Source: Halanaerobium saccharolyticum
Lineage (GTDB): Bacteria > Bacillota > Halanaerobiia > Halanaerobiales > Halanaerobiaceae
Direction: 5' to 3'
Assembly (NCBI RefSeq): GCF_003259895.1
Contig: NZ_QLME01000023.1
Location: 1-51,062 of the forward strand
Length of the DNA stretch: 51,062 nucleotides
The notes under the pieces were generated by a model. That model was not told the origin of the DNA, ran no database searches, and saw only the letters and a program-made list of their open reading frames with translations. Below, in pieces: positions 1 through 51,062 of this stretch (within the stretch, counting starts at the first letter, position 1; every line of letters starts with the position of its first letter). Made by a program: the position numbers and the translations under genes.

Positions 1-21
1 AATCCCAATTATAAGGAGTTT

Positions 22-57
22 TTCTATTTTAAGCAAGTATTTTCGCTGAAAATAGAA
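22..57. repeat. inverted repeat of unknown role
   Basis: Nine-base arms TTCTATTTT (22-30) and AAAATAGAA (49-57) face each other across an 18-base loop. Neither strand shows a U-tract directly after the stem, so this is not a convincing terminator. Nothing else is recognisable in the first 110 bases. Confidence 0.3.
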
Positions 58-111
58 CTTGACTTTTCTTAAATATTTTTATGCAATGCTAGTGAAAAAA
101 TTTGATTACAG

Positions 112-340
112 CTATCTAAGATTAACTGGAATGTTATCATGAACTAAAGAAAATAATAAATCTATAAAATCCGTAAGAACTCGCAGTACACCTTCTAAAC
201 TTTCTATTTCTTCAATATCTGCTATACTGTCATCTTTGAGAACAAAGCGTAATCTTGTCATACAATTTGTAACACTCGAGACATTATCTGCTCCTTCCCC
301 AATAATTCTTTTGCTACTTTAGCATGATCTAACCCACACT
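112..340 (-). pseudogene. remnant of a PTS EIIB domain (glucose/sucrose superfamily)
   Basis: Read on the minus strand, this stretch encodes a recognisable EIIB segment: GADNVSSVTNCMTRLRFVLK followed by an acidic stretch. This is the phosphocysteine region (NCMTRLR) of glucose/sucrose-family PTS permeases. The upstream residues (DHAKVAKE) are in a different frame; one missing base near 300-309 would restore continuity. There is a good Shine-Dalgarno site (AAGGAGGG, about 341-351) but no usable start codon in frame after it. After the motif LEGV the sequence no longer follows EIIB and stops at 112, so the rest of EIIB and the whole EIIC domain are absent. It lies directly downstream of a BglG-type antiterminator, which fits a former antiterminator-PTS operon that has decayed. 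The family match is clear; the exact sugar is not. Confidence 0.62.
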
Positions 341-384
341 TATCCCTCCTTATTTTTTACTTTGTATTTTAGACATCTATGTGA

Positions 385-398
385 AGGTACCGGTACCT
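385..398. repeat. perfect palindrome AGGTACCGGTACCT
   Basis: A 14-bp perfect palindrome made of two abutting GGTACC units, just downstream of the antiterminator stop codon. A cluster of the same GGTACC unit occurs at 32996-33049. It could be part of a dispersed palindromic repeat; no gene is disrupted here. Confidence 0.4.
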
Positions 399-406
399 AA
401 TCACCA

Positions 407-1261
407 TTATAATGAATTAACATCGTTTAAACGCTGTAAATGAATCGTCATATATCCTTTTTCTGCTTCACTAATTTCTAAATCCAATTCTGATTTAATC
501 TTTTCTGATAATTTATCGGAAACTGAATATGCTTGATTAAACTCACTCTTGATACTTTCTATGAGAGGGTTCTGCACATCAATATTATTATTTACTCTTT
601 CAATGCTAAAATGAAGATGATTAACTAATCTGATATAATTTGAATCTCCTGGATCAAGTTCTATATTTAATTCGTCCTGAATAATATCTATTAGTTCATT
701 AATCAAACTCACATTTCGATAAGTATTTCGCACATTGGTATTTTCCCGGGCTGCATAAAAATGCATGGTTATAAAGCCAATTTCATCTTCAGGTAGTTTG
801 GTATCTAATTTATTATTTAAAATCTCTAATGCTTTAACTGCAACTTTATACTCATCTTTATATAAGATCTTTATTTCCTCCAGAAATGGAAACTCAATCA
901 CCATATCTGATTCCATTCTTTCTCTGGCAAAGCTTACATGGTCAGTAAGTGCAATATGAATATGCTGATTTAGCTGCCCTAAATTTTCTTCAGCAATCGA
1001 AATGATTTCCTCACAGACTCTAATTATTTCTCCATCCATTTCATCAATTAAACTGAAGTATTCTTTTTCAAACTTTTCGCCATAGGTTACAAAAGATTTT
1101 TCAATCTTTTCAGGATCTAGTTTTATTGCTGCTCCCTCTTTTTTACCAAAGGCAATACCTTTGCCAACTAAAACCTCTTCTTTTTTGTTATCTTTTCGTT
1201 TAACTAAAATCACATTATTATTAAATGCTTTAACTACAGTGCACTTAATCTTTTTAGTCAT
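407..1261 (-). CDS. BglG/LicT-family transcriptional antiterminator
   Basis: An RNA-binding antiterminator of PTS operons. The N-terminal CAT RNA-binding domain spans about residues 1-58 (VVKAFNNNVILV). PRD1 covers roughly 68-172 and PRD2 175-282, with the conserved phosphorylatable histidines visible in LTDHVSFA, TMHFYAA, LVNHLHFS and TIHLQR. At 284 aa it has the usual full length. The start is fixed by AGGAGGT seven bases upstream. Members of this family bind an RAT hairpin and prevent formation of an overlapping terminator; PRD phosphorylation by HPr and EII sets activity. A RAT/terminator precedes the gene itself, suggesting autoregulation. The PTS permease expected downstream is reduced to the EIIB remnant at 112-340, so this regulator appears orphaned. 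It is a paralogue of the gene at 26668-27522. Confidence 0.9.
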   Translation of the reverse strand: MTKKIKCTVVKAFNNNVILVKRKDNKKEEVLVGKGIAFGKKEGAAIKLDPEKIEKSFVTYGEKFEKEYFSLIDEMDGEIIRVCEEIISIAEENLGQLNQHIHIALTDHVSFARERMESDMVIEFPFLEEIKILYKDEYKVAVKALEILNNKLDTKLPEDEIGFITMHFYAARENTNVRNTYRNVSLINELIDIIQDELNIELDPGDSNYIRLVNHLHFSIERVNNNIDVQNPLIESIKSEFNQAYSVSDKLSEKIKSELDLEISEAEKGYMTIHLQRLNDVNSL

Positions 1262-1302
1262 CTATTTACCTCCTAAAAATCCTGAGAAAAAATAAAAATA
1301 TA

Positions 1303-1372
1303 TAAAAAAAACCAGAAAAGAGGGTATAGAAAACCCTACTTTTCTGGTTTATGCCTGCCGAACAGTAACACG
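1303..1372 (-). promoter_or_regulatory. RAT antiterminator site overlapping an intrinsic terminator
   Basis: On the minus strand the leader reads TGTTACTGTTCGGCAGGC (about 1344-1372), a close match to the ribonucleic antiterminator (RAT) of BglG/LicT systems. Its 3' end overlaps a strong hairpin with arms AACCAGAAAAG (1310-1320) and CTTTTCTGGTT (1339-1349), followed by a run of U (A at 1304-1310). This is the classical mutually exclusive antiterminator/terminator arrangement, placed before the antiterminator gene. Confidence 0.85.
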
Positions 1373-1424
1373 CCATCACTATATTAAATTTATTTAGGCT
1401 TTGATTTTGAATTTATTGATTATA

Positions 1425-1453
1425 ATTTTATATTATTTTCATAATATTGTCAA
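1425..1453 (-). promoter_or_regulatory. sigma-A promoter for the antiterminator gene
   Basis: Minus-strand TTGACA (1448-1453) and TAAAAT (1425-1430) are separated by 17 bp. The transcript would start near 1418 and run through the RAT/terminator. The remaining intergenic DNA up to 1688 is AT-rich; I see no further gene in it. Confidence 0.65.
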
Positions 1454-1688
1454 GGATTTAACTGCAGATAATTTTACAGCTAGAATTATAATATTTAATT
1501 TTCTAGGCAATAATTTCTCCCTTAAATAATAAATTTTATTCAACATTATCCAGCCAAAAAATCAATTTAAGTTTAAATTAAAATTTAATTTATTTTTCTC
1601 TGCAGTTGTGCTATGATAAGAACAAATAGAGTTATATCAAGCTTAAAATAGATCTTTTAAATCATAAACAATACCGAGGAGGAAAAAT

Positions 1689-2492
1689 ATGTTGTTTGAT
1701 TATCATCTGCACTCCCAATTTTCTGCTGACTCAGAGATGACAATGGATCAGCTCTGTCAGGCAGCTGTTAAACTGGGTCTGGACGAAATAGCAATTACCG
1801 ACCACCATGACATTGATTATCAGGATGATACAATTGAATTTTTAATAGACAAAAAAGAATATTTAAAAGAAATAGAAAAGTTTCAGCAAAAATACAAAAA
1901 ACAGATTAAAATTAAAAAAGGAATAGAAATAGGTCTACAGCCACATATATATAAAGAATGCAGGAAGTATATCTCAGATGATTTTGATTTTGTAATCGGC
2001 TCTTTTCATACTGCTGAACATGCTGATTTATATAATGGAGATTTTTTTGCAGGCTACAGCCAGTGGGAAGCTTATATTCAGTATCTTAAGTCTGTGCTTG
2101 AGGTAGTCCAGAATTATGATGACTACAGTGTAATCGGCCATCTTGACATTATCCGCCGCTATGGAGATTTCGAAACTCAACCGGAACTGCTGAAAAATAA
2201 GGAGGCTTTCGATTTGATAAAACAAATATTGAAAGTAATAATAAACAAAAATCGGGGTTTAGAGGTTAATACTTCTGGTTATCGAATTGATGGTAAAAAT
2301 CCACTCCCCAGCTTTGAAATTTTAAAGTTATATCATCAGCTCGGTGGTGAAATTCTAACTATTGGTTCTGACAGCCACAACATAGAGGACATAACTAAAA
2401 AATTTGATTATACAATTTCCAGGCTTAAAGAAATTGGGTTTAATCAGCTCACAACTTTTGCCCATCTGGAACCAAAATTTCATAAAATATAA
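1689..2492 (+). CDS. PHP-family phosphatase, probable histidinol-phosphatase
   Basis: A 267-aa PHP-domain phosphoesterase of the HisJ/HisK type, which in Firmicutes hydrolyses L-histidinol phosphate in histidine synthesis. The metal ligands are visible: DYHLHSQFS at the N-terminus, AITDHHD around residue 38, the glutamate in KGIEIG, the histidine in GSFHTAE, IGHLD, and SDSHN near the C-terminus. The start follows GAGGAGG at the proper distance. No other his genes are nearby and the gene stands alone between two minus-strand operons. PHP proteins also act on other phosphate esters, so the family is certain but the substrate is inferred. Confidence 0.8.
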   Translation: MLFDYHLHSQFSADSEMTMDQLCQAAVKLGLDEIAITDHHDIDYQDDTIEFLIDKKEYLKEIEKFQQKYKKQIKIKKGIEIGLQPHIYKECRKYISDDFDFVIGSFHTAEHADLYNGDFFAGYSQWEAYIQYLKSVLEVVQNYDDYSVIGHLDIIRRYGDFETQPELLKNKEAFDLIKQILKVIINKNRGLEVNTSGYRIDGKNPLPSFEILKLYHQLGGEILTIGSDSHNIEDITKKFDYTISRLKEIGFNQLTTFAHLEPKFHKI

Positions 2493-2534
2493 CAGCAATT
2501 AAAAAAATATTTAAGAACAAAAAATGCAGGAGAC

Positions 2535-3329
2535 CTAAAGTTCTCCTGCGATTACTTTTAATAATTCTGCTGTATCTTCTGGATTTTTAAGATAATATTC
2601 TGCCTCTGTATTTAGGTCATCCTCGTTCTGAACATAAATAGTAATCCCATCTTTTATAACTTCAAAAGCATCCTCATCTGTCCGGTCATCACCAATATAA
2701 ATCCTTAAAATATTATCTATCTCTAAATTTTTTCTGATCTGATCACTAATATAATTGATTGCCTTTCCTTTGTCCCAGCCTACCGGCCTGATTTCAATCA
2801 ATTTTCTACCGGAAAGGACCTGATAAGCCGTATTTTCAAATAAGGCCTGAAGCTTTTTTTCTTCTGCTGACTGCTCATTTTCGGATTCAAAGTGCAGGGC
2901 CAGCCCAAAGCCTTTATCTTCCACACGGACACCATCTAACTTTGAATATTTTTCTCTGCTCTTTTGATAATTTTTCCTGCTTAAAACATCAAGCTCTTGC
3001 TTCTGATGAGGATAAATTACGCCCTTTGTAAAAGACATCTCTATTTCTAAACCATGACTGCCCGCATAATGACAGCGGTTTAAATCAATCATCTTTTTCA
3101 ATTCACTTAATTTTCTCCCGGAAACCAGACTCAAATGATACTTCTGGCTTTTTTCTAATTTTTTTAAACTGCTTTCTGCCTCCGGTAAAGCAAAAGCAGA
3201 AAGAGGATCAACTTTAAAAGGAGCCAGGGTTCCATCATAATCGAGAAAAAGGAAGATATTTTCTACCCTGGCTAAGCTATTTTTTATTTTATTCAAATTC
3301 TGCTCGTCCAGAACATAGCTATTATTCAT
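2535..3329 (-). CDS. otsB: trehalose-6-phosphate phosphatase
   Basis: A HAD-superfamily phosphatase that converts trehalose 6-phosphate to trehalose, the second step of the OtsAB route. The nucleophile motif LFLDYDGTLAPF, the SGR loop and the acidic GDDRTDEDAF motif are all present, and 264 aa fits the family. The start is the ATG at 3329, which overlaps the otsA stop by eight bases (ATGaaTAA), implying translational coupling. The open frame extends further upstream into otsA, but nothing there resembles OtsB. It forms a two-gene operon with otsA; trehalose is a common compatible solute in salt-stressed bacteria. Confidence 0.92.
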   Translation of the reverse strand: MNNSYVLDEQNLNKIKNSLARVENIFLFLDYDGTLAPFKVDPLSAFALPEAESSLKKLEKSQKYHLSLVSGRKLSELKKMIDLNRCHYAGSHGLEIEMSFTKGVIYPHQKQELDVLSRKNYQKSREKYSKLDGVRVEDKGFGLALHFESENEQSAEEKKLQALFENTAYQVLSGRKLIEIRPVGWDKGKAINYISDQIRKNLEIDNILRIYIGDDRTDEDAFEVIKDGITIYVQNEDDLNTEAEYYLKNPEDTAELLKVIAGEL

Positions 3330-4734
3330 AACTATCAAGCCACTTTTCAAGGAAAGTGTCCCGCCACCAGTTAATATCATATTCTTTAAGGTCAGCTTGA
3401 GCCTTTTTTAGTCGCTCTTTCTTCTCTGATTCGGGCATTTCAAGCCCCTGATAAATACTATCTGCTACTGCTTCCACATCATAGGGATTAACTTTAATTG
3501 CACTGTCTAAATATTCCGCTGCACCTGCAAACTCGGACAGCAGCAGCACTCCAGAATCCTGAACTGCAAGATATTCTTTAGCCACCAGGTTCATGCCATC
3601 AATTGAAGCAGTAATTAATGCTAAATCTGCTACTTTATAATACGGCAGCAGCTCTTCCTGTGGGACCGAACCATAAAAATATTTAACAGGCTGCCAGCGA
3701 TCTTTCTGATATTTACCGTTGATTTCTGCAACTTTTTTCTCTATCCTTTCTTTCATCTGCTGATATTCTTCAATTCCAGTTCGACTGGGAGCCACCCGCT
3801 GGACAAAAGTTACCCTGCACTGATATTCGGGATATTTTTCAAAAAATCTATCAATGCCTTCCAGTCTTTCTTCTATTCCTTTAGTATAATCCAGTCTATC
3901 AACTGCAAACACTAGCTTTTCTGCAGAATACTCTTGCTTAATATTTCTGGCTTTTTCAAGATATTCTTCGTCCTCTGCAAGCTGATGGAAACGATGATAA
4001 TCAATACCCAGGGGAATGCTCTCTACTCTAGTTTTTGATCCTTGATAATAAATTTCTCTGGTAGAAAAGTTAACATCTGCTCCCAACTTTTTAGCACAGT
4101 CGATAAAGTTGTAGACAAAAGAATCGGTATGAAAAGCCAGAAAGTCAGCTGCCAGCATCCCTTCTAAAATTTCCTCCCGCCAGGGAATAGTTCTAAAAGC
4201 CTCCCAGGCAGGCCAGGGTATGTGCCAAAAGAGTGATGTCTTAGCACTACTTTCTGCCAGCAATCCAGGCAATAGGGCCAGATGATAATCATGAATCCAG
4301 ACTAAATCATCTTCCTGCAGCTCTTCCTTAACACTATCAGCATACTTTTGATTTACTTTTTTATAACTCTGCCAGTATTCTTTTTTATAATTAGCCTTTG
4401 AAATAAAGGTATGGCTAATCGGCCACATTACCTCATTGGAAAACCCGTAATAAAAGCCATTTTTTTCTTCTTCACTCAACTGAATTCTCTTTAATGTATA
4501 ACCATTCTCATCAGGTACCTTAACTTTATTTTCCTGATTAACTACTTTAAAATCTGCTTCGCCTCGTCCCCAGGCAATCCAGAGTCCATTGTCTTCCTGC
4601 ATCATGGGGTCCAGGCCGGTTGTTAATCCTCCTGCAAGTTTTTCCTGTTTTATTTCCTGGTTCTGATTTACATGTTTATATGGTTCACCATTGGAAACAA
4701 GAACAAGTCTTTTCTGCTTCAATTCTGCTTCCAT
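3322..4734 (-). CDS. otsA: alpha,alpha-trehalose-phosphate synthase (GT20)
   Basis: A GT20 glycosyltransferase that joins a nucleotide-activated glucose to glucose 6-phosphate. Visible family motifs are GGLTTGLDP and WIAWGRGEAD near the N-terminus, WIHDYHLALLPGLL, FWHIPWPAWEAF, the VDRLDYTKGI donor-site motif and DGMNLVAKEY. The chosen ATG at 4734 gives 470 aa and has AGGAGGT seven to eight bases upstream; an in-frame ATG at 4767 has no Shine-Dalgarno site. The N-terminal half resembles the synthase type that also includes glucosylglycerol-phosphate synthases, but the coupled otsB supports trehalose. It is first in the otsA-otsB operon. Confidence 0.9.
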   Translation of the reverse strand: MEAELKQKRLVLVSNGEPYKHVNQNQEIKQEKLAGGLTTGLDPMMQEDNGLWIAWGRGEADFKVVNQENKVKVPDENGYTLKRIQLSEEEKNGFYYGFSNEVMWPISHTFISKANYKKEYWQSYKKVNQKYADSVKEELQEDDLVWIHDYHLALLPGLLAESSAKTSLFWHIPWPAWEAFRTIPWREEILEGMLAADFLAFHTDSFVYNFIDCAKKLGADVNFSTREIYYQGSKTRVESIPLGIDYHRFHQLAEDEEYLEKARNIKQEYSAEKLVFAVDRLDYTKGIEERLEGIDRFFEKYPEYQCRVTFVQRVAPSRTGIEEYQQMKERIEKKVAEINGKYQKDRWQPVKYFYGSVPQEELLPYYKVADLALITASIDGMNLVAKEYLAVQDSGVLLLSEFAGAAEYLDSAIKVNPYDVEAVADSIYQGLEMPESEKKERLKKAQADLKEYDINWWRDTFLEKWLDSYE

Positions 4735-4811
4735 AATTATTACCTCCTGTTTTGTAAACTTATCCATTCTCCTATGTATAACATAACAAATATTAGAGGC
4801 AATTAAAGTAA

Positions 4812-5867
4812 TTATTTAACAAACTCGAGTTCAATCTGGTTTCGATTTTTAATTAAATCAATAAATTCCGCGGCCAGCAGAGGATCAAATTGAGTTCCCG
4901 CACAATTTCCAATTTCTTTTAATGCTGCTGCAGCTGAACCTGATTTTTTATATGGTCTCTCATGAGTTATAACATCATATGTATCCACAATAGAAATAAT
5001 TCTAGCCAGATAAGGTATTTCTCCTTTTTCTAAACCTCTGGGATAACCTCTGCCATCCCACCTTTCGTGATGTGCTAAAATGATATTAGCTACATTTTCC
5101 AGAGCTGGCATTGATCTAATTATTCTGTATCCTATGTTAGTATGTTCTTTAACCTTTTTGAATTCAGCTTCAGTCAAAGCTCCTGGTTTATTTAAAATAT
5201 AATCAGCAATAATTATCTTGCCTATATCATGTAGACGAGCAGCAATTTTCAATTCATCAATCTGATAAACAGGAATTTTTAACTTCTCTGCCAGCTTAAC
5301 AGAGAGCAGCTCCATTCTGCGAGCATGAGCTACAGTTTCTCCTGTTTTTTCTCCCAGCATTCTCTCAAAAGCAGAAAAAATTTCAAACTTAAAACTACCA
5401 GCTACAGAAATCTTATTTCTGTACATTCTATTATTTGCAAGCTGATAAACATCAGTAAGTTTCTGTTCTTTAGTTGATCTGGAGGCTATCCCGAGCGCCA
5501 GTGTCATTTTTTGATATTTTCCACTAAGAAAATTGTAATTTATTATGATCTCTTCTGAAATTTTCTCTGCTTTTTTAATGTCACTTTTCGGAAGTAAAAT
5601 GACGAATTCGTCTCCACCACTTCTTGCTGCTATGTCATTTTTATCACAAAAAGAACTTAATATTTCTGCTGTCTTTTTAATAAATAAATTACCACGCTCA
5701 TATCCCTGATTCTCATTTATTTTCTTTAGATTATTCAAATTTCCTAAAATAATGCTAAATGGATACAGCTGCTTTTGATCAAACTCTTTTATTTTCTTTT
5801 CAAAATACTGGCGATTATAAATATCTGTCAGTTGGTCACGATACTGCTTTATTTTTATATTTTGCAT
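4812..5867 (-). CDS. GGDEF-like plus HD-GYP protein, probable c-di-GMP phosphodiesterase
   Basis: A soluble 351-aa protein with a GGDEF domain (about 8-155) and a C-terminal HD-GYP domain (about 172-335). The HD-GYP side is intact: HDIGK (212-216) and HHERWDGRGYP (265-275). The GGDEF signature itself is present (84-88). However, the metal-binding region that normally reads DIDxFK is NLNNLK here, and GHxxGD is GYERGN, so metal and GTP contacts are probably lost. The likely role is c-di-GMP (or c-GAMP) hydrolysis, perhaps with GTP sensing. The ATG at 5867 follows GGGGTGAGG; a GTG nine bases earlier lies inside that site. It sits 22 bp after a small XRE regulator and is probably co-transcribed with it. 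Confidence 0.85.
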   Translation of the reverse strand: MQNIKIKQYRDQLTDIYNRQYFEKKIKEFDQKQLYPFSIILGNLNNLKKINENQGYERGNLFIKKTAEILSSFCDKNDIAARSGGDEFVILLPKSDIKKAEKISEEIIINYNFLSGKYQKMTLALGIASRSTKEQKLTDVYQLANNRMYRNKISVAGSFKFEIFSAFERMLGEKTGETVAHARRMELLSVKLAEKLKIPVYQIDELKIAARLHDIGKIIIADYILNKPGALTEAEFKKVKEHTNIGYRIIRSMPALENVANIILAHHERWDGRGYPRGLEKGEIPYLARIISIVDTYDVITHERPYKKSGSAAAALKEIGNCAGTQFDPLLAAEFIDLIKNRNQIELEFVK

Positions 5868-5889
5868 ATCCCTCACCCCATAAATTCAG

Positions 5890-6087
5890 TCATCTCAAAA
5901 GGTCATTTAAAGGGACATCCAGAGCCTTAGATATTTTTTCTAAGCTTTTTAAGGAAGGACTCTGTAGTCCATTTTCAATATTGCTTAAAAAAGATTGCGC
6001 AAGCCCAGCTTTCTCCGCCAGTTTTAGCTGAGTTAGCTCTCTTTCTTTTCGGAACCTTTTGATTTTTCTTGCTAATTTTGCTGACAT
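5890..6087 (-). CDS. small XRE-family HTH regulator
   Basis: A 65-aa protein that is little more than a lambda-Cro/XRE helix-turn-helix: LTQLKLAEKAGLAQSFLSNIENG is split across the two DNA-binding helices, and it ends soon after the fifth helix. It is divergent from the similar gene at 6341 and leads into the HD-GYP gene. The start has GGAGGG upstream. The shared intergenic region holds an operator-like pair, so mutual or self-regulation is likely. Confidence 0.85.
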   Translation of the reverse strand: MSAKLARKIKRFRKERELTQLKLAEKAGLAQSFLSNIENGLQSPSLKSLEKISKALDVPLNDLLR

Positions 6088-6130
6088 AATCTCTCCTCCC
6101 TTAATAATATATTAACTATATATTATATTA

Positions 6131-6142
6131 TCACTATAATGA
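6131..6142. promoter_or_regulatory. probable XRE operator, copy 1 (TCACTATAATGA)
   Basis: An imperfect palindrome just upstream of the 65-aa XRE gene. Its exact reverse complement occurs at 6266-6277, in front of the divergent XRE gene. The symmetry and placement in a regulator-regulator intergenic region suggest an operator. Confidence 0.5.
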
Positions 6143-6265
6143 ACTATATTCAATAATTATAATGGTTAGAATGTCTATTAACAGATTATTTTTAAAATTA
6201 AATTTAGAAAATTAAGTTTTTTACTATTTTTTGTCAGAAATAACTGGTATAATAGTATTAAATTA

Positions 6266-6277
6266 TCATTATAGTGA
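6266..6277. promoter_or_regulatory. probable XRE operator, copy 2 (TCATTATAGTGA)
   Basis: The exact reverse complement of the site at 6131-6142. It abuts a TATAAT hexamer (6278-6283) that could be the -10 element of the rightward XRE gene, so binding here would block that promoter. Confidence 0.5.
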
Positions 6278-6340
6278 TATAATATATATTACAAATTCTG
6301 AAATTATTAGAAGATAATATTTTGTAGGGAGGTATTTATT

Positions 6341-6649
6341 ATGAATATCGGAAAGCGTTTGAAAAAATATCGAAATCAGAGAGGCTTAAGTCAAAAAAGA
6401 TTATCTAATCACACCGGTATCAGCCAGTCATTTATCAGTTCCATTGAGTCCAACAAACAGTCACCCACCATTACAACCTTAGAAAGAATCTGTAGAGCTC
6501 TTGGAATTACAATTGCAGAATTTTTTTCTAAACCGGATAATTCTGTTCCTGATTCATTGCGGCCTCTGCTGGACAATGCCAGACAGCTGAGCCCTGCCCA
6601 AAGAAAAAATTTAATTAATTTTTTGGAAAGTTTAAATAGAGATAAATAA
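6341..6649 (+). CDS. SinR-like XRE-family regulator
   Basis: A 102-aa regulator with an N-terminal XRE helix-turn-helix (residues 5-60; LSQKRLSNHTGISQSFISSI) and a short C-terminal segment with two predicted amphipathic helices (LRPLLDNARQL; PAQRKNLINFLESL) that could dimerise, as in SinR/SlrR. GGGAGG precedes the ATG. It is divergent from a related 65-aa regulator and shares its operator pair. The HD-GYP gene beyond the partner hints at control of a sessile or motile switch, but that is inference. Confidence 0.85.
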   Translation: MNIGKRLKKYRNQRGLSQKRLSNHTGISQSFISSIESNKQSPTITTLERICRALGITIAEFFSKPDNSVPDSLRPLLDNARQLSPAQRKNLINFLESLNRDK

Positions 6650-6657
6650 ATTTACAT

Positions 6658-6698
6658 AAAAGCTCTCAGGATATTTAATCTTCCCGAGAGCTTTTCTC
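6658..6698 (+). terminator. intrinsic terminator after the SinR-like gene
   Basis: Ten-bp arms AAAAGCTCTC (6658-6667) and GAGAGCTTTT (6686-6695) with a U-rich 3' side, eight bases after the stop codon. Confidence 0.8.
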
Positions 6699-6756
6699 TA
6701 TTTTATAAATTCAACTCAGGATCTTGTTAAAACTTAATTATAACTAAATCAGCCTT

Positions 6757-7347
6757 TTATAATTCCAATTCCTCGCCAACTTCTATCACCTTAGATTTAC
6801 ACCCGATCTGCTCAAATTTACTGGATAAACCTTTGGCCTGCAGTAATTCCTGTCTTTCTTCTGGATCATAATGATAGGGTACTGCCATCGCTGGACTAAG
6901 TTTAATTGCTTTTTCTAGATAGTCAGAAAAATGATCATTAAAACAGGCTGTAAAAAGTAGTTCAATTTCTTCCTCAGGATCAGGATAGTCAGAGGCATCT
7001 GCTGTCTGATATAAGCCTTTATAAAAATAAGCTACTGATTCTTCTGCCTGATAACAGTCAACATCTAAAACTTTGATTTCCTCTTCCAGAACATCCCCGG
7101 CTTTTACAACTTCTCCTTCAATCTCAAATTTATCATAAACTGACTGAGGTGCAAAAACTTTAGTCTGCTCATTACTTACTGCTGCCAGATGTTCCGGATT
7201 AATGTGATCATCATGCTCATGGGTAATTAACACAATATCTGCCTCAAAATCAGTTTCCAGCTTAAAGCTGGGATCAATTACAATATTTTTTTTATCCTCA
7301 ATTAACAGGGCTGAATTTCCTAACCACTTAACTTTGATAATAATCAT
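6757..7347 (-). CDS. MBL-fold metal-dependent hydrolase (UlaG-like)
   Basis: A small metallo-beta-lactamase-fold protein (196 aa) of the UlaG/YtkL-like group. The signature THEHDDH (HxHxDH) lies near residue 44, preceded by the family-typical KWLGNSALLIE and IVIDP strands, and a metal-ligand histidine occurs in VPYHYDP near residue 160. Substrate unknown. The start is odd: AGGAG directly abuts the first ATG, leaving no spacing, so translation may begin at one of the following ATT/ATC codons. It lies 111 bp after glgC on the same strand, with a terminator between them. Confidence 0.8.
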   Translation of the reverse strand: MIIIKVKWLGNSALLIEDKKNIVIDPSFKLETDFEADIVLITHEHDDHINPEHLAAVSNEQTKVFAPQSVYDKFEIEGEVVKAGDVLEEEIKVLDVDCYQAEESVAYFYKGLYQTADASDYPDPEEEIELLFTACFNDHFSDYLEKAIKLSPAMAVPYHYDPEERQELLQAKGLSSKFEQIGCKSKVIEVGEELEL

Positions 7348-7401
7348 CTCCTATTAAAAATATTAAATCTAATTACCTTAATTTTAGCATAAAATCTTCA
7401 A

Positions 7402-7440
7402 TAAATAAAATAGCTCCCCTCAAAAACCGAAGGGAGCCTG
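7402..7440 (-). terminator. intrinsic terminator after glgC
   Basis: Arms GCTCCC (7413-7418) and GGGAGC (7432-7437), flanked by extra pairing, with a U-rich stretch on the minus-strand exit side. It separates glgC from the MBL-fold gene. Confidence 0.7.
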
Positions 7441-7458
7441 GATATCTATTAATTATTT

Positions 7459-8769
7459 TTAGGTATTTAATTCCCGCACATGATCTTCATCTCCAGCTGC
7501 AACTTTTTCTCCAATTTCGGAAGTGATTGTGCTGCCGCTTGCTATTTCTTTACTATCAAAATCTTCTACTCCTACATAAGAGAAGATCCTGCAGTTTCTA
7601 CCAATAGTTGTGCCTTCTGGAATTGTGGCTCTTTTTGCTATTACATTTAGGCCATTATCTAAAAGATCAGGTTGATCTTTATTAGGTGTTAAGTCATCTC
7701 CGTCTCCAATTTTACAATTTGCCATAACTTCAACTTCTTTATCAATTATAGCTTTTTCTACAACCGAATTTTTTCTAATTATTGTGTCATTGAAAATGAT
7801 AGAGTCTCTAACCACCGCCCCTTCTTCAATATAAACTCCAGGACTAATAATGGAATTTTCTACCACCCCATTAACTATAGATCCGTTGGAGATCAGACTT
7901 TTGGAAGCACAGGCATCTTTTCCAAATTTTACAGGAGGCTTTTCTTCACTCCTGGTATGCAGTTTCCACTCTTCGTTATATAAATTTAAACTTGGGATTG
8001 GATTGGTTAATTCCAGACTGCTTTCCCAGTAAGCTGCAAGCGTACCTACATCCTTCCAGTAATCATCAAATTCGTAGAGATAAACTCCACCTTTTTCGAT
8101 CATTGGTGGTATAATATGATGACCAAAGTCTGAATCTTCTTCAGAACAGTATTTTTCCAGCACTTCTAATAATACTTCTTTTTTGAAGACATAAATCCCC
8201 ATTGAAGCCAAATTGCTGGGCGGATCTGCCGGTTTTTCTACAAAGTCAGTAATTTTCATCTCATCATCATAATCTAAAATACCAAAACGATCTGCATCTT
8301 CATAGGGAACAGGTTGAGCTGCGATTGTCAAATCTGCTCCTTTTTCTTTATGATATTCCACCATTTTGCTGTAATCCATCTCATATACATGGTCACCGGA
8401 AAGAATAACTACCTCTTCTGGATCTTTATTTTTTATAAAACTCATATTTTTATAAATCGCATGGGCTGTTCCTTCATACCAGTCTGTGGTTCCTGGTTTA
8501 CCTCGATATGGCTGTAGAATTGTAACTCCACCCATTCTGCGGTCTAAGTCCCATGGTTTTCCAATACCAATGTGATTATTTAAAGACATTGGTAAATACT
8601 GAGTTAAAACTCCTACATTATAAATACCCGAATTAACGCAGTTGCTTAAGGCAAAATCGATAAGTCTAAACTTTCCTGCAAATGGAACACTTGGTTTAGC
8701 TCGATGTGCTGATAAAATATCAAGCCTGGTACCTCTACCACCTGCTAAAATTAATGCTAAAGTTTTCAT
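7459..8769 (-). CDS. glgC: glucose-1-phosphate adenylyltransferase
   Basis: ADP-glucose pyrophosphorylase, the committed step of bacterial glycogen synthesis. The N-terminal nucleotidyltransferase domain shows LILAGGRGTRLDILSAHRAK, GKFRLIDFALSNC and the glucose-1-P-binding IVEKP-type motif (DFVEKP). The C-terminal part has the left-handed beta-helix repeats (NGSIVNGVVENSIISPG). At 436 aa it has normal length. The ATG follows AGGGGG. No glgA, glgB or glgP is in the window, so the rest of the pathway must be elsewhere, or ADP-glucose serves another acceptor. It appears monocistronic. Confidence 0.93.
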   Translation of the reverse strand: MKTLALILAGGRGTRLDILSAHRAKPSVPFAGKFRLIDFALSNCVNSGIYNVGVLTQYLPMSLNNHIGIGKPWDLDRRMGGVTILQPYRGKPGTTDWYEGTAHAIYKNMSFIKNKDPEEVVILSGDHVYEMDYSKMVEYHKEKGADLTIAAQPVPYEDADRFGILDYDDEMKITDFVEKPADPPSNLASMGIYVFKKEVLLEVLEKYCSEEDSDFGHHIIPPMIEKGGVYLYEFDDYWKDVGTLAAYWESSLELTNPIPSLNLYNEEWKLHTRSEEKPPVKFGKDACASKSLISNGSIVNGVVENSIISPGVYIEEGAVVRDSIIFNDTIIRKNSVVEKAIIDKEVEVMANCKIGDGDDLTPNKDQPDLLDNGLNVIAKRATIPEGTTIGRNCRIFSYVGVEDFDSKEIASGSTITSEIGEKVAAGDEDHVRELNT

Positions 8770-8946
8770 CGAATACCCCCTATTTATTAAACAAATTATA
8801 AAATTTTCTTCTTCTTATTATTATATTGGGCAAAAATAGTTAAAATCCTTTATTTTTTTAAGAATTCCGAATTAAATAATTATTCTGTTTTATTTGAACT
8901 AATTTTCCTTAATTTACTAATTGATATAGCCGCAGGCTGCTATTTA

Positions 8947-8955
8947 TGCTATAAT
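8947..8955 (+). promoter_or_regulatory. extended -10 promoter (TGCTATAAT)
   Basis: TGn precedes a perfect TATAAT (8950-8955), 26 bp before the start of the kinase-like gene. There is no good -35 at standard spacing; a small dyad AGCC-GCA-GGCT sits in its place. Confidence 0.5.
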
Positions 8956-8981
8956 ATGATTAAAGAAAGAAGGTGGAATTT

Positions 8982-9950
8982 ATGCAGATAATAACAATTT
9001 CACAACAGACAGCAAGTGGTGGAGATGAAATTGCAGAAGAACTCTCCCATCGTCTTGGATTAAAGTTAATTGACCGCAGATTTGTGCTGAAAAACTGGCT
9101 GCCAGAAATTGCTGACGAGCACCAGCTGCATATGCTGGAGCAGAGCTCTAAATTCTATACTAAAATTGCCAATCCCGAAGCTGAAAAAGAAAAACAGATT
9201 ACTTTTGCTGAATATATTTCTCAAAAACTAAAAAAAGAAGCAGAAAATAACAGGCTTCTCATTTTAGGGCTGGGAGCTCAAATCATATTTAACAACCATC
9301 CCTATGCCCTTCATTTTAAGATTGTTGCTTCCGAAAAATATCGAATTAAAGAACTGGAAAAAGAATTTGGTCTACATAAAGAGGAGGCTGCCCGGGAACT
9401 TGAATTAGCTGACCGCAAACACCGCCGCTATCTCTGGCGGATCCACGAGCAGGACTGGGAAAAACCAACTCTCTACCATTTAACATTAAATAGAGATGGG
9501 CTTAACTTAGAAGAAAGCATTTCGGTTTTAATGAACTTAATTGATCTTAAAAAAGAAAATCCCGGATCCTTAAATAATAATATCGAAGTTAAAACCGATA
9601 TAAAAGAAAAAAAAAGTAACGGCCAGCGCAGCTTTGGCCATGAAAGTGAAAAAGAATTTGCCAAAGTCCTGGATATGCATCATATTAAATGGGAATATGA
9701 GCCAAGTGAATTCCCGCTGGAATGGGATCCAGATGGAAATGTGATCATGGCCTTTAGACCGGATTTTTATTTATCTGAACATGATACCTATGTTGAACTA
9801 ACAACAATGAAAAGAAAATACACAACGGAAAAGAACAAAAAAGTTCGCCTCCTGCAGGAACTCTACCCCCATATTAATATAAAAATTGTTTATAAAAAGG
9901 ATTTTGAACAGCTTGCCGAAAAATTTGAGCTAAAGGGGAGTGAAGAATAA
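8982..9950 (+). CDS. cytidylate-kinase-like domain fused to a PD-(D/E)XK nuclease-like domain
   Basis: Two domains in 322 aa. Residues 1-190 resemble the cytidylate-kinase-like family (IITIS start, ASGGDEIAEEL in place of the usual GSGGREI P-loop, and the C-terminal KYRIKELEKEFG and LADRKHRRYLWRI). Several expected residues are changed: SRQ is SQQ, GSGGR is ASGGD and the GRGA motif is GLGA. Catalysis is therefore doubtful. Residues 215-322 look like a PD-(D/E)XK fold: a helix with E221/E224, then FRPDFYL (D261) and YVELTTMK (E272, T274, K277). The ATG at 8982 follows AAGGTGG; the GTG nine bases upstream is part of that site. The stop codon is immediately followed by the start of the HPRT-like gene. 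Function unknown. Confidence 0.65.
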   Translation: MQIITISQQTASGGDEIAEELSHRLGLKLIDRRFVLKNWLPEIADEHQLHMLEQSSKFYTKIANPEAEKEKQITFAEYISQKLKKEAENNRLLILGLGAQIIFNNHPYALHFKIVASEKYRIKELEKEFGLHKEEAARELELADRKHRRYLWRIHEQDWEKPTLYHLTLNRDGLNLEESISVLMNLIDLKKENPGSLNNNIEVKTDIKEKKSNGQRSFGHESEKEFAKVLDMHHIKWEYEPSEFPLEWDPDGNVIMAFRPDFYLSEHDTYVELTTMKRKYTTEKNKKVRLLQELYPHINIKIVYKKDFEQLAEKFELKGSEE

Positions 9951-10487
9951 ATGGAAACAGATAATTTAGGAAAAGTTATTATTTCTGAAAAAGAAATTGC
10001 TGCCAGAATCGATGAGCTTGCAGCTCATCTTAATCAAGATTTTAAAGGCAGAGAAGTGATTTTGGTCAGCATTTTAAAAAGCTCACTCTATTTTATGACT
10101 GATCTAAGCCGCAAACTTAAATTCCCACTTAAACTGGATTTTTTAGAATTAAATCACTATGCAGATCAAGATAACTCAGGTGTTATAAGGGTAACCAGGG
10201 ATCTCGAATTCAGCATTGCCGGCAAAGATGTTTTAATTATTGAAAATATTATCAGAACCGGTTTAACCCACAGCTATCTGCTAAAAAACCTGGGCGCCAG
10301 AAATCCAAAAAGCATCAGTATCTGCACCCTGCTTCATATCTCAGATAATAAGCTGCTGGATTTACCTGTTCAATATACTGGCTTCGAAATTGAAAACAAT
10401 TTTGTGGTAGGATATGGACTGGACTATCAGGAAAAATATAGAAACCTACCTCATATTGCTTTAATCAAAGAAAATCCCCAGCCTTAA
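9951..10487 (+). CDS. hypoxanthine phosphoribosyltransferase-like protein with degenerate active site
   Basis: The 178-aa protein is plainly of HPRT ancestry (RDLEFSIAGKDVLII, VGYGLDYQEKYRNLPHI). Yet all four active-site elements differ from working bacterial HPRTs. The PPi-loop LKG is LKS (42-44). The flexible-loop SSYG is NHYA (68-71). The PRPP motif EDIIDTG is ENIIRTG (98-104), replacing the catalytic-base Asp with Arg. The purine-recognising Lys in LLDKP is Ile130 (LLHIS). Normal HPRT makes IMP and GMP; this one probably does not, and may bind a nucleotide or act as a partner of the gene directly upstream, which ends one base earlier. The upstream reading frame carries a weak Shine-Dalgarno site (GGGGAG) for this start. 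Confidence 0.8.
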   Translation: METDNLGKVIISEKEIAARIDELAAHLNQDFKGREVILVSILKSSLYFMTDLSRKLKFPLKLDFLELNHYADQDNSGVIRVTRDLEFSIAGKDVLIIENIIRTGLTHSYLLKNLGARNPKSISICTLLHISDNKLLDLPVQYTGFEIENNFVVGYGLDYQEKYRNLPHIALIKENPQP

Positions 10488-10502
10488 AGCTGAGGGTTTT
10501 TT
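10476..10502 (+). terminator. intrinsic terminator overlapping the HPRT-like stop codon
   Basis: Stem CCC-CAGC / GCTG-GGG with one bulged A, followed by six U. It closes the two-gene unit that starts at 8982. Confidence 0.8.
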
Positions 10503-10564
10503 GATATCTAAATTATTTATTTAACAACATGAAAGCTAATTTTTTAAACAAAATTTTCAATTAA

Positions 10565-11302
10565 TCACTTATAAATTTCTGTTTCAATTTTTTTGAGTGC
10601 CTCAGTTGCTTTTTCCTGAATAAAAAGATCTGTAATATCATCAGTAAAATTTGATTTTTCAATATTAATCTCCAGGATTTTAGCTCCCTTACTTCTTGCT
10701 ACAACTGGAATTAAGGAGGCAGGCTGCACCTCACCAGTTGTCCCAATTATGATAAACAAATCAGCTTTTTCTGCTTCTTCAAAAGATAGTTTTTCTGCTC
10801 TTTCAGGTATTGCCTCACCAAAAAATACAAAATCAGGTTTTAAAATTTCACCACATTCTCTGCATTTTGGAGGCAGTTCTGCCAGCAGCTCATCAGTCAC
10901 ATGATATTTAGCTCCACATTCAGTGCAGATTAAATAACGGGAATTACCGTGAAATTCAAATACATTTTGACTGCCTGCCTGCTGATGCAGATTGTCTATA
11001 TTCTGAGTAATCACAGCCTGGACATGGCCATCTTTTTCCAGGCGGGCAATAACGCGATGAGCCTCATTTGGTTCTGCTTTGCCAAAATAATCATAAAAAA
11101 TTTCCTTAATAGTATGCCAGCTTGCTTCCGGGTTCTTATAAAAGTTTTTAAGTTCTAAAATTACTGGATCATATTCATTCCAGAGCCCTTCTTCGCCTCG
11201 AAAAGGTGGTACACCACTTTCTACTGAAACACCGGCACCGGTAAATACTGTTGTATGATTTGAGTCCTTTATTAGTTCAGCAGCTTGCTGGTATTTATTC
11301 AT
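10565..11302 (-). CDS. cobB: NAD-dependent protein deacylase (sirtuin)
   Basis: A Sir2-family deacylase of 245 aa, removing acyl groups from lysines with NAD+. Motifs: TGAGVSVESGVPPFRG for NAD binding, TQNIDNLH, catalytic His in EFHGN, and a zinc site CTEC...CREC. The ATG at 11302 follows GAGGTGAGG; a GTG nine bases earlier lies within that site. It is apparently a single gene, 60 bp upstream of which begins the stop side of an unknown protein gene on the same strand. Confidence 0.92.
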   Translation of the reverse strand: MNKYQQAAELIKDSNHTTVFTGAGVSVESGVPPFRGEEGLWNEYDPVILELKNFYKNPEASWHTIKEIFYDYFGKAEPNEAHRVIARLEKDGHVQAVITQNIDNLHQQAGSQNVFEFHGNSRYLICTECGAKYHVTDELLAELPPKCRECGEILKPDFVFFGEAIPERAEKLSFEEAEKADLFIIIGTTGEVQPASLIPVVARSKGAKILEINIEKSNFTDDITDLFIQEKATEALKKIETEIYK

Positions 11303-11371
11303 ATTCCTCACCTCAAAACTATTATATCATATTTTCTGATTGAATAGTCAAAAAAGCAGCCTCAGTCTTTA

Positions 11372-12046
11372 TTAATCTAAAAAATCATCTTTATCATCTT
11401 CAAAAGTCCGCATAAACTCTACAGCCTTTTTACTGATATCAAAAAACTCTCCCCGCTGCCTTTCTCTAAAATAGCTGCTCTGTTTGTAGCTGACAAAATT
11501 ATTCTGATCCAGCTGATAAATCTCCATCAGGGTCCAGCCCCAGTCAAATTTTTCACCTATCTCCTGTCTGAATATCTTTTTAGAGTTTAAAATAGAAGCC
11601 ACTTCATAATTTGTGTGATTAAAGGGCTCAACTCTTTCATCAGCATTATATGTTATCAATTTTTCGATTTCAGCTTGCTTTTGATCCATTAACTTTTCAA
11701 ATTTTATATGATCAGCATCTTTTTCCACTGCTTCTATTTCTTTTTTGCCAAGATAATGGAAGTTAAAATCATATAAAATTTTCATTTTAAGATAGATATA
11801 TTCCTTAACATCAGAAAAACGGCCCTTGATTTTTTTAACGGGGTAGGAAATAACTTTTCTTTTTTCTAAATTACCCGCTCTATTATTTTTGACCAGTAAA
11901 AGAATATCCCCCACTTCTGTAAATCTATCCAGCTCAGCTTTTTTTAGAAATGTTTTTTCTTTTTCCGACCCTAATAAACTTTCTATTTCAATTTCTTCTG
12001 CAATATTATTTACTTTATAGAGATTAACTTTTTTAAATAAGCCCAT
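11372..12046 (-). CDS. conserved-looking protein of unknown function
   Basis: I do not recognise this 224-aa protein. It is soluble, highly charged and has no signal peptide or membrane segment. A lysine/glutamate-rich central part (KKEIEAVEKDADHIKFEKLMDQKQAEIEKL, quoted here as two helical runs around residues 110-140) looks helical; the C-terminal third is rich in aromatics (FDWGWTLMEIYQLDQ). The first 60 residues could form a small beta-domain. The ATG at 12046 has GAGGTG at the right distance, while the GTG nine bases upstream is inside that site. It probably forms a unit with cobB, 69 bp downstream. Confidence 0.6.
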   Translation of the reverse strand: MGLFKKVNLYKVNNIAEEIEIESLLGSEKEKTFLKKAELDRFTEVGDILLLVKNNRAGNLEKRKVISYPVKKIKGRFSDVKEYIYLKMKILYDFNFHYLGKKEIEAVEKDADHIKFEKLMDQKQAEIEKLITYNADERVEPFNHTNYEVASILNSKKIFRQEIGEKFDWGWTLMEIYQLDQNNFVSYKQSSYFRERQRGEFFDISKKAVEFMRTFEDDKDDFLD

Positions 12047-12150
12047 TTGTTTCACCTCGAATTAATTATATCAATTCTAATAGTCCAGTCAATTTAGTAA
12101 CAGATTTTTGATATTTCAATACTTTTCCTTTTTTTCTAAATTATAAACAT

Positions 12151-12208
12151 AAAACCCCCTTGCTAACAGAGCAGATTTATTGCTTCACCTGACTGTCATA
12201 AGGGGGGG
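12151..12208 (-). terminator. structured terminator-like element after rhaS
   Basis: On the minus strand three nested stems stack: CCCCCTT/AAGGGGG (12200-12206 with 12155-12161), TGACAG/CTGTTA (12193-12198 with 12164-12169) and AGCA/TGCT (12181-12184 with 12170-12173). The last is separated from the second by an eight-base one-sided bulge. UUUU follows the outer stem. It probably ends the rhamnose transporter transcript, but its complexity is greater than a simple terminator. Confidence 0.65.
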
Positions 12209-12266
12209 TATATCAAAGCTGCTAAAAATAAATTTTAGACTTTTTTTAATTTATTTAATCTAACTA

Positions 12267-13268
12267 TTAATAAACTTCTTTCCACTGATCGATATTATCA
12301 GCATCAAATCTAAAGGGCGCTCCTAACATAATTTCAGTTCCCTCTCCTGCTTTAATTACTTCTTTTTCACCTAAGTCACCAGCTGTAAAGCTCTCTCCTG
12401 CTTCACCGGTAATCTCTTCTGCAACTAATCCTTCAGCTGCATATCCTGCAAGGTATCCTAAATCAATTGGATTCCAGAGATACATCCAGGGAGAAACACC
12501 ATTTTTAATATATTCTGCCATTTCACTGGGAAGTCCTAAACCGGTAAGATAAACTTCTCCAACTAAGTCTCTATCAGTTAAAACCTTTCCAGCAGCTGCA
12601 ATCCCTACAGTTGTAGGAGCAATAATACCTTTTAAATCTGGATATGATTTTAGAAGAGCTTCTGTTTCGGAAACACTTTTATCTCTTAAATCATCACCAT
12701 AAGCAACCTTTACTAATTCAATATTATCATATTCTGGTTTTTCTAATTCTTTTTTCATCCAATCAATCCATAAATTCTGATTTGTAGCCTGAGAGGTAGC
12801 ACTTAAAACAGCTATTTGTCCTTCTCCACCAATCATTTCTGCTATTCCCTGAATTTGAACTCTACCAATTTGCTCAGGATCTGCCTGATTGACATGAACC
12901 ATTCTGCTGTTTGGATTTACTGATGAATCCAGGGAAAGAACTTTAATCCCTCTGCTCATTGCTTTCTGTAAAGCTGGTCTCAGGGCTTCAGGGTCATTAG
13001 CAGATATTGCAATTGCATCTACCCGCTGAGTAATTAACTGCTCAATCATAATGATCTGTGCTTCTACAGTTGGTTCTGCAGGTGCTTTGTAAATAGCTTC
13101 TCCCCCAACCTCGCTAATTGCGTTCTCAAATCCTTCTCTAACTTTTTCCATAAATGGATTCCCCGCACTTTTGACAACCAGAGCATATTTACCACTCTGG
13201 GCTGCTGCTGCACCTACCACGGTAAAAAGCATTAACAAAACCAACATTCCAATAATAATTTTTTTCAT
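12267..13268 (-). CDS. rhaS: sugar ABC transporter substrate-binding protein (probable L-rhamnose, RhaS-type)
   Basis: A periplasmic-binding protein of the ribose/CUT2 class, 333 aa. It starts with a Sec signal peptide (MKKIIIGMLVLLMLF...AAAAQ) without a lipobox Cys, so it should be released into a periplasm rather than lipid-anchored. The two-lobed fold is indicated by YALVVKSAGNPFMEKVREGF and ISANDPEALRPAL. It is the last gene of the rhaM-ATPase-permease-permease-binding protein operon, with AGGAGGAG before its ATG. Specificity for L-rhamnose is inferred from the rhamnose catabolic genes in the same regulon. Confidence 0.88.
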   Translation of the reverse strand: MKKIIIGMLVLLMLFTVVGAAAAQSGKYALVVKSAGNPFMEKVREGFENAISEVGGEAIYKAPAEPTVEAQIIMIEQLITQRVDAIAISANDPEALRPALQKAMSRGIKVLSLDSSVNPNSRMVHVNQADPEQIGRVQIQGIAEMIGGEGQIAVLSATSQATNQNLWIDWMKKELEKPEYDNIELVKVAYGDDLRDKSVSETEALLKSYPDLKGIIAPTTVGIAAAGKVLTDRDLVGEVYLTGLGLPSEMAEYIKNGVSPWMYLWNPIDLGYLAGYAAEGLVAEEITGEAGESFTAGDLGEKEVIKAGEGTEIMLGAPFRFDADNIDQWKEVY

Positions 13269-13361
13269 ACATTTACTCCTCCTTTGAATTTTTATTAATT
13301 AAAATAAATTAGGAATTTTTATAGCCTAATTTAAAGTTAATTACACTAATTAGTTCAATGA

Positions 13362-14372
13362 TTATTCAGACTTATTACCATAAAGCAGATTGGACACTAA
13401 AACTGAAATTATTAATAAAGCACCAATTATAATTAAAATCACCTGTGAAGGTACATTTACCAGGCCAAGTCCATAGCGAAGATAGCCAATAATGAAAATA
13501 GATAATAAAACGCCAATCATTCTTCCCTTACCTCCGGAGGTGCTGACACCACCAAGAACAACCATTGCTATTACATCAAGCTCATAACCTGAGGCAATAT
13601 TAGGTCTGGTACTTCCCATTTTAGATGTTAAAAATAGGGCTGCAAGTGCTGCCATAAATCCATTTAGAGTAAAAACAATTAATTTAATTTTATCTACTTT
13701 AACCCCCGAGAAAAGACTGGCTATATCATTATTTCCAATTGCATATATCTTTCTGCCAAAAGTTGTTTTATGTAACAGAAGATAAAAGATAACTGCTGCA
13801 ACAGAAAAAGCTATTAAAATAACCGGGATTAAATTTTTAATATAACCCCAACCGAGGAAATTAAACCACATTGGAAAACCACCTGCAGCCTGATCTTCGA
13901 GAATAATATAGGCTATCCCTCTATATAAAATCATAGTTGATAGAGTTACTATAACTGCAGAAAGTTCCTTGAATTTAACAATTAAAATTCCGTTAATAAA
14001 GCCAGCAGTAATCCCAACTAACAGACAGACAATAATAGCTAATGGCATTGATAAACCAGCATTATATAAAACTGCCATAATTACCGAAGATAAAGCAACA
14101 GTTGAACCAACCGAAATATCGATATCACCAAAAATAATGACAAAAGTCATAGAAAGAGCTATAAACGCTTTATCTAGAAAGGTCATAGTAGCATCAAGCA
14201 GGGTATAAGTATTTAGATAATATGGTGACAGCTGGGAGTTCATAATATGAATTGCAATAAATATTAAGAGCAGCAGCCATTCCCACTGCAGGAAAAAATC
14301 TTTTAAGTTAAATTCTTTTTCTGCTTTTATTTTTCTATTAAATGTTAATCCTTTTTCAAGCTTATTTTCCAT
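13362..14372 (-). CDS. CUT2 sugar ABC transporter permease (rhamnose, RhaQ/RhaP-type)
   Basis: A 336-aa inner-membrane permease of the ribose-type family with about eight to ten hydrophobic segments. The conserved IIFGDIDISVGSTVALSS region and the ATP-binding-protein docking region GGVSTSGGKGRMIGVLL are present. AGGAGGG lies upstream of the ATG. Three bases separate its start from the stop of the neighbouring permease gene, so the two permeases are translated as a pair and likely form a heterodimer. Confidence 0.88.
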   Translation of the reverse strand: MENKLEKGLTFNRKIKAEKEFNLKDFFLQWEWLLLLIFIAIHIMNSQLSPYYLNTYTLLDATMTFLDKAFIALSMTFVIIFGDIDISVGSTVALSSVIMAVLYNAGLSMPLAIIVCLLVGITAGFINGILIVKFKELSAVIVTLSTMILYRGIAYIILEDQAAGGFPMWFNFLGWGYIKNLIPVILIAFSVAAVIFYLLLHKTTFGRKIYAIGNNDIASLFSGVKVDKIKLIVFTLNGFMAALAALFLTSKMGSTRPNIASGYELDVIAMVVLGGVSTSGGKGRMIGVLLSIFIIGYLRYGLGLVNVPSQVILIIIGALLIISVLVSNLLYGNKSE

Positions 14373-14374
14373 AT

Positions 14375-15382
14375 TTAATCTTCCCTCCTTATTTTGTTAG
14401 AACTACCAGTTTTTCTTTTTATTAAGGCACTAACTACTACCGCAATCAGGATTACTGCACCCTGAATTGCGTTCTGCCAGAAGGGAGAAACATTAATCAT
14501 TGGTAAAGCATTTTCTAAAATCCCGTAAAGAAGCACTCCAGATAAAAGGCCGGTAACCTTACCCTCTCCTCCAGCAATACTAATCCCACCAATAACACAG
14601 GCGGCAATAACATTTAGTTCATAGCCAGAAGCAGTATTACTCTGTGCTGAAGCAAATTTTGAAACCCAGAGCACTCCGGATAAACCAGCAAGTGAACCCA
14701 TAATAGAATAAACCAGCCAGGTAATTTTAGTAACATTTATCCCACTTACTTTTGCTGATTTGGGGCTGCTTCCTACTGCATAAATTTTACGACCGGTACG
14801 GGTATAATTTATAAAATAATAAAATACAAGATAAATAAAAATTGATATTACAATTAGATTATTGATTCCTAAAATGCTGCCTGTAGAAATAGATTTAAAA
14901 CTATCTGACATCTGATAAGCGCTGACCCATTTACCCCCACTTATCAAAAAAGTAATACCTCTAAAGACATTCATCATACCCAGAGTAGCAATGATCGGAA
15001 GAATATTAAACTTTGCTACTAAAAGCCCAATTATTGATCCACTTACAAATCCAATTAAAGTTCCAATTAATAATGCAGCCAGGGGATGTAGTGCTGGATA
15101 GACGGATACCAGCATCGAGGTCAGCATACCCGATAGCGCTAAAGTAGCACCAATCGATAAATCAATACCTCTGGTAATTATAACCATCATCATTCCCACA
15201 GCTAAAATTGATAAAATAGCCGTATTTGTTAAAAGATCGTCCAGGTTAGCCATTGTTAAAAAATTGCTGTTGCGGAATTGGACAAAGATAGAAAGAATGA
15301 TAATAAAGCCAATTAAACTAAATTCTCGAATTTGTTGAATTCTTTCTAAACTCATTCTATTTTCAGAACTTTTTTCAGCCAT
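14375..15382 (-). CDS. CUT2 sugar ABC transporter permease (rhamnose, RhaP/RhaQ-type)
   Basis: The second, 335-aa permease of the transporter. Family motifs IITRGIDLSIGATLALSGML and GGISIAGGEGKVTGLLSG are clear, with repeated membrane helices throughout. A Shine-Dalgarno GAGGTGA precedes the ATG. It sits between the ATPase gene (28 bp upstream) and the other permease (2 bp downstream). Which of the two is RhaP and which RhaQ cannot be settled from sequence alone. Confidence 0.88.
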   Translation of the reverse strand: MAEKSSENRMSLERIQQIREFSLIGFIIILSIFVQFRNSNFLTMANLDDLLTNTAILSILAVGMMMVIITRGIDLSIGATLALSGMLTSMLVSVYPALHPLAALLIGTLIGFVSGSIIGLLVAKFNILPIIATLGMMNVFRGITFLISGGKWVSAYQMSDSFKSISTGSILGINNLIVISIFIYLVFYYFINYTRTGRKIYAVGSSPKSAKVSGINVTKITWLVYSIMGSLAGLSGVLWVSKFASAQSNTASGYELNVIAACVIGGISIAGGEGKVTGLLSGVLLYGILENALPMINVSPFWQNAIQGAVILIAVVVSALIKRKTGSSNKIRRED

Positions 15383-15410
15383 ATGTATTCACCTCAAATA
15401 TTCAAATTTA

Positions 15411-16910
15411 TTATTTCTCAGCTTTCATTGCAGCTTCTAATATTTTCTCCTGGTCTGCCTCTTCAACATCCATTTCAGCTGTTATTTCGCCATTTCTCAT
15501 CACTAAAATTCTGTCACCCATCCCTAAAACTTCGGGCATCTCGGAAGAAACCATTATAATTGCATAGCCCTGGGCTGCCAGATCACTCATTATTTCAAAA
15601 ATTGCGGATTTTGCTCCAACATCGACTCCCTTAGTTGGTTCATCCAGGATTATAACTTTTAAATCTGAAGTTAGCAGCTTAGCTACCACAATTTTTTGCT
15701 GATTTCCACCAGAAAGCTGACTGGCCAGATTAAAAATCGATCTTGCTTTAACATTTACCTTTTCTGCCAATCTTTTAGCCATATTTTTTTCTTTTTTTCT
15801 GTCAATCCAACCCCGATTTGATATTTTATCTAAGGCAGATAGGCTAATATTCTTATCCAATTCCCAATCAAGAATTAATCCCTGTTCCTGCCGATCTTCG
15901 GGTAAATATCCTATCCCGAGATTCATTGCATCTTCAACTTCTTTAATTTCAACTTCCTTATTTTCAAAATAAATTATTCCACTATCATATTCCTTGATTC
16001 CAAATAACGATTCACATAATTCTGTCCTTCCTGCTCCAACAAGCCCGGTTACAGCAAGAATTTCTCCTTCATTTAAAGCAAAGGAGATATCTTTAAAATA
16101 TCCTTTGCGGCTCAAATTTTCGACTCGCATTATCTCTTTACCAATTTCTTTTTCTGTTTTTGGAAACAGCTGATTTATTTCTCTTCCCACCATAGCCTTA
16201 ATTAAATCTTTATTTGAAACTTCATTTACTCCCCAGGTCCCAATATATTTAGAATCTCTCAAGACTGTAACTCTATCAGCAAGCCGGTACATATCTTCAA
16301 AACGATGTGAAATAAAGATTATTGATGTACCAATTTTCTGTAATTTTTCTGTGATTATGTATAGATCTTCACTTTCCGTTTTGGTTAGTGAGGCTGTTGG
16401 CTCGTCCATGATGATTATTTCAGCTTTTGTGGAAATAGCTTTCGCAATCTCTACTATCTGCTGTTGAGCAACACTTAAAGTACTCATTCTTCTTCTGGGA
16501 TCAAAATCCGCCCCCAACTCCTGTAGATGTTTAGCAGCTGCTTGATGCATATCTCCCCACATAATTCTTTTAGTTCTAGAATCTATTTTTTCATGCCCCA
16601 TAAAAATGTTTTCAGTGACACTGAGGTGGGGATAGCTGGTAGCATGCTGATAAATTGCAGCTATACCAAGGGCTTTAGAATCATTGGGATCATTAATTTC
16701 AATTTTTTCTCCATTAAGATAAATCTCACCTTCATTTGGCTGATGAACACCAGTAATAACTTTAATAAAAGTTGATTTACCAGCTCCATTTTCTCCCATT
16801 AAGGCATGGATTTCTCCAGCTTTTAACTGAAAATTTACATTATCTAATGCTTTAACACCAGGAAATTTTTTAGTAATATTTTTTAACTCAAGTATGTATT
16901 GATCAGACAT
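15411..16910 (-). CDS. CUT2 sugar ABC transporter ATP-binding protein (RhaT-type)
   Basis: A 499-aa double ABC ATPase, the usual architecture of ribose/rhamnose importers. The first cassette has Walker A GENGAGKST, signature LSVAQQQ and Walker B IIIMDEPT. The second has a degenerate Walker A (GLVGAGRTE), signature LSGGNQQK and Walker B VIILDEPT. It energises the two permeases encoded next. AAGGAG precedes the ATG. The unequal cassettes are normal for this family. Confidence 0.93.
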   Translation of the reverse strand: MSDQYILELKNITKKFPGVKALDNVNFQLKAGEIHALMGENGAGKSTFIKVITGVHQPNEGEIYLNGEKIEINDPNDSKALGIAAIYQHATSYPHLSVTENIFMGHEKIDSRTKRIMWGDMHQAAAKHLQELGADFDPRRRMSTLSVAQQQIVEIAKAISTKAEIIIMDEPTASLTKTESEDLYIITEKLQKIGTSIIFISHRFEDMYRLADRVTVLRDSKYIGTWGVNEVSNKDLIKAMVGREINQLFPKTEKEIGKEIMRVENLSRKGYFKDISFALNEGEILAVTGLVGAGRTELCESLFGIKEYDSGIIYFENKEVEIKEVEDAMNLGIGYLPEDRQEQGLILDWELDKNISLSALDKISNRGWIDRKKEKNMAKRLAEKVNVKARSIFNLASQLSGGNQQKIVVAKLLTSDLKVIILDEPTKGVDVGAKSAIFEIMSDLAAQGYAIIMVSSEMPEVLGMGDRILVMRNGEITAEMDVEEADQEKILEAAMKAEK

Positions 16911-17009
16911 TATTCTCTCACTCCTTATCCTGCCGGGTATTGCCAGAAAAATAAATTCCAGAAAATTATTACAATTAAACTCATTAATCAGGATAAATTA
17001 ATTGGCTCT

Positions 17010-17336
17010 TTATTTCTTATAAAACATCAATTCCATCGGCTCAATAACGGGAACTAATTTTCCTTCTTCATTCTCCTCACTGACCAGCAGATCTTCCATA
17101 TAATGATTCCATTTAGCGACTATTTCGCTTTCTGCCTGGATTCTATCTGCATATTCACCATCCTGACATTCATAATAGCCAAATAGTTCTCTGCCAGAAT
17201 TCCAGATGGAATAATTTTTAATACCAGCCTTATCTAAAACCTCCAGCATTTCAGGCCAGATTTGATCATGTCTTTTTTTATATTCTTCAGTTGTACTTTC
17301 ATCTTTTAGAAATAATTTGAATCCAAATCTCTGCAT
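17010..17336 (-). CDS. rhaM: L-rhamnose mutarotase
   Basis: A small (108-aa) ferredoxin-like-fold enzyme that interconverts alpha and beta anomers of L-rhamnose. The KKRHDQIWPEM motif with the catalytic His and the FGYYEC strand are characteristic. It is the first gene of the transporter operon and has its own promoter about 115 bp upstream. GGGGTG precedes the ATG. Confidence 0.93.
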   Translation of the reverse strand: MQRFGFKLFLKDESTTEEYKKRHDQIWPEMLEVLDKAGIKNYSIWNSGRELFGYYECQDGEYADRIQAESEIVAKWNHYMEDLLVSEENEEGKLVPVIEPMELMFYKK

Positions 17337-17416
17337 CTTAGCACCCCGTTTTAAAATTGATATTTTTCAAAAAATTAAAATTATAAATGCATAGTCTTAC
17401 AATTTTCAGTTCCTAC

Positions 17417-17427
17417 TTTGCTTTGTT
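17417..17427 (-). promoter_or_regulatory. putative DeoR-type operator at the rhaM promoter (AACAAAGCAAA)
   Basis: The minus-strand sequence AACAAAGCAAA lies at about +15 to +25 of the rhaM transcript. The same 11-mer occurs downstream of the rhaB promoter at 23981-23991. Shared placement at two promoters of one regulon suggests the binding site of the divergent DeoR regulator. Confidence 0.5.
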
Positions 17428-17449
17428 TTGTTTTATTTAATCTGTATTT

Positions 17450-17478
17450 ATTATAACTTATCTTTTGTTAAAATTCAA
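17450..17478 (-). promoter_or_regulatory. promoter of the rhaM-transporter operon
   Basis: Minus-strand TTGAAT (17473-17478) and TATAAT (17450-17455) with 17-bp spacing, giving a start near 17443 and a leader of about 105 bases before rhaM. Confidence 0.65.
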
Positions 17479-17511
17479 TATATTCTTTATTTATTTTTGT
17501 TTTTCTTGTTT

Positions 17512-17545
17512 AACTGGCTCACTAATTTAAACTAGTGAGCCAGTT
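17512..17545. repeat. perfect 13-bp hairpin between fucO and rhaM
   Basis: Arms AACTGGCTCACTA (17512-17524) and TAGTGAGCCAGTT (17533-17545) with an eight-base loop. On the minus strand the stem is followed by A-rich, not U-rich, sequence. It may therefore protect the fucO 3' end rather than act as a classical terminator. A related AACTGGCC hairpin follows rhaD. Confidence 0.6.
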
Positions 17546-17557
17546 ATTACTTTAAAT

Positions 17558-18712
17558 TTACATTGCCCTCTTATAAATCTCGATTGTTGCTTCCAGATCT
17601 ACCTCGCGAGGATTAGTTCCCTTACAGACATCATTTAGTGCATTTTTAGCCATTTCTTCCAGATCTTCTTCTTTAACTCCCAGTTCTTCTAGACCGGCAG
17701 GAATCCCAATATCACTGGACAATTCCTTAATAGCTTCAATTGCAGCCTGATTTGCCTCTACTGTAGAAAGTCCTTCTACATCTTTACCCAGTGCCTGAGC
17801 AACATTTCTCAGTTTATCACCGGTATTTTTAGAATTATATTCTTCTACATGGGGCAGTAAAACTGCATTACAGACTCCATGTGGTAAATCATACATTCCT
17901 CCCAGCTGGTGAGCCATACAATGTACATAACCTAAACCTGCATTATTAAATGACATTCCAGCTATGTAGGAAGCATAAGCCATTTTAGATCTTGCTTCTA
18001 AATCATCACCGTTTTCTACCGCATCTCTCAGGGCTTCTCCAACCAGTTCAATTGATTCTAAAGCCAATTTATCACTCAAACGAAAAGCTCCTTCTGAAAC
18101 ATAAGCTTCTACAGCATGAGTCAAAACATCCATTCCGGTCGCTGCAGTTAAATCTGCTGGCTTGGCAGTCATTAATTTCGGGTCACTAACTGCAATTTCT
18201 GCCAGAGAGTTTTTGTCCACCATTACCATTTTGATATGAGTGTCTTCGTTTGTAATTACATAATTAATTGTTACCTCACTGGCTGTTCCGGCAGTGGTAT
18301 TGACTGCTACAATAGGTAATGACTTATTATCTGATTGATCTATTCCCTCATAATCTTTAATATTTCCACCATTTGTCGCTAAGATTCCAATTCCTTTAGC
18401 TGCATCCTGTGGTGAGCCACCACCTAAGGAAAGAATAAAATCACAATCATTTTCCTTTAAAACCGCTAAACCATCATTGACATTCTTAGTAGTTGGATTT
18501 GGCTGCACCTGATCAAAGACAACATAATCAATTGAGTTTTCAGCTAAAACAGCTGTTATTTTATCAACTATGCCAATCTCGTTTAATACCTGATCAGTTA
18601 CAACTAGAGCCTTTTTAAAGTCTCGTGACTGAAGCGCCTGTCCCATATCCTTAATCGCACCAGGTCCAATAAAAGTTGTTGACGGCCAATACAAAGTTCT
18701 GCTTTCTAACAT
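17558..18712 (-). CDS. fucO: iron-containing alcohol dehydrogenase, probable lactaldehyde reductase
   Basis: A group III Fe-dependent alcohol dehydrogenase (384 aa). NAD-binding GGGSPQDAAKGI and the metal site DVLTHAVEAYVS with HCMAHQLGGMYDLPHG are visible. FucO-type enzymes reduce L-lactaldehyde, the product of rhamnulose-1-phosphate aldolase, to 1,2-propanediol during anaerobic rhamnose use; its place in the rhamnose cluster supports this. AGGAGG precedes the ATG. Only 29 bp separate the gene from the IS element, so its original read-through from rhaD is now interrupted. Confidence 0.88.
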   Translation of the reverse strand: MLESRTLYWPSTTFIGPGAIKDMGQALQSRDFKKALVVTDQVLNEIGIVDKITAVLAENSIDYVVFDQVQPNPTTKNVNDGLAVLKENDCDFILSLGGGSPQDAAKGIGILATNGGNIKDYEGIDQSDNKSLPIVAVNTTAGTASEVTINYVITNEDTHIKMVMVDKNSLAEIAVSDPKLMTAKPADLTAATGMDVLTHAVEAYVSEGAFRLSDKLALESIELVGEALRDAVENGDDLEARSKMAYASYIAGMSFNNAGLGYVHCMAHQLGGMYDLPHGVCNAVLLPHVEEYNSKNTGDKLRNVAQALGKDVEGLSTVEANQAAIEAIKELSSDIGIPAGLEELGVKEEDLEEMAKNALNDVCKGTNPREVDLEATIEIYKRAM

Positions 18713-18733
18713 TAAAATTCCTCCTTTAAAATA

Positions 18734-18741
18734 TTAGTTAA
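18734..18741. repeat. 8-bp target-site duplication, left copy (TTAGTTAA)
   Basis: Identical to 20270-20277; the two copies flank the inverted ends of the insertion sequence exactly. Confidence 0.75.
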
Positions 18742-20269
18742 GCGAATTTCATAATACGCTTAATTTAGTTTGATTCAAAAAAATATTGTCTGCGAATCAT
18801 AAAAATAAGCCTTTTGACTTGAAATTGTAGATTTTAATGATTTACCATAGATTTACTGCTAAATTTAGACGCACTTAGCTTGGGTATCTTAAAATCTTGC
18901 TTTAAAATGCTTTTTAAGCAGCTAAAGTCTGATTTTGAAGCTTGATTTTCTCGGCTGCAATTCTTGCAGCTATCAAACTGATAGAACTTAATAGCAAATG
19001 AGTTTTAACTTTTTTGGCTCCCATTACAGTTAAGTTCTCTAAATTTAGATGCTCTTTTAGTCTGGAAAAAGTTCTTTCAACACTGGTTCTTTTGTTGTAG
19101 ATCTTTCTCCAGGTTCTAGAATCTCTATGTGGAGTTGATATATATCTTGGATTTTCTTTTGGTCTTGTTTTAGTTACCTGACCGTAATTGCTGTCAGAAC
19201 ACCACTTAGTTCCGTGAATACAATCAACTTTACCACATACATGTGGGCATCTAAATTTGTTGACTCCCTTGTAATGACCCCAGTAATACATTTTATGTCC
19301 ACCACTGCAGACTGGTGTTCCTTTAAAATCATAGAAACCAGCTGGTGGCTGTTTAGCATTACGCTTGTTGATCGGGATAATGGCCTGAGAATCCTGCTCA
19401 AAGAGAATATGCTCATAGATATCAGTAGTATCATAACCTGAATCCATAGTCCAATATTTTGGTTTAATCAAATCTCTTTCAGCTAAAAAGTCATTAACCT
19501 TTTCAACTAAAGGTATTGCCTGGGTTTTATCTGCATGATTGGCTGGAGTTAAAGTTAAAGCAATCGGTAATTCTGATTTAGTTTCAACTGCAGCATGTAT
19601 CTTCCAGCCAAACCAGGTTATCTGATTTTTATGAGAGTCGAATTTAGTACCCCAATCAGGGGTAAAATCATTTTCCTTGTCTATCTTTGACTTTGGCTTA
19701 GCTCGTTCATAAGCTTCCAGTTTTGAAGCATCAATAGCCATTGTCTCAGTATCTAATAAATCAAGTTCTATACTTTGATCTAAAAGATTATTCATTAAAA
19801 TTTCAGCTCCATCAGTCTCGGATAATTTGCTGTAATAGCGGCTAAAAGTTGCTTCACTGGGCACCCTGCCAGTGGTAGAAAAACCGCAAACATATCTGAG
19901 GTATGGACTTCTATCAATTTTGATTACTAAGTCTGCTCTGGTAGGAATCTTTTCAATCTGTTGGACCAGAAAAGCTCTTAAAATAGCTTCTGGATTATAT
20001 CCAGTTGGTCCTTTATTAGACTTAGGTTTTATTTTTTCAACTAAAGGTTTAAGATCAATAGGATCTAAAATACAAATTAATTTGTCTGTTTCCGATAAAT
20101 TTACTAATTCTTCAAAGGGAAAGAGACACTCTTGTCGAATATTATTAATAGGGCTTCACCTTCTTTCGAGTTTTTTGGGTGCTACTATTAAATTCGACAA
20201 GATGGGGTGAAGCCCTTTTTATATCACTAAAAACTTTGTTATATCAAGGCTTATTTTTATGAAATTCGC
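18742..20269 (-). mobile_element. complete IS element (DUF772/DDE transposase type), 1,528 bp
   Basis: Both outer ends begin GCGAATTTCATAA in inverted orientation and are flanked by the 8-bp repeat TTAGTTAA. The right end continues as AAATAAGCCTT. At the left, that continuation appears only after about 50 extra bases, in a second copy GCGAATCATAAAAATAAGCC at 18793-18812. The element encodes one transposase on the minus strand. It has inserted between rhaD and fucO in the direction of operon transcription. The IS5/IS1182-like assignment rests on the transposase domains. Confidence 0.8.
18914..20149 (-). CDS. DDE transposase (IS5/IS1182-like)
   Basis: The N-terminal DUF772-like region (SPYLRYVCGFS, VPSEATFSRYYSKL) is followed by a DDE domain: AIDASKLEAYERA, TMDSGYDTTDIYEH and the final glutamate in TSVERTFSRLKEH. 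A cysteine-rich insert (VCSGG, CPHVCGKVDC) lies in between. The frame is open from 20149 (411 aa), but no ATG, GTG or TTG occurs before residue 96 (GTG at 19864). The only well-placed start after the Shine-Dalgarno AAGGTG is ATT at 20149. Either the enzyme starts at ATT or the IS has lost its start. The domain itself looks intact. Confidence 0.85.
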   Translation of the reverse strand: MNNIRQECLFPFEELVNLSETDKLICILDPIDLKPLVEKIKPKSNKGPTGYNPEAILRAFLVQQIEKIPTRADLVIKIDRSPYLRYVCGFSTTGRVPSEATFSRYYSKLSETDGAEILMNNLLDQSIELDLLDTETMAIDASKLEAYERAKPKSKIDKENDFTPDWGTKFDSHKNQITWFGWKIHAAVETKSELPIALTLTPANHADKTQAIPLVEKVNDFLAERDLIKPKYWTMDSGYDTTDIYEHILFEQDSQAIIPINKRNAKQPPAGFYDFKGTPVCSGGHKMYYWGHYKGVNKFRCPHVCGKVDCIHGTKWCSDSNYGQVTKTRPKENPRYISTPHRDSRTWRKIYNKRTSVERTFSRLKEHLNLENLTVMGAKKVKTHLLLSSISLIAARIAAEKIKLQNQTLAA

Positions 20270-20277
20270 TTAGTTAA
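20270..20277. repeat. 8-bp target-site duplication, right copy (TTAGTTAA)
   Basis: Exact repeat of 18734-18741, immediately outside the right inverted end of the IS element. Confidence 0.75.
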
Positions 20278-20303
20278 TTAATTCACTTTCTAAGTTATTT
20301 TAA

Positions 20304-20337
20304 AACTGGCCCACCTAATTTAATCTGCAGGCCAGTT
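20304..20337 (-). terminator. hairpin after rhaD, possible partial terminator
   Basis: Arms AACTGGCC (20330-20337 on the minus strand, with 20304-20311) enclose an 18-base loop and are followed by a short U-run. In the undisrupted operon it would have lain between rhaD and fucO, where it could reduce rather than stop transcription. Confidence 0.5.
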
Positions 20338-20342
20338 ATCTT

Positions 20343-21164
20343 CTATTCTAAAACTCCTGCCATTGGTTCAACACCAAATCTTGCTGCCAGATCTTTAAAC
20401 TCCTGATCTGTAATTCCTTTATTTGCCCCACCCATTGAATTAACTTTAACTAAAATATCAGCTGCTTTTTCTGCTGTATCAATTAAACCAAAAGCCTCAT
20501 CTAAACTTTTACCTGTACCAAAAACACCGTGGAAAGGCCAGATAACAATTGGATGCTTTTTCATTAACTCAGCTGTTTTTTCGCCAATTTTTTCTGTACC
20601 CGGTACCAGCCAGGGAAGAATTCCAACCCCTTCTGGAAAAACTACCAGACATTCTGTACTCATTTCCCATAATTTGCGGGTAAAGGTTTTTGAATTCAGT
20701 TCTAAAACATAGGTCAGTGCAATTAAATTAGTTGCATGAGTATGCATCACTACCCGATTTTGATTATCAGTCACCTGCATTCTGGCCTGATGTGATAAAA
20801 GATGGGCTGCTAACTCACTGGTTGGCTGACCGCCATTTTCATATCCCCAGTGCAGAGAGTAACCACTACCATCCTGATTAATTTTAATTATTCCGAGGTT
20901 GTTTTCAGGCTTTTTGCTTACATTCATAAAATATTTACCGGAACCTGTAACCAGAAAAAATTCTCCAGCCAGGCCGGGTATTGCTGCTTCCAGCTCGAAT
21001 TTTTCTTTAATTTTTTCAGTATCTACATAATCTTTTACTTCTTTTTCAGTTAATCTATAGCTTACATTACCACCATTACGCTCATCCCAACCTTTTTCCC
21101 ACATATAATTGATGATTTCGCGCATTTTATTCAAAAAATCTGCTTCTAAAATATTCTTTGACAT
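20343..21164 (-). CDS. rhaD: rhamnulose-1-phosphate aldolase
   Basis: A class II zinc aldolase (273 aa) that splits L-rhamnulose 1-phosphate into DHAP and L-lactaldehyde in the cytoplasm. It follows the E. coli RhaD pattern closely: KGWDERNGGNVSYRL, FLVTGSGKYF, PTSELAAHLLSH, the zinc motif MHTHATNLIALTYVLE, and WPFHGVFGTG. Length matches the family (about 274). It lies 28 bp downstream of rhaA on the same strand and precedes the IS insertion. Confidence 0.95.
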   Translation of the reverse strand: MSKNILEADFLNKMREIINYMWEKGWDERNGGNVSYRLTEKEVKDYVDTEKIKEKFELEAAIPGLAGEFFLVTGSGKYFMNVSKKPENNLGIIKINQDGSGYSLHWGYENGGQPTSELAAHLLSHQARMQVTDNQNRVVMHTHATNLIALTYVLELNSKTFTRKLWEMSTECLVVFPEGVGILPWLVPGTEKIGEKTAELMKKHPIVIWPFHGVFGTGKSLDEAFGLIDTAEKAADILVKVNSMGGANKGITDQEFKDLAARFGVEPMAGVLE

Positions 21165-21191
21165 TTAATCACCTATTTCTAAATTTTTTGC

Positions 21192-22457
21192 TTAGTCTCT
21201 TTTTAATAGTACATCTTTTTCGTATTCTTTAATTTCAGCCAGCCAGTCACTACCAACAGGTACTTCATTTTTAAGACAGTAATAATCCCAGACTGCATTA
21301 AAAGGATAAGTTTTATATTCTTCCATTAAGGCCAGACGAGAAGTAAAGTCACCCTCGTTTTCAAATTCTTTTAATTGAGCTGTCGGTTCCAGCATTGATC
21401 TTAAAAATGCTTTCTGGGTATTCCGCATTCCAATTACCCAGGCTGCAGTTCTATTAATACTGGCATCAAAGAAATCAAGACCGACATGGACTCTATCTAA
21501 AAAGTCATTACGGATTATTTCTTCTACCACTTTATTTAACTTATCATCAAAGGCAACAACATGATCGCTGTCCCATCTGACTGATCTTGTTATGTGCAGT
21601 AAAATCTCATCTAAATATAATAAGGAAGTAGAAATTTTATCATAGACATTTTCAGTTGGATGGAAATGTCCTGTATCCAGACAGAGCAGCTTTTCATTCT
21701 GGAGAGCATAACTTAAATAAAAATCGTAAGAACCTGTAACATATGATTCTGAACCGATTCCAAATAACTTGCTTTCTACAGCATCAAGATTATACTGACT
21801 GTCAATATCCTGCTTAAAAATTTTATCCAGGGAATCTTTTAGTCGTTTGCGTGGAGCAAGTCTGTCAACCGGCATATCTTTGTATCCATCAGGGATCCAG
21901 ATATTTGTGACAGCTGTATCATCAAGTTCCTTTCCAAAATACTCTCCAATTTTGCGTGAAGCCTGGCAGTGTTCAATCCAGAAATCTCTAATTTCCTGAT
22001 CGGGGTGACTTAAAGTAAAGCCATCATCACTTTTTGGATGGGAAAAACAGGTTGGATTAAAATCCAGCCCCAGTCCATTTTCTTTAGCCCAATCAACCCA
22101 GCCGGCAAAATGTTCGGGCTTGATCTCATCTCTATCTACAGCCTGATCGGTGTCTAAATAGATTGCATGCAGGTTAACTCTATGCTGACCCGGGATTAAG
22201 GATAAAGCTTTTTCCATATCATTTCTTAATTCTGAGATATTTCTGGCTTTACCGGGATAATTACCAGTGACATCAATTCCCCCTGAAAGTGCATGCTCAC
22301 TTTTTTCAAAGCCATTAATATCATCACCCTGCCAGCAGGGCATAGAAATTGCCAGCTCGTTCATTTTTTCAATAATTTGATCAGTATCAACTCCAAGTTC
22401 TGAATATCTCTCTTGAGCAAGCTGATATGCTTTTTCGACTGAACTTTCTTTTACCAT
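21192..22457 (-). CDS. rhaA: L-rhamnose isomerase
   Basis: A 421-aa enzyme converting L-rhamnose to L-rhamnulose, of the E. coli RhaA type. The conserved [14 protein letters not shown] motif, the metal-site region [25 protein letters not shown] (described, residues about 130-155) and [14 protein letters not shown] with [15 protein letters not shown] are present. GGAGG precedes the ATG. Its stop is two bases before the upstream gene's end region, consistent with tight rhaB-rhaA-rhaD co-transcription. Confidence 0.95.
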
Positions 22458-22459
22458 AA

Positions 22460-23953
22460 TTAATTACCTCCATTTATACTTTTTAATTTCCTAAATCGAT
22501 CCCAGGCTGCATCATAATCAGCAGCACTATCATTAATTTTATACCTTTTTATTGCAAATGAATTTTTAACAATTTCTCTGCCTTCCTTCAAATCAGAAAT
22601 CCAGTTATTAGCTTTAAACTGAATTAACAGATTACCGATAGCAGTAGCTTCTACCGGGCCAGCATAAACTTCCAGCCCTGTTAGATCAGCAATCATCTGA
22701 TTTAAAAATTCATTTTTTACTCCTCCACCAATAATATGTAGTTTATTGATTTCTTTTTGCGAAACTTCCTCTAGCTGCTCAATTACCAATTTATATTCAA
22801 AAGCAAGACTCTCAAAAATCGCCCGCGCTATTTCGCCAACAGTCTCCGGTCTGCTCTGACCTGTCTCCTGACAAAATGACTTAATCGCTTCTATCATGCT
22901 TTCGGGATTTAAAAAACGATCATCATTGGGGTCAATTATAAATTTAAAAGCTGCAGCTTCTGCAGCCAATTCAACCAGCTGACCGTGGCTGTACTTATCA
23001 TCCAGCTCTCTTTTGACTTCCTGAATCAACCATAAGCCCATAATGTTTTTTAAAAATCTAAAGGTATCATTAACTCCACCTTCATTGGTAAAATTATAGG
23101 CTAAAGCCTTTTTGTTGACTAAAGCCTGATCTGATTCAATTCCCATTAGGGACCAGGTCCCAGAACTAAGATAGGCAAAATCATGGTCAACAGCCGGAAC
23201 CGCTGCCACAGCCGAAGCAGTATCATGAGCAGCAGGAACAATCACTTCTAAATCACTAAAAGAAGTTTTTTCGGCCACTGATTTTTTTAATTGACCCAGT
23301 TTAGTTCCAGGTTCTACAGGTTTATGAAAAATATTTTCCGGTATTTTCAACTTTTCCAGCAGTTTATGATCCCAGTCATTATTTTCAATATTGAATAGTT
23401 GAGTACTGCTAGCATTAGTGTACTCATTTGCTTTTGTACCACTCAAAAGAAAATTTAGATAATCAGGAATCATCAAAAAATCTTCTGCCTGAGCAAGCAG
23501 TTCTTTTTCGTTTTGAGCTAAATAATATAACTGATAAATTGTATTAAACTGTAAAAATTGAATTCCCGTCCGCTTATATATTTCTTCCCGTGTTATCTTT
23601 TTAAATACCTGATCCATTAATCCATCAGTCCGGTGAGAACGATAGGAAACAGCATTCCCCAGCCTGTTGTCTTCTTTATCTAAAAGCACAAAATCTACTG
23701 CCCAGGTATCAATACCAACACTTGCTGCTTCAATATTTTTGGCTGCTGCTTTTTCTAAACCATTAATAATTTCTTTAAATAAATGGTCAATATCCCAGCA
23801 GTCTTCCTGCTGATTTTTAGAATTTTTTTTCTTAATTATCTTATTTTTGAATCTATGAATTTCTTTGAGCTCTATTTTTTTGTTTTTAAGTTCACCCAGT
23901 AAAACTCTGCCGCTTGAAGCACCTATATCGACAGCTAAAGCAGATCTTTCCAA
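22460..23953 (-). CDS. rhaB: rhamnulokinase
   Basis: A FGGY-family kinase (497 aa) phosphorylating L-rhamnulose. The N-terminal [17 protein letters not shown], the substrate region [26 protein letters not shown] with [12 protein letters not shown], and [19 protein letters not shown] are typical. The TTG at 23953 is preferred: GGGGTGAG lies four to five bases upstream. A GTG at 23962 is embedded in that Shine-Dalgarno sequence. It is the first gene of the catabolic operon with a good promoter 47 bp upstream. Confidence 0.93.
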
Positions 23954-23980
23954 ATAACTCACCCCTTTGTTTTATCTGTT

Positions 23981-23991
23981 TTTGCTTTGTT
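23981..23991 (-). promoter_or_regulatory. putative DeoR-type operator at the rhaB promoter (AACAAAGCAAA)
   Basis: Minus-strand AACAAAGCAAA just downstream of the -10 element, followed after ten bases by a second partial copy (AAAACAAAG). The same 11-mer lies at the rhaM promoter. Confidence 0.5.
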
Positions 23992-23999
23992 ATATTTTT

Positions 24000-24028
24000 A
24001 TTTTATTATAAAAGCAGAAATTTGTCAA
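24000..24028 (-). promoter_or_regulatory. promoter of the rhaBAD operon
   Basis: Minus-strand TTGACA (24023-24028) and TAAAAT (24000-24005) with a 17-bp spacer. The divergent regulator gene has a TATAAT at 24100-24105 but no convincing -35. Confidence 0.7.
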
Positions 24029-24134
24029 TCTTTTCTCACAATATTGCCTGATTATCTTCAAACTGAATCATAATTATTTTATTTTTTTTGTTTTTATGTT
24101 ATAATTGAAAAAAGCAAATAAAGGGGTTATTAAT

Positions 24135-24884
24135 ATGTTAGCCGAAGAAAGAAGACAAAAAATTATAGAATTGATAAATCAGGATAATATAGTCAAGGTA
24201 AATGAATTAAGCGAAACACTTGATGTTACAACTGAAACAATTAGATCTGATTTAGATAAACTCGAACAGCAGGGAGTCTTAAAAAGAACTCATGGGGGAG
24301 CTGTAGCGGTAGATAATCATCAGGAATTGTCCTTTAATATTCGAAAAGATAAAAATAAAAAAGAAAAAAAAGAAATAGCGAAAAAAGCTGCTTCCATAAT
24401 TAAAGATGGAGACACTGTTTTTCTGGATGCAAGCACGAGTGCTTTTTATCTAGCAGAGGAAATACTTGAGCTGCAGAACATCACTGTAATCACTAATTCT
24501 AATACAATTGTCACCGAGCTTTCTAAAAATGAAGATATTACTGTAATTTCTACCGGAGGTATGCTGAGGAGAAATTCACTTTCTTTTGTTGGCCCGCTAA
24601 CAAATACAAATATTAAAAACTATAATGCCAATAAAGCTTTTCTGTCCTGCAAGGGAGTCTCAGTTAAACATGGGGCGACCGAAGTAAATGAACTGGAAAG
24701 TGAAACCAAACAAAATATGGTAAAAAAATCTGAAGAAATATATATCCTGGCTAAAGTCACAGCGATCAATGAAGTTGGGCTTTCGCAGTTTGCAGCGATT
24801 GAAGAAATCGACAAAGTAATAACTTCCAGTGATATTCCTGAGGAACTGGTTGAATCATTTAGAAAACTGAATAAGTTATATTAA
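24135..24884 (+). CDS. DeoR-family regulator, probable rhamnose regulon repressor
   Basis: A 249-aa DeoR/GlpR-type repressor. The N-terminal winged helix is visible (RRQKIIELINQDNIVKVNELSE, quoted loosely; VTTETIRSDLDKLEQQGVLKR follows) and includes the family hallmark THGGAV. The C-terminal DeoR effector domain has GDTVFLDASTSAFYLA and ISTGGMLRRNSLSFVG; its ligand is usually a sugar phosphate. The ATG at 24135 has AAAGGGG upstream; an earlier ATG at 24105 overlaps the -10 region and lacks one. Being divergent from rhaB, and given the shared motif at two rha promoters, it is likely the local regulator. Confidence 0.88.
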   Translation: MLAEERRQKIIELINQDNIVKVNELSETLDVTTETIRSDLDKLEQQGVLKRTHGGAVAVDNHQELSFNIRKDKNKKEKKEIAKKAASIIKDGDTVFLDASTSAFYLAEEILELQNITVITNSNTIVTELSKNEDITVISTGGMLRRNSLSFVGPLTNTNIKNYNANKAFLSCKGVSVKHGATEVNELESETKQNMVKKSEEIYILAKVTAINEVGLSQFAAIEEIDKVITSSDIPEELVESFRKLNKLY

Positions 24885-24909
24885 ACTATCTAAGATTTAA
24901 TTATAATCA

Positions 24910-24939
24910 AAAGACGCCTATAGAAATATAGGCGTCTTT
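24910..24939. terminator. bidirectional intrinsic terminator
   Basis: Perfect 13-bp stem AAAGACGCCTATA / TATAGGCGTCTTT with a GAAA loop between convergent genes: the DeoR regulator and the PTS permease. Confidence 0.9.
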
Positions 24940-24949
24940 AAATTATCAT

Positions 24950-26380
24950 TTATTGTTTTAATTCTTTCTTTATTTTTTCTGCGATCAATTCTGCTTTTGT
25001 TCCCACAACCACCTGAGCATTATTCTTATTAGCTTTTAAAACTCCAGTGGCTCCCAGCTGTTTTAATTTGTTTTCATCCAACCTGGAAGAATCTTTAACT
25101 TCCAGTCTCAGTCTGGTGATACAGGCATCAATACTATTTATATTTTCAGCCCCACCTAAAGCATCAATATATTGACTGGCTTTTGTAATTTCTGCCTGTG
25201 TGCTTTCAGCATTATTCGCTGTTTTCTGTTGTGAATCTGGCATTACACTTACACTATTTGCACCAGCTTCAGCTTCTGCTCTACCCGGGGTAGGAATATC
25301 AAACTTTTCAATAACAAAACGGAAAAGGGAATAATAAATTACAAAGGCTGCAATTCCCAGCGGTATAATTAAAAATGGTTTTGTGGCCAGTCCATAATTT
25401 AAAAAGTAATCAATTGCACCAGCTGAAAATCCAAAACCGTGCTGAATTCCTAAAACATAAGTTACAACCATCGATAAACCTGTTAAACCAGCATGAATAA
25501 CATATAATACCGGGGCCAGGAACATAAACGCAAATTCAATTGGCTCTGTAATTCCTGTCAAAAATGCAGTTAAACCTACACTTAAAAAGATACCGCTGAC
25601 TGCTTTTTTGTTTTCTGGTTTAGCGGAATGGTACATTGCTAAAGCTGCAGCCGGCAGACCAAACATCATCATCGGAAAAAAGCCTGACATAAAAAATCCA
25701 GCAGATGGATCACCAGCAAAGAAACGGGAAAGATCACCTGTTACAACTTCTCCGGCAGCAGTTGTAAATTCACCAAAAACAAACCAGATAAAACTGTTTA
25801 ATACATGGTGTAAACCAACCGGAATTAGTAATCTATTTAAAAATCCATAAACAAAAACACCAATTGGACCTGCATTAATAATCCACTCCCCTGTCATCTG
25901 AATAACATTCTGAATCGGGGGCCAGATATAACCAAAAACACCTGCTAATACTACACTTGCTGCGCCAGTAACAATGGGGACAAAGCGTTTACCACCAAAA
26001 AATCCTAAAAAGTCAGGCAGCTCAATATCATGATAGCGGTTATATAAATATCCTGCCAGAAGTCCCCCTATAATACCGGCTAAAACTCCCATATTAATAT
26101 CAGAGTTAATAGACTGTGTTGCATTGGTGATCACAAAATAACTGACTGCACCTGCCAGTCCGGCTGCTCCAGAACTATCATGGGCAATCCCAACTGCAAC
26201 CCCAATCCCAAATAATAAGGCCAGATTATCAAAAATTGCAGAACCAGCGGCCATTACAAACGGAATATCAAAAACATCCCCGGCGCCAAGTCTGAGCAGC
26301 AGTGCTGCAGCAGGTAAAACTGCTATGGGAAGCATCAATGATTTACCTATCTTCTGTAAGTTCGAAAAAATCTTTTTCAT
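24950..26380 (-). CDS. nagE: PTS EIICB permease, N-acetylglucosamine/glucose type
   Basis: A 476-aa membrane transporter that imports and phosphorylates a hexose. The EIIC part (1-370) carries about ten hydrophobic segments and runs close to NagE: SLMLPIAVLPAAALLLRLG, FGGKRFVPIVTG, GLHHVLNSF, and the active GITEPIEFAFMF motif. A linker rich in A, S, Q and E leads to EIIB (about 400-476) with the phosphocysteine in DACITRLR. There is no EIIA domain, so a separate EIIA is needed. The leader carries a RAT/terminator matching the antiterminator gene upstream. NagE similarity favours GlcNAc, but no nagA/nagB is nearby. Confidence 0.88.
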   Translation of the reverse strand: MKKIFSNLQKIGKSLMLPIAVLPAAALLLRLGAGDVFDIPFVMAAGSAIFDNLALLFGIGVAVGIAHDSSGAAGLAGAVSYFVITNATQSINSDINMGVLAGIIGGLLAGYLYNRYHDIELPDFLGFFGGKRFVPIVTGAASVVLAGVFGYIWPPIQNVIQMTGEWIINAGPIGVFVYGFLNRLLIPVGLHHVLNSFIWFVFGEFTTAAGEVVTGDLSRFFAGDPSAGFFMSGFFPMMMFGLPAAALAMYHSAKPENKKAVSGIFLSVGLTAFLTGITEPIEFAFMFLAPVLYVIHAGLTGLSMVVTYVLGIQHGFGFSAGAIDYFLNYGLATKPFLIIPLGIAAFVIYYSLFRFVIEKFDIPTPGRAEAEAGANSVSVMPDSQQKTANNAESTQAEITKASQYIDALGGAENINSIDACITRLRLEVKDSSRLDENKLKQLGATGVLKANKNNAQVVVGTKAELIAEKIKKELKQ

Positions 26381-26426
26381 TTAAATCTCCTCCTATTTTT
26401 TATTAATAGTTTTTAAAAATTTTGCC

Positions 26427-26491
26427 AGCAGCTTTTTAACCTAAGCTGCTTTCCCCATCTATGTGAAAATTACAGTCTTAACTGTAATTTT
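26427..26491 (-). promoter_or_regulatory. two further hairpins in the nagE leader
   Basis: Between the RAT/terminator and the start codon lie two more stems: AAAATTACAGT/ACTGTAATTTT (26466-26491) and AGCAGCTT/AAGCTGCT (26427-26450). Neither has a directly attached U-tract. They lengthen the structured leader to about 220 bases. Confidence 0.45.
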
Positions 26492-26514
26492 ATTTTTAAA
26501 ATTCTATAAGCAAT

Positions 26515-26596
26515 AGAAAAGCCGAAGAGAATCTACTACTCCCATGGTTCAGTAATAGTTTCTCTTCGGCTCTTGCCTGATTTAACAGTAACATGC
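26515..26596 (-). promoter_or_regulatory. RAT antiterminator and overlapping terminator before nagE
   Basis: The minus strand reads TGTTACTGTTAAATCAGGCA (about 26572-26594), then a strong hairpin with arms GCCGAAGAGA (26521-26530) and TCTCTTCGGC (26561-26570) followed by UUUUC. The core is identical to that of the leader at 27573-27668, so one antiterminator should control both. Confidence 0.85.
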
Positions 26597-26667
26597 CTCA
26601 GCGAATATTTTATTGTTATTAATTCAATAAAGATCCATTTTCTTAATTTAACCTTTATATTAAAGCT

Positions 26668-27522
26668 CTAATTAAAATCTCTTTTCAAGCGGTGCAGATG
26701 TAAAGCCAGATAGCCTTTTTCATCATCTGGAACCTGATAATCAAATCTTGATTCGATTATTTCAGCCAGTTTACTGGCAATTTCATAGGTTTCGCTAAAA
26801 TCTTTCTTTATATTATCTAACAGTGGATTAGCATTATTTTCTCGACTTTCAATTCTCTCCAGCGCAAAGCGAAGATGATTAACAAGCCTGGCATAGTTTA
26901 AACTGTCATCTTCCAGTTCTGCTCCCAGCTCCTCTTCTACTTTCGCCACCAGATTTTTGATTATCGAAGTATTTTTTACAGTTTTAGAAACCTCACTATT
27001 ATTAATGGCTCCATGTATATGAAAAGCAATAAATCCAATTTCACCTTCAGGAATTGAAATTTCAAAACGATTCTCTAAAATCTGAACAGCCTTTTTGGCC
27101 AGCTGATATTCTCTTTTATAAAGAGTTCTGGTCTCAACTAAGAAGGGATTAATAATTTCTAGACCTTCTTTTATCCGCTTTAGAGTAAAAGCTATGTGGT
27201 CAGTTAAGCCAATCCTGATATACTGATTGATATCCTCTTCCAGTTCCTGATTAACCATTGTAATTATCTCTTCAGTTGCCTGAATGATTTTGCTGTCAAC
27301 TTCTTCCAGCAGTTGAAAGTAATTATTCCGCTTATCTCCCTTTAATGGGATAAACTCTTTTTTAATCTGATAATCATCTTTAGTAAAGATATCTCCCTTT
27401 TTGCTGGCAAATCCGATCCCGGTTGCAATGAGAATAAATTCCTGTCCTTCTGTATTTTTTTCTGCTAGAATTACATTGTTATTAAATATTTTCTTCACCT
27501 TATATTTTTCTCTAACAGACAT
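26668..27522 (-). CDS. BglG/LicT-family antiterminator of the nagE operon
   Basis: A 284-aa antiterminator with the CAT RNA-binding domain (1-58; VKKIFNNNVILAEK) and two PRDs (about 65-170, 172-280). Conserved histidines are seen in LTDHIAFTL, AFHIHGA, LVNHLRFAL and ALHLHRL. AGGAGG precedes the ATG. It is followed by nagE and both have RAT leaders with the same core, so it should promote its own and the permease's transcription when the PTS substrate is present. It resembles the orphan copy at 407-1261. Confidence 0.92.
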   Translation of the reverse strand: MSVREKYKVKKIFNNNVILAEKNTEGQEFILIATGIGFASKKGDIFTKDDYQIKKEFIPLKGDKRNNYFQLLEEVDSKIIQATEEIITMVNQELEEDINQYIRIGLTDHIAFTLKRIKEGLEIINPFLVETRTLYKREYQLAKKAVQILENRFEISIPEGEIGFIAFHIHGAINNSEVSKTVKNTSIIKNLVAKVEEELGAELEDDSLNYARLVNHLRFALERIESRENNANPLLDNIKKDFSETYEIASKLAEIIESRFDYQVPDDEKGYLALHLHRLKRDFN

Positions 27523-27572
27523 CTGATTCCTCCTAAAAGTAACGAATCGACTTTTTTAATAACAAAAAGAAA

Positions 27573-27668
27573 AATCTAGAAAAAAATATAAAGTCCTCGC
27601 CAAAATGAATATAGATTGCTAAGGAACTTATATTTTCTCCTAGATTATGCCTGATTTAACAGTAACAC
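27573..27668 (-). promoter_or_regulatory. RAT antiterminator and overlapping terminator before the nagE antiterminator gene
   Basis: On the minus strand TGTTACTGTTAAATCAGGCA (about 27647-27667) overlaps a long imperfect hairpin whose outer arms are AATCTAG (27573-27579) and CTAGATT (27640-27646), with a UUUUU exit. The RAT core equals that of the nagE leader. Confidence 0.82.
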
Positions 27669-27811
27669 TCTCTTTTCTTAATTGAGTTTTTTTATTAGCC
27701 AGGAAATTATACCTAATGGTTTATTATGGATACATTTTCGGTTTCATAATTTCCGCTATCAACAAAATTTAACCTTAATGTATTACAGATTGTCCGAAGG
27801 ACATTTTGTTT

Positions 27812-27840
27812 ATTGTAACACTATTTTTCTCATTTTTCAA
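27812..27840 (-). promoter_or_regulatory. promoter of the antiterminator-nagE region
   Basis: Minus-strand TTGAAA (27835-27840) and TACAAT (27812-27817), spacing 17 bp. A short hairpin TGTCC-TTC-GGACA (27791-27803) would lie at the very 5' end of the transcript. The leader to the gene is about 280 bases and includes the RAT/terminator. Confidence 0.6.
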
Positions 27841-27869
27841 GCATTTAGGAATAAAATTTTTCTAAATTG

Positions 27870-27902
27870 AAAAAGACAGAGCTGCTGAAATTCACCAGCA
27901 GC
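27870..27902 (-). terminator. terminator after the iron ABC transporter operon
   Basis: Stem GCTGCTG/CAGCAGC (27896-27902 with 27881-27887) followed, after a few bases, by a U-rich run on the minus strand. Confidence 0.6.
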
Positions 27903-27918
27903 CTTGCAGTCTTAAAGC

Positions 27919-28719
27919 TTAAACAACTCGACTCAGTTTACTCTTCCCGGTTGGAATACAGAGCGGGGTTCCAAATACAGGATCAGAGACAATCTGACAG
28001 TTTAAATCAAAGACTTCTTTAATTACCTGTTCGTCAATTATCTCTTCCGGTTTTCCTTCCGCAAAAACTCCTTTATCTTTAACTGCAACAATATGATCGG
28101 CATAGCGGCAGGCTAAGTTAAGATCATGTAAAACCATTACTATTGTCCGCTGATCTTTTTGGTTTAGCTCATACAGGAGATCAAGTAAGTCAACCTGATG
28201 AGAAAGATCAAGATAAGTAGTTGGTTCGTCAAGTAAAATTGTATCTGTATCCTGAGCTAAAATCATTGCCAGCCAGGCTCGCTGCCTCTGTCCACCAGAT
28301 AAAGAATTCAAATCTCGCTCAGCCAATTCTACCATTCCTGTATCTGCCAAAGCCTTTTCCACAATTTCTTTGTCTTCCTCTGACAATTGCTGGTACCATT
28401 TCTGATAGGGATATCTACCCTGTTCCACCAATTTGCGAACAGTAATCCCTTCCGGAATAGTAGAGCTCTGAGGCAGAAAGGCCATTTCCCTTGCCACTTC
28501 TTTTGTAGAAAGCTGATTAATATTTTTACCTTTAAGCTGAACTGAACCAGCAGCAGGTTTTAAAAGCCGGGCCATTGAATTTAAAAGGGTTGATTTTCCG
28601 GAACCATTGGCACCAATAAAGATAGTTATCTTTCCTTCCGGTATTTTGAGATCCAGATCATCGATTATCGTTTCTTCTCCATAGGCAAGTGAAAGATTTT
28701 TAGTTTCTAAAATACTCAA
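27919..28719 (-). CDS. ferric siderophore/haem-type ABC transporter ATP-binding protein
   Basis: A 266-aa FhuC/FecE-type ATPase. Walker A GANGSGKST, signature SLSGGQRQRAWLAM, Walker B TILLDEPTTYLDL and the H-loop VLHDLNLACRYAD are present. The TTG at 28719 is chosen because AAAGGAGGT lies just upstream; the longer open frame reaches 28842 but runs back into the permease gene without family similarity. It is last of four genes in the operon. Confidence 0.92.
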   Translation of the reverse strand: MSILETKNLSLAYGEETIIDDLDLKIPEGKITIFIGANGSGKSTLLNSMARLLKPAAGSVQLKGKNINQLSTKEVAREMAFLPQSSTIPEGITVRKLVEQGRYPYQKWYQQLSEEDKEIVEKALADTGMVELAERDLNSLSGGQRQRAWLAMILAQDTDTILLDEPTTYLDLSHQVDLLDLLYELNQKDQRTIVMVLHDLNLACRYADHIVAVKDKGVFAEGKPEEIIDEQVIKEVFDLNCQIVSDPVFGTPLCIPTGKSKLSRVV

Positions 28720-28732
28720 AGTTCTACCTCCT

Positions 28733-29743
28733 TTAAAAATTATTGCGATTTCTGTACAGTAAGTAAATAAAAAACGGAGCCCCGATTCCAGAGACAAAAA
28801 CTCCTGCCGGTAAATCAAGGGGTAAAAAAGCTGTTCTGGCAATTAGATCTGCTGCCATCATAATCATTCCCCCGGTTAGAGCAGAAATTATAATTAAATT
28901 TGAATATGATTTTCCACTTATACGCCGGGCCATATGAGGTGCTATCAGACCGATAAATGAAACTCCACCAGCATAGGCCACTGCTGATCCAGCCAGGGCA
29001 ACACTAATTGTCATCAACAAAAATCTATTAAGCTGAATATTTAAGCCCAGACTTGCAGCCACCTTATCACCTAAAGCAAGTAAATTTAAACTCTTATAAA
29101 AAGCAAAGGCCAGGGGGATAAAAATTGCTACCCAGGGCAGAAACTGATAAAACTCATCCCAGTTTGTGCCATAAATACTTCCTGTCAGCCAGACATAGGA
29201 CTGAACTGTAGTGCTGATTGGGCTGAAGACAATGATCATCGTCACCAGAGCATCAACTGCTGCTGCAATTCCAATTCCAATCAGAACCAGTCTGATTGAA
29301 GTTACACCTTTCTGCCAGGCCAAAAGATAAATCAAAAATGAAATTACTGCTGCACCAGCGATTGCTGCAAAGGGCAGCCCGGCTATTCCAAATTTACTGC
29401 TAAAAAAGCTGAGATAAATAATTGCTCCTGCAGAAGCTCCTCCGGTAATCCCAATTATATCGGGAGAAGCCAGCGGGTTTTTAATATTTGCCTGTAAAAT
29501 AAGTCCAGAAACTGATAATGCTGCTCCTACCAGAAAAGCCATCAGAGTCCGGGGCAGTCTTAAAATATTGATAGTAAAATTATATTCCCCCTGATCCAGC
29601 TGCAGAAAATGTTTAACCACAGCCGCAGGAGAAATATAAGTGCTGCCAAGTGACAGAGAAAAAACGAAAATCAGCAGAGTTAAAGCCAGCATCGTCAAAA
29701 TCATTAAAATTTCTTTCGAAATAAATTTTGAGTCATTAGTCAT
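28733..29743 (-). CDS. FecCD-family iron ABC transporter permease
   Basis: A 336-aa inner-membrane permease with about ten hydrophobic helices. FecCD motifs LPRTLMAFLVGAALSVSG, NPLASPDIIGI and FIGLIAPHMARRISG are present. The ATG at 29743 overlaps the stop of the upstream permease gene by eight bases (ATGacTAA), so the two subunits are probably translationally coupled. They form a heterodimeric channel. Confidence 0.92.
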   Translation of the reverse strand: MTNDSKFISKEILMILTMLALTLLIFVFSLSLGSTYISPAAVVKHFLQLDQGEYNFTINILRLPRTLMAFLVGAALSVSGLILQANIKNPLASPDIIGITGGASAGAIIYLSFFSSKFGIAGLPFAAIAGAAVISFLIYLLAWQKGVTSIRLVLIGIGIAAAVDALVTMIIVFSPISTTVQSYVWLTGSIYGTNWDEFYQFLPWVAIFIPLAFAFYKSLNLLALGDKVAASLGLNIQLNRFLLMTISVALAGSAVAYAGGVSFIGLIAPHMARRISGKSYSNLIIISALTGGMIMMAADLIARTAFLPLDLPAGVFVSGIGAPFFIYLLYRNRNNF

Positions 29744-30752
29744 TAACTTTAAACCCCCGCCTGACAATATAAACAAAAAATGGTGCGCCCATAAAAGCTG
29801 TCATTACACCGATTGGGACTTCCTGCGGCATAATTACAATTCTAGCAATTATATCTGCTAAAAGAAGCAGCATGGCCCCCAGAATAAAGGAATAGATGAT
29901 CAGCCAGTGGTAATTGTTGCCGACAAAAAAGCGGCCAATATGAGGAACAATCAAACCAATAAAAGAAATGGCTCCTGCTGCTGCAACTGAGCTGCCTGCT
30001 AAAATAACAATGCTCAGACCAAGTAAAAGTTTAATAACTATTGTCTTCTGACCGAGACCGGCTGCCATTTCCTCTCCAATTAATAAAATATTGATATCTC
30101 TGGCCAGAATTAGAGCCAGAATCACTGCACCTAAAATAAAGGGAAGCAGAGGCATTATCATTTCTAAATCTCTACCTGCAGTTGAGCCTGAAAGCCAGAA
30201 CAAAACACTTTCTAAACTTTCCTGATTAATAACAAGTATTCCCTGGGTAAAGGAATGAAAAAGTGCTGTTACTGCAGCCCCTGACAGAATCATTTTTAAA
30301 GAAGAAAGTCCACTTCTACCAAGAGAAGAGATGAAATAAACCAAAAGTCCGGCCATCATTGAACCAGCAAAGGCAAGCCAGATACTAATATTCATTGAAT
30401 TAATTCCAAAAAAGGCAGCGGCAATTACCAGTAAGAAAACTGCACCTGAGTTAAGTCCAAAAATTCCGGGAGCAGCCAGTGGATTTGCAGTCAGAGCCTG
30501 CATTAAAGCACCGGCAACCGCCAGACTCCCTCCTGCAGCCAGAGCAATAACCGTTCTGCTTAAGCGGCTGGAGCGAATAATCAAATGTCGAGTAGACTGC
30601 TGATCATAATTGAAAACTGCCTGATAAACACTGCTGACAGAGATAAAGTGCTGTCCGACAGCCAGGCTTAAAATAATAAACAAAAGCAAAATACCGACCA
30701 GCAGTAATAAGATATTAAGTTTTGCTTTTTGGTGACGCAGGATATGTTTCAT
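29736..30752 (-). CDS. FecCD-family iron ABC transporter permease
   Basis: The partner permease, 338 aa. It shows SRLSRTVIALAAGGSLAVAG, NPLAAPGIFGL and FIGLIVPHIGRFFVG. About ten hydrophobic segments are evident. It starts five bases after the binding-protein gene ends, within one operon driven from about 31734. Confidence 0.92.
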   Translation of the reverse strand: MKHILRHQKAKLNILLLLVGILLLFIILSLAVGQHFISVSSVYQAVFNYDQQSTRHLIIRSSRLSRTVIALAAGGSLAVAGALMQALTANPLAAPGIFGLNSGAVFLLVIAAAFFGINSMNISIWLAFAGSMMAGLLVYFISSLGRSGLSSLKMILSGAAVTALFHSFTQGILVINQESLESVLFWLSGSTAGRDLEMIMPLLPFILGAVILALILARDINILLIGEEMAAGLGQKTIVIKLLLGLSIVILAGSSVAAAGAISFIGLIVPHIGRFFVGNNYHWLIIYSFILGAMLLLLADIIARIVIMPQEVPIGVMTAFMGAPFFVYIVRRGFKVND

Positions 30753-30757
30753 TAAAT

Positions 30758-31687
30758 TTATTCTTCCAGATCAAAGTGTTCGTATAATTGATCCAACATA
30801 ATGTGAGCTGACTCAATTCCACCGGCCATATTCCAGGCAACCTGATCAACTCTAAATACCTGATCATTTTTAACCGCATCAAGATTCTGCCACAGTGGAT
30901 GTTCTGTCCATTCCTGATAGGTGTTTTCTACTGCCTGATCCTCTGTCATAAAAATAAAGAAGGCATCTGCATTCATTTCGGTAATACTTTCCTTGGAAGT
31001 TAATTTAACTCCCCAGATATCTTGCTTGTGTTTTTCTGGTCGTTCAAAACCAAGTTCATTTAGAATTCTACCTGCATAACCACTGTAATAAATACGGGCA
31101 TGATCGGCTCTAAAATTTAACACAGCAACTTCAATCGGCCACTTATCTCCCATTTTGGCTGCAATTTTTCCTCTGAAATCTGCTACTCTCTGATCCCAAT
31201 TAGCTAAAACTTCTGCAGCTTTTTCATCTCTACCTGCAGCCTTACCCATTAATTTAACAGTTTCTCGATAGCGAAAAACATTTTCTTCCATTACTGTTGG
31301 AGCAATTTGAGAAAGCAGGTTATAAATATCCTCATGTCTCATTTTAGAAGCAATAATTAAATCTGGATTTAATTTATTTATTTCTTCAAGATTTGGCTGA
31401 GTTTCCAAACCAACCTGATCAACCTGACTTAAATCATCTCTTAAATATTTATAGACAGGTTTTTCCACCCAGGACTCAACAATTCCAACTGGAGTTATGC
31501 CCAGTGCAACTGCAGCATCATTTGCTCCCTGATAAAGAGTAACAATTCTCTGTGGAGTTCCTTCAATCTCAGTCTCTCCCATTGCATGTTCTATAACTCT
31601 TGTTTCTGCCATTACTGAAAAACTAAAAACAAATGTAAACATTAAAGCTATTGAAAATAAAACTATGTATTTCTTTTTATTTAACAA
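30758..31687 (-). CDS. iron-siderophore/haem-type ABC substrate-binding protein
   Basis: A 309-aa periplasmic binding protein (FhuD/FecB fold), with APQRIVTLYQGANDAAVALG-like and PDLIIASKM segments typical of the family. The start is TTG at 31687, preceded by AGGAGGG. It opens a normal signal peptide (LNKKKYIVLFSIALMFTF...VMAET) without a lipobox Cys, unlike monoderm Firmicutes, where these proteins are lipoproteins. Ligand (ferric siderophore, haem or cobalamin) is unresolved; a dyad at the promoter suggests metal control. Confidence 0.88.
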   Translation of the reverse strand: MLNKKKYIVLFSIALMFTFVFSFSVMAETRVIEHAMGETEIEGTPQRIVTLYQGANDAAVALGITPVGIVESWVEKPVYKYLRDDLSQVDQVGLETQPNLEEINKLNPDLIIASKMRHEDIYNLLSQIAPTVMEENVFRYRETVKLMGKAAGRDEKAAEVLANWDQRVADFRGKIAAKMGDKWPIEVAVLNFRADHARIYYSGYAGRILNELGFERPEKHKQDIWGVKLTSKESITEMNADAFFIFMTEDQAVENTYQEWTEHPLWQNLDAVKNDQVFRVDQVAWNMAGGIESAHIMLDQLYEHFDLEE

Positions 31688-31712
31688 AATGAGCCCTCCT
31701 AAATTTAGTTGA

Positions 31713-31733
31713 GACTGATTATCAAGATCAGTC
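31713..31733. promoter_or_regulatory. dyad GACTGAT-n7-ATCAGTC at the transcription start of the iron operon
   Basis: Perfect seven-base arms separated by seven bases, covering about +1 to +21 of the transcript. The placement suggests a repressor site, perhaps for a metal-dependent regulator. It is not a clear match to a Fur box. Confidence 0.5.
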
Positions 31734-31740
31734 AATCCCT

Positions 31741-31769
31741 ATTATAACTAAACCTATTTATTTTGTCAA
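31741..31769 (-). promoter_or_regulatory. promoter of the iron ABC transporter operon
   Basis: Minus-strand consensus pair TTGACA (31764-31769) and TATAAT (31741-31746) with a 17-bp spacer. Confidence 0.8.
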
Positions 31770-31783
31770 GATTAACGTTAAAA

Positions 31784-31809
31784 AAATCACCTTATCTCAA
31801 AGGTGATTT
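31784..31809. terminator. hairpin terminator between alkD-like gene and iron operon
   Basis: AAATCACCTT (31784-31793) pairs with AAGGTGATTT (31800-31809) across a short loop. It lies upstream of the -35 of the iron promoter and beyond the stop of the AlkD-like gene. Confidence 0.6.
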
Positions 31810-31818
31810 GATAATAGA

Positions 31819-32526
31819 CTATTTGTTTTTTCTAACTACCTTTAGTGCCTCTCTTTCTGACAGTGTTGATAGTTGATGAGTGTTTGCAAATTTAACAACT
31901 GCTATTGGTTCAGTCTTGGAATATTCTCGTAAAGCCCAGCCAATCGCCTTCTGAATAAAAAATTCATCTATCTCTTTGAGTTCTTCAATTATATCAAATA
32001 AAAGCTGGGCGTCTGTTTCCTCTTTATAACCTAGCTGGAATAATAAAGCTGTCCGCTGCAGCCAGATATTATCTGAATCCAGCCAGCTTTTAATTTTTTG
32101 ATCCCTTTTATGAGGAAAAATCTTAAAATATTCACCTACCAATTTTTTTGCTATATGGTCAACTGTATCCCACCAGGATTTATGGGTGATCATATACTCA
32201 AAAAGACTTATAATATCTTCTGTATATTCATTTTGATATTTTAAAATTAATTCCTGGGCAAAATACTGAAATTCTCTTTCCGGCAGCTGCCAGAGCTTTT
32301 TAATGACAGTCTCCAGCTGAGTATATCCTGGTCTATTTTCCTGCCGCATATATTTTCTTAAAATCTTACGTCTCTCAGCTGCCCGCAGTCCATAAAAAGG
32401 AAATTGATCTCTCATATAACTGGCCATTGCCTCTGCTTTTTCCGGATCAGCCTGACTGGTCAGACTGCTGCGGATTTGCTCCAGGTATTCTTTAATCTTA
32501 ACTTTTTTATTTTTTTCTTTTTCCAT
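31819..32526 (-). CDS. AlkD-like DNA alkylation repair glycosylase
   Basis: A 235-aa all-helical HEAT-like protein of the AlkC/AlkD family, which excises positively charged alkylated bases such as 3-methyladenine and 7-methylguanine. The diagnostic SWWDTVDHIA motif (Trp and catalytic Asp) and KAIGWALREYSK are present. Its ATG has only a weak Shine-Dalgarno site. It lies 30 bp after the yjbQ-like gene on the same strand and may be co-transcribed with it. Confidence 0.9.
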   Translation of the reverse strand: MEKEKNKKVKIKEYLEQIRSSLTSQADPEKAEAMASYMRDQFPFYGLRAAERRKILRKYMRQENRPGYTQLETVIKKLWQLPEREFQYFAQELILKYQNEYTEDIISLFEYMITHKSWWDTVDHIAKKLVGEYFKIFPHKRDQKIKSWLDSDNIWLQRTALLFQLGYKEETDAQLLFDIIEELKEIDEFFIQKAIGWALREYSKTEPIAVVKFANTHQLSTLSEREALKVVRKNK

Positions 32527-32556
32527 AATATCATTCCGTTCTATTTATAATAATTT

Positions 32557-32973
32557 TTATTCTCCAATTATTTTAACTAAAACTCTTTTTTCCCGCTGGC
32601 CGTCAAATTCTCCGTAAAAAATCTGCTCCCAGGGACCAAAATCAAGCTTGCCCTCTGTAACAGAAACTACAACCTCTCGTCCCATAATTTGTCTTTTTAG
32701 ATGAGCATCTGCATTTTCTTCAAAGCCATTATGAGCATACTGCGAAATTGGCTCATGGGGAGCCAGTTCTTCCAGCCACTCTTTATAATCCTGATGCAGA
32801 CCGCTTTCGTCATCATTGATAAAAACACTGGCTGTAATATGCATTGCGTTTACCAGACATAAGCCCTCCTGAATTCCACTTTCGTTTAAAACCTCTCGCA
32901 CCTGATTAGTAATATTAATCAGCTCAACTCTCTCTTCTGTGTTAAAATATAAGTACTTGCGAATTGACTTCAT
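32557..32973 (-). CDS. YjbQ/UPF0047-family protein
   Basis: A 138-aa member of the YjbQ family, annotated elsewhere as secondary thiamine-phosphate synthase. Motifs [20 protein letters not shown], the histidine in YAHN and [14 protein letters not shown] are diagnostic. AGGAG lies upstream of the ATG. The family's native role is uncertain. It precedes the AlkD-like gene by 30 bp. Confidence 0.88.
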
Positions 32974-32995
32974 TTAGCTCACTCCTCTTTTTGTT

Positions 32996-33049
32996 GGTAC
33001 CATATTTTTTGGTACCAGGTACCATAAATCGATTTAGATACCTGGTACC
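32996..33049. repeat. cluster of four GGTACC units
   Basis: GGTACC occurs at 32996-33001, 33011-33016, 33018-33023 and 33044-33049; the middle pair forms GGTACCAGGTACC and is mirrored by ACCTGGTACCT at 33040-33050. Such density in an intergenic gap suggests a palindromic repeat element. A related palindrome lies at 385-398. Confidence 0.5.
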
Positions 33050-33071
33050 TAGCGTATACAATAAATAATAT

Positions 33072-34322
33072 CTAAAAACTTACTGCATAGCCCAGAGCAA
33101 CTGCAAAAGAAATTAATGTTGCTAAAACAGTGACAATAAAATAATCAAAATATGTATCTCTAAATTTAAGACCAGTATAAGCAAGCATTGCCAGATAAGC
33201 ACTGTTATGAGGCAGAGTATCAAGACCTGTTGAAGCAATAATTACAATTCTATGTAGTTTTTCCGGATCAACAAGCTGCACAATATTTTCTCCGACTGTA
33301 CTTAAAGTTAAAAGCATTCCTCCTGAGGCACTGCCCAATAATCCAGCTGCAATATTTGTGATTATCCCAATCAACAAATAAGGGTTCAACGGCAGATTTA
33401 ATAAAGTCTGCAAAAATTCTTTAAAGACCGGCAGTGAGGAAATAACCTGGCCAAATCCCATTGCAGAGGCTGCAAACATTAAAGGCAAAATAGCATTTGA
33501 AATACTCTCATTTAAAATTTCCAGCAAATCAATCTTCCTGAAATTTTTAATTATCGAAAGCACAACTCCAAGCAGAAGAGCAATTACTGGCGGCTCTGAC
33601 AAAACTGCCAGAAAAATAAATACTGTTAATAGTGGAAGCATCGCAGTCAAAAAATTAAATAACTTAGACAGTTCAGGTTTTTTTAAGATGCTGTCATTCA
33701 GATTATTACTCTCAGCCAACATCGATCTGCTTCTATATCTCAAATAAGCAATTGCAGCAGCTGAACCGGCAGAAATTCCTGCCAGGCCTAAACCAAAACC
33801 AGCCAGTGCAGATGTATTTAAATAGTCCATCATAATTAAATTATGAACCTGAGGACTACCCGGTAGAGATAGACCTACTATTACATTACCGCCTGCAATA
33901 GAAGCAATAATTAGTGATTTGGGTAGACCAGCTTCTTCGAAAACCTGTTTTGCAATTGGATAAATGGTAAAAATTAATACAAATGCAGAAATACCACCAA
34001 TAGATAAAAGTACACTGGCAAAAAAGATACCTACTGCGGCATATCTGTAGGATAAGACATCCAAAACAAACTCGCCAATTGAGGTTGCATCATCTGATTC
34101 TTCCATGACTTTACCTAAAATAGCACCCAATAAAAATATGAATATGTAGTCCTCAACAAAACTCGCAAATCCGGGCAGATACTGGCTATTAAGTATTTCT
34201 AAAATCTTTAAATTATTTAAATATAAAATTACAGCCGATGATAAGGGGGCCGCAACGACTATACTCACCTTTAAAATTATCAGTGTCATTAAGATTATAA
34301 AACCAATTATAATACTTAGCAA
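33072..34322 (-). CDS. GntP-like H+/organic anion permease
   Basis: A 416-aa integral membrane protein with about eleven hydrophobic segments. The layout (FLLGAILGKVMEESDDATSIGEFVL, described in part; SLPGSPQVHNLIMMDYL; AAGLLGSASGGMLLTLS; DTLPHNSAYLAML) recalls the GntP/CitMHS group of gluconate or citrate symporters. Start is TTG at 34322 behind GGGAG, two bases after the stop of the antiporter gene, so the two are one transcriptional unit. Substrate unknown. Confidence 0.75.
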   Translation of the reverse strand: MLSIIIGFIILMTLIILKVSIVVAAPLSSAVILYLNNLKILEILNSQYLPGFASFVEDYIFIFLLGAILGKVMEESDDATSIGEFVLDVLSYRYAAVGIFFASVLLSIGGISAFVLIFTIYPIAKQVFEEAGLPKSLIIASIAGGNVIVGLSLPGSPQVHNLIMMDYLNTSALAGFGLGLAGISAGSAAAIAYLRYRSRSMLAESNNLNDSILKKPELSKLFNFLTAMLPLLTVFIFLAVLSEPPVIALLLGVVLSIIKNFRKIDLLEILNESISNAILPLMFAASAMGFGQVISSLPVFKEFLQTLLNLPLNPYLLIGIITNIAAGLLGSASGGMLLTLSTVGENIVQLVDPEKLHRIVIIASTGLDTLPHNSAYLAMLAYTGLKFRDTYFDYFIVTVLATLISFAVALGYAVSF

Positions 34323-34324
34323 AA

Positions 34325-35665
34325 TTATTCTCCCTTCAAAAAACTCCAGCTGACTTTCGATTTCATCTCATCTGATTTAATTAAAGCATATTCGGTTGCC
34401 AGAGAACCAAAGATTTCTGTAAAAATTGAAGTAAACAAGATTACATTTAAAATCAACATGGAAATATTGGCAACATCACCTGGTATATGGATAAAATCTT
34501 TTTGAATTATAAAGGCCAGATCTATTGTGATTCCTATCTGCGGTATGAGACCAAAACCAATATAATCTTCAACATGTTTAGGCGCAGATGAGAGTTTAGC
34601 TCCTAAATGAGCTCCCCCAACTTTACCTATAATCCTCATCAGGGTATAAGCAAAAGCGATAATCAAAAAACTTTTGTTAAACAAATTACTAATATCTATT
34701 TTAGTTCCAGCAAGAATAAAGAATGTTGCAAGTAGAGGTACAGTAAGAATATCTATTTTGTCTGAAACATTTAGTCTCCTTTTAGGTATATTTCTATAAA
34801 CAAAACCTACAGTCAAATTGGCAAATAAAGGTGAAATATGTAAAAAGACTGCTGCTGCAGTAGTACCGATTATTGTCGCCAGTATTAACAGTATTTTTCT
34901 GCTTTCTGAATCACATCTGATCATTAAATGCTGAGAAATATAACCAAGTACAAATCCCAGTAAAATTGCTGCAGCAACTCTAACTAAAGGTTCAATCAAC
35001 ATATTAGTTATAGTTAATTCCAATTCTGGAGAAGCCAGGATATAGGATAAGGGCTCCATAAAAGAAAAGATCAGTAAGGCAAGAAATTCATCTAGAGCAA
35101 GAACAACCATTAAGGTTGCTGAAAACTCTCCCGGTATACCATACTCTTTTAAAACCATTACTGTCGCTGCGGGAGCTGTAGCTGTTGCGATGGTTCCAAA
35201 TAAAATCGCCACAAAAAGATCTTTCCCTAATAAAAGCATTATTCCTGAGACTAACACAAAGGCACCTATTGATTCGAAAATAACAATCAAGGTTAATTCG
35301 AATTCTAACTGTTTTAATATTTTTATGTATAAAGATGTTCCTATGCCAAAAGAAATAAAGGATACGGCCAGAACGGTAATAAAATTCAGGGTATTAAGTA
35401 AATAACTGTGCCAGGCTAAAAATTCTTTAGGTAAAAAGGAAAAGCTTCTAACCACACTCTGGCTGAACATTGTTCCTAAAAGTATGTAACCAACTATACT
35501 GGGAATTCTAAACTTATCTGTTATGGTCTTAATTATAAACGCTGCTAAAAACAAAAGTCCAATTAAATAAATAAGTTTATGACTTTTATGATTAAGCAGC
35601 ATCCAGTGCTGTAAATTATTCAGACTTCCCAGGACATCATAATTGTTAATCTTTATCGCCTCCAA
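34325..35665 (-). CDS. CPA2-family cation:proton antiporter
   Basis: A 446-aa Kef/NapA-type exchanger with about twelve membrane segments. RIPSIVGYILLGTMFS, TATAPAATVMVLKEYG and ALDEFLALLIF match the CPA2 core; there is no C-terminal RCK/TrkA domain. The start is uncertain: TTG at 35665 lacks a Shine-Dalgarno site, while ATT at 35650 has GGAGG eight bases upstream. Na+ or K+ export would suit a halophile, but the ion is inferred. Confidence 0.82.
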   Translation of the reverse strand: MEAIKINNYDVLGSLNNLQHWMLLNHKSHKLIYLIGLLFLAAFIIKTITDKFRIPSIVGYILLGTMFSQSVVRSFSFLPKEFLAWHSYLLNTLNFITVLAVSFISFGIGTSLYIKILKQLEFELTLIVIFESIGAFVLVSGIMLLLGKDLFVAILFGTIATATAPAATVMVLKEYGIPGEFSATLMVVLALDEFLALLIFSFMEPLSYILASPELELTITNMLIEPLVRVAAAILLGFVLGYISQHLMIRCDSESRKILLILATIIGTTAAAVFLHISPLFANLTVGFVYRNIPKRRLNVSDKIDILTVPLLATFFILAGTKIDISNLFNKSFLIIAFAYTLMRIIGKVGGAHLGAKLSSAPKHVEDYIGFGLIPQIGITIDLAFIIQKDFIHIPGDVANISMLILNVILFTSIFTEIFGSLATEYALIKSDEMKSKVSWSFLKGE

Positions 35666-35790
35666 TTCCAGAAAATTTATTTATAAATGTTAAATTACTA
35701 TTTTGATTATAGCATAAAGTCTACACCAATGAACACCCCTATTTTGATCTAAAACCAAAATTATTCCAGGATATCACATAACAGAACAGA

Positions 35791-35815
35791 AAAACCCGCC
35801 TCCCGGCAGGTTTTT
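35791..35815 (-). terminator. terminator of the CUT1 sugar transporter operon
   Basis: Stem AACCTGCC/GGCGGGTT with a tight loop and UUUUU on the minus strand, 33 bp after the last permease gene. Confidence 0.8.
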
Positions 35816-35847
35816 GAAAATTTTATAGGAAAATATATAATTTTCTG

Positions 35848-36666
35848 CTATGCTTTTAAAGCTCCAGCTGTCATTCCCTGAACTACTTTTTCCTGAAGCA
35901 AAATAAACAAAATTATCAAAGGGATTGAAGCTAGGGTCAAGGCAGTCATAACATAAGGCACATTAAAACCATGTTCTCCCTGAAACCTCCATAAACCTAA
36001 AGTTAAAATCCATTTCTCTGGTGAAGAAATCAATATTAAGCCATAAACAAATCTATTCCAGATCTGCACAAAATTATAAATTAAAATCGTACTCAAAGCT
36101 GGTTTTGAAAGCGGTAGAATTATTTTTGTGTATATTTGGAAATAACTGGCTCCATCCATAAACGCTGATTCTTCAATTTCTTTTGGTATACTTTCCATAA
36201 ATCCTGATAAAATAAAAATTGATACCGGAAGCATAAAGGCAATATATGGCCCCGCCAGGCCAATCAATTTATTATTTAAATTTAAAAATCTACTAATTTT
36301 ATATACAAGTATTAAAGTTGAATGAATGGGAATCATCATTCCAGCTACAAAAGTTGCTAAAACAAACTTATTCATTTTAAAATCTATTCTTGTAATTATA
36401 TAACTTGCAAGACTGCTAACAAAAACAAGCACTACCAATGAAACTGCTGTAACAAAAATACTGTTATAAAAATATTTATAAAAACCAGAATTTGATACAT
36501 CTAGATAATTAATAAATTTATATGTTTCAGGGAACGCCCAGATTGACTCCTGTAAAAACTCCATATTTCCTTTCAAACTTGTACTAACCATAAAAACAAA
36601 AGGATAACCAAAAATTATGCTAAATATTGTTGCTATTATGTAATAAAATATGCTGCTTTTTTTCAT
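35848..36666 (-). CDS. CUT1 sugar ABC transporter permease (MalG-type)
   Basis: A 272-aa inner-membrane permease with six hydrophobic segments. The EAA loop (EESAFMDGASYFQIYTKIILPLSKPAL in family terms, about residues 178-205) that contacts the ATPase is clear. GGAGG precedes the ATG. It pairs with the permease at 36732. No ATP-binding subunit is encoded here, so a shared MsmK/UgpC-type ATPase elsewhere must energise it. Confidence 0.9.
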   Translation of the reverse strand: MKKSSIFYYIIATIFSIIFGYPFVFMVSTSLKGNMEFLQESIWAFPETYKFINYLDVSNSGFYKYFYNSIFVTAVSLVVLVFVSSLASYIITRIDFKMNKFVLATFVAGMMIPIHSTLILVYKISRFLNLNNKLIGLAGPYIAFMLPVSIFILSGFMESIPKEIEESAFMDGASYFQIYTKIILPLSKPALSTILIYNFVQIWNRFVYGLILISSPEKWILTLGLWRFQGEHGFNVPYVMTALTLASIPLIILFILLQEKVVQGMTAGALKA

Positions 36667-36731
36667 GGTATTACCTCCATATCTATAAATCGTTACCTCA
36701 AATTAAGTATATCACTCTAATTATAAACCAA

Positions 36732-37640
36732 TTACTTTTTTCTCTTGGTCAAAAATAAAACTGTCATAGAAATACTAAAGGCTATTAAAAACAAATAAAT
36801 ACCAATTGTACTTCCATATCCCATTTCCATATCTGTAAATGCTGTTTTATACATATATGTTGCTAAAAGTTCTGAAGCATGATTAGGACCTCCACCAGTC
36901 ATAGTAAAGGCAAGCCCAAAAGCTTTTAATGATCCTGTCAAAGATAAAATACAGGCATTAACAATAGTGGGTTTAATCATTGGTAAAGTTATACTAAAAA
37001 ATTGCTGCCAGCCCTTTGCTCCATCAATTCTAGCTGCTTCATAAATACTTTGAGGTATACTAACTAGAGCCGCTGAAAAAAGTATCATATAAAAAGGTGT
37101 AAAACGCCAACTAATTGCTCCTATAACTGAATATATGGCAAGATCTCTGTTTCCTAACCAGGCAGCCTGTAAAGATTCCAGTCCGATCATCTGCAGAAGA
37201 TTATTTAAGAGACCAAAATTAGGATCATAAATATAAGAAAATAGAATACCCACTGCTACAGCTGACATTATATAAGGTAAAAAGAAAATAACTCTAAAAA
37301 TTTTATAACCTTTAATTTTCCTGGATATAAATATACCTAATAATAAGCCGATCGGGATCTGGATCAGAAGTGATAAAATTACTAATAAAAAATTATTACT
37401 TAATGCCTTCCAGAATATCTTATCCTGCAAAACTAACTGCCAGTTTTCTAAACCAACAAATACTAAGTCTTTTATACCACTCCAGCTAAAGAGAGAATAA
37501 TAAAAAGATAGGGGTATGGGAACAATCAAATATAGTAAATAAAATATATAGGCAGGGATTAATCCTAATAAAACAAACCTCAACTTCTTCTGAGTTTTTT
37601 CACTAAAAAATTCTGTTAATCCAAAATCATTTGAATCCAT
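36732..37640 (-). CDS. CUT1 sugar ABC transporter permease (MalF/UgpA-type)
   Basis: A 302-aa permease, six hydrophobic segments, with the EAA motif YEAARIDGAKGWQQFFSITLP (about residues 200-221). AAGGAG precedes the ATG. A long hairpin separates it from the binding-protein gene upstream. Confidence 0.9.
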   Translation of the reverse strand: MDSNDFGLTEFFSEKTQKKLRFVLLGLIPAYIFYLLYLIVPIPLSFYYSLFSWSGIKDLVFVGLENWQLVLQDKIFWKALSNNFLLVILSLLIQIPIGLLLGIFISRKIKGYKIFRVIFFLPYIMSAVAVGILFSYIYDPNFGLLNNLLQMIGLESLQAAWLGNRDLAIYSVIGAISWRFTPFYMILFSAALVSIPQSIYEAARIDGAKGWQQFFSITLPMIKPTIVNACILSLTGSLKAFGLAFTMTGGGPNHASELLATYMYKTAFTDMEMGYGSTIGIYLFLIAFSISMTVLFLTKRKK

Positions 37641-37665
37641 AATTCTCTGCTCCTTCCATAATAAG

Positions 37666-37704
37666 AATTATTCCCTCCTCCTTATTTAAGAAGGAGGGAT
37701 AATT
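37666..37704. repeat. stable hairpin between binding-protein and permease genes
   Basis: AATTATTCCCTCCT (37666-37679) pairs with AGGAGGGATAATT (37692-37704), with one bulged base. With no U-tract on the minus strand, it more likely stabilises the binding-protein mRNA 3' end than terminates transcription. Confidence 0.6.
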
Positions 37705-37711
37705 ATATAAG

Positions 37712-38992
37712 TTATTCTTCTCCATATACCTCTTCAGCTAAGTCTTCCCATTCTTTTGTCATTTCTGCAGGAGAAAGCGAACCATCTAAAACTCCCTGCA
37801 GGCTTTCTTTATGGTAAGATCCTAATTTTGGAGGCAAAGTTTGATCATATGCTGTTTGAATATGTGGTGCTGCCATAAATAATTCTTTCATTTTTACAGG
37901 TATTCTTCCTTCAACTTCTACACCTTTTTGAACGGGAACAAGTCCCGCTTCTTTAAGAGCCATACCAGCTTTTTCAGTTGAAAGGTTTCTTAAGAATTCT
38001 AATGCAGCTTCTTTATTTTCAGTATTCTTATTAATTGTAAACCATGAACCACCAGGAGATCCTAACGCATTGTTTGGATTACCTTTTCCATCTTCCACTG
38101 CAGGGAAAGTAAAGATATCTGTTGCTTCATATACTGATGGTGCTTCATTTTTCATATTAGGAATAAAGCTTGGGGTTTGAATAGTCATTGCAGCTTTACC
38201 AGAATAATAAAGCATGTAATCCTGAGCATTACCATGTTTTAGGCCATTAAAGCCTTTTGGAAATGCTCCTAAATCAACTAGTTCCTGAATTTTTTCTGCA
38301 GCTTCAACAAATGGTTGATCGGTAAAGTGACCTCCTGTTCTGTTTAAAACACTCTGGAAAGCTTCATAACCACCAATTCTATCTACCAGATACATATAAT
38401 AGAATGATGCCGGCCATGCTTCTTGATTTGCTAAAGCAAATGGAATTATGTTATTTAAACGTAATACTTTAATTACCTCTTTCAAATCTTCATAAGTTTC
38501 AGGTACTTCTAAGCCATGCTCTTCAAATATCTCTGTATTATAATATGTTGCAAATAGCTCAATACCATGACCGGGCATACCATATACATTACCATCAAAT
38601 GTTGCTGGATCAAAAACAGTGCTGCTTACAAAGCCATCAGCAACTTCTGGATTTTCTTCCAACCAGGCATTTAGATTTAAAGCCATCTCAGCATCAACAT
38701 ATTTTTTTAGTGAACCTCCGCCCCAAGACATAAAAATATCTGGAAGTTCATCTGAATTTATAGCAACCTGTACCTTTGTTTTGTAAGCTCCATCTTCCAT
38801 TGGTGAGCTAATAACTTCAAGATCTGGAAACTTTTCTTGAGTAGCTTCAACTGCCTGGTCCACAATTTGTTTACCATCACTATCAGTAGTATATACATGC
38901 CAGATTGTTAAGGTATCATCTGCAAGCGCTGAGACAGATAAAGTAAAGATTAGACTAATCAACATTAAACTAATTAAAGTTTTCTTTTTCAT
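37712..38992 (-). CDS. CUT1 sugar ABC transporter substrate-binding protein
   Basis: A 426-aa extracellular solute-binding protein of family 1. The signal peptide (MKKKTLISLMLISLIFTLSV SALAD) has a SPase I site and no lipobox Cys. The body shows TIWHVYTTDSDGKQIVD, LPDIFMSWGGGS and GSPGGSWFTINK, as in this family. AAGGGGAG precedes the ATG. The neighbouring ManD-type dehydratase suggests a uronate/aldonate-containing oligosaccharide or glycoside as ligand; this is inference. Confidence 0.88.
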   Translation of the reverse strand: MKKKTLISLMLISLIFTLSVSALADDTLTIWHVYTTDSDGKQIVDQAVEATQEKFPDLEVISSPMEDGAYKTKVQVAINSDELPDIFMSWGGGSLKKYVDAEMALNLNAWLEENPEVADGFVSSTVFDPATFDGNVYGMPGHGIELFATYYNTEIFEEHGLEVPETYEDLKEVIKVLRLNNIIPFALANQEAWPASFYYMYLVDRIGGYEAFQSVLNRTGGHFTDQPFVEAAEKIQELVDLGAFPKGFNGLKHGNAQDYMLYYSGKAAMTIQTPSFIPNMKNEAPSVYEATDIFTFPAVEDGKGNPNNALGSPGGSWFTINKNTENKEAALEFLRNLSTEKAGMALKEAGLVPVQKGVEVEGRIPVKMKELFMAAPHIQTAYDQTLPPKLGSYHKESLQGVLDGSLSPAEMTKEWEDLAEEVYGEE

Positions 38993-39094
38993 TCTTTTAC
39001 ACTCCCCTTTTTAAGTAAGTAATTTTTTCTACTACAAATAATTTTCTGATTATTATTGGTAGCTACCCCCCCTTTCACTTAATTAATAGTTTTA

Positions 39095-40285
39095 CTACCA
39101 ATCATGAACACTGCCATCAAGCCTTTCAGCCACTGGAAGATAGGCTTTTTCATATGAAAATTTTTCAGCCATCTCCTCGTCAATATCACAGCCTAGACCC
39201 GGCTTATCAGATATTTTTAAATATCCATCTTTAAATTCAGGTCTGCCACTAAAAACTTCAGCAACTTCTTTCGGGAATTCTGCAAGCTCCTGGATACCAA
39301 AGTTAGGAATTGAAAAGTCAAGATGTAAATTTGCCATATGAGCAATCGGAGAAATATCTGCCGGACCATGCCAGGCAGTTTTTATATGGAATGTTTCTGC
39401 TAAATGTGCTATTTTCTTTGCTTCTGTAATTCCTCCAATATGGCTGACATCACATCTAATGTAGTCAATTAACTGTTCTTTGATAAGAGAAATAGCATCC
39501 CATCTGCTATTGAATAATTCTCCCATTGCTAAAGGAACCGAAGTACTGTTCTTTATAAATTTAAATCCATCTTTATTTTCAGGTTTTATCAAATCTTCTA
39601 AAAATAATAAATTAAATTTTTCTAATTCATCAGCCAGCTTCTTGGCTTCAGAAACAGTCAATCTCTCATGTGAATCATGAATTAAATGAATATCATCATC
39701 AACTTCTTTTTTTAGATACTCAAATAATTTAGGAATGGTCTTTAAATAAGGTTTTGAATCCCACTTTTCTACAAAAGGTAACTCTTTTGCATCATCTGCC
39801 ACTGTTCCATATGTACCATCTAATCCCGGTATAGAAACCTGAACTCTTAAAGCCTTATATCCTGCTTCTATTTTTTCTAAAGCATTATCTTTAACCTCTT
39901 CAAAACTTTGACCTGATACATGAGTATAGCATAGTGCTTTATTTCTGCATTTTCCTCCCAGAAGAGAATAAACAGGCAAACCTGCTTTTTTACCCTTGAT
40001 ATCCCATAAAGCCATATCAATTCCGGCAAGAGCAGTCATAAATACAGGACCTCCACGCCAGTAAGCACCACGATAAATATACTGCCAGATATGTTCTATA
40101 TTGTCAGGATTTTTATCCATTATAATTGGGGCCAGATATTCTTCTATAGTTTTGGCCACTGCTAATTCTCTACCATTTAAAGTTGCATCTCCGACTCCAT
40201 AAATTCCCTCATCCGTTTCGATTTTTACTGTTACATAGTTTCTTCCAGGGTTTGTTACTATAACTTTGACATTTTTAATTTTCAT
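39095..40285 (-). CDS. ManD-type mannonate/gluconate dehydratase (enolase superfamily)
   Basis: A 396-aa member of the ManD subgroup of mandelate-racemase-like enzymes, which dehydrate D-mannonate (or D-gluconate) to 2-keto-3-deoxygluconate. It follows ManD from end to end: VIVTNPGRNYVTVKIETDEG (start), YRGAYWRGGPVFMTAL, Mg ligands in LIHDSHERL, LFLEDLI and MGELFNS, the HGPADISP loop and the C-terminal HDW. Some family members have very low activity, so the substrate is not certain. The gene starts 119 bp after the GntR gene; a TTGTAGTACAA site lies between. Confidence 0.88.
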   Translation of the reverse strand: MKIKNVKVIVTNPGRNYVTVKIETDEGIYGVGDATLNGRELAVAKTIEEYLAPIIMDKNPDNIEHIWQYIYRGAYWRGGPVFMTALAGIDMALWDIKGKKAGLPVYSLLGGKCRNKALCYTHVSGQSFEEVKDNALEKIEAGYKALRVQVSIPGLDGTYGTVADDAKELPFVEKWDSKPYLKTIPKLFEYLKKEVDDDIHLIHDSHERLTVSEAKKLADELEKFNLLFLEDLIKPENKDGFKFIKNSTSVPLAMGELFNSRWDAISLIKEQLIDYIRCDVSHIGGITEAKKIAHLAETFHIKTAWHGPADISPIAHMANLHLDFSIPNFGIQELAEFPKEVAEVFSGRPEFKDGYLKISDKPGLGCDIDEEMAEKFSYEKAYLPVAERLDGSVHDW

Positions 40286-40356
40286 CTTATCACCTTAATT
40301 TTCTATTATTGTTGTTGAAAATTTCATTTTTCATATATATATGGATAATTAATTTA

Positions 40357-40389
40357 GTTGTAGGTTGTTAGTTGTAGGTTGTAGTACAA
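40357..40389. promoter_or_regulatory. operator-like site TTGTAGTACAA (40379-40389) with AGTTGTAGG repeats
   Basis: The 11-bp palindrome TTGTA-n-TACAA is a typical form for FCD-GntR regulators. It is preceded by two direct copies of AGTTGTAGGTTG. The composite AGTTGTAGGTTGTA-n-TACAAGTC recurs upstream of the GntR gene at 41113-41136. Confidence 0.6.
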
Positions 40390-40404
40390 GTCATCTTAAA
40401 AAAA

Positions 40405-41085
40405 TTATATTTTTTTTAAATCTTTAAATCTTTCTCTATCATCTTCCTCTGATAAGTTAACTGCTAATTCTGGATCCTTATTCTTAATTGCATTATAGAG
40501 TTTTTTATGTCCCTCTATACTTTTTTTGAAATCTCCTTCTTTATTCATTTCTTCTAAATGATGAAAAAGGATGTCTTTCAGTCTCAGCATTGTTTGATGA
40601 AGAATCTTATTTTTAGATGCTCTAGCAATATTCAGATGAAACTTATAATCCCACAAAGAATATTCTTTATAATCATCCTGATGTTTTATCATCTGATCTA
40701 AAGCTTCCTTAATTTCCTGAATATCATCCTCATCTGCCCTAATTGAAGCCAGACGGGCATTTTCTTTTTCTATCACACTTTTAAACTCCAACACATCAAG
40801 CATTTCATCATTACTAAAAATCATATCTGGAATAATGCTGCTTACAATACTGCTGTTAAGATTTTCTGAAATAAAAGTTCCCTGTCCCTGTTTGGTCTTT
40901 ATAACATTTAAACCCTTAAGTTTCTGAATAGCATTTCTAATAGTATTGCGGCTTACTCCAAATTTTTCTGAAAGTTCATTTTCTGAAGGTATTTTCTCTC
41001 CTGGCTTCCACTCTCCACTCAGAATTTTCTCCTTCATCTTTTTATAAACCTCGTCAACTAAATTAATTTTTTTAATAGTATCCAT
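40405..41085 (-). CDS. GntR-family regulator with FCD domain
   Basis: A 226-aa FadR-subfamily regulator: winged helix at about 8-76 (IPSENELSEKFGVSRNTIRNA, split over two helices) and an all-helical FCD ligand domain at 95-215. The latter has metal-ligand residues in LWDYKFHLNIA and EGHKKLYNAI. Such proteins typically sense carboxylic acids including uronates. It has a consensus promoter with a palindromic operator right after it and a second operator before manD, so it likely regulates itself, manD and the sugar transporter. Confidence 0.92.
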   Translation of the reverse strand: MDTIKKINLVDEVYKKMKEKILSGEWKPGEKIPSENELSEKFGVSRNTIRNAIQKLKGLNVIKTKQGQGTFISENLNSSIVSSIIPDMIFSNDEMLDVLEFKSVIEKENARLASIRADEDDIQEIKEALDQMIKHQDDYKEYSLWDYKFHLNIARASKNKILHQTMLRLKDILFHHLEEMNKEGDFKKSIEGHKKLYNAIKNKDPELAVNLSEEDDRERFKDLKKI

Positions 41086-41122
41086 AATATCTCCCCACTT
41101 TTATTTAATTATAAGTTGTAGG

Positions 41123-41133
41123 TTGTATTACAA
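41123..41133. promoter_or_regulatory. operator-like site TTGTATTACAA upstream of the GntR gene
   Basis: A palindrome matching 40379-40389 except for the centre base. It lies about 7 to 17 bases downstream of the predicted transcription start, where a bound repressor would block the GntR promoter. Confidence 0.62.
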
Positions 41134-41146
41134 GTCGTCAGCTTAA

Positions 41147-41175
41147 ATTATAGCTTATTTTTATTGCAATGTCAA
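41147..41175 (-). promoter_or_regulatory. consensus promoter of the GntR gene
   Basis: Minus-strand TTGACA (41170-41175) and TATAAT (41147-41152), both perfect, with a 17-bp spacer. Confidence 0.82.
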
Positions 41176-41230
41176 ATTATAATTCCAACTACTAGTAAGT
41201 TTAAATTTTTTCTGCTTACTTTTTTGCAGC

Positions 41231-42664
41231 TTACTGTTTTTCAACCTGAACCCAAATCGAATAGCCTTCTCCTGCTGTTCCTCTAACCTTAAAGTTTCCA
41301 TTTCCATTACTATCTGTTTTGACTTTTTCTGTTACATTATTTGTAAAATCATAATAGTAAGTATTTGCCTTGCCTGTATTTATGGCTTTTTCAATAAGAA
41401 CCGTTTTCTCTCGCTGAGTTATCATCATTACCAGTCCACTTCCGGGATGTTTTTCATCACCTGTTCTAATATACGAATATGTTTTTTGATCATTTGTTTC
41501 ACTCTCAAAAGCATCACCATAGGCAAATTTCTTGCGAGCAGAAATTAACTTATCTATTTTATCTTTTAAACCATAATTATAATAATCTTTCCAGAATACA
41601 GTTGGAATTCCATCTCTCCGCATCATAATATATGTATATGCCTGCATTTTTCGATAAACAATAGTCTCTATTCCATATTTATTGGTACTTTCATGATCTG
41701 TATCATGATTTTCTACAAAAGTAACTGCTCTATTTTTATAATCTTTTTGATTGACCAATCCTCTGCCTCCATACCAGCGCATATCAAGGTTGCCTTTCAT
41801 CATTTCTACAAAACTCTGTCTTAAAGGAAAATCAAAGACACAAAGCTTTTTATTATCAACAATGTTTAAATAATCCATTAAAGATTTTGGACTATTAACC
41901 CAGGCTTCACCAATAAAAATTAAATTCTTCTCTGTATCTGCAGTAACTTCCTCAATAAAGTCATGAATCATTTCATTATCAATATGAGTACTGGCATCTA
42001 ATCGAAAACCATCAAAATCCATTTGATTAATTATCCACTTTCCCCAGTTTATCACCTCGGCTTTAATTTCCTGATTATCATAATCTATATCTGCTCCCAT
42101 AAGATAGTCATCTTCGTAAGAATCATCCCACTCTTTACACTGAAAGAGAAATTCTCCTGCCCTTCTGGTTCGCTCGTTCCAATCAACCCCATCAAAATGG
42201 CTCCAGTTAAGTTTTAAATTACTGTATTTATTCCCACGGCCTGGAAAATCAAATTTTGTCCATACTTCGGCCTGGCTTCCGTCTTTTAAAGTCACAGTTT
42301 CTTTATCATCTGCTCCCAGTCGGTGATTTAGGACAGCATCATATATTACTTTTAAGCCTTTACTATGCAAATTGTTGACAACCTTTTCTAATTGTTCTTT
42401 TGTCCCGTATTTAGTTCTTTTATTCCCCTTCTGCTTAAATTCTCCTAAGTCCCAGAGGTCATAAGTGCCATAACCAACATCCTCTATCCCCCCTGCACCT
42501 TTATTAGCAGGCGGAAACCACAGATAATCAAATCCTGCTTCAGCTATTGAATCAGCTCTTTGGTCTATTAAACTCCAGAGATCTTTTTCTTCAGGAAAAT
42601 CCTCTGCATATTTATTACTGTTCATTTCCCAGTAAAAAGTCTGTAAAATAACTGGATTTTCCAC
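41231..42664 (-). CDS. cytoplasmic alpha-amylase (GH13)
   Basis: A 477-aa GH13 enzyme without signal peptide, resembling the AmyS/GH13_5 group that acts on internal alpha-1,4-glucans or maltodextrins. Conserved regions: DAVLNH (I), GFRLDASTH with the nucleophile Asp (II), FIGEAW with the acid/base Glu (III) and FVENHDT (IV). A C-terminal beta-domain follows. The start is the GTG at 42664, eight bases after AGGAGG; the GTG at 42673 overlaps that site. Between 42674 and 42905 I see no gene. Confidence 0.9.
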   Translation of the reverse strand: MENPVILQTFYWEMNSNKYAEDFPEEKDLWSLIDQRADSIAEAGFDYLWFPPANKGAGGIEDVGYGTYDLWDLGEFKQKGNKRTKYGTKEQLEKVVNNLHSKGLKVIYDAVLNHRLGADDKETVTLKDGSQAEVWTKFDFPGRGNKYSNLKLNWSHFDGVDWNERTRRAGEFLFQCKEWDDSYEDDYLMGADIDYDNQEIKAEVINWGKWIINQMDFDGFRLDASTHIDNEMIHDFIEEVTADTEKNLIFIGEAWVNSPKSLMDYLNIVDNKKLCVFDFPLRQSFVEMMKGNLDMRWYGGRGLVNQKDYKNRAVTFVENHDTDHESTNKYGIETIVYRKMQAYTYIMMRRDGIPTVFWKDYYNYGLKDKIDKLISARKKFAYGDAFESETNDQKTYSYIRTGDEKHPGSGLVMMITQREKTVLIEKAINTGKANTYYYDFTNNVTEKVKTDSNGNGNFKVRGTAGEGYSIWVQVEKQ

Positions 42665-42905
42665 ATTGATCACCTCCTCCAGAAGCTTAAAATTTAACTG
42701 GTTTTTAACTTCAATGAATTTCCAATCTTATTTATAGATAAAAATCCTCTCATTTTTTAAAAATAAATACTTTACTATCGCAAACATTTTTTAATTCGTT
42801 TAAGAACTTTTATCCTGAAAGTTCCCATGTTAATCGCAATAAAACGCAAAGCAATCACTACATTATTCTCTACTCATTTTATGAAGGTAATTAAGCTCTA
42901 TATTT

Positions 42906-45317
42906 TTAAATATACTTTTCGATCATCTCAAACAGCTTATCTTTTTTTAGCGGTTTAGTCAGATGGTTATCAAAACCTGCCTGCAGTGCCTGTTTTTTAT
43001 CAGAGTCTAATGCATAAGCAGTTAAAGCAACAACCGGGGTTTTATCCAGCTTATTTCCTTTTTCCCAGTCTCTAATCTGAATAACAGCCTGATAGCCGTT
43101 CATTTCTGGCATCTGAATATCCATTAAAACAAGGTCATAGGTCTTCTTTTTAAATTTATTTACGGCTTCAAGTCCATTTGCAGCCATTTCCAGCAGATAG
43201 TCTTTTTGCTGCAGAAAGGCCTTAATTAAAAACCTATTGTCCGGATTATCTTCTACTACCAGTATTTTTTTATTTTCATTAACTTTTAAATCAGCTAAAT
43301 TTTCTTCAAATTGCAGGCTGCTGAGCTTAGTGTTCTCGGATTCCTCATTTTTAATTCGCCCAACCGCTGTTTCAAGCAGAGAAAATAATTCGTTTTTCCG
43401 GATTGGCTTCATCATATAATCATCAAAAAAGGCTTTGTGGGTTCTCAAATATTTGTTTTCAAAATCAGAAGATAAGATAATAATCTGCAGTTTTTTAATC
43501 TTAAAATTTTCTCTTATTTCACGAGCGGTTTCGAGACCATTTTTTTCTGGCATAAAATTATCCATTAAAATAATTTGATATGGTTCTCCGGCTTCAACAC
43601 TCTTTTTAACAGCTTCCAGAGCTTCCCGGCCGGAGTTAGCTGTATCAACTGCAGCTCCTTTATCTGTTAGTATTTCTTTTAAAATAAAGATGTTAGTTGA
43701 ATTGTCATCTACAGCTAGAATTTTAAATTGACTGAACTGCAAAAGCTCGTTATCCGGTTCTGAATTATTAATTACTGTTGTTTCCAGGGGCAGAGAAAAA
43801 TAAAAAGTACTGCCCAGGCCAGGTTGGCTCTGGAGCCAGATTTTGCCCCCCATTAATTCCACCAGTTTCTTTGAGATACTGAGGCCGAGACCTGTACCAC
43901 CATATTTGCGGGTGCTGGAAGCATCAGCCTGGGTAAAACTGTTAAATATATATTTATGCTTAGACTCAGCTATTCCAATCCCTGTATCTTTAACTGCAAA
44001 GATAACTCTGTCTTTACCGGGATTAGAATTATCAACTTTAACATCTAAAAAAACCTGTCCCTTTTCTGTAAATTTAACGGCATTCCCCATTAAATTCATT
44101 AAAACCTGTCTTAAACGCTCTGGATCACCAATTACACATTTTGGTACCTCAGAGGCTATTCTTAATGGCATCTCCAAATTTTTATTGTAGGCTCTAACTG
44201 AAATCATCTCTGCAATATTCTCAACTACCTTTGTTAAATTAAATCTTTTTTGCTCCAGCTCAACTTTGCCCGCTTCTATTTTTGAAAGATCAAGAATATC
44301 ATTTATCAAGCTCAGCAGACTCTCACCTGCATTCTGGAAAATATCAACATACTTTGACTGCTGTTCATTTAAATCAGTATCCTGCAGCAGTTCTGCCATT
44401 CCAATTATCGAATTCATAGGGGTTCGAATCTCATGACTCATAGTTGACAGAAATTCTGATTTAGCTCTAGAAGCTTCCTGTGCTTTATCACGAGCCTGCT
44501 CTAGTTCAATGTTTTTTAGCTTTAATTCTTTTGAATAATCCTCAAGTTTGTTTAAAGCTTTTTCTTTTTCACTAATATCATAATTAACACCAATAACCTC
44601 TACTGTGTTGCCCATATTATCTAAAACAGGTTTTCCAAAAGCTTTAATGTATTTTATCTTACCAGAACTGGTTTTGATTCTAAATTCAGCCTCAAAGATT
44701 TTCTTTTTGGCTACTGACTCTTTAAACTTCTCAGTTGCTTCTTCCCTGTCTTCATAATAAATATGTTTTGTCAAACTCTGATAACTATACTGGGAGTCAC
44801 TTTCAATCTCATAAATCTTATGCATATATTTATCCCAGATAAATCTATCAGCTGCTAAGTCTAACTTCCAGACACCTATCCCGGCAGCACTGGTGGCCAT
44901 CTTATATCTCCTGCTTAACTCTTTCTTTTCTTCTTCTAACTTCTTTTGTTTTGATATATTGCGGGAACTGCCTACAATATGGGTTACTTCTCCATCTTTT
45001 AAAACAGGACTTAACTTAGTGGACCAGACTTTTTTACCTCCGGGAAGGTCGAGAGTTTCCTCGTAAGTAATTGTCTCTTTTTGCTGCAGACATTTTTGAT
45101 AATGAGCCTCTACCTCACTACCTAATTCTGCTCCCAGAATTTCCACCGGTGTTTTCCCGGCAATATCTTCAGTCTTTAATCCGGTCAGGTTTTCATGAGT
45201 AGGATTTAATTTAAGAAAGCGAAAATCTTTATTCTCATCTACTTCTATAATAAAAAGTGCATCCTGAGTGTTGTTAAATACGATTTCATATTCCTTTTCT
45301 AAATTTAAATTGTGCAT
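42906..45317 (-). CDS. hybrid sensor histidine kinase (PAS-PAS-HisKA-HATPase-REC-REC)
   Basis: An 803-aa soluble hybrid kinase: PAS at about 8-125 and 140-252, coiled linker 252-285, HisKA with His295 in [10 protein letters not shown], HATPase_c with [17 protein letters not shown] and [10 protein letters not shown], and two receivers (about 531-650, Asp586; 684-803, Asp733). There are no membrane segments, so it senses a cytoplasmic cue through PAS. It ends an operon containing an Hpt protein, a receiver-GGDEF protein and a polysaccharide synthase, which together make a phosphorelay. GGGGGG precedes the ATG. Confidence 0.93.
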
Positions 45318-45332
45318 CTGATCCCCCCCTTT

Positions 45333-45638
45333 TTATTCTTTCTGATAGATAATTTCTAGATTATCTAGATAATTCCTCAATTCATCGATTAAATTTTTAA
45401 TCTCCTCTTTATTTTTCAATTCAGCATTTTTCTCAATCTGGCTTCCAATTTCTGTGAGATAATCAAAACCGTAGCCACCGCCAGAGCCCTTCATACTGTG
45501 GCCGATAATTCTAATCTGATCAAACTCTGATTCCTGCAGCAATTTTTCTAATCTCTGTCTATCTTCTTCGCGGTTTTCCAGAAACTGCGGGATTAGAAAT
45601 TCAAGATCCGGGTCAATGTAAACTATATTTTTTGACAT
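45333..45638 (-). CDS. histidine phosphotransfer (Hpt) domain protein
   Basis: A 101-aa four-helix Hpt protein. The phosphorylatable His47 sits in the motif GHSMKGSGGGYGFD. It probably relays phosphate between the hybrid kinase encoded 15 bp downstream and the receivers encoded upstream in the same operon. AGGGGA lies before the ATG. Confidence 0.9.
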   Translation of the reverse strand: MSKNIVYIDPDLEFLIPQFLENREEDRQRLEKLLQESEFDQIRIIGHSMKGSGGGYGFDYLTEIGSQIEKNAELKNKEEIKNLIDELRNYLDNLEIIYQKE

Positions 45639-45690
45639 TTTAACATCCCCTACTTTGCCTCATTTTTTATTTTGAATTAATTTTAACTTT

Positions 45691-46689
45691 TTATTCAAAA
45701 TTTTTATATACAATCTGATTTTTACCGTTTTCTTTAGCCTGATACAGAGCCTGATCTGCCTGTTCAATCAAAGAACGGATTAAATGCTGATCAATTTCTT
45801 TTTCCGCTTTAATACTGCTGACTCCCAGACTGACAGTAACATACTCAGAAGTATTAGAATTTTTATGTTCAATTTTTAAATCCATAATCCCTTTTCTAAT
45901 ATCTTCGGCAATTTTCAGTGCCCCATCTTTAGCTGTATCCGGAAGAATAACAGCAAATTCCTCTCCACCATAACGGGCAGCAAAATCAGCTGCTCTTTTA
46001 GTTTTTTTATCTAAAACAGAGGCTACCTCTTTTAAACATTGATCACCCTGCTGATGTCCATAGGTATCATTATATTCTTTAAAGTTATCAATATCGATCA
46101 TAATTAAAGACAAATCATTATTTTTTCTTCTAGCTCTTTTCAATTCTTTTTTGATAGTTTTATCAAATAAACGCCTGTTGGAAATTCCAGTTAAGCCATC
46201 TACTAGAGCCATCTTTTCCAGTTTTTGATTTGCTTTTTTCAGTTCTTCTGATAATTTAAGCAATTCTTTTTCTCTTGCAATTCTTGCCTTAGTTTCTTTT
46301 CTCAGTATGATTGCAGAATTAATCCTGGCCATAAATTCTATCTTTTTTATCGGTTTTTTTAAATAATCCATTGCGCCTGCTGCAAAAGCGTCTTTTAAAT
46401 ATCCCGATTCTTTTTGGGCAGTTATCATAATAATTGGAACTTCCTGATAGGCAGGATTACTTTTTATTTTTTTACAGATTTTTATTCCATTTTCTTCTCC
46501 CAGAATTATATCTAAAATTATAAGATCAACACTGGGATCAGTTTTTAAATCATTAAGATTTAATAACTGATAGGTTTTTTGAGCCGTATCTGTAAAATGA
46601 ATTTGCTCAACTTCCAGCCTTTTTAAATAATTTTCCAGCAGTTTTCTCATATCTCTGTCATCATCAACAACTAAAATGTTTATTTTCAT
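45691..46689 (-). CDS. response regulator with diguanylate cyclase output (REC-GGDEF)
   Basis: A 332-aa PleD-like regulator: receiver 1-125 (VVDDD, Asp60, Lys112 in KKP), coiled linker 130-160, GGDEF 162-332. The cyclase looks active: DIDNFKEYND, GHQQGD and GGEEF (241-245). A product-inhibition I-site RxxD (R232-D235) sits five residues before GGEEF. It would make c-di-GMP on phosphorylation. It lies 36 bp downstream of the GT2 synthase gene, and c-di-GMP commonly activates such synthases. The ATG at 46689 follows GAAAAGG. Confidence 0.93.
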   Translation of the reverse strand: MKINILVVDDDRDMRKLLENYLKRLEVEQIHFTDTAQKTYQLLNLNDLKTDPSVDLIILDIILGEENGIKICKKIKSNPAYQEVPIIMITAQKESGYLKDAFAAGAMDYLKKPIKKIEFMARINSAIILRKETKARIAREKELLKLSEELKKANQKLEKMALVDGLTGISNRRLFDKTIKKELKRARRKNNDLSLIMIDIDNFKEYNDTYGHQQGDQCLKEVASVLDKKTKRAADFAARYGGEEFAVILPDTAKDGALKIAEDIRKGIMDLKIEHKNSNTSEYVTVSLGVSSIKAEKEIDQHLIRSLIEQADQALYQAKENGKNQIVYKNFE

Positions 46690-46725
46690 CACCTTTTCTT
46701 CAAATTTTAAACAAGCTTAATTATA

Positions 46726-48123
46726 TTAAAAATTCTTTCGTTTTTGTGTTCCCCAGCTTTCTTTCTTTAAAATAAGATCAATTATCCCCCGCAGACGCCA
46801 GTAAGTATGCAGCTGTTTATAGCCCAGATTTTCTAAAAAAGCATATAAAATCAAACTCAGCTTATCACTTAATTTATTATATTTATGAAAAGTCATCTCT
46901 TCAAAAAGCAGAGAAATTATAGATAATAAAATCCCCATTAGAACAGCAGTGATAAAAAAGAGTACTGCCACCGGGGTTATCGCTGACTGCAGAAAGATAG
47001 TTAAAATTATTGCCAGATAACCAAGTGTTTCGATTACGGGACCTAAAAACTCTACAAAAAAATAAAAGGGATAGGTAAATAGGCCAAGCAGTCCATAATC
47101 CTTATTAAAAAATATTTCTTTATTCATCAACAAACTCTGTCCCAGTCCCCGCTGCCATCTTCGGCGCTGATTAGAAAGAGTCTTAATATCCTCTGGCACC
47201 TGAGTCCAGCAGACTGGATCCGGAAAGAAAACAACTCTGTATTCGCGACTTGATTTTTTCATCATTCTATTTAACTTAAGTACTAACTCCATATCTTCTC
47301 CCACTGTGTCTGTACTGTATCCTCCAACTTCAATTAAATGTTTTCGCTTAAAAACACCGAAAGCACCAGAAATAATGAGCAAACTGTTTAAAGCAGCCCA
47401 GCCAACTCGACCAAATAAAAAGGCCCGCAGATATTCTAAAACCTGCATTCTAACCAGTGGTTTTTTGGCAAGTCTCACTTTTGTAACCTGACCACCTCTG
47501 ATCTCACAGTCATTGGCAACTCTGATGGTTCCTCCTGCAGCAATTACCCGCCAATCTTTGGCAAAAGGTTCTACAATTTTTAAAAGGGCATGGTCATCAA
47601 TTAAAGAATCTGCGTCTACATTACAGACAAGCGGAAACTGCGCTATATTGATTCCTGCATTTAAAGCATCAGCTTTCCCACCATTTTCTTTATCTACAAC
47701 CACCAGATTAGGATAATCAGTTGAGTCATAAACCTCTTTTACCGGCAGAGTTTCTAAATCTTTTCTATAACTCCGGCTTGAAATAACTAAATTAAATTTA
47801 TCTTTTAATTCTTCGATAGTAGCATCTTTTGATCCATCATTAACAACCACAACTTCATATTCAGGATACTGCAGTGAAAGAATAGAAGTTATATTATCTA
47901 CAACAGTTAACTCCTCGTTATAAGCGGGAATAATAATCGAAACAGGTTTATAAAATTCACTCTGAAACTTATTTTCAAACTCTACTGTCTCTCTTGCACT
48001 CCAGTACTTTCTGATTGAAAAAAATGCTTTAACATTCAAAAATAAATAAGTTCCATTAACCAGGAAGAAATATATAACAGCAAAATAATCAAATACCAGT
48101 AAAAAATAATAAAAATTATCCAT
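46726..48123 (-). CDS. processive family-2 glycosyltransferase (PgaC/BcsA-like polysaccharide synthase)
   Basis: A 465-aa membrane glycosyltransferase. An N-terminal hydrophobic segment (about 5-28) is followed by the GT2 core: SIIPAYNEE, VVNDGSKD, DADSLID (DxD-type), EDMEL and the processive motif QRRRW. Three or four C-terminal membrane helices follow. These are marks of synthases of cell-surface beta-glycans. No PilZ domain is present. The ATG at 48123 follows GGTGAGG and overlaps the HEAT-gene stop by eight bases (ATGgaTAA). Confidence 0.9.
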   Translation of the reverse strand: MDNFYYFLLVFDYFAVIYFFLVNGTYLFLNVKAFFSIRKYWSARETVEFENKFQSEFYKPVSIIIPAYNEELTVVDNITSILSLQYPEYEVVVVNDGSKDATIEELKDKFNLVISSRSYRKDLETLPVKEVYDSTDYPNLVVVDKENGGKADALNAGINIAQFPLVCNVDADSLIDDHALLKIVEPFAKDWRVIAAGGTIRVANDCEIRGGQVTKVRLAKKPLVRMQVLEYLRAFLFGRVGWAALNSLLIISGAFGVFKRKHLIEVGGYSTDTVGEDMELVLKLNRMMKKSSREYRVVFFPDPVCWTQVPEDIKTLSNQRRRWQRGLGQSLLMNKEIFFNKDYGLLGLFTYPFYFFVEFLGPVIETLGYLAIILTIFLQSAITPVAVLFFITAVLMGILLSIISLLFEEMTFHKYNKLSDKLSLILYAFLENLGYKQLHTYWRLRGIIDLILKKESWGTQKRKNF

Positions 48124-48709
48124 TATATGCCTCACCAACTTTCAAATCTCCAGCCTGATCCAGAATATATTTTCCCATCTCATAACCCGGTTCTTTATTT
48201 TTAATAATTTCAATTAAAAGATCTTCTTTACCCAGCTCAAAAATAGCCTGAGCCGAATAATAGCGGACCCACCAGTTTTGATCACTGAGTAATTTTTTTA
48301 AGTCAGGAAGATAATTGCTGTCCTTAATCTCTGCTAAATAATGAGCAGCCTGACTTCTTACCACCCAACTTTTATGGTTTAAAAAAGGTACTAAGTCTTT
48401 ATCAATCGGGTATTCTATTTTTGCAAGAGCTTTAAAGATATGAATCAATACCTCTTCATTATAATCTTCATTTAAAGTAGAAACCATAATTTCTACTCCC
48501 GGTATAAAGCGGAAGTATCCAAAAATATCAAAAAACAGAGACAGGCTCTGATATTCAGGGACTTCTAAAATTTCTTCTAAGTTGTTTTCTTTCCTGAAAT
48601 TTTTTTCTAAAAAATCTTTAATCTGATAACAGCTCTCTTCTCCAAAGCGAATTAAGATTTCTGATAAGCCTTCAAAAGTAAAGCTGCTTTCGTTTAAAAC
48701 TATTTTCAA
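48116..48709 (-). CDS. HEAT-repeat protein, C-terminal part of a split gene
   Basis: A 197-aa stretch of HEAT repeats (KALAKIEYPIDKDLVPFL; VVRSQAAHYLAEI; WVRYYSAQAIFELG), a protein-interaction scaffold. Its only start is a TTG at 48709 that overlaps the stop of the preceding ORF (TTGA) and has no Shine-Dalgarno site. Adding one base to an 8-T run on the minus strand would fuse it in frame to the membrane-anchored N-terminal ORF. It is therefore likely the C-terminal half of one protein. It is translationally coupled to the GT2 gene. Confidence 0.75.
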   Translation of the reverse strand: MKIVLNESSFTFEGLSEILIRFGEESCYQIKDFLEKNFRKENNLEEILEVPEYQSLSLFFDIFGYFRFIPGVEIMVSTLNEDYNEEVLIHIFKALAKIEYPIDKDLVPFLNHKSWVVRSQAAHYLAEIKDSNYLPDLKKLLSDQNWWVRYYSAQAIFELGKEDLLIEIIKNKEPGYEMGKYILDQAGDLKVGEAYNG

Positions 48710-49206
48710 GACCGGAAAAAAAATTCCTGTTCCCCGATGTCAGCAATTGCCCAGATACTGGCAGTCATAAGACTTTTATCTTCAGAATTTAAATAATCCT
48801 TTAATAACGGCAGTGCTCTTTTTTCTCTAACCTTACCCAAAAAAGCTGCTGCTTTTATTTTTTCTTCCCGATTTCCTTTTTTAAGTTTTAATAAAAAGAA
48901 ATCAATCATCTTATTCTTTTGAACCAGCTGCCTTAATTTTTCAAAATCATCTCCTCTTAAATTTTTTAGATATGGTTTCAAAAAATCATATAAATAAAAA
49001 TAACTATCATTCATTACAGCTGCTGTTTTTTCCAGACTTAAGTCATCATTAAGATACTGAAACAAAATTTCTTCCCACTCTTTTTTTTTCTGCTCAAAAA
49101 TCCTATTTCTTCTTTTATACTGCAGATGGTAAATAATTATAATTAAAATGATTAAGAGAATGAAGATAATTAGACCGCCCGCAAGATAATATAAATAGTT
49201 CAACAT
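48706..49206 (-). CDS. membrane-anchored HEAT-repeat protein, N-terminal part of a split gene
   Basis: A 166-aa protein with an N-terminal membrane helix (about 5-28, LAGGLIIFILLIILIIIIYH), a coiled stretch and a HEAT repeat (ALPLLKDYLNSEDKSLMTASIWAIADIG). It stops four residues after the 8-T run at 48716-48723. The following ORF carries on the HEAT repeats in the next frame. ATG at 49206 is preceded by GGGTGA. In a single product the helix would anchor the HEAT scaffold beside the membrane synthase. Confidence 0.75.
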   Translation of the reverse strand: MLNYLYYLAGGLIIFILLIILIIIIYHLQYKRRNRIFEQKKKEWEEILFQYLNDDLSLEKTAAVMNDSYFYLYDFLKPYLKNLRGDDFEKLRQLVQKNKMIDFFLLKLKKGNREEKIKAAAFLGKVREKRALPLLKDYLNSEDKSLMTASIWAIADIGEQEFFFRS

Positions 49207-49208
49207 GG

Positions 49209-49583
49209 TCAATCACCCAGCATTTTCTTAACCCTCAGCAGCAGCTCATCCGGACGAAATGGTTTGGTTAGGTACTCATCAGCACCGGCACTTAAAGCCT
49301 TAAGAATATCTTCTTCCTGACTTTTAGCTGAAAGCACTAATATAGGCAGCTTAATCTCTGCTTTCCTAATCCTTTTTAAAACCTGCATTCCATCTAAAAC
49401 AGGCAGCATTAGATCAAGAACTAAAGCATCATAACTATCAGACTTTATTTCTGCTAAGACTTTGTCTCCTGCTTCAATAACTTTAATTTCATAATCTTCT
49501 TTTTCAAATTTATAGGCTATCAATCTCGAAATAGAGGCATCATCTTCAGCAATTAAAATTTTATTCATCTTCTCAGCATCCAT
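49209..49583 (-). CDS. single-domain response regulator
   Basis: A 124-aa receiver without output domain: AEDDASIS acidic pocket, phospho-Asp in LVLDLMLP, Thr/Ser switch in VLSAKS and Lys in TKPF. ATG at 49583 follows GGTGAG; a later ATG at 49568 would also give a complete receiver. It stands next to HEAT-repeat and beta-barrel genes and may modulate the synthase by protein contact, receiving phosphate through the Hpt. Confidence 0.88.
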   Translation of the reverse strand: MDAEKMNKILIAEDDASISRLIAYKFEKEDYEIKVIEAGDKVLAEIKSDSYDALVLDLMLPVLDGMQVLKRIRKAEIKLPILVLSAKSQEEDILKALSAGADEYLTKPFRPDELLLRVKKMLGD

Positions 49584-49603
49584 CTTACTCACCACCAGCT
49601 TTC

Positions 49604-50278
49604 TTATTTTAAATCCATTTTAAAGTCTAAATTAGATGTTTTTTGATCATTAAACCATAAATTTAAACTGCTCAAATCAAATTTATCCCCAGCAAACAGA
49701 TTGGAAAACTCAAATCCTACTTTAAAAACATACTCTCCTCCCTGATAGTGGCTTAAAGCTAGATTTAGCAGGTAGCCATCCCTGGGATAATATAAATCAA
49801 GGTGCTGCGAAAAATCTGCTGTCCAGCCATCAGAATAACGCCGGGAAGTATTTTTTAAAACCATAATAGTTTGCTCAAATTGATGTTCATATTCTAACTC
49901 CAGTGTTTGATATTCCGGATTCAGATTATCTTCAACGAAATTATAATTAACTCCCCACCGGTTTCTAGGATTGATTAAATAGTTAAAATTATTATTCAAC
50001 TCATATTTATCTCTGCTGCCACCATCATAGTAAACAAATTCTGAACTCAAAGAGGTTTTATCAGGAATAATAGGTTGGTATATCTCTATTTCTGATCTGA
50101 AAATAAAATTCGTTTCGTCAGCAAAATAATTGGCACCGGCTGAGGTATCTAGATTAAGACCATCAGTCAATGGTTTTTCAAAACCAATTCTTAATTCCAG
50201 ATCTTCTTTTTCAGCCTCAGAATAAACAGCGCGTCCTTCGAGATAAAAGGCCAGTTTAAGTTTATTGTTAATTCTTTT
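49604..50278 (-). pseudogene. outer-membrane beta-barrel-like protein, 5' end removed by ISL3 insertion
   Basis: About 220 codons rich in alternating, aromatic-ending beta-strands (LKLAFYLEGRAVYS, SSEFVYYDGG, WGVNYNFVEDNL, LELEYEHQFEQT, VFKVGFEFSNLF), characteristic of an outer-membrane barrel such as the YaiO type found with polysaccharide operons. The frame is open upstream to a stop formed at the insertion boundary near 50289. The N-terminus, including any signal peptide, is missing because an ISL3-family end begins at 50279. It was probably the first exporter gene of the GT2 operon and is now broken. Confidence 0.68.
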
Positions 50279-51062
50279 GGTTCTTTAACAAATGTTGTGA
50301 AATCTAAATAGCACCGTTTGAATCGTGTTATCTCTTTTATTTTTTTAATTGCTCTTAAATACTTAGCAATGATAAATATACTCGGCGTTTTAAGTTTTCA
50401 ACTTTGGGAACACCGTAGCCAATTCTTTTAATTAGTTTGATTTTGTTGTTTAAACCTTCAGCAAATCCGTTGGTTATTCTAGTTTTAAAATAGTTAATAA
50501 TATGCTGTTCCCACCGTTTTACTGTTCCTTTAGCTCTATAGAAAAGATTTAATTTGGCCTGGCTAACATTTTCATACCAGTGATTTAAAGCTTCAATAGA
50601 TTCTTTAACATCAGGTATTTGGAGAAGATCTCTAAATTCTTCTTTTAACTCCCATGCTTTTTCTAAAGCAGGAGATAACTTGAAGATTTCTATCAACCTC
50701 TGATGGCCGTCATCATCAAGTTCTTCACCAGCCATCAGAAGGGTGAGTCTTGATTTATAGAACTTCTTTCTATTGGCAGGAGTCTGTTTATCCTGTTCCT
50801 CTTTTCTCAGCTTATCTAAAGTATTATTGATAGCTGTAACCAGATGGAACTTATCAACTACTATCTTAGCATTGGGAAAAACAGTTTCTGCAACAGCTTT
50901 ATATGGACTCCACATATCCATGGAAAAGTACTTGATCTGCTCCCGAAGTTTCTCAGGCCAGGTATTAAAGTACTCAATTAAATCATCTTTTTTTCTAGAA
51001 GTTAATATATCAATTAGTTTACCATTAATCGGATCAGTTAAAGCGACAGCATATTTATGTTT
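50279..51062 (-). mobile_element. ISL3-family insertion sequence, partial (continues beyond window)
   Basis: The left end reads GGTTCTTTAACAAATGTTGT, of the GG-T-CTTT form typical of ISL3-family inverted repeats. A transposase gene on the minus strand follows. The other end and the target duplication lie outside the window, so completeness cannot be judged. Confidence 0.75.
50355..51062 (-). CDS. ISL3-family transposase, C-terminal part
   Basis: The last 235 codons of a DDE transposase; the frame is open to the window edge. YFSMDMWSPYKA carries the second catalytic Asp, VVDKFHLV follows, and the terminal RITNGFAEGLNNKIKLIKR holds the catalytic Glu. All are typical of ISL3 transposases. No frameshift is seen in this part. 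Confidence 0.9.
   Translation of the reverse strand, partial: KHKYAVALTDPINGKLIDILTSRKKDDLIEYFNTWPEKLREQIKYFSMDMWSPYKAVAETVFPNAKIVVDKFHLVTAINNTLDKLRKEEQDKQTPANRKKFYKSRLTLLMAGEELDDDGHQRLIEIFKLSPALEKAWELKEEFRDLLQIPDVKESIEALNHWYENVSQAKLNLFYRAKGTVKRWEQHIINYFKTRITNGFAEGLNNKIKLIKRIGYGVPKVENLKRRVYLSLLSI

Follow-up and report, generated by a model that had tools for sequence, protein, structure and literature searches.

Halanaerobium saccharolyticum encodes, side by side, a fusion of a kinase-like domain with a PD-(D/E)XK-like domain and a protein derived from HPRT, and the two genes form a strictly conserved pair. We think it quite possible, if somewhat short of an even chance, that this pair is one functional unit in which an HPRT-fold sensor controls a PD-(D/E)XK effector. 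Each of the folds is known; we found neither their combination nor its strict conservation in the literature. The initial annotation of this locus had likewise known of no described system with such a make-up, and our search, which covered subscription papers in part and from which absence is not proof, returned no description of the architecture.

The window analyzed here is a stretch of 51,062 nucleotides (contig NZ_QLME01000023.1, forward strand). Gene 1 occupies positions 8982–9950 on the plus strand, starts with ATG and codes for the 322-residue Cytidylate_kin2/PD-(D/E)XK-like fusion protein (P0001). The first base of gene 2 (9951–10487, plus strand) directly follows the stop codon of gene 1. 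Its product is a 178-residue paralogue (P0002) that scores 176.2 bits against the HPRT equivalog model TIGR01203 (cut-off 150) and falls into a clade apart from ordinary HPRTs. Hence the adjoining HPRT that the initial annotation described is confirmed, and so is the terminator it assigned to both genes: overlapping the 3' end of gene 2 is a hairpin with six T behind it (10474–10502, plus strand; about −10 kcal/mol by RNA folding), which resembles an intrinsic terminator. On the other side of the pair, an extended −10 promoter box, TGCTATAAT (8947–8955, plus strand), lies 26 bases 5' of the gene 1 start, with a ribosome-binding site, AAGGTGG, at 8970–8976 (plus strand). The TATAAT of this box is unchanged across 8 related loci in an alignment of the upstream region; a generic promoter scan gave a result at chance level, and an Rfam scan of the window returned no match. 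Since the conserved −10 box and the terminator-like hairpin flank the pair while the neighbors vary among genera, the two genes probably make up a two-gene transcription unit. A small palindrome, TAGCCGCAGGCTG, is found directly 5' of the −10 box (8927–8939) and is common to the nearest relative only.

The initial annotation had asked whether a phosphoribosyltransferase gene always adjoins the fusion gene. In every examined locus with enough flanking sequence it does: in each of the 17 Halanaerobiales carriers, in 8 further loci from Clostridia and in 27 of 27 Bacillota loci, an HPRT-like gene of the same strand lies directly 3', usually with a 4-base overlap or nearly so. One lineage has gone further. 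In Thermomicrobium roseum, which we considered in addition to the surveyed Bacillota genome collections, a single protein without a kinase joins the nuclease-like domain directly to the HPRT. Evolutionary distances among the nuclease-like domains correlate with those among the paired HPRTs (Mantel r 0.80, p 0.001), as shared ancestry alone would also produce. Among genomes sampled from the wider phylum, 38 of 398 contain the domain (one by a weak match), as do 40 of 299 relatives, corresponding to 21 of 209 genera. Genomes duplicated between the phylum and Halanaerobiales scans were removed before trees and counts were made, where they were recognized. Within genus and order the pair is patchily present.

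Such a patchy distribution would suit a system against phages, or one of abortive infection, whose nuclease is set free when nucleotides are depleted. The joining of a nuclease to a nucleotide sensor is common in defense, and the pair would fit this logic. We nevertheless regard a defense function, which had been suggested by the initial annotation, as very improbable. The pair is old and co-diverging, its neighbors are housekeeping genes, and no repair gene, defense gene or purine operon recurs near it. PADLOC matched no system: P0001 gave one weak generic PD-(D/E)XK match (2.2e-4) and P0002 none. Of 103 pattern matches in viral contigs, none encoded a relative, and phage records contained only a distant Pelagibacter phage endodeoxyribonuclease I (27–38% identity). 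PADLOC matches among the neighbors are scattered, and those to IetA/TRIP13 may be due to FtsH, as the ordinary hpt locus formed part of the set. No third gene recurs with the pair: the examined neighbors fall into 108 families, none of them found in more than 4 of 82 proteins. In most sampled Halanaerobium, a SIR2-family deacylase gene (10565–11311, minus strand, in the window) is convergent with the pair, an arrangement not seen in more distant carriers. Adjoining it is an open reading frame for 227 residues (11372–12055, minus strand) with no Pfam match at E 0.001.

The first domain of P0001 is readily assigned. Residues 3–171 (8988–9494, plus strand) match the Cytidylate_kin2 family PF13189 with an E-value of 5e-31 and 108.7 bits, well above the family cut-off of 28, and the predicted structure of this domain matches the solved PF13189 proteins 3hdt and 3fdi with Z around 22 over some 160 residues (Z 22.4 over 164 residues for 3hdt). 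A nucleotide-kinase-like N-terminus had been proposed before and is upheld by these data. The same proposal called the ASGG P-loop altered, which it is not: the motif is usual in the family, and 3hdt also carries a GSGG P-loop. P0001 thus resembles 3hdt and 3fdi as a clear family member with a GSGG-type P-loop, and differs in that the match to these proteins spans the kinase domain alone, whereas P0001 adds a PD-(D/E)XK domain. Truncation or loss of the kinase was found in three pair-bearing loci; two of these keep only the C-terminal half and lack the half with the P-loop, and the third is the T. roseum fusion. Because the pair persists in these forms, we conclude that the Cytidylate_kin2 domain is accessory and that the core consists of the nuclease-like domain and the HPRT.

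Assignment of the C-terminal domain of P0001 (residues 218–316; 9633–9929, plus strand) relies on several weaker lines of evidence that agree. The region contains the pattern FRPDFYL...YVELTTMK and is separated from the kinase by a linker (residues ~193–217) modeled with low confidence. It scores 20.4–21 bits against Phage_endo_I (PF05367), which is under the cut-off of 29.1, and matches the endonuclease family phrog_945 at 6e-8 and solved T7 endonuclease I at E 3.5e-4 in a PDB profile search. A fold search with the whole protein returned kinases and was uninformative about the C-terminus, so this domain was folded separately. The resulting model (mean pLDDT 81) has PD-(D/E)XK topology with elements in the order H E E E E E H E H, and PD-(D/E)XK proteins predominate among its best structural matches. 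The top match is Bax1 (Z 8.5, 89 residues, rmsd 3.2), followed by the homing endonuclease I-Bth0305I (Z 7.7), VRR-Nuc (7.5) and Vsr (6.9), with Hjc and TnsA lower. These matches are modest, with a Foldseek E-value of about 0.09 and a best Z of 8.5 that barely exceeds the background of no clear match. Since sequence and predicted fold concur, we classify the domain as PD-(D/E)XK-like. The initial annotation had recognized a likeness to PD-(D/E)XK nucleases from the sequence pattern; the link to T7 endonuclease I supports this view, and the structure predicted for the isolated domain does not depart from that fold. We take DUF790 to be the Bax1 family.

These nearest relatives suggest another function. 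The pair could be a structure-specific nuclease of DNA repair or recombination that cuts junctions or flaps like T7 endonuclease I, Bax1 or VRR-Nuc, with the HPRT contributing structurally instead of acting as a sensor. T7 endonuclease I is indeed the best sequence relative, with a common PDF motif and aligned acidic residues, and Bax1, I-Bth0305I, VRR-Nuc and Vsr are among the nearest structures. We consider this function quite unlikely, as it leaves the need for an HPRT fold unexplained, and no repair gene recurs in the neighborhoods described above. The known proteins also differ from the domain in several respects. Unlike T7 endonuclease I, the domain remains under the Pfam cut-off, contains no ExK lysine, carries a three-residue insertion after motif III, and belongs to a cellular protein with an additional kinase-like domain and a partner HPRT. 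The partner of Bax1, in archaea, is the XPB helicase, and no HPRT is involved. Replacement of a resolvase by the pair can be dismissed, because RuvC is present in all sampled members of the order with or without the pair.

Related domains with an intact ExK motif occur elsewhere in unrelated settings. In another Halanaerobiales genome, the C-terminal Endo-I-like domain encoded at 1372–2529 (minus strand) of locus L020 retains VEIKG; this gene adjoins a small HNH-like open reading frame (2591–2902, minus strand), looks phage-like and has an architecture unrelated to the pair. Actinobacterial plasmid proteins (L074, 2665–3666) carry a related PDFYLPDHQTWLEVKG domain, also with ExK intact, after a low-complexity N-terminus.

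The putative active site of the paired domain is strictly conserved. Across 49 diverse members the motif I acidic residue E223 (9648–9650), D261 of the motif II PDF (9762–9764), E272 and T274 of motif III (E272-L-T274, 9795–9803) and the lysines K284 and K287 (9831–9842; all plus strand) are invariant. The acidic metal site, made up of the motif I Glu, the motif II Asp and the motif III Glu, is therefore kept in 49 of 49 members, while motif III reads E-[LI]-T throughout and the lysine of ExK is absent from all. In the model of P0001, K284 and K287 sit in the helix that follows motif III. Knizewski et al. have described a family with a threonine in motif III and suggest that its lysine has shifted into the next helix (PMC1913061). 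DUF790, a term that also occurs in PMC7293015, is listed as another case of such motif III lysine migration (PMC1913061), a feature that the top structural match may thus have in common with the paired domain. Given the invariant acidic residues and two candidate catalytic lysines placed as in these published families, the domain does not look dead, and an active metal nuclease is plausible. The threonine that replaces the ExK lysine in all 49 members could also be read in the opposite sense, namely that the domain is catalytically dead and that the pair regulates transcription of purine genes by binding DNA or RNA, in a manner comparable to PurR or TilS-HprT. This seems improbable to us, since a mere binding domain would not need an invariant acidic triad and no purine operon recurs nearby.

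PurR itself provides a further argument on this point. It is absent from 17 of 17 carriers among the 61 relatives sampled, which would agree with a regulator of purine genes. The anticorrelation between PurR and the pair is no longer seen when the order is taken by itself (p 0.49); for the phylum as a whole it is weak, with PurR in 8 of 37 genomes that have the pair and in 141 of 361 that do not (p 0.049). Replacement of PurR by the pair, as the first sample might have indicated (0 of 17 versus 20 of 44), was consequently rejected as phylogenetic confounding.

How has the HPRT changed in this partnership? The PRPP loop of P0002 reads ENIIRTGLT (10242–10268, plus strand), and R102 stands at the position of the catalytic aspartate; ordinary HPRTs have EDIIDTG where P0002 has ENIIRTG. 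I130 (10338–10340, plus strand) aligns with the purine-contact lysine, K165 in the human enzyme. This lysine is lost in 48 of 49 paired HPRTs. The equivalent of the catalytic Asp137 is lost in 31 of the 49 (17 Arg, 10 Gly, 3 Asn, 1 Lys) and retained by 18, and the 31 proteins without it, including P0002, also show an altered flexible loop. The equivalents of the phosphate-loop glycine G139, D193 and R199 are kept in every paired HPRT. By comparison, all 44 ordinary HPRTs keep Lys165, Asp137, Asp193 and Arg199 equivalents, and their flexible-loop Ser and Tyr are invariant as well. Judged by these alignments, what unites the paired HPRTs as a family is that base recognition has gone while the phosphoribosyl-phosphate site is still there. 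In a tree that includes 29 ordinary HPRTs, largely from carrier genomes, they group as a single clade (support 100/100), and this tree requires three changes at the catalytic aspartate position. One clade of carriers (L138, L139, L141, L143–L146) has Gly instead of Arg at this position, a second fixed replacement.

Carrier genomes that were checked also encode an ordinary HPRT (17 of 17 in one set). The exception is G030, a 62%-complete genome in which the paired copy alone exceeds the HPRT cut-off; for T. roseum, the search covered the plasmid record without the chromosome. In the source genome of the window, the ordinary hpt lies between tilS and ftsH, separate from the pair. The initial annotation regarded the partner as a dead HPRT. 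This is apt insofar as the lineage of the window has lost the catalytic aspartate, but 18 of 49 members keep it, and nearly all of the 49 are without the purine-contact lysine, so that the paired HPRT is better called altered than simply decayed.

Retention of the aspartate in these members, which may still be enzymes acting on another base, speaks against a sensor. More generally, the paired HPRT could be an active phosphoribosyltransferase of altered base specificity that works with the kinase- and nuclease-like domains in one salvage or repair pathway, for example for modified or damaged bases or nucleotides freed from nucleic acid. A nucleoside-monophosphate-kinase-like domain would fit a salvage route, and with the phosphate-loop glycine and the D193 and R199 equivalents present in all members, base recognition is the only function changed throughout. 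We judge this pathway unlikely: the 31 members that lack the aspartate and have an altered flexible loop are strictly paired all the same, half of the kinase, with its P-loop, is lost in two loci, and T. roseum does without a kinase. The conserved phosphate site, the loss of the base site and of the catalytic base, and the presence of an ordinary enzyme elsewhere in the genome point instead to a sensor.

Two known systems provide precedents for such a sensor. The phosphoribosyltransferase domain of Bacillus PurR has no enzyme activity and senses PRPP and ppGpp in the former active site (PMC8789054). The pair may resemble PurR in coupling nucleotide sensing by this fold to a part that binds nucleic acid. 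In PurR that part is a winged-helix DNA-binding domain within the same chain, whereas the pair comprises a separate HPRT-derived protein and a PD-(D/E)XK protein; of the NCBIfam models, P0002 hit TIGR01203, while the PurR model TIGR01743 matched neither P0001 nor P0002. In Bacillus subtilis, HPRT forms a complex with TilS, a protein that acts on nucleic acid and is encoded by the adjacent gene (PMC8152036), which also lends some support to the regulator with a dead nuclease domain discussed above. The pair has the same arrangement of genes, and we infer a similar complex between its products. The HPRT of TilS-HprT, unlike P0002, is an ordinary enzyme.

From the precedents of PurR and TilS-HprT, we propose for P0002 the role of a regulator of P0001 that responds to bound PRPP or a related nucleotide. 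P0002 would be an HPRT fold turned from enzyme to sensor, having kept the 5'-phosphate loop and the residues of the pyrophosphate/metal site but neither purine recognition nor, in this lineage, the catalytic base. Its ligand would most likely be PRPP, and perhaps also (p)ppGpp or another nucleotide. The ligand state would then be passed, presumably in a physical complex, to the PD-(D/E)XK domain of P0001, which may bind and probably cut DNA or RNA through E223, D261 and E272, with K284 or K287 standing in for the absent ExK lysine. The Cytidylate_kin2 domain may serve as an accessory nucleotide-binding or scaffold module. A nucleotide-sensing effector, as envisaged by the initial annotation, thus remains the best reading; the two nucleotide-binding folds next to a nuclease fold are borne out, while for the sensing itself, as for the direction of control, we rely on the comparisons above. 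A bolder and rather unlikely extension is that the pair represents an undescribed but widespread class of PRPP- or nucleotide-gated nucleases, in which a base-blind HPRT-fold sensor switches a PD-(D/E)XK domain with a migrated lysine according to purine or stringent state, and the kinase-like domain provides a second nucleotide input.

The pair also bears on the annotation of purine metabolism. Because the paired HPRT-like genes exceed the curated cut-off for HPRT, and because the fusion is named "hpt" in the T. roseum record, many bacteria are likely to be listed in databases as having a second enzyme of purine salvage, although this protein lacks the conserved residue for base recognition. 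This two-gene unit occurs in many anaerobic bacteria, is small and can be tested in vitro. Our analysis suggests that it works as a switch, so far undescribed, through which the supply of nucleotides is sensed and translated into action on nucleic acid. Should P0002 indeed be a sensor, a fold of purine metabolism would have been enlisted, separately from the case of PurR, for the control of a protein with a nuclease fold, and nucleotide supply or (p)ppGpp would be linked directly to action on DNA or RNA.
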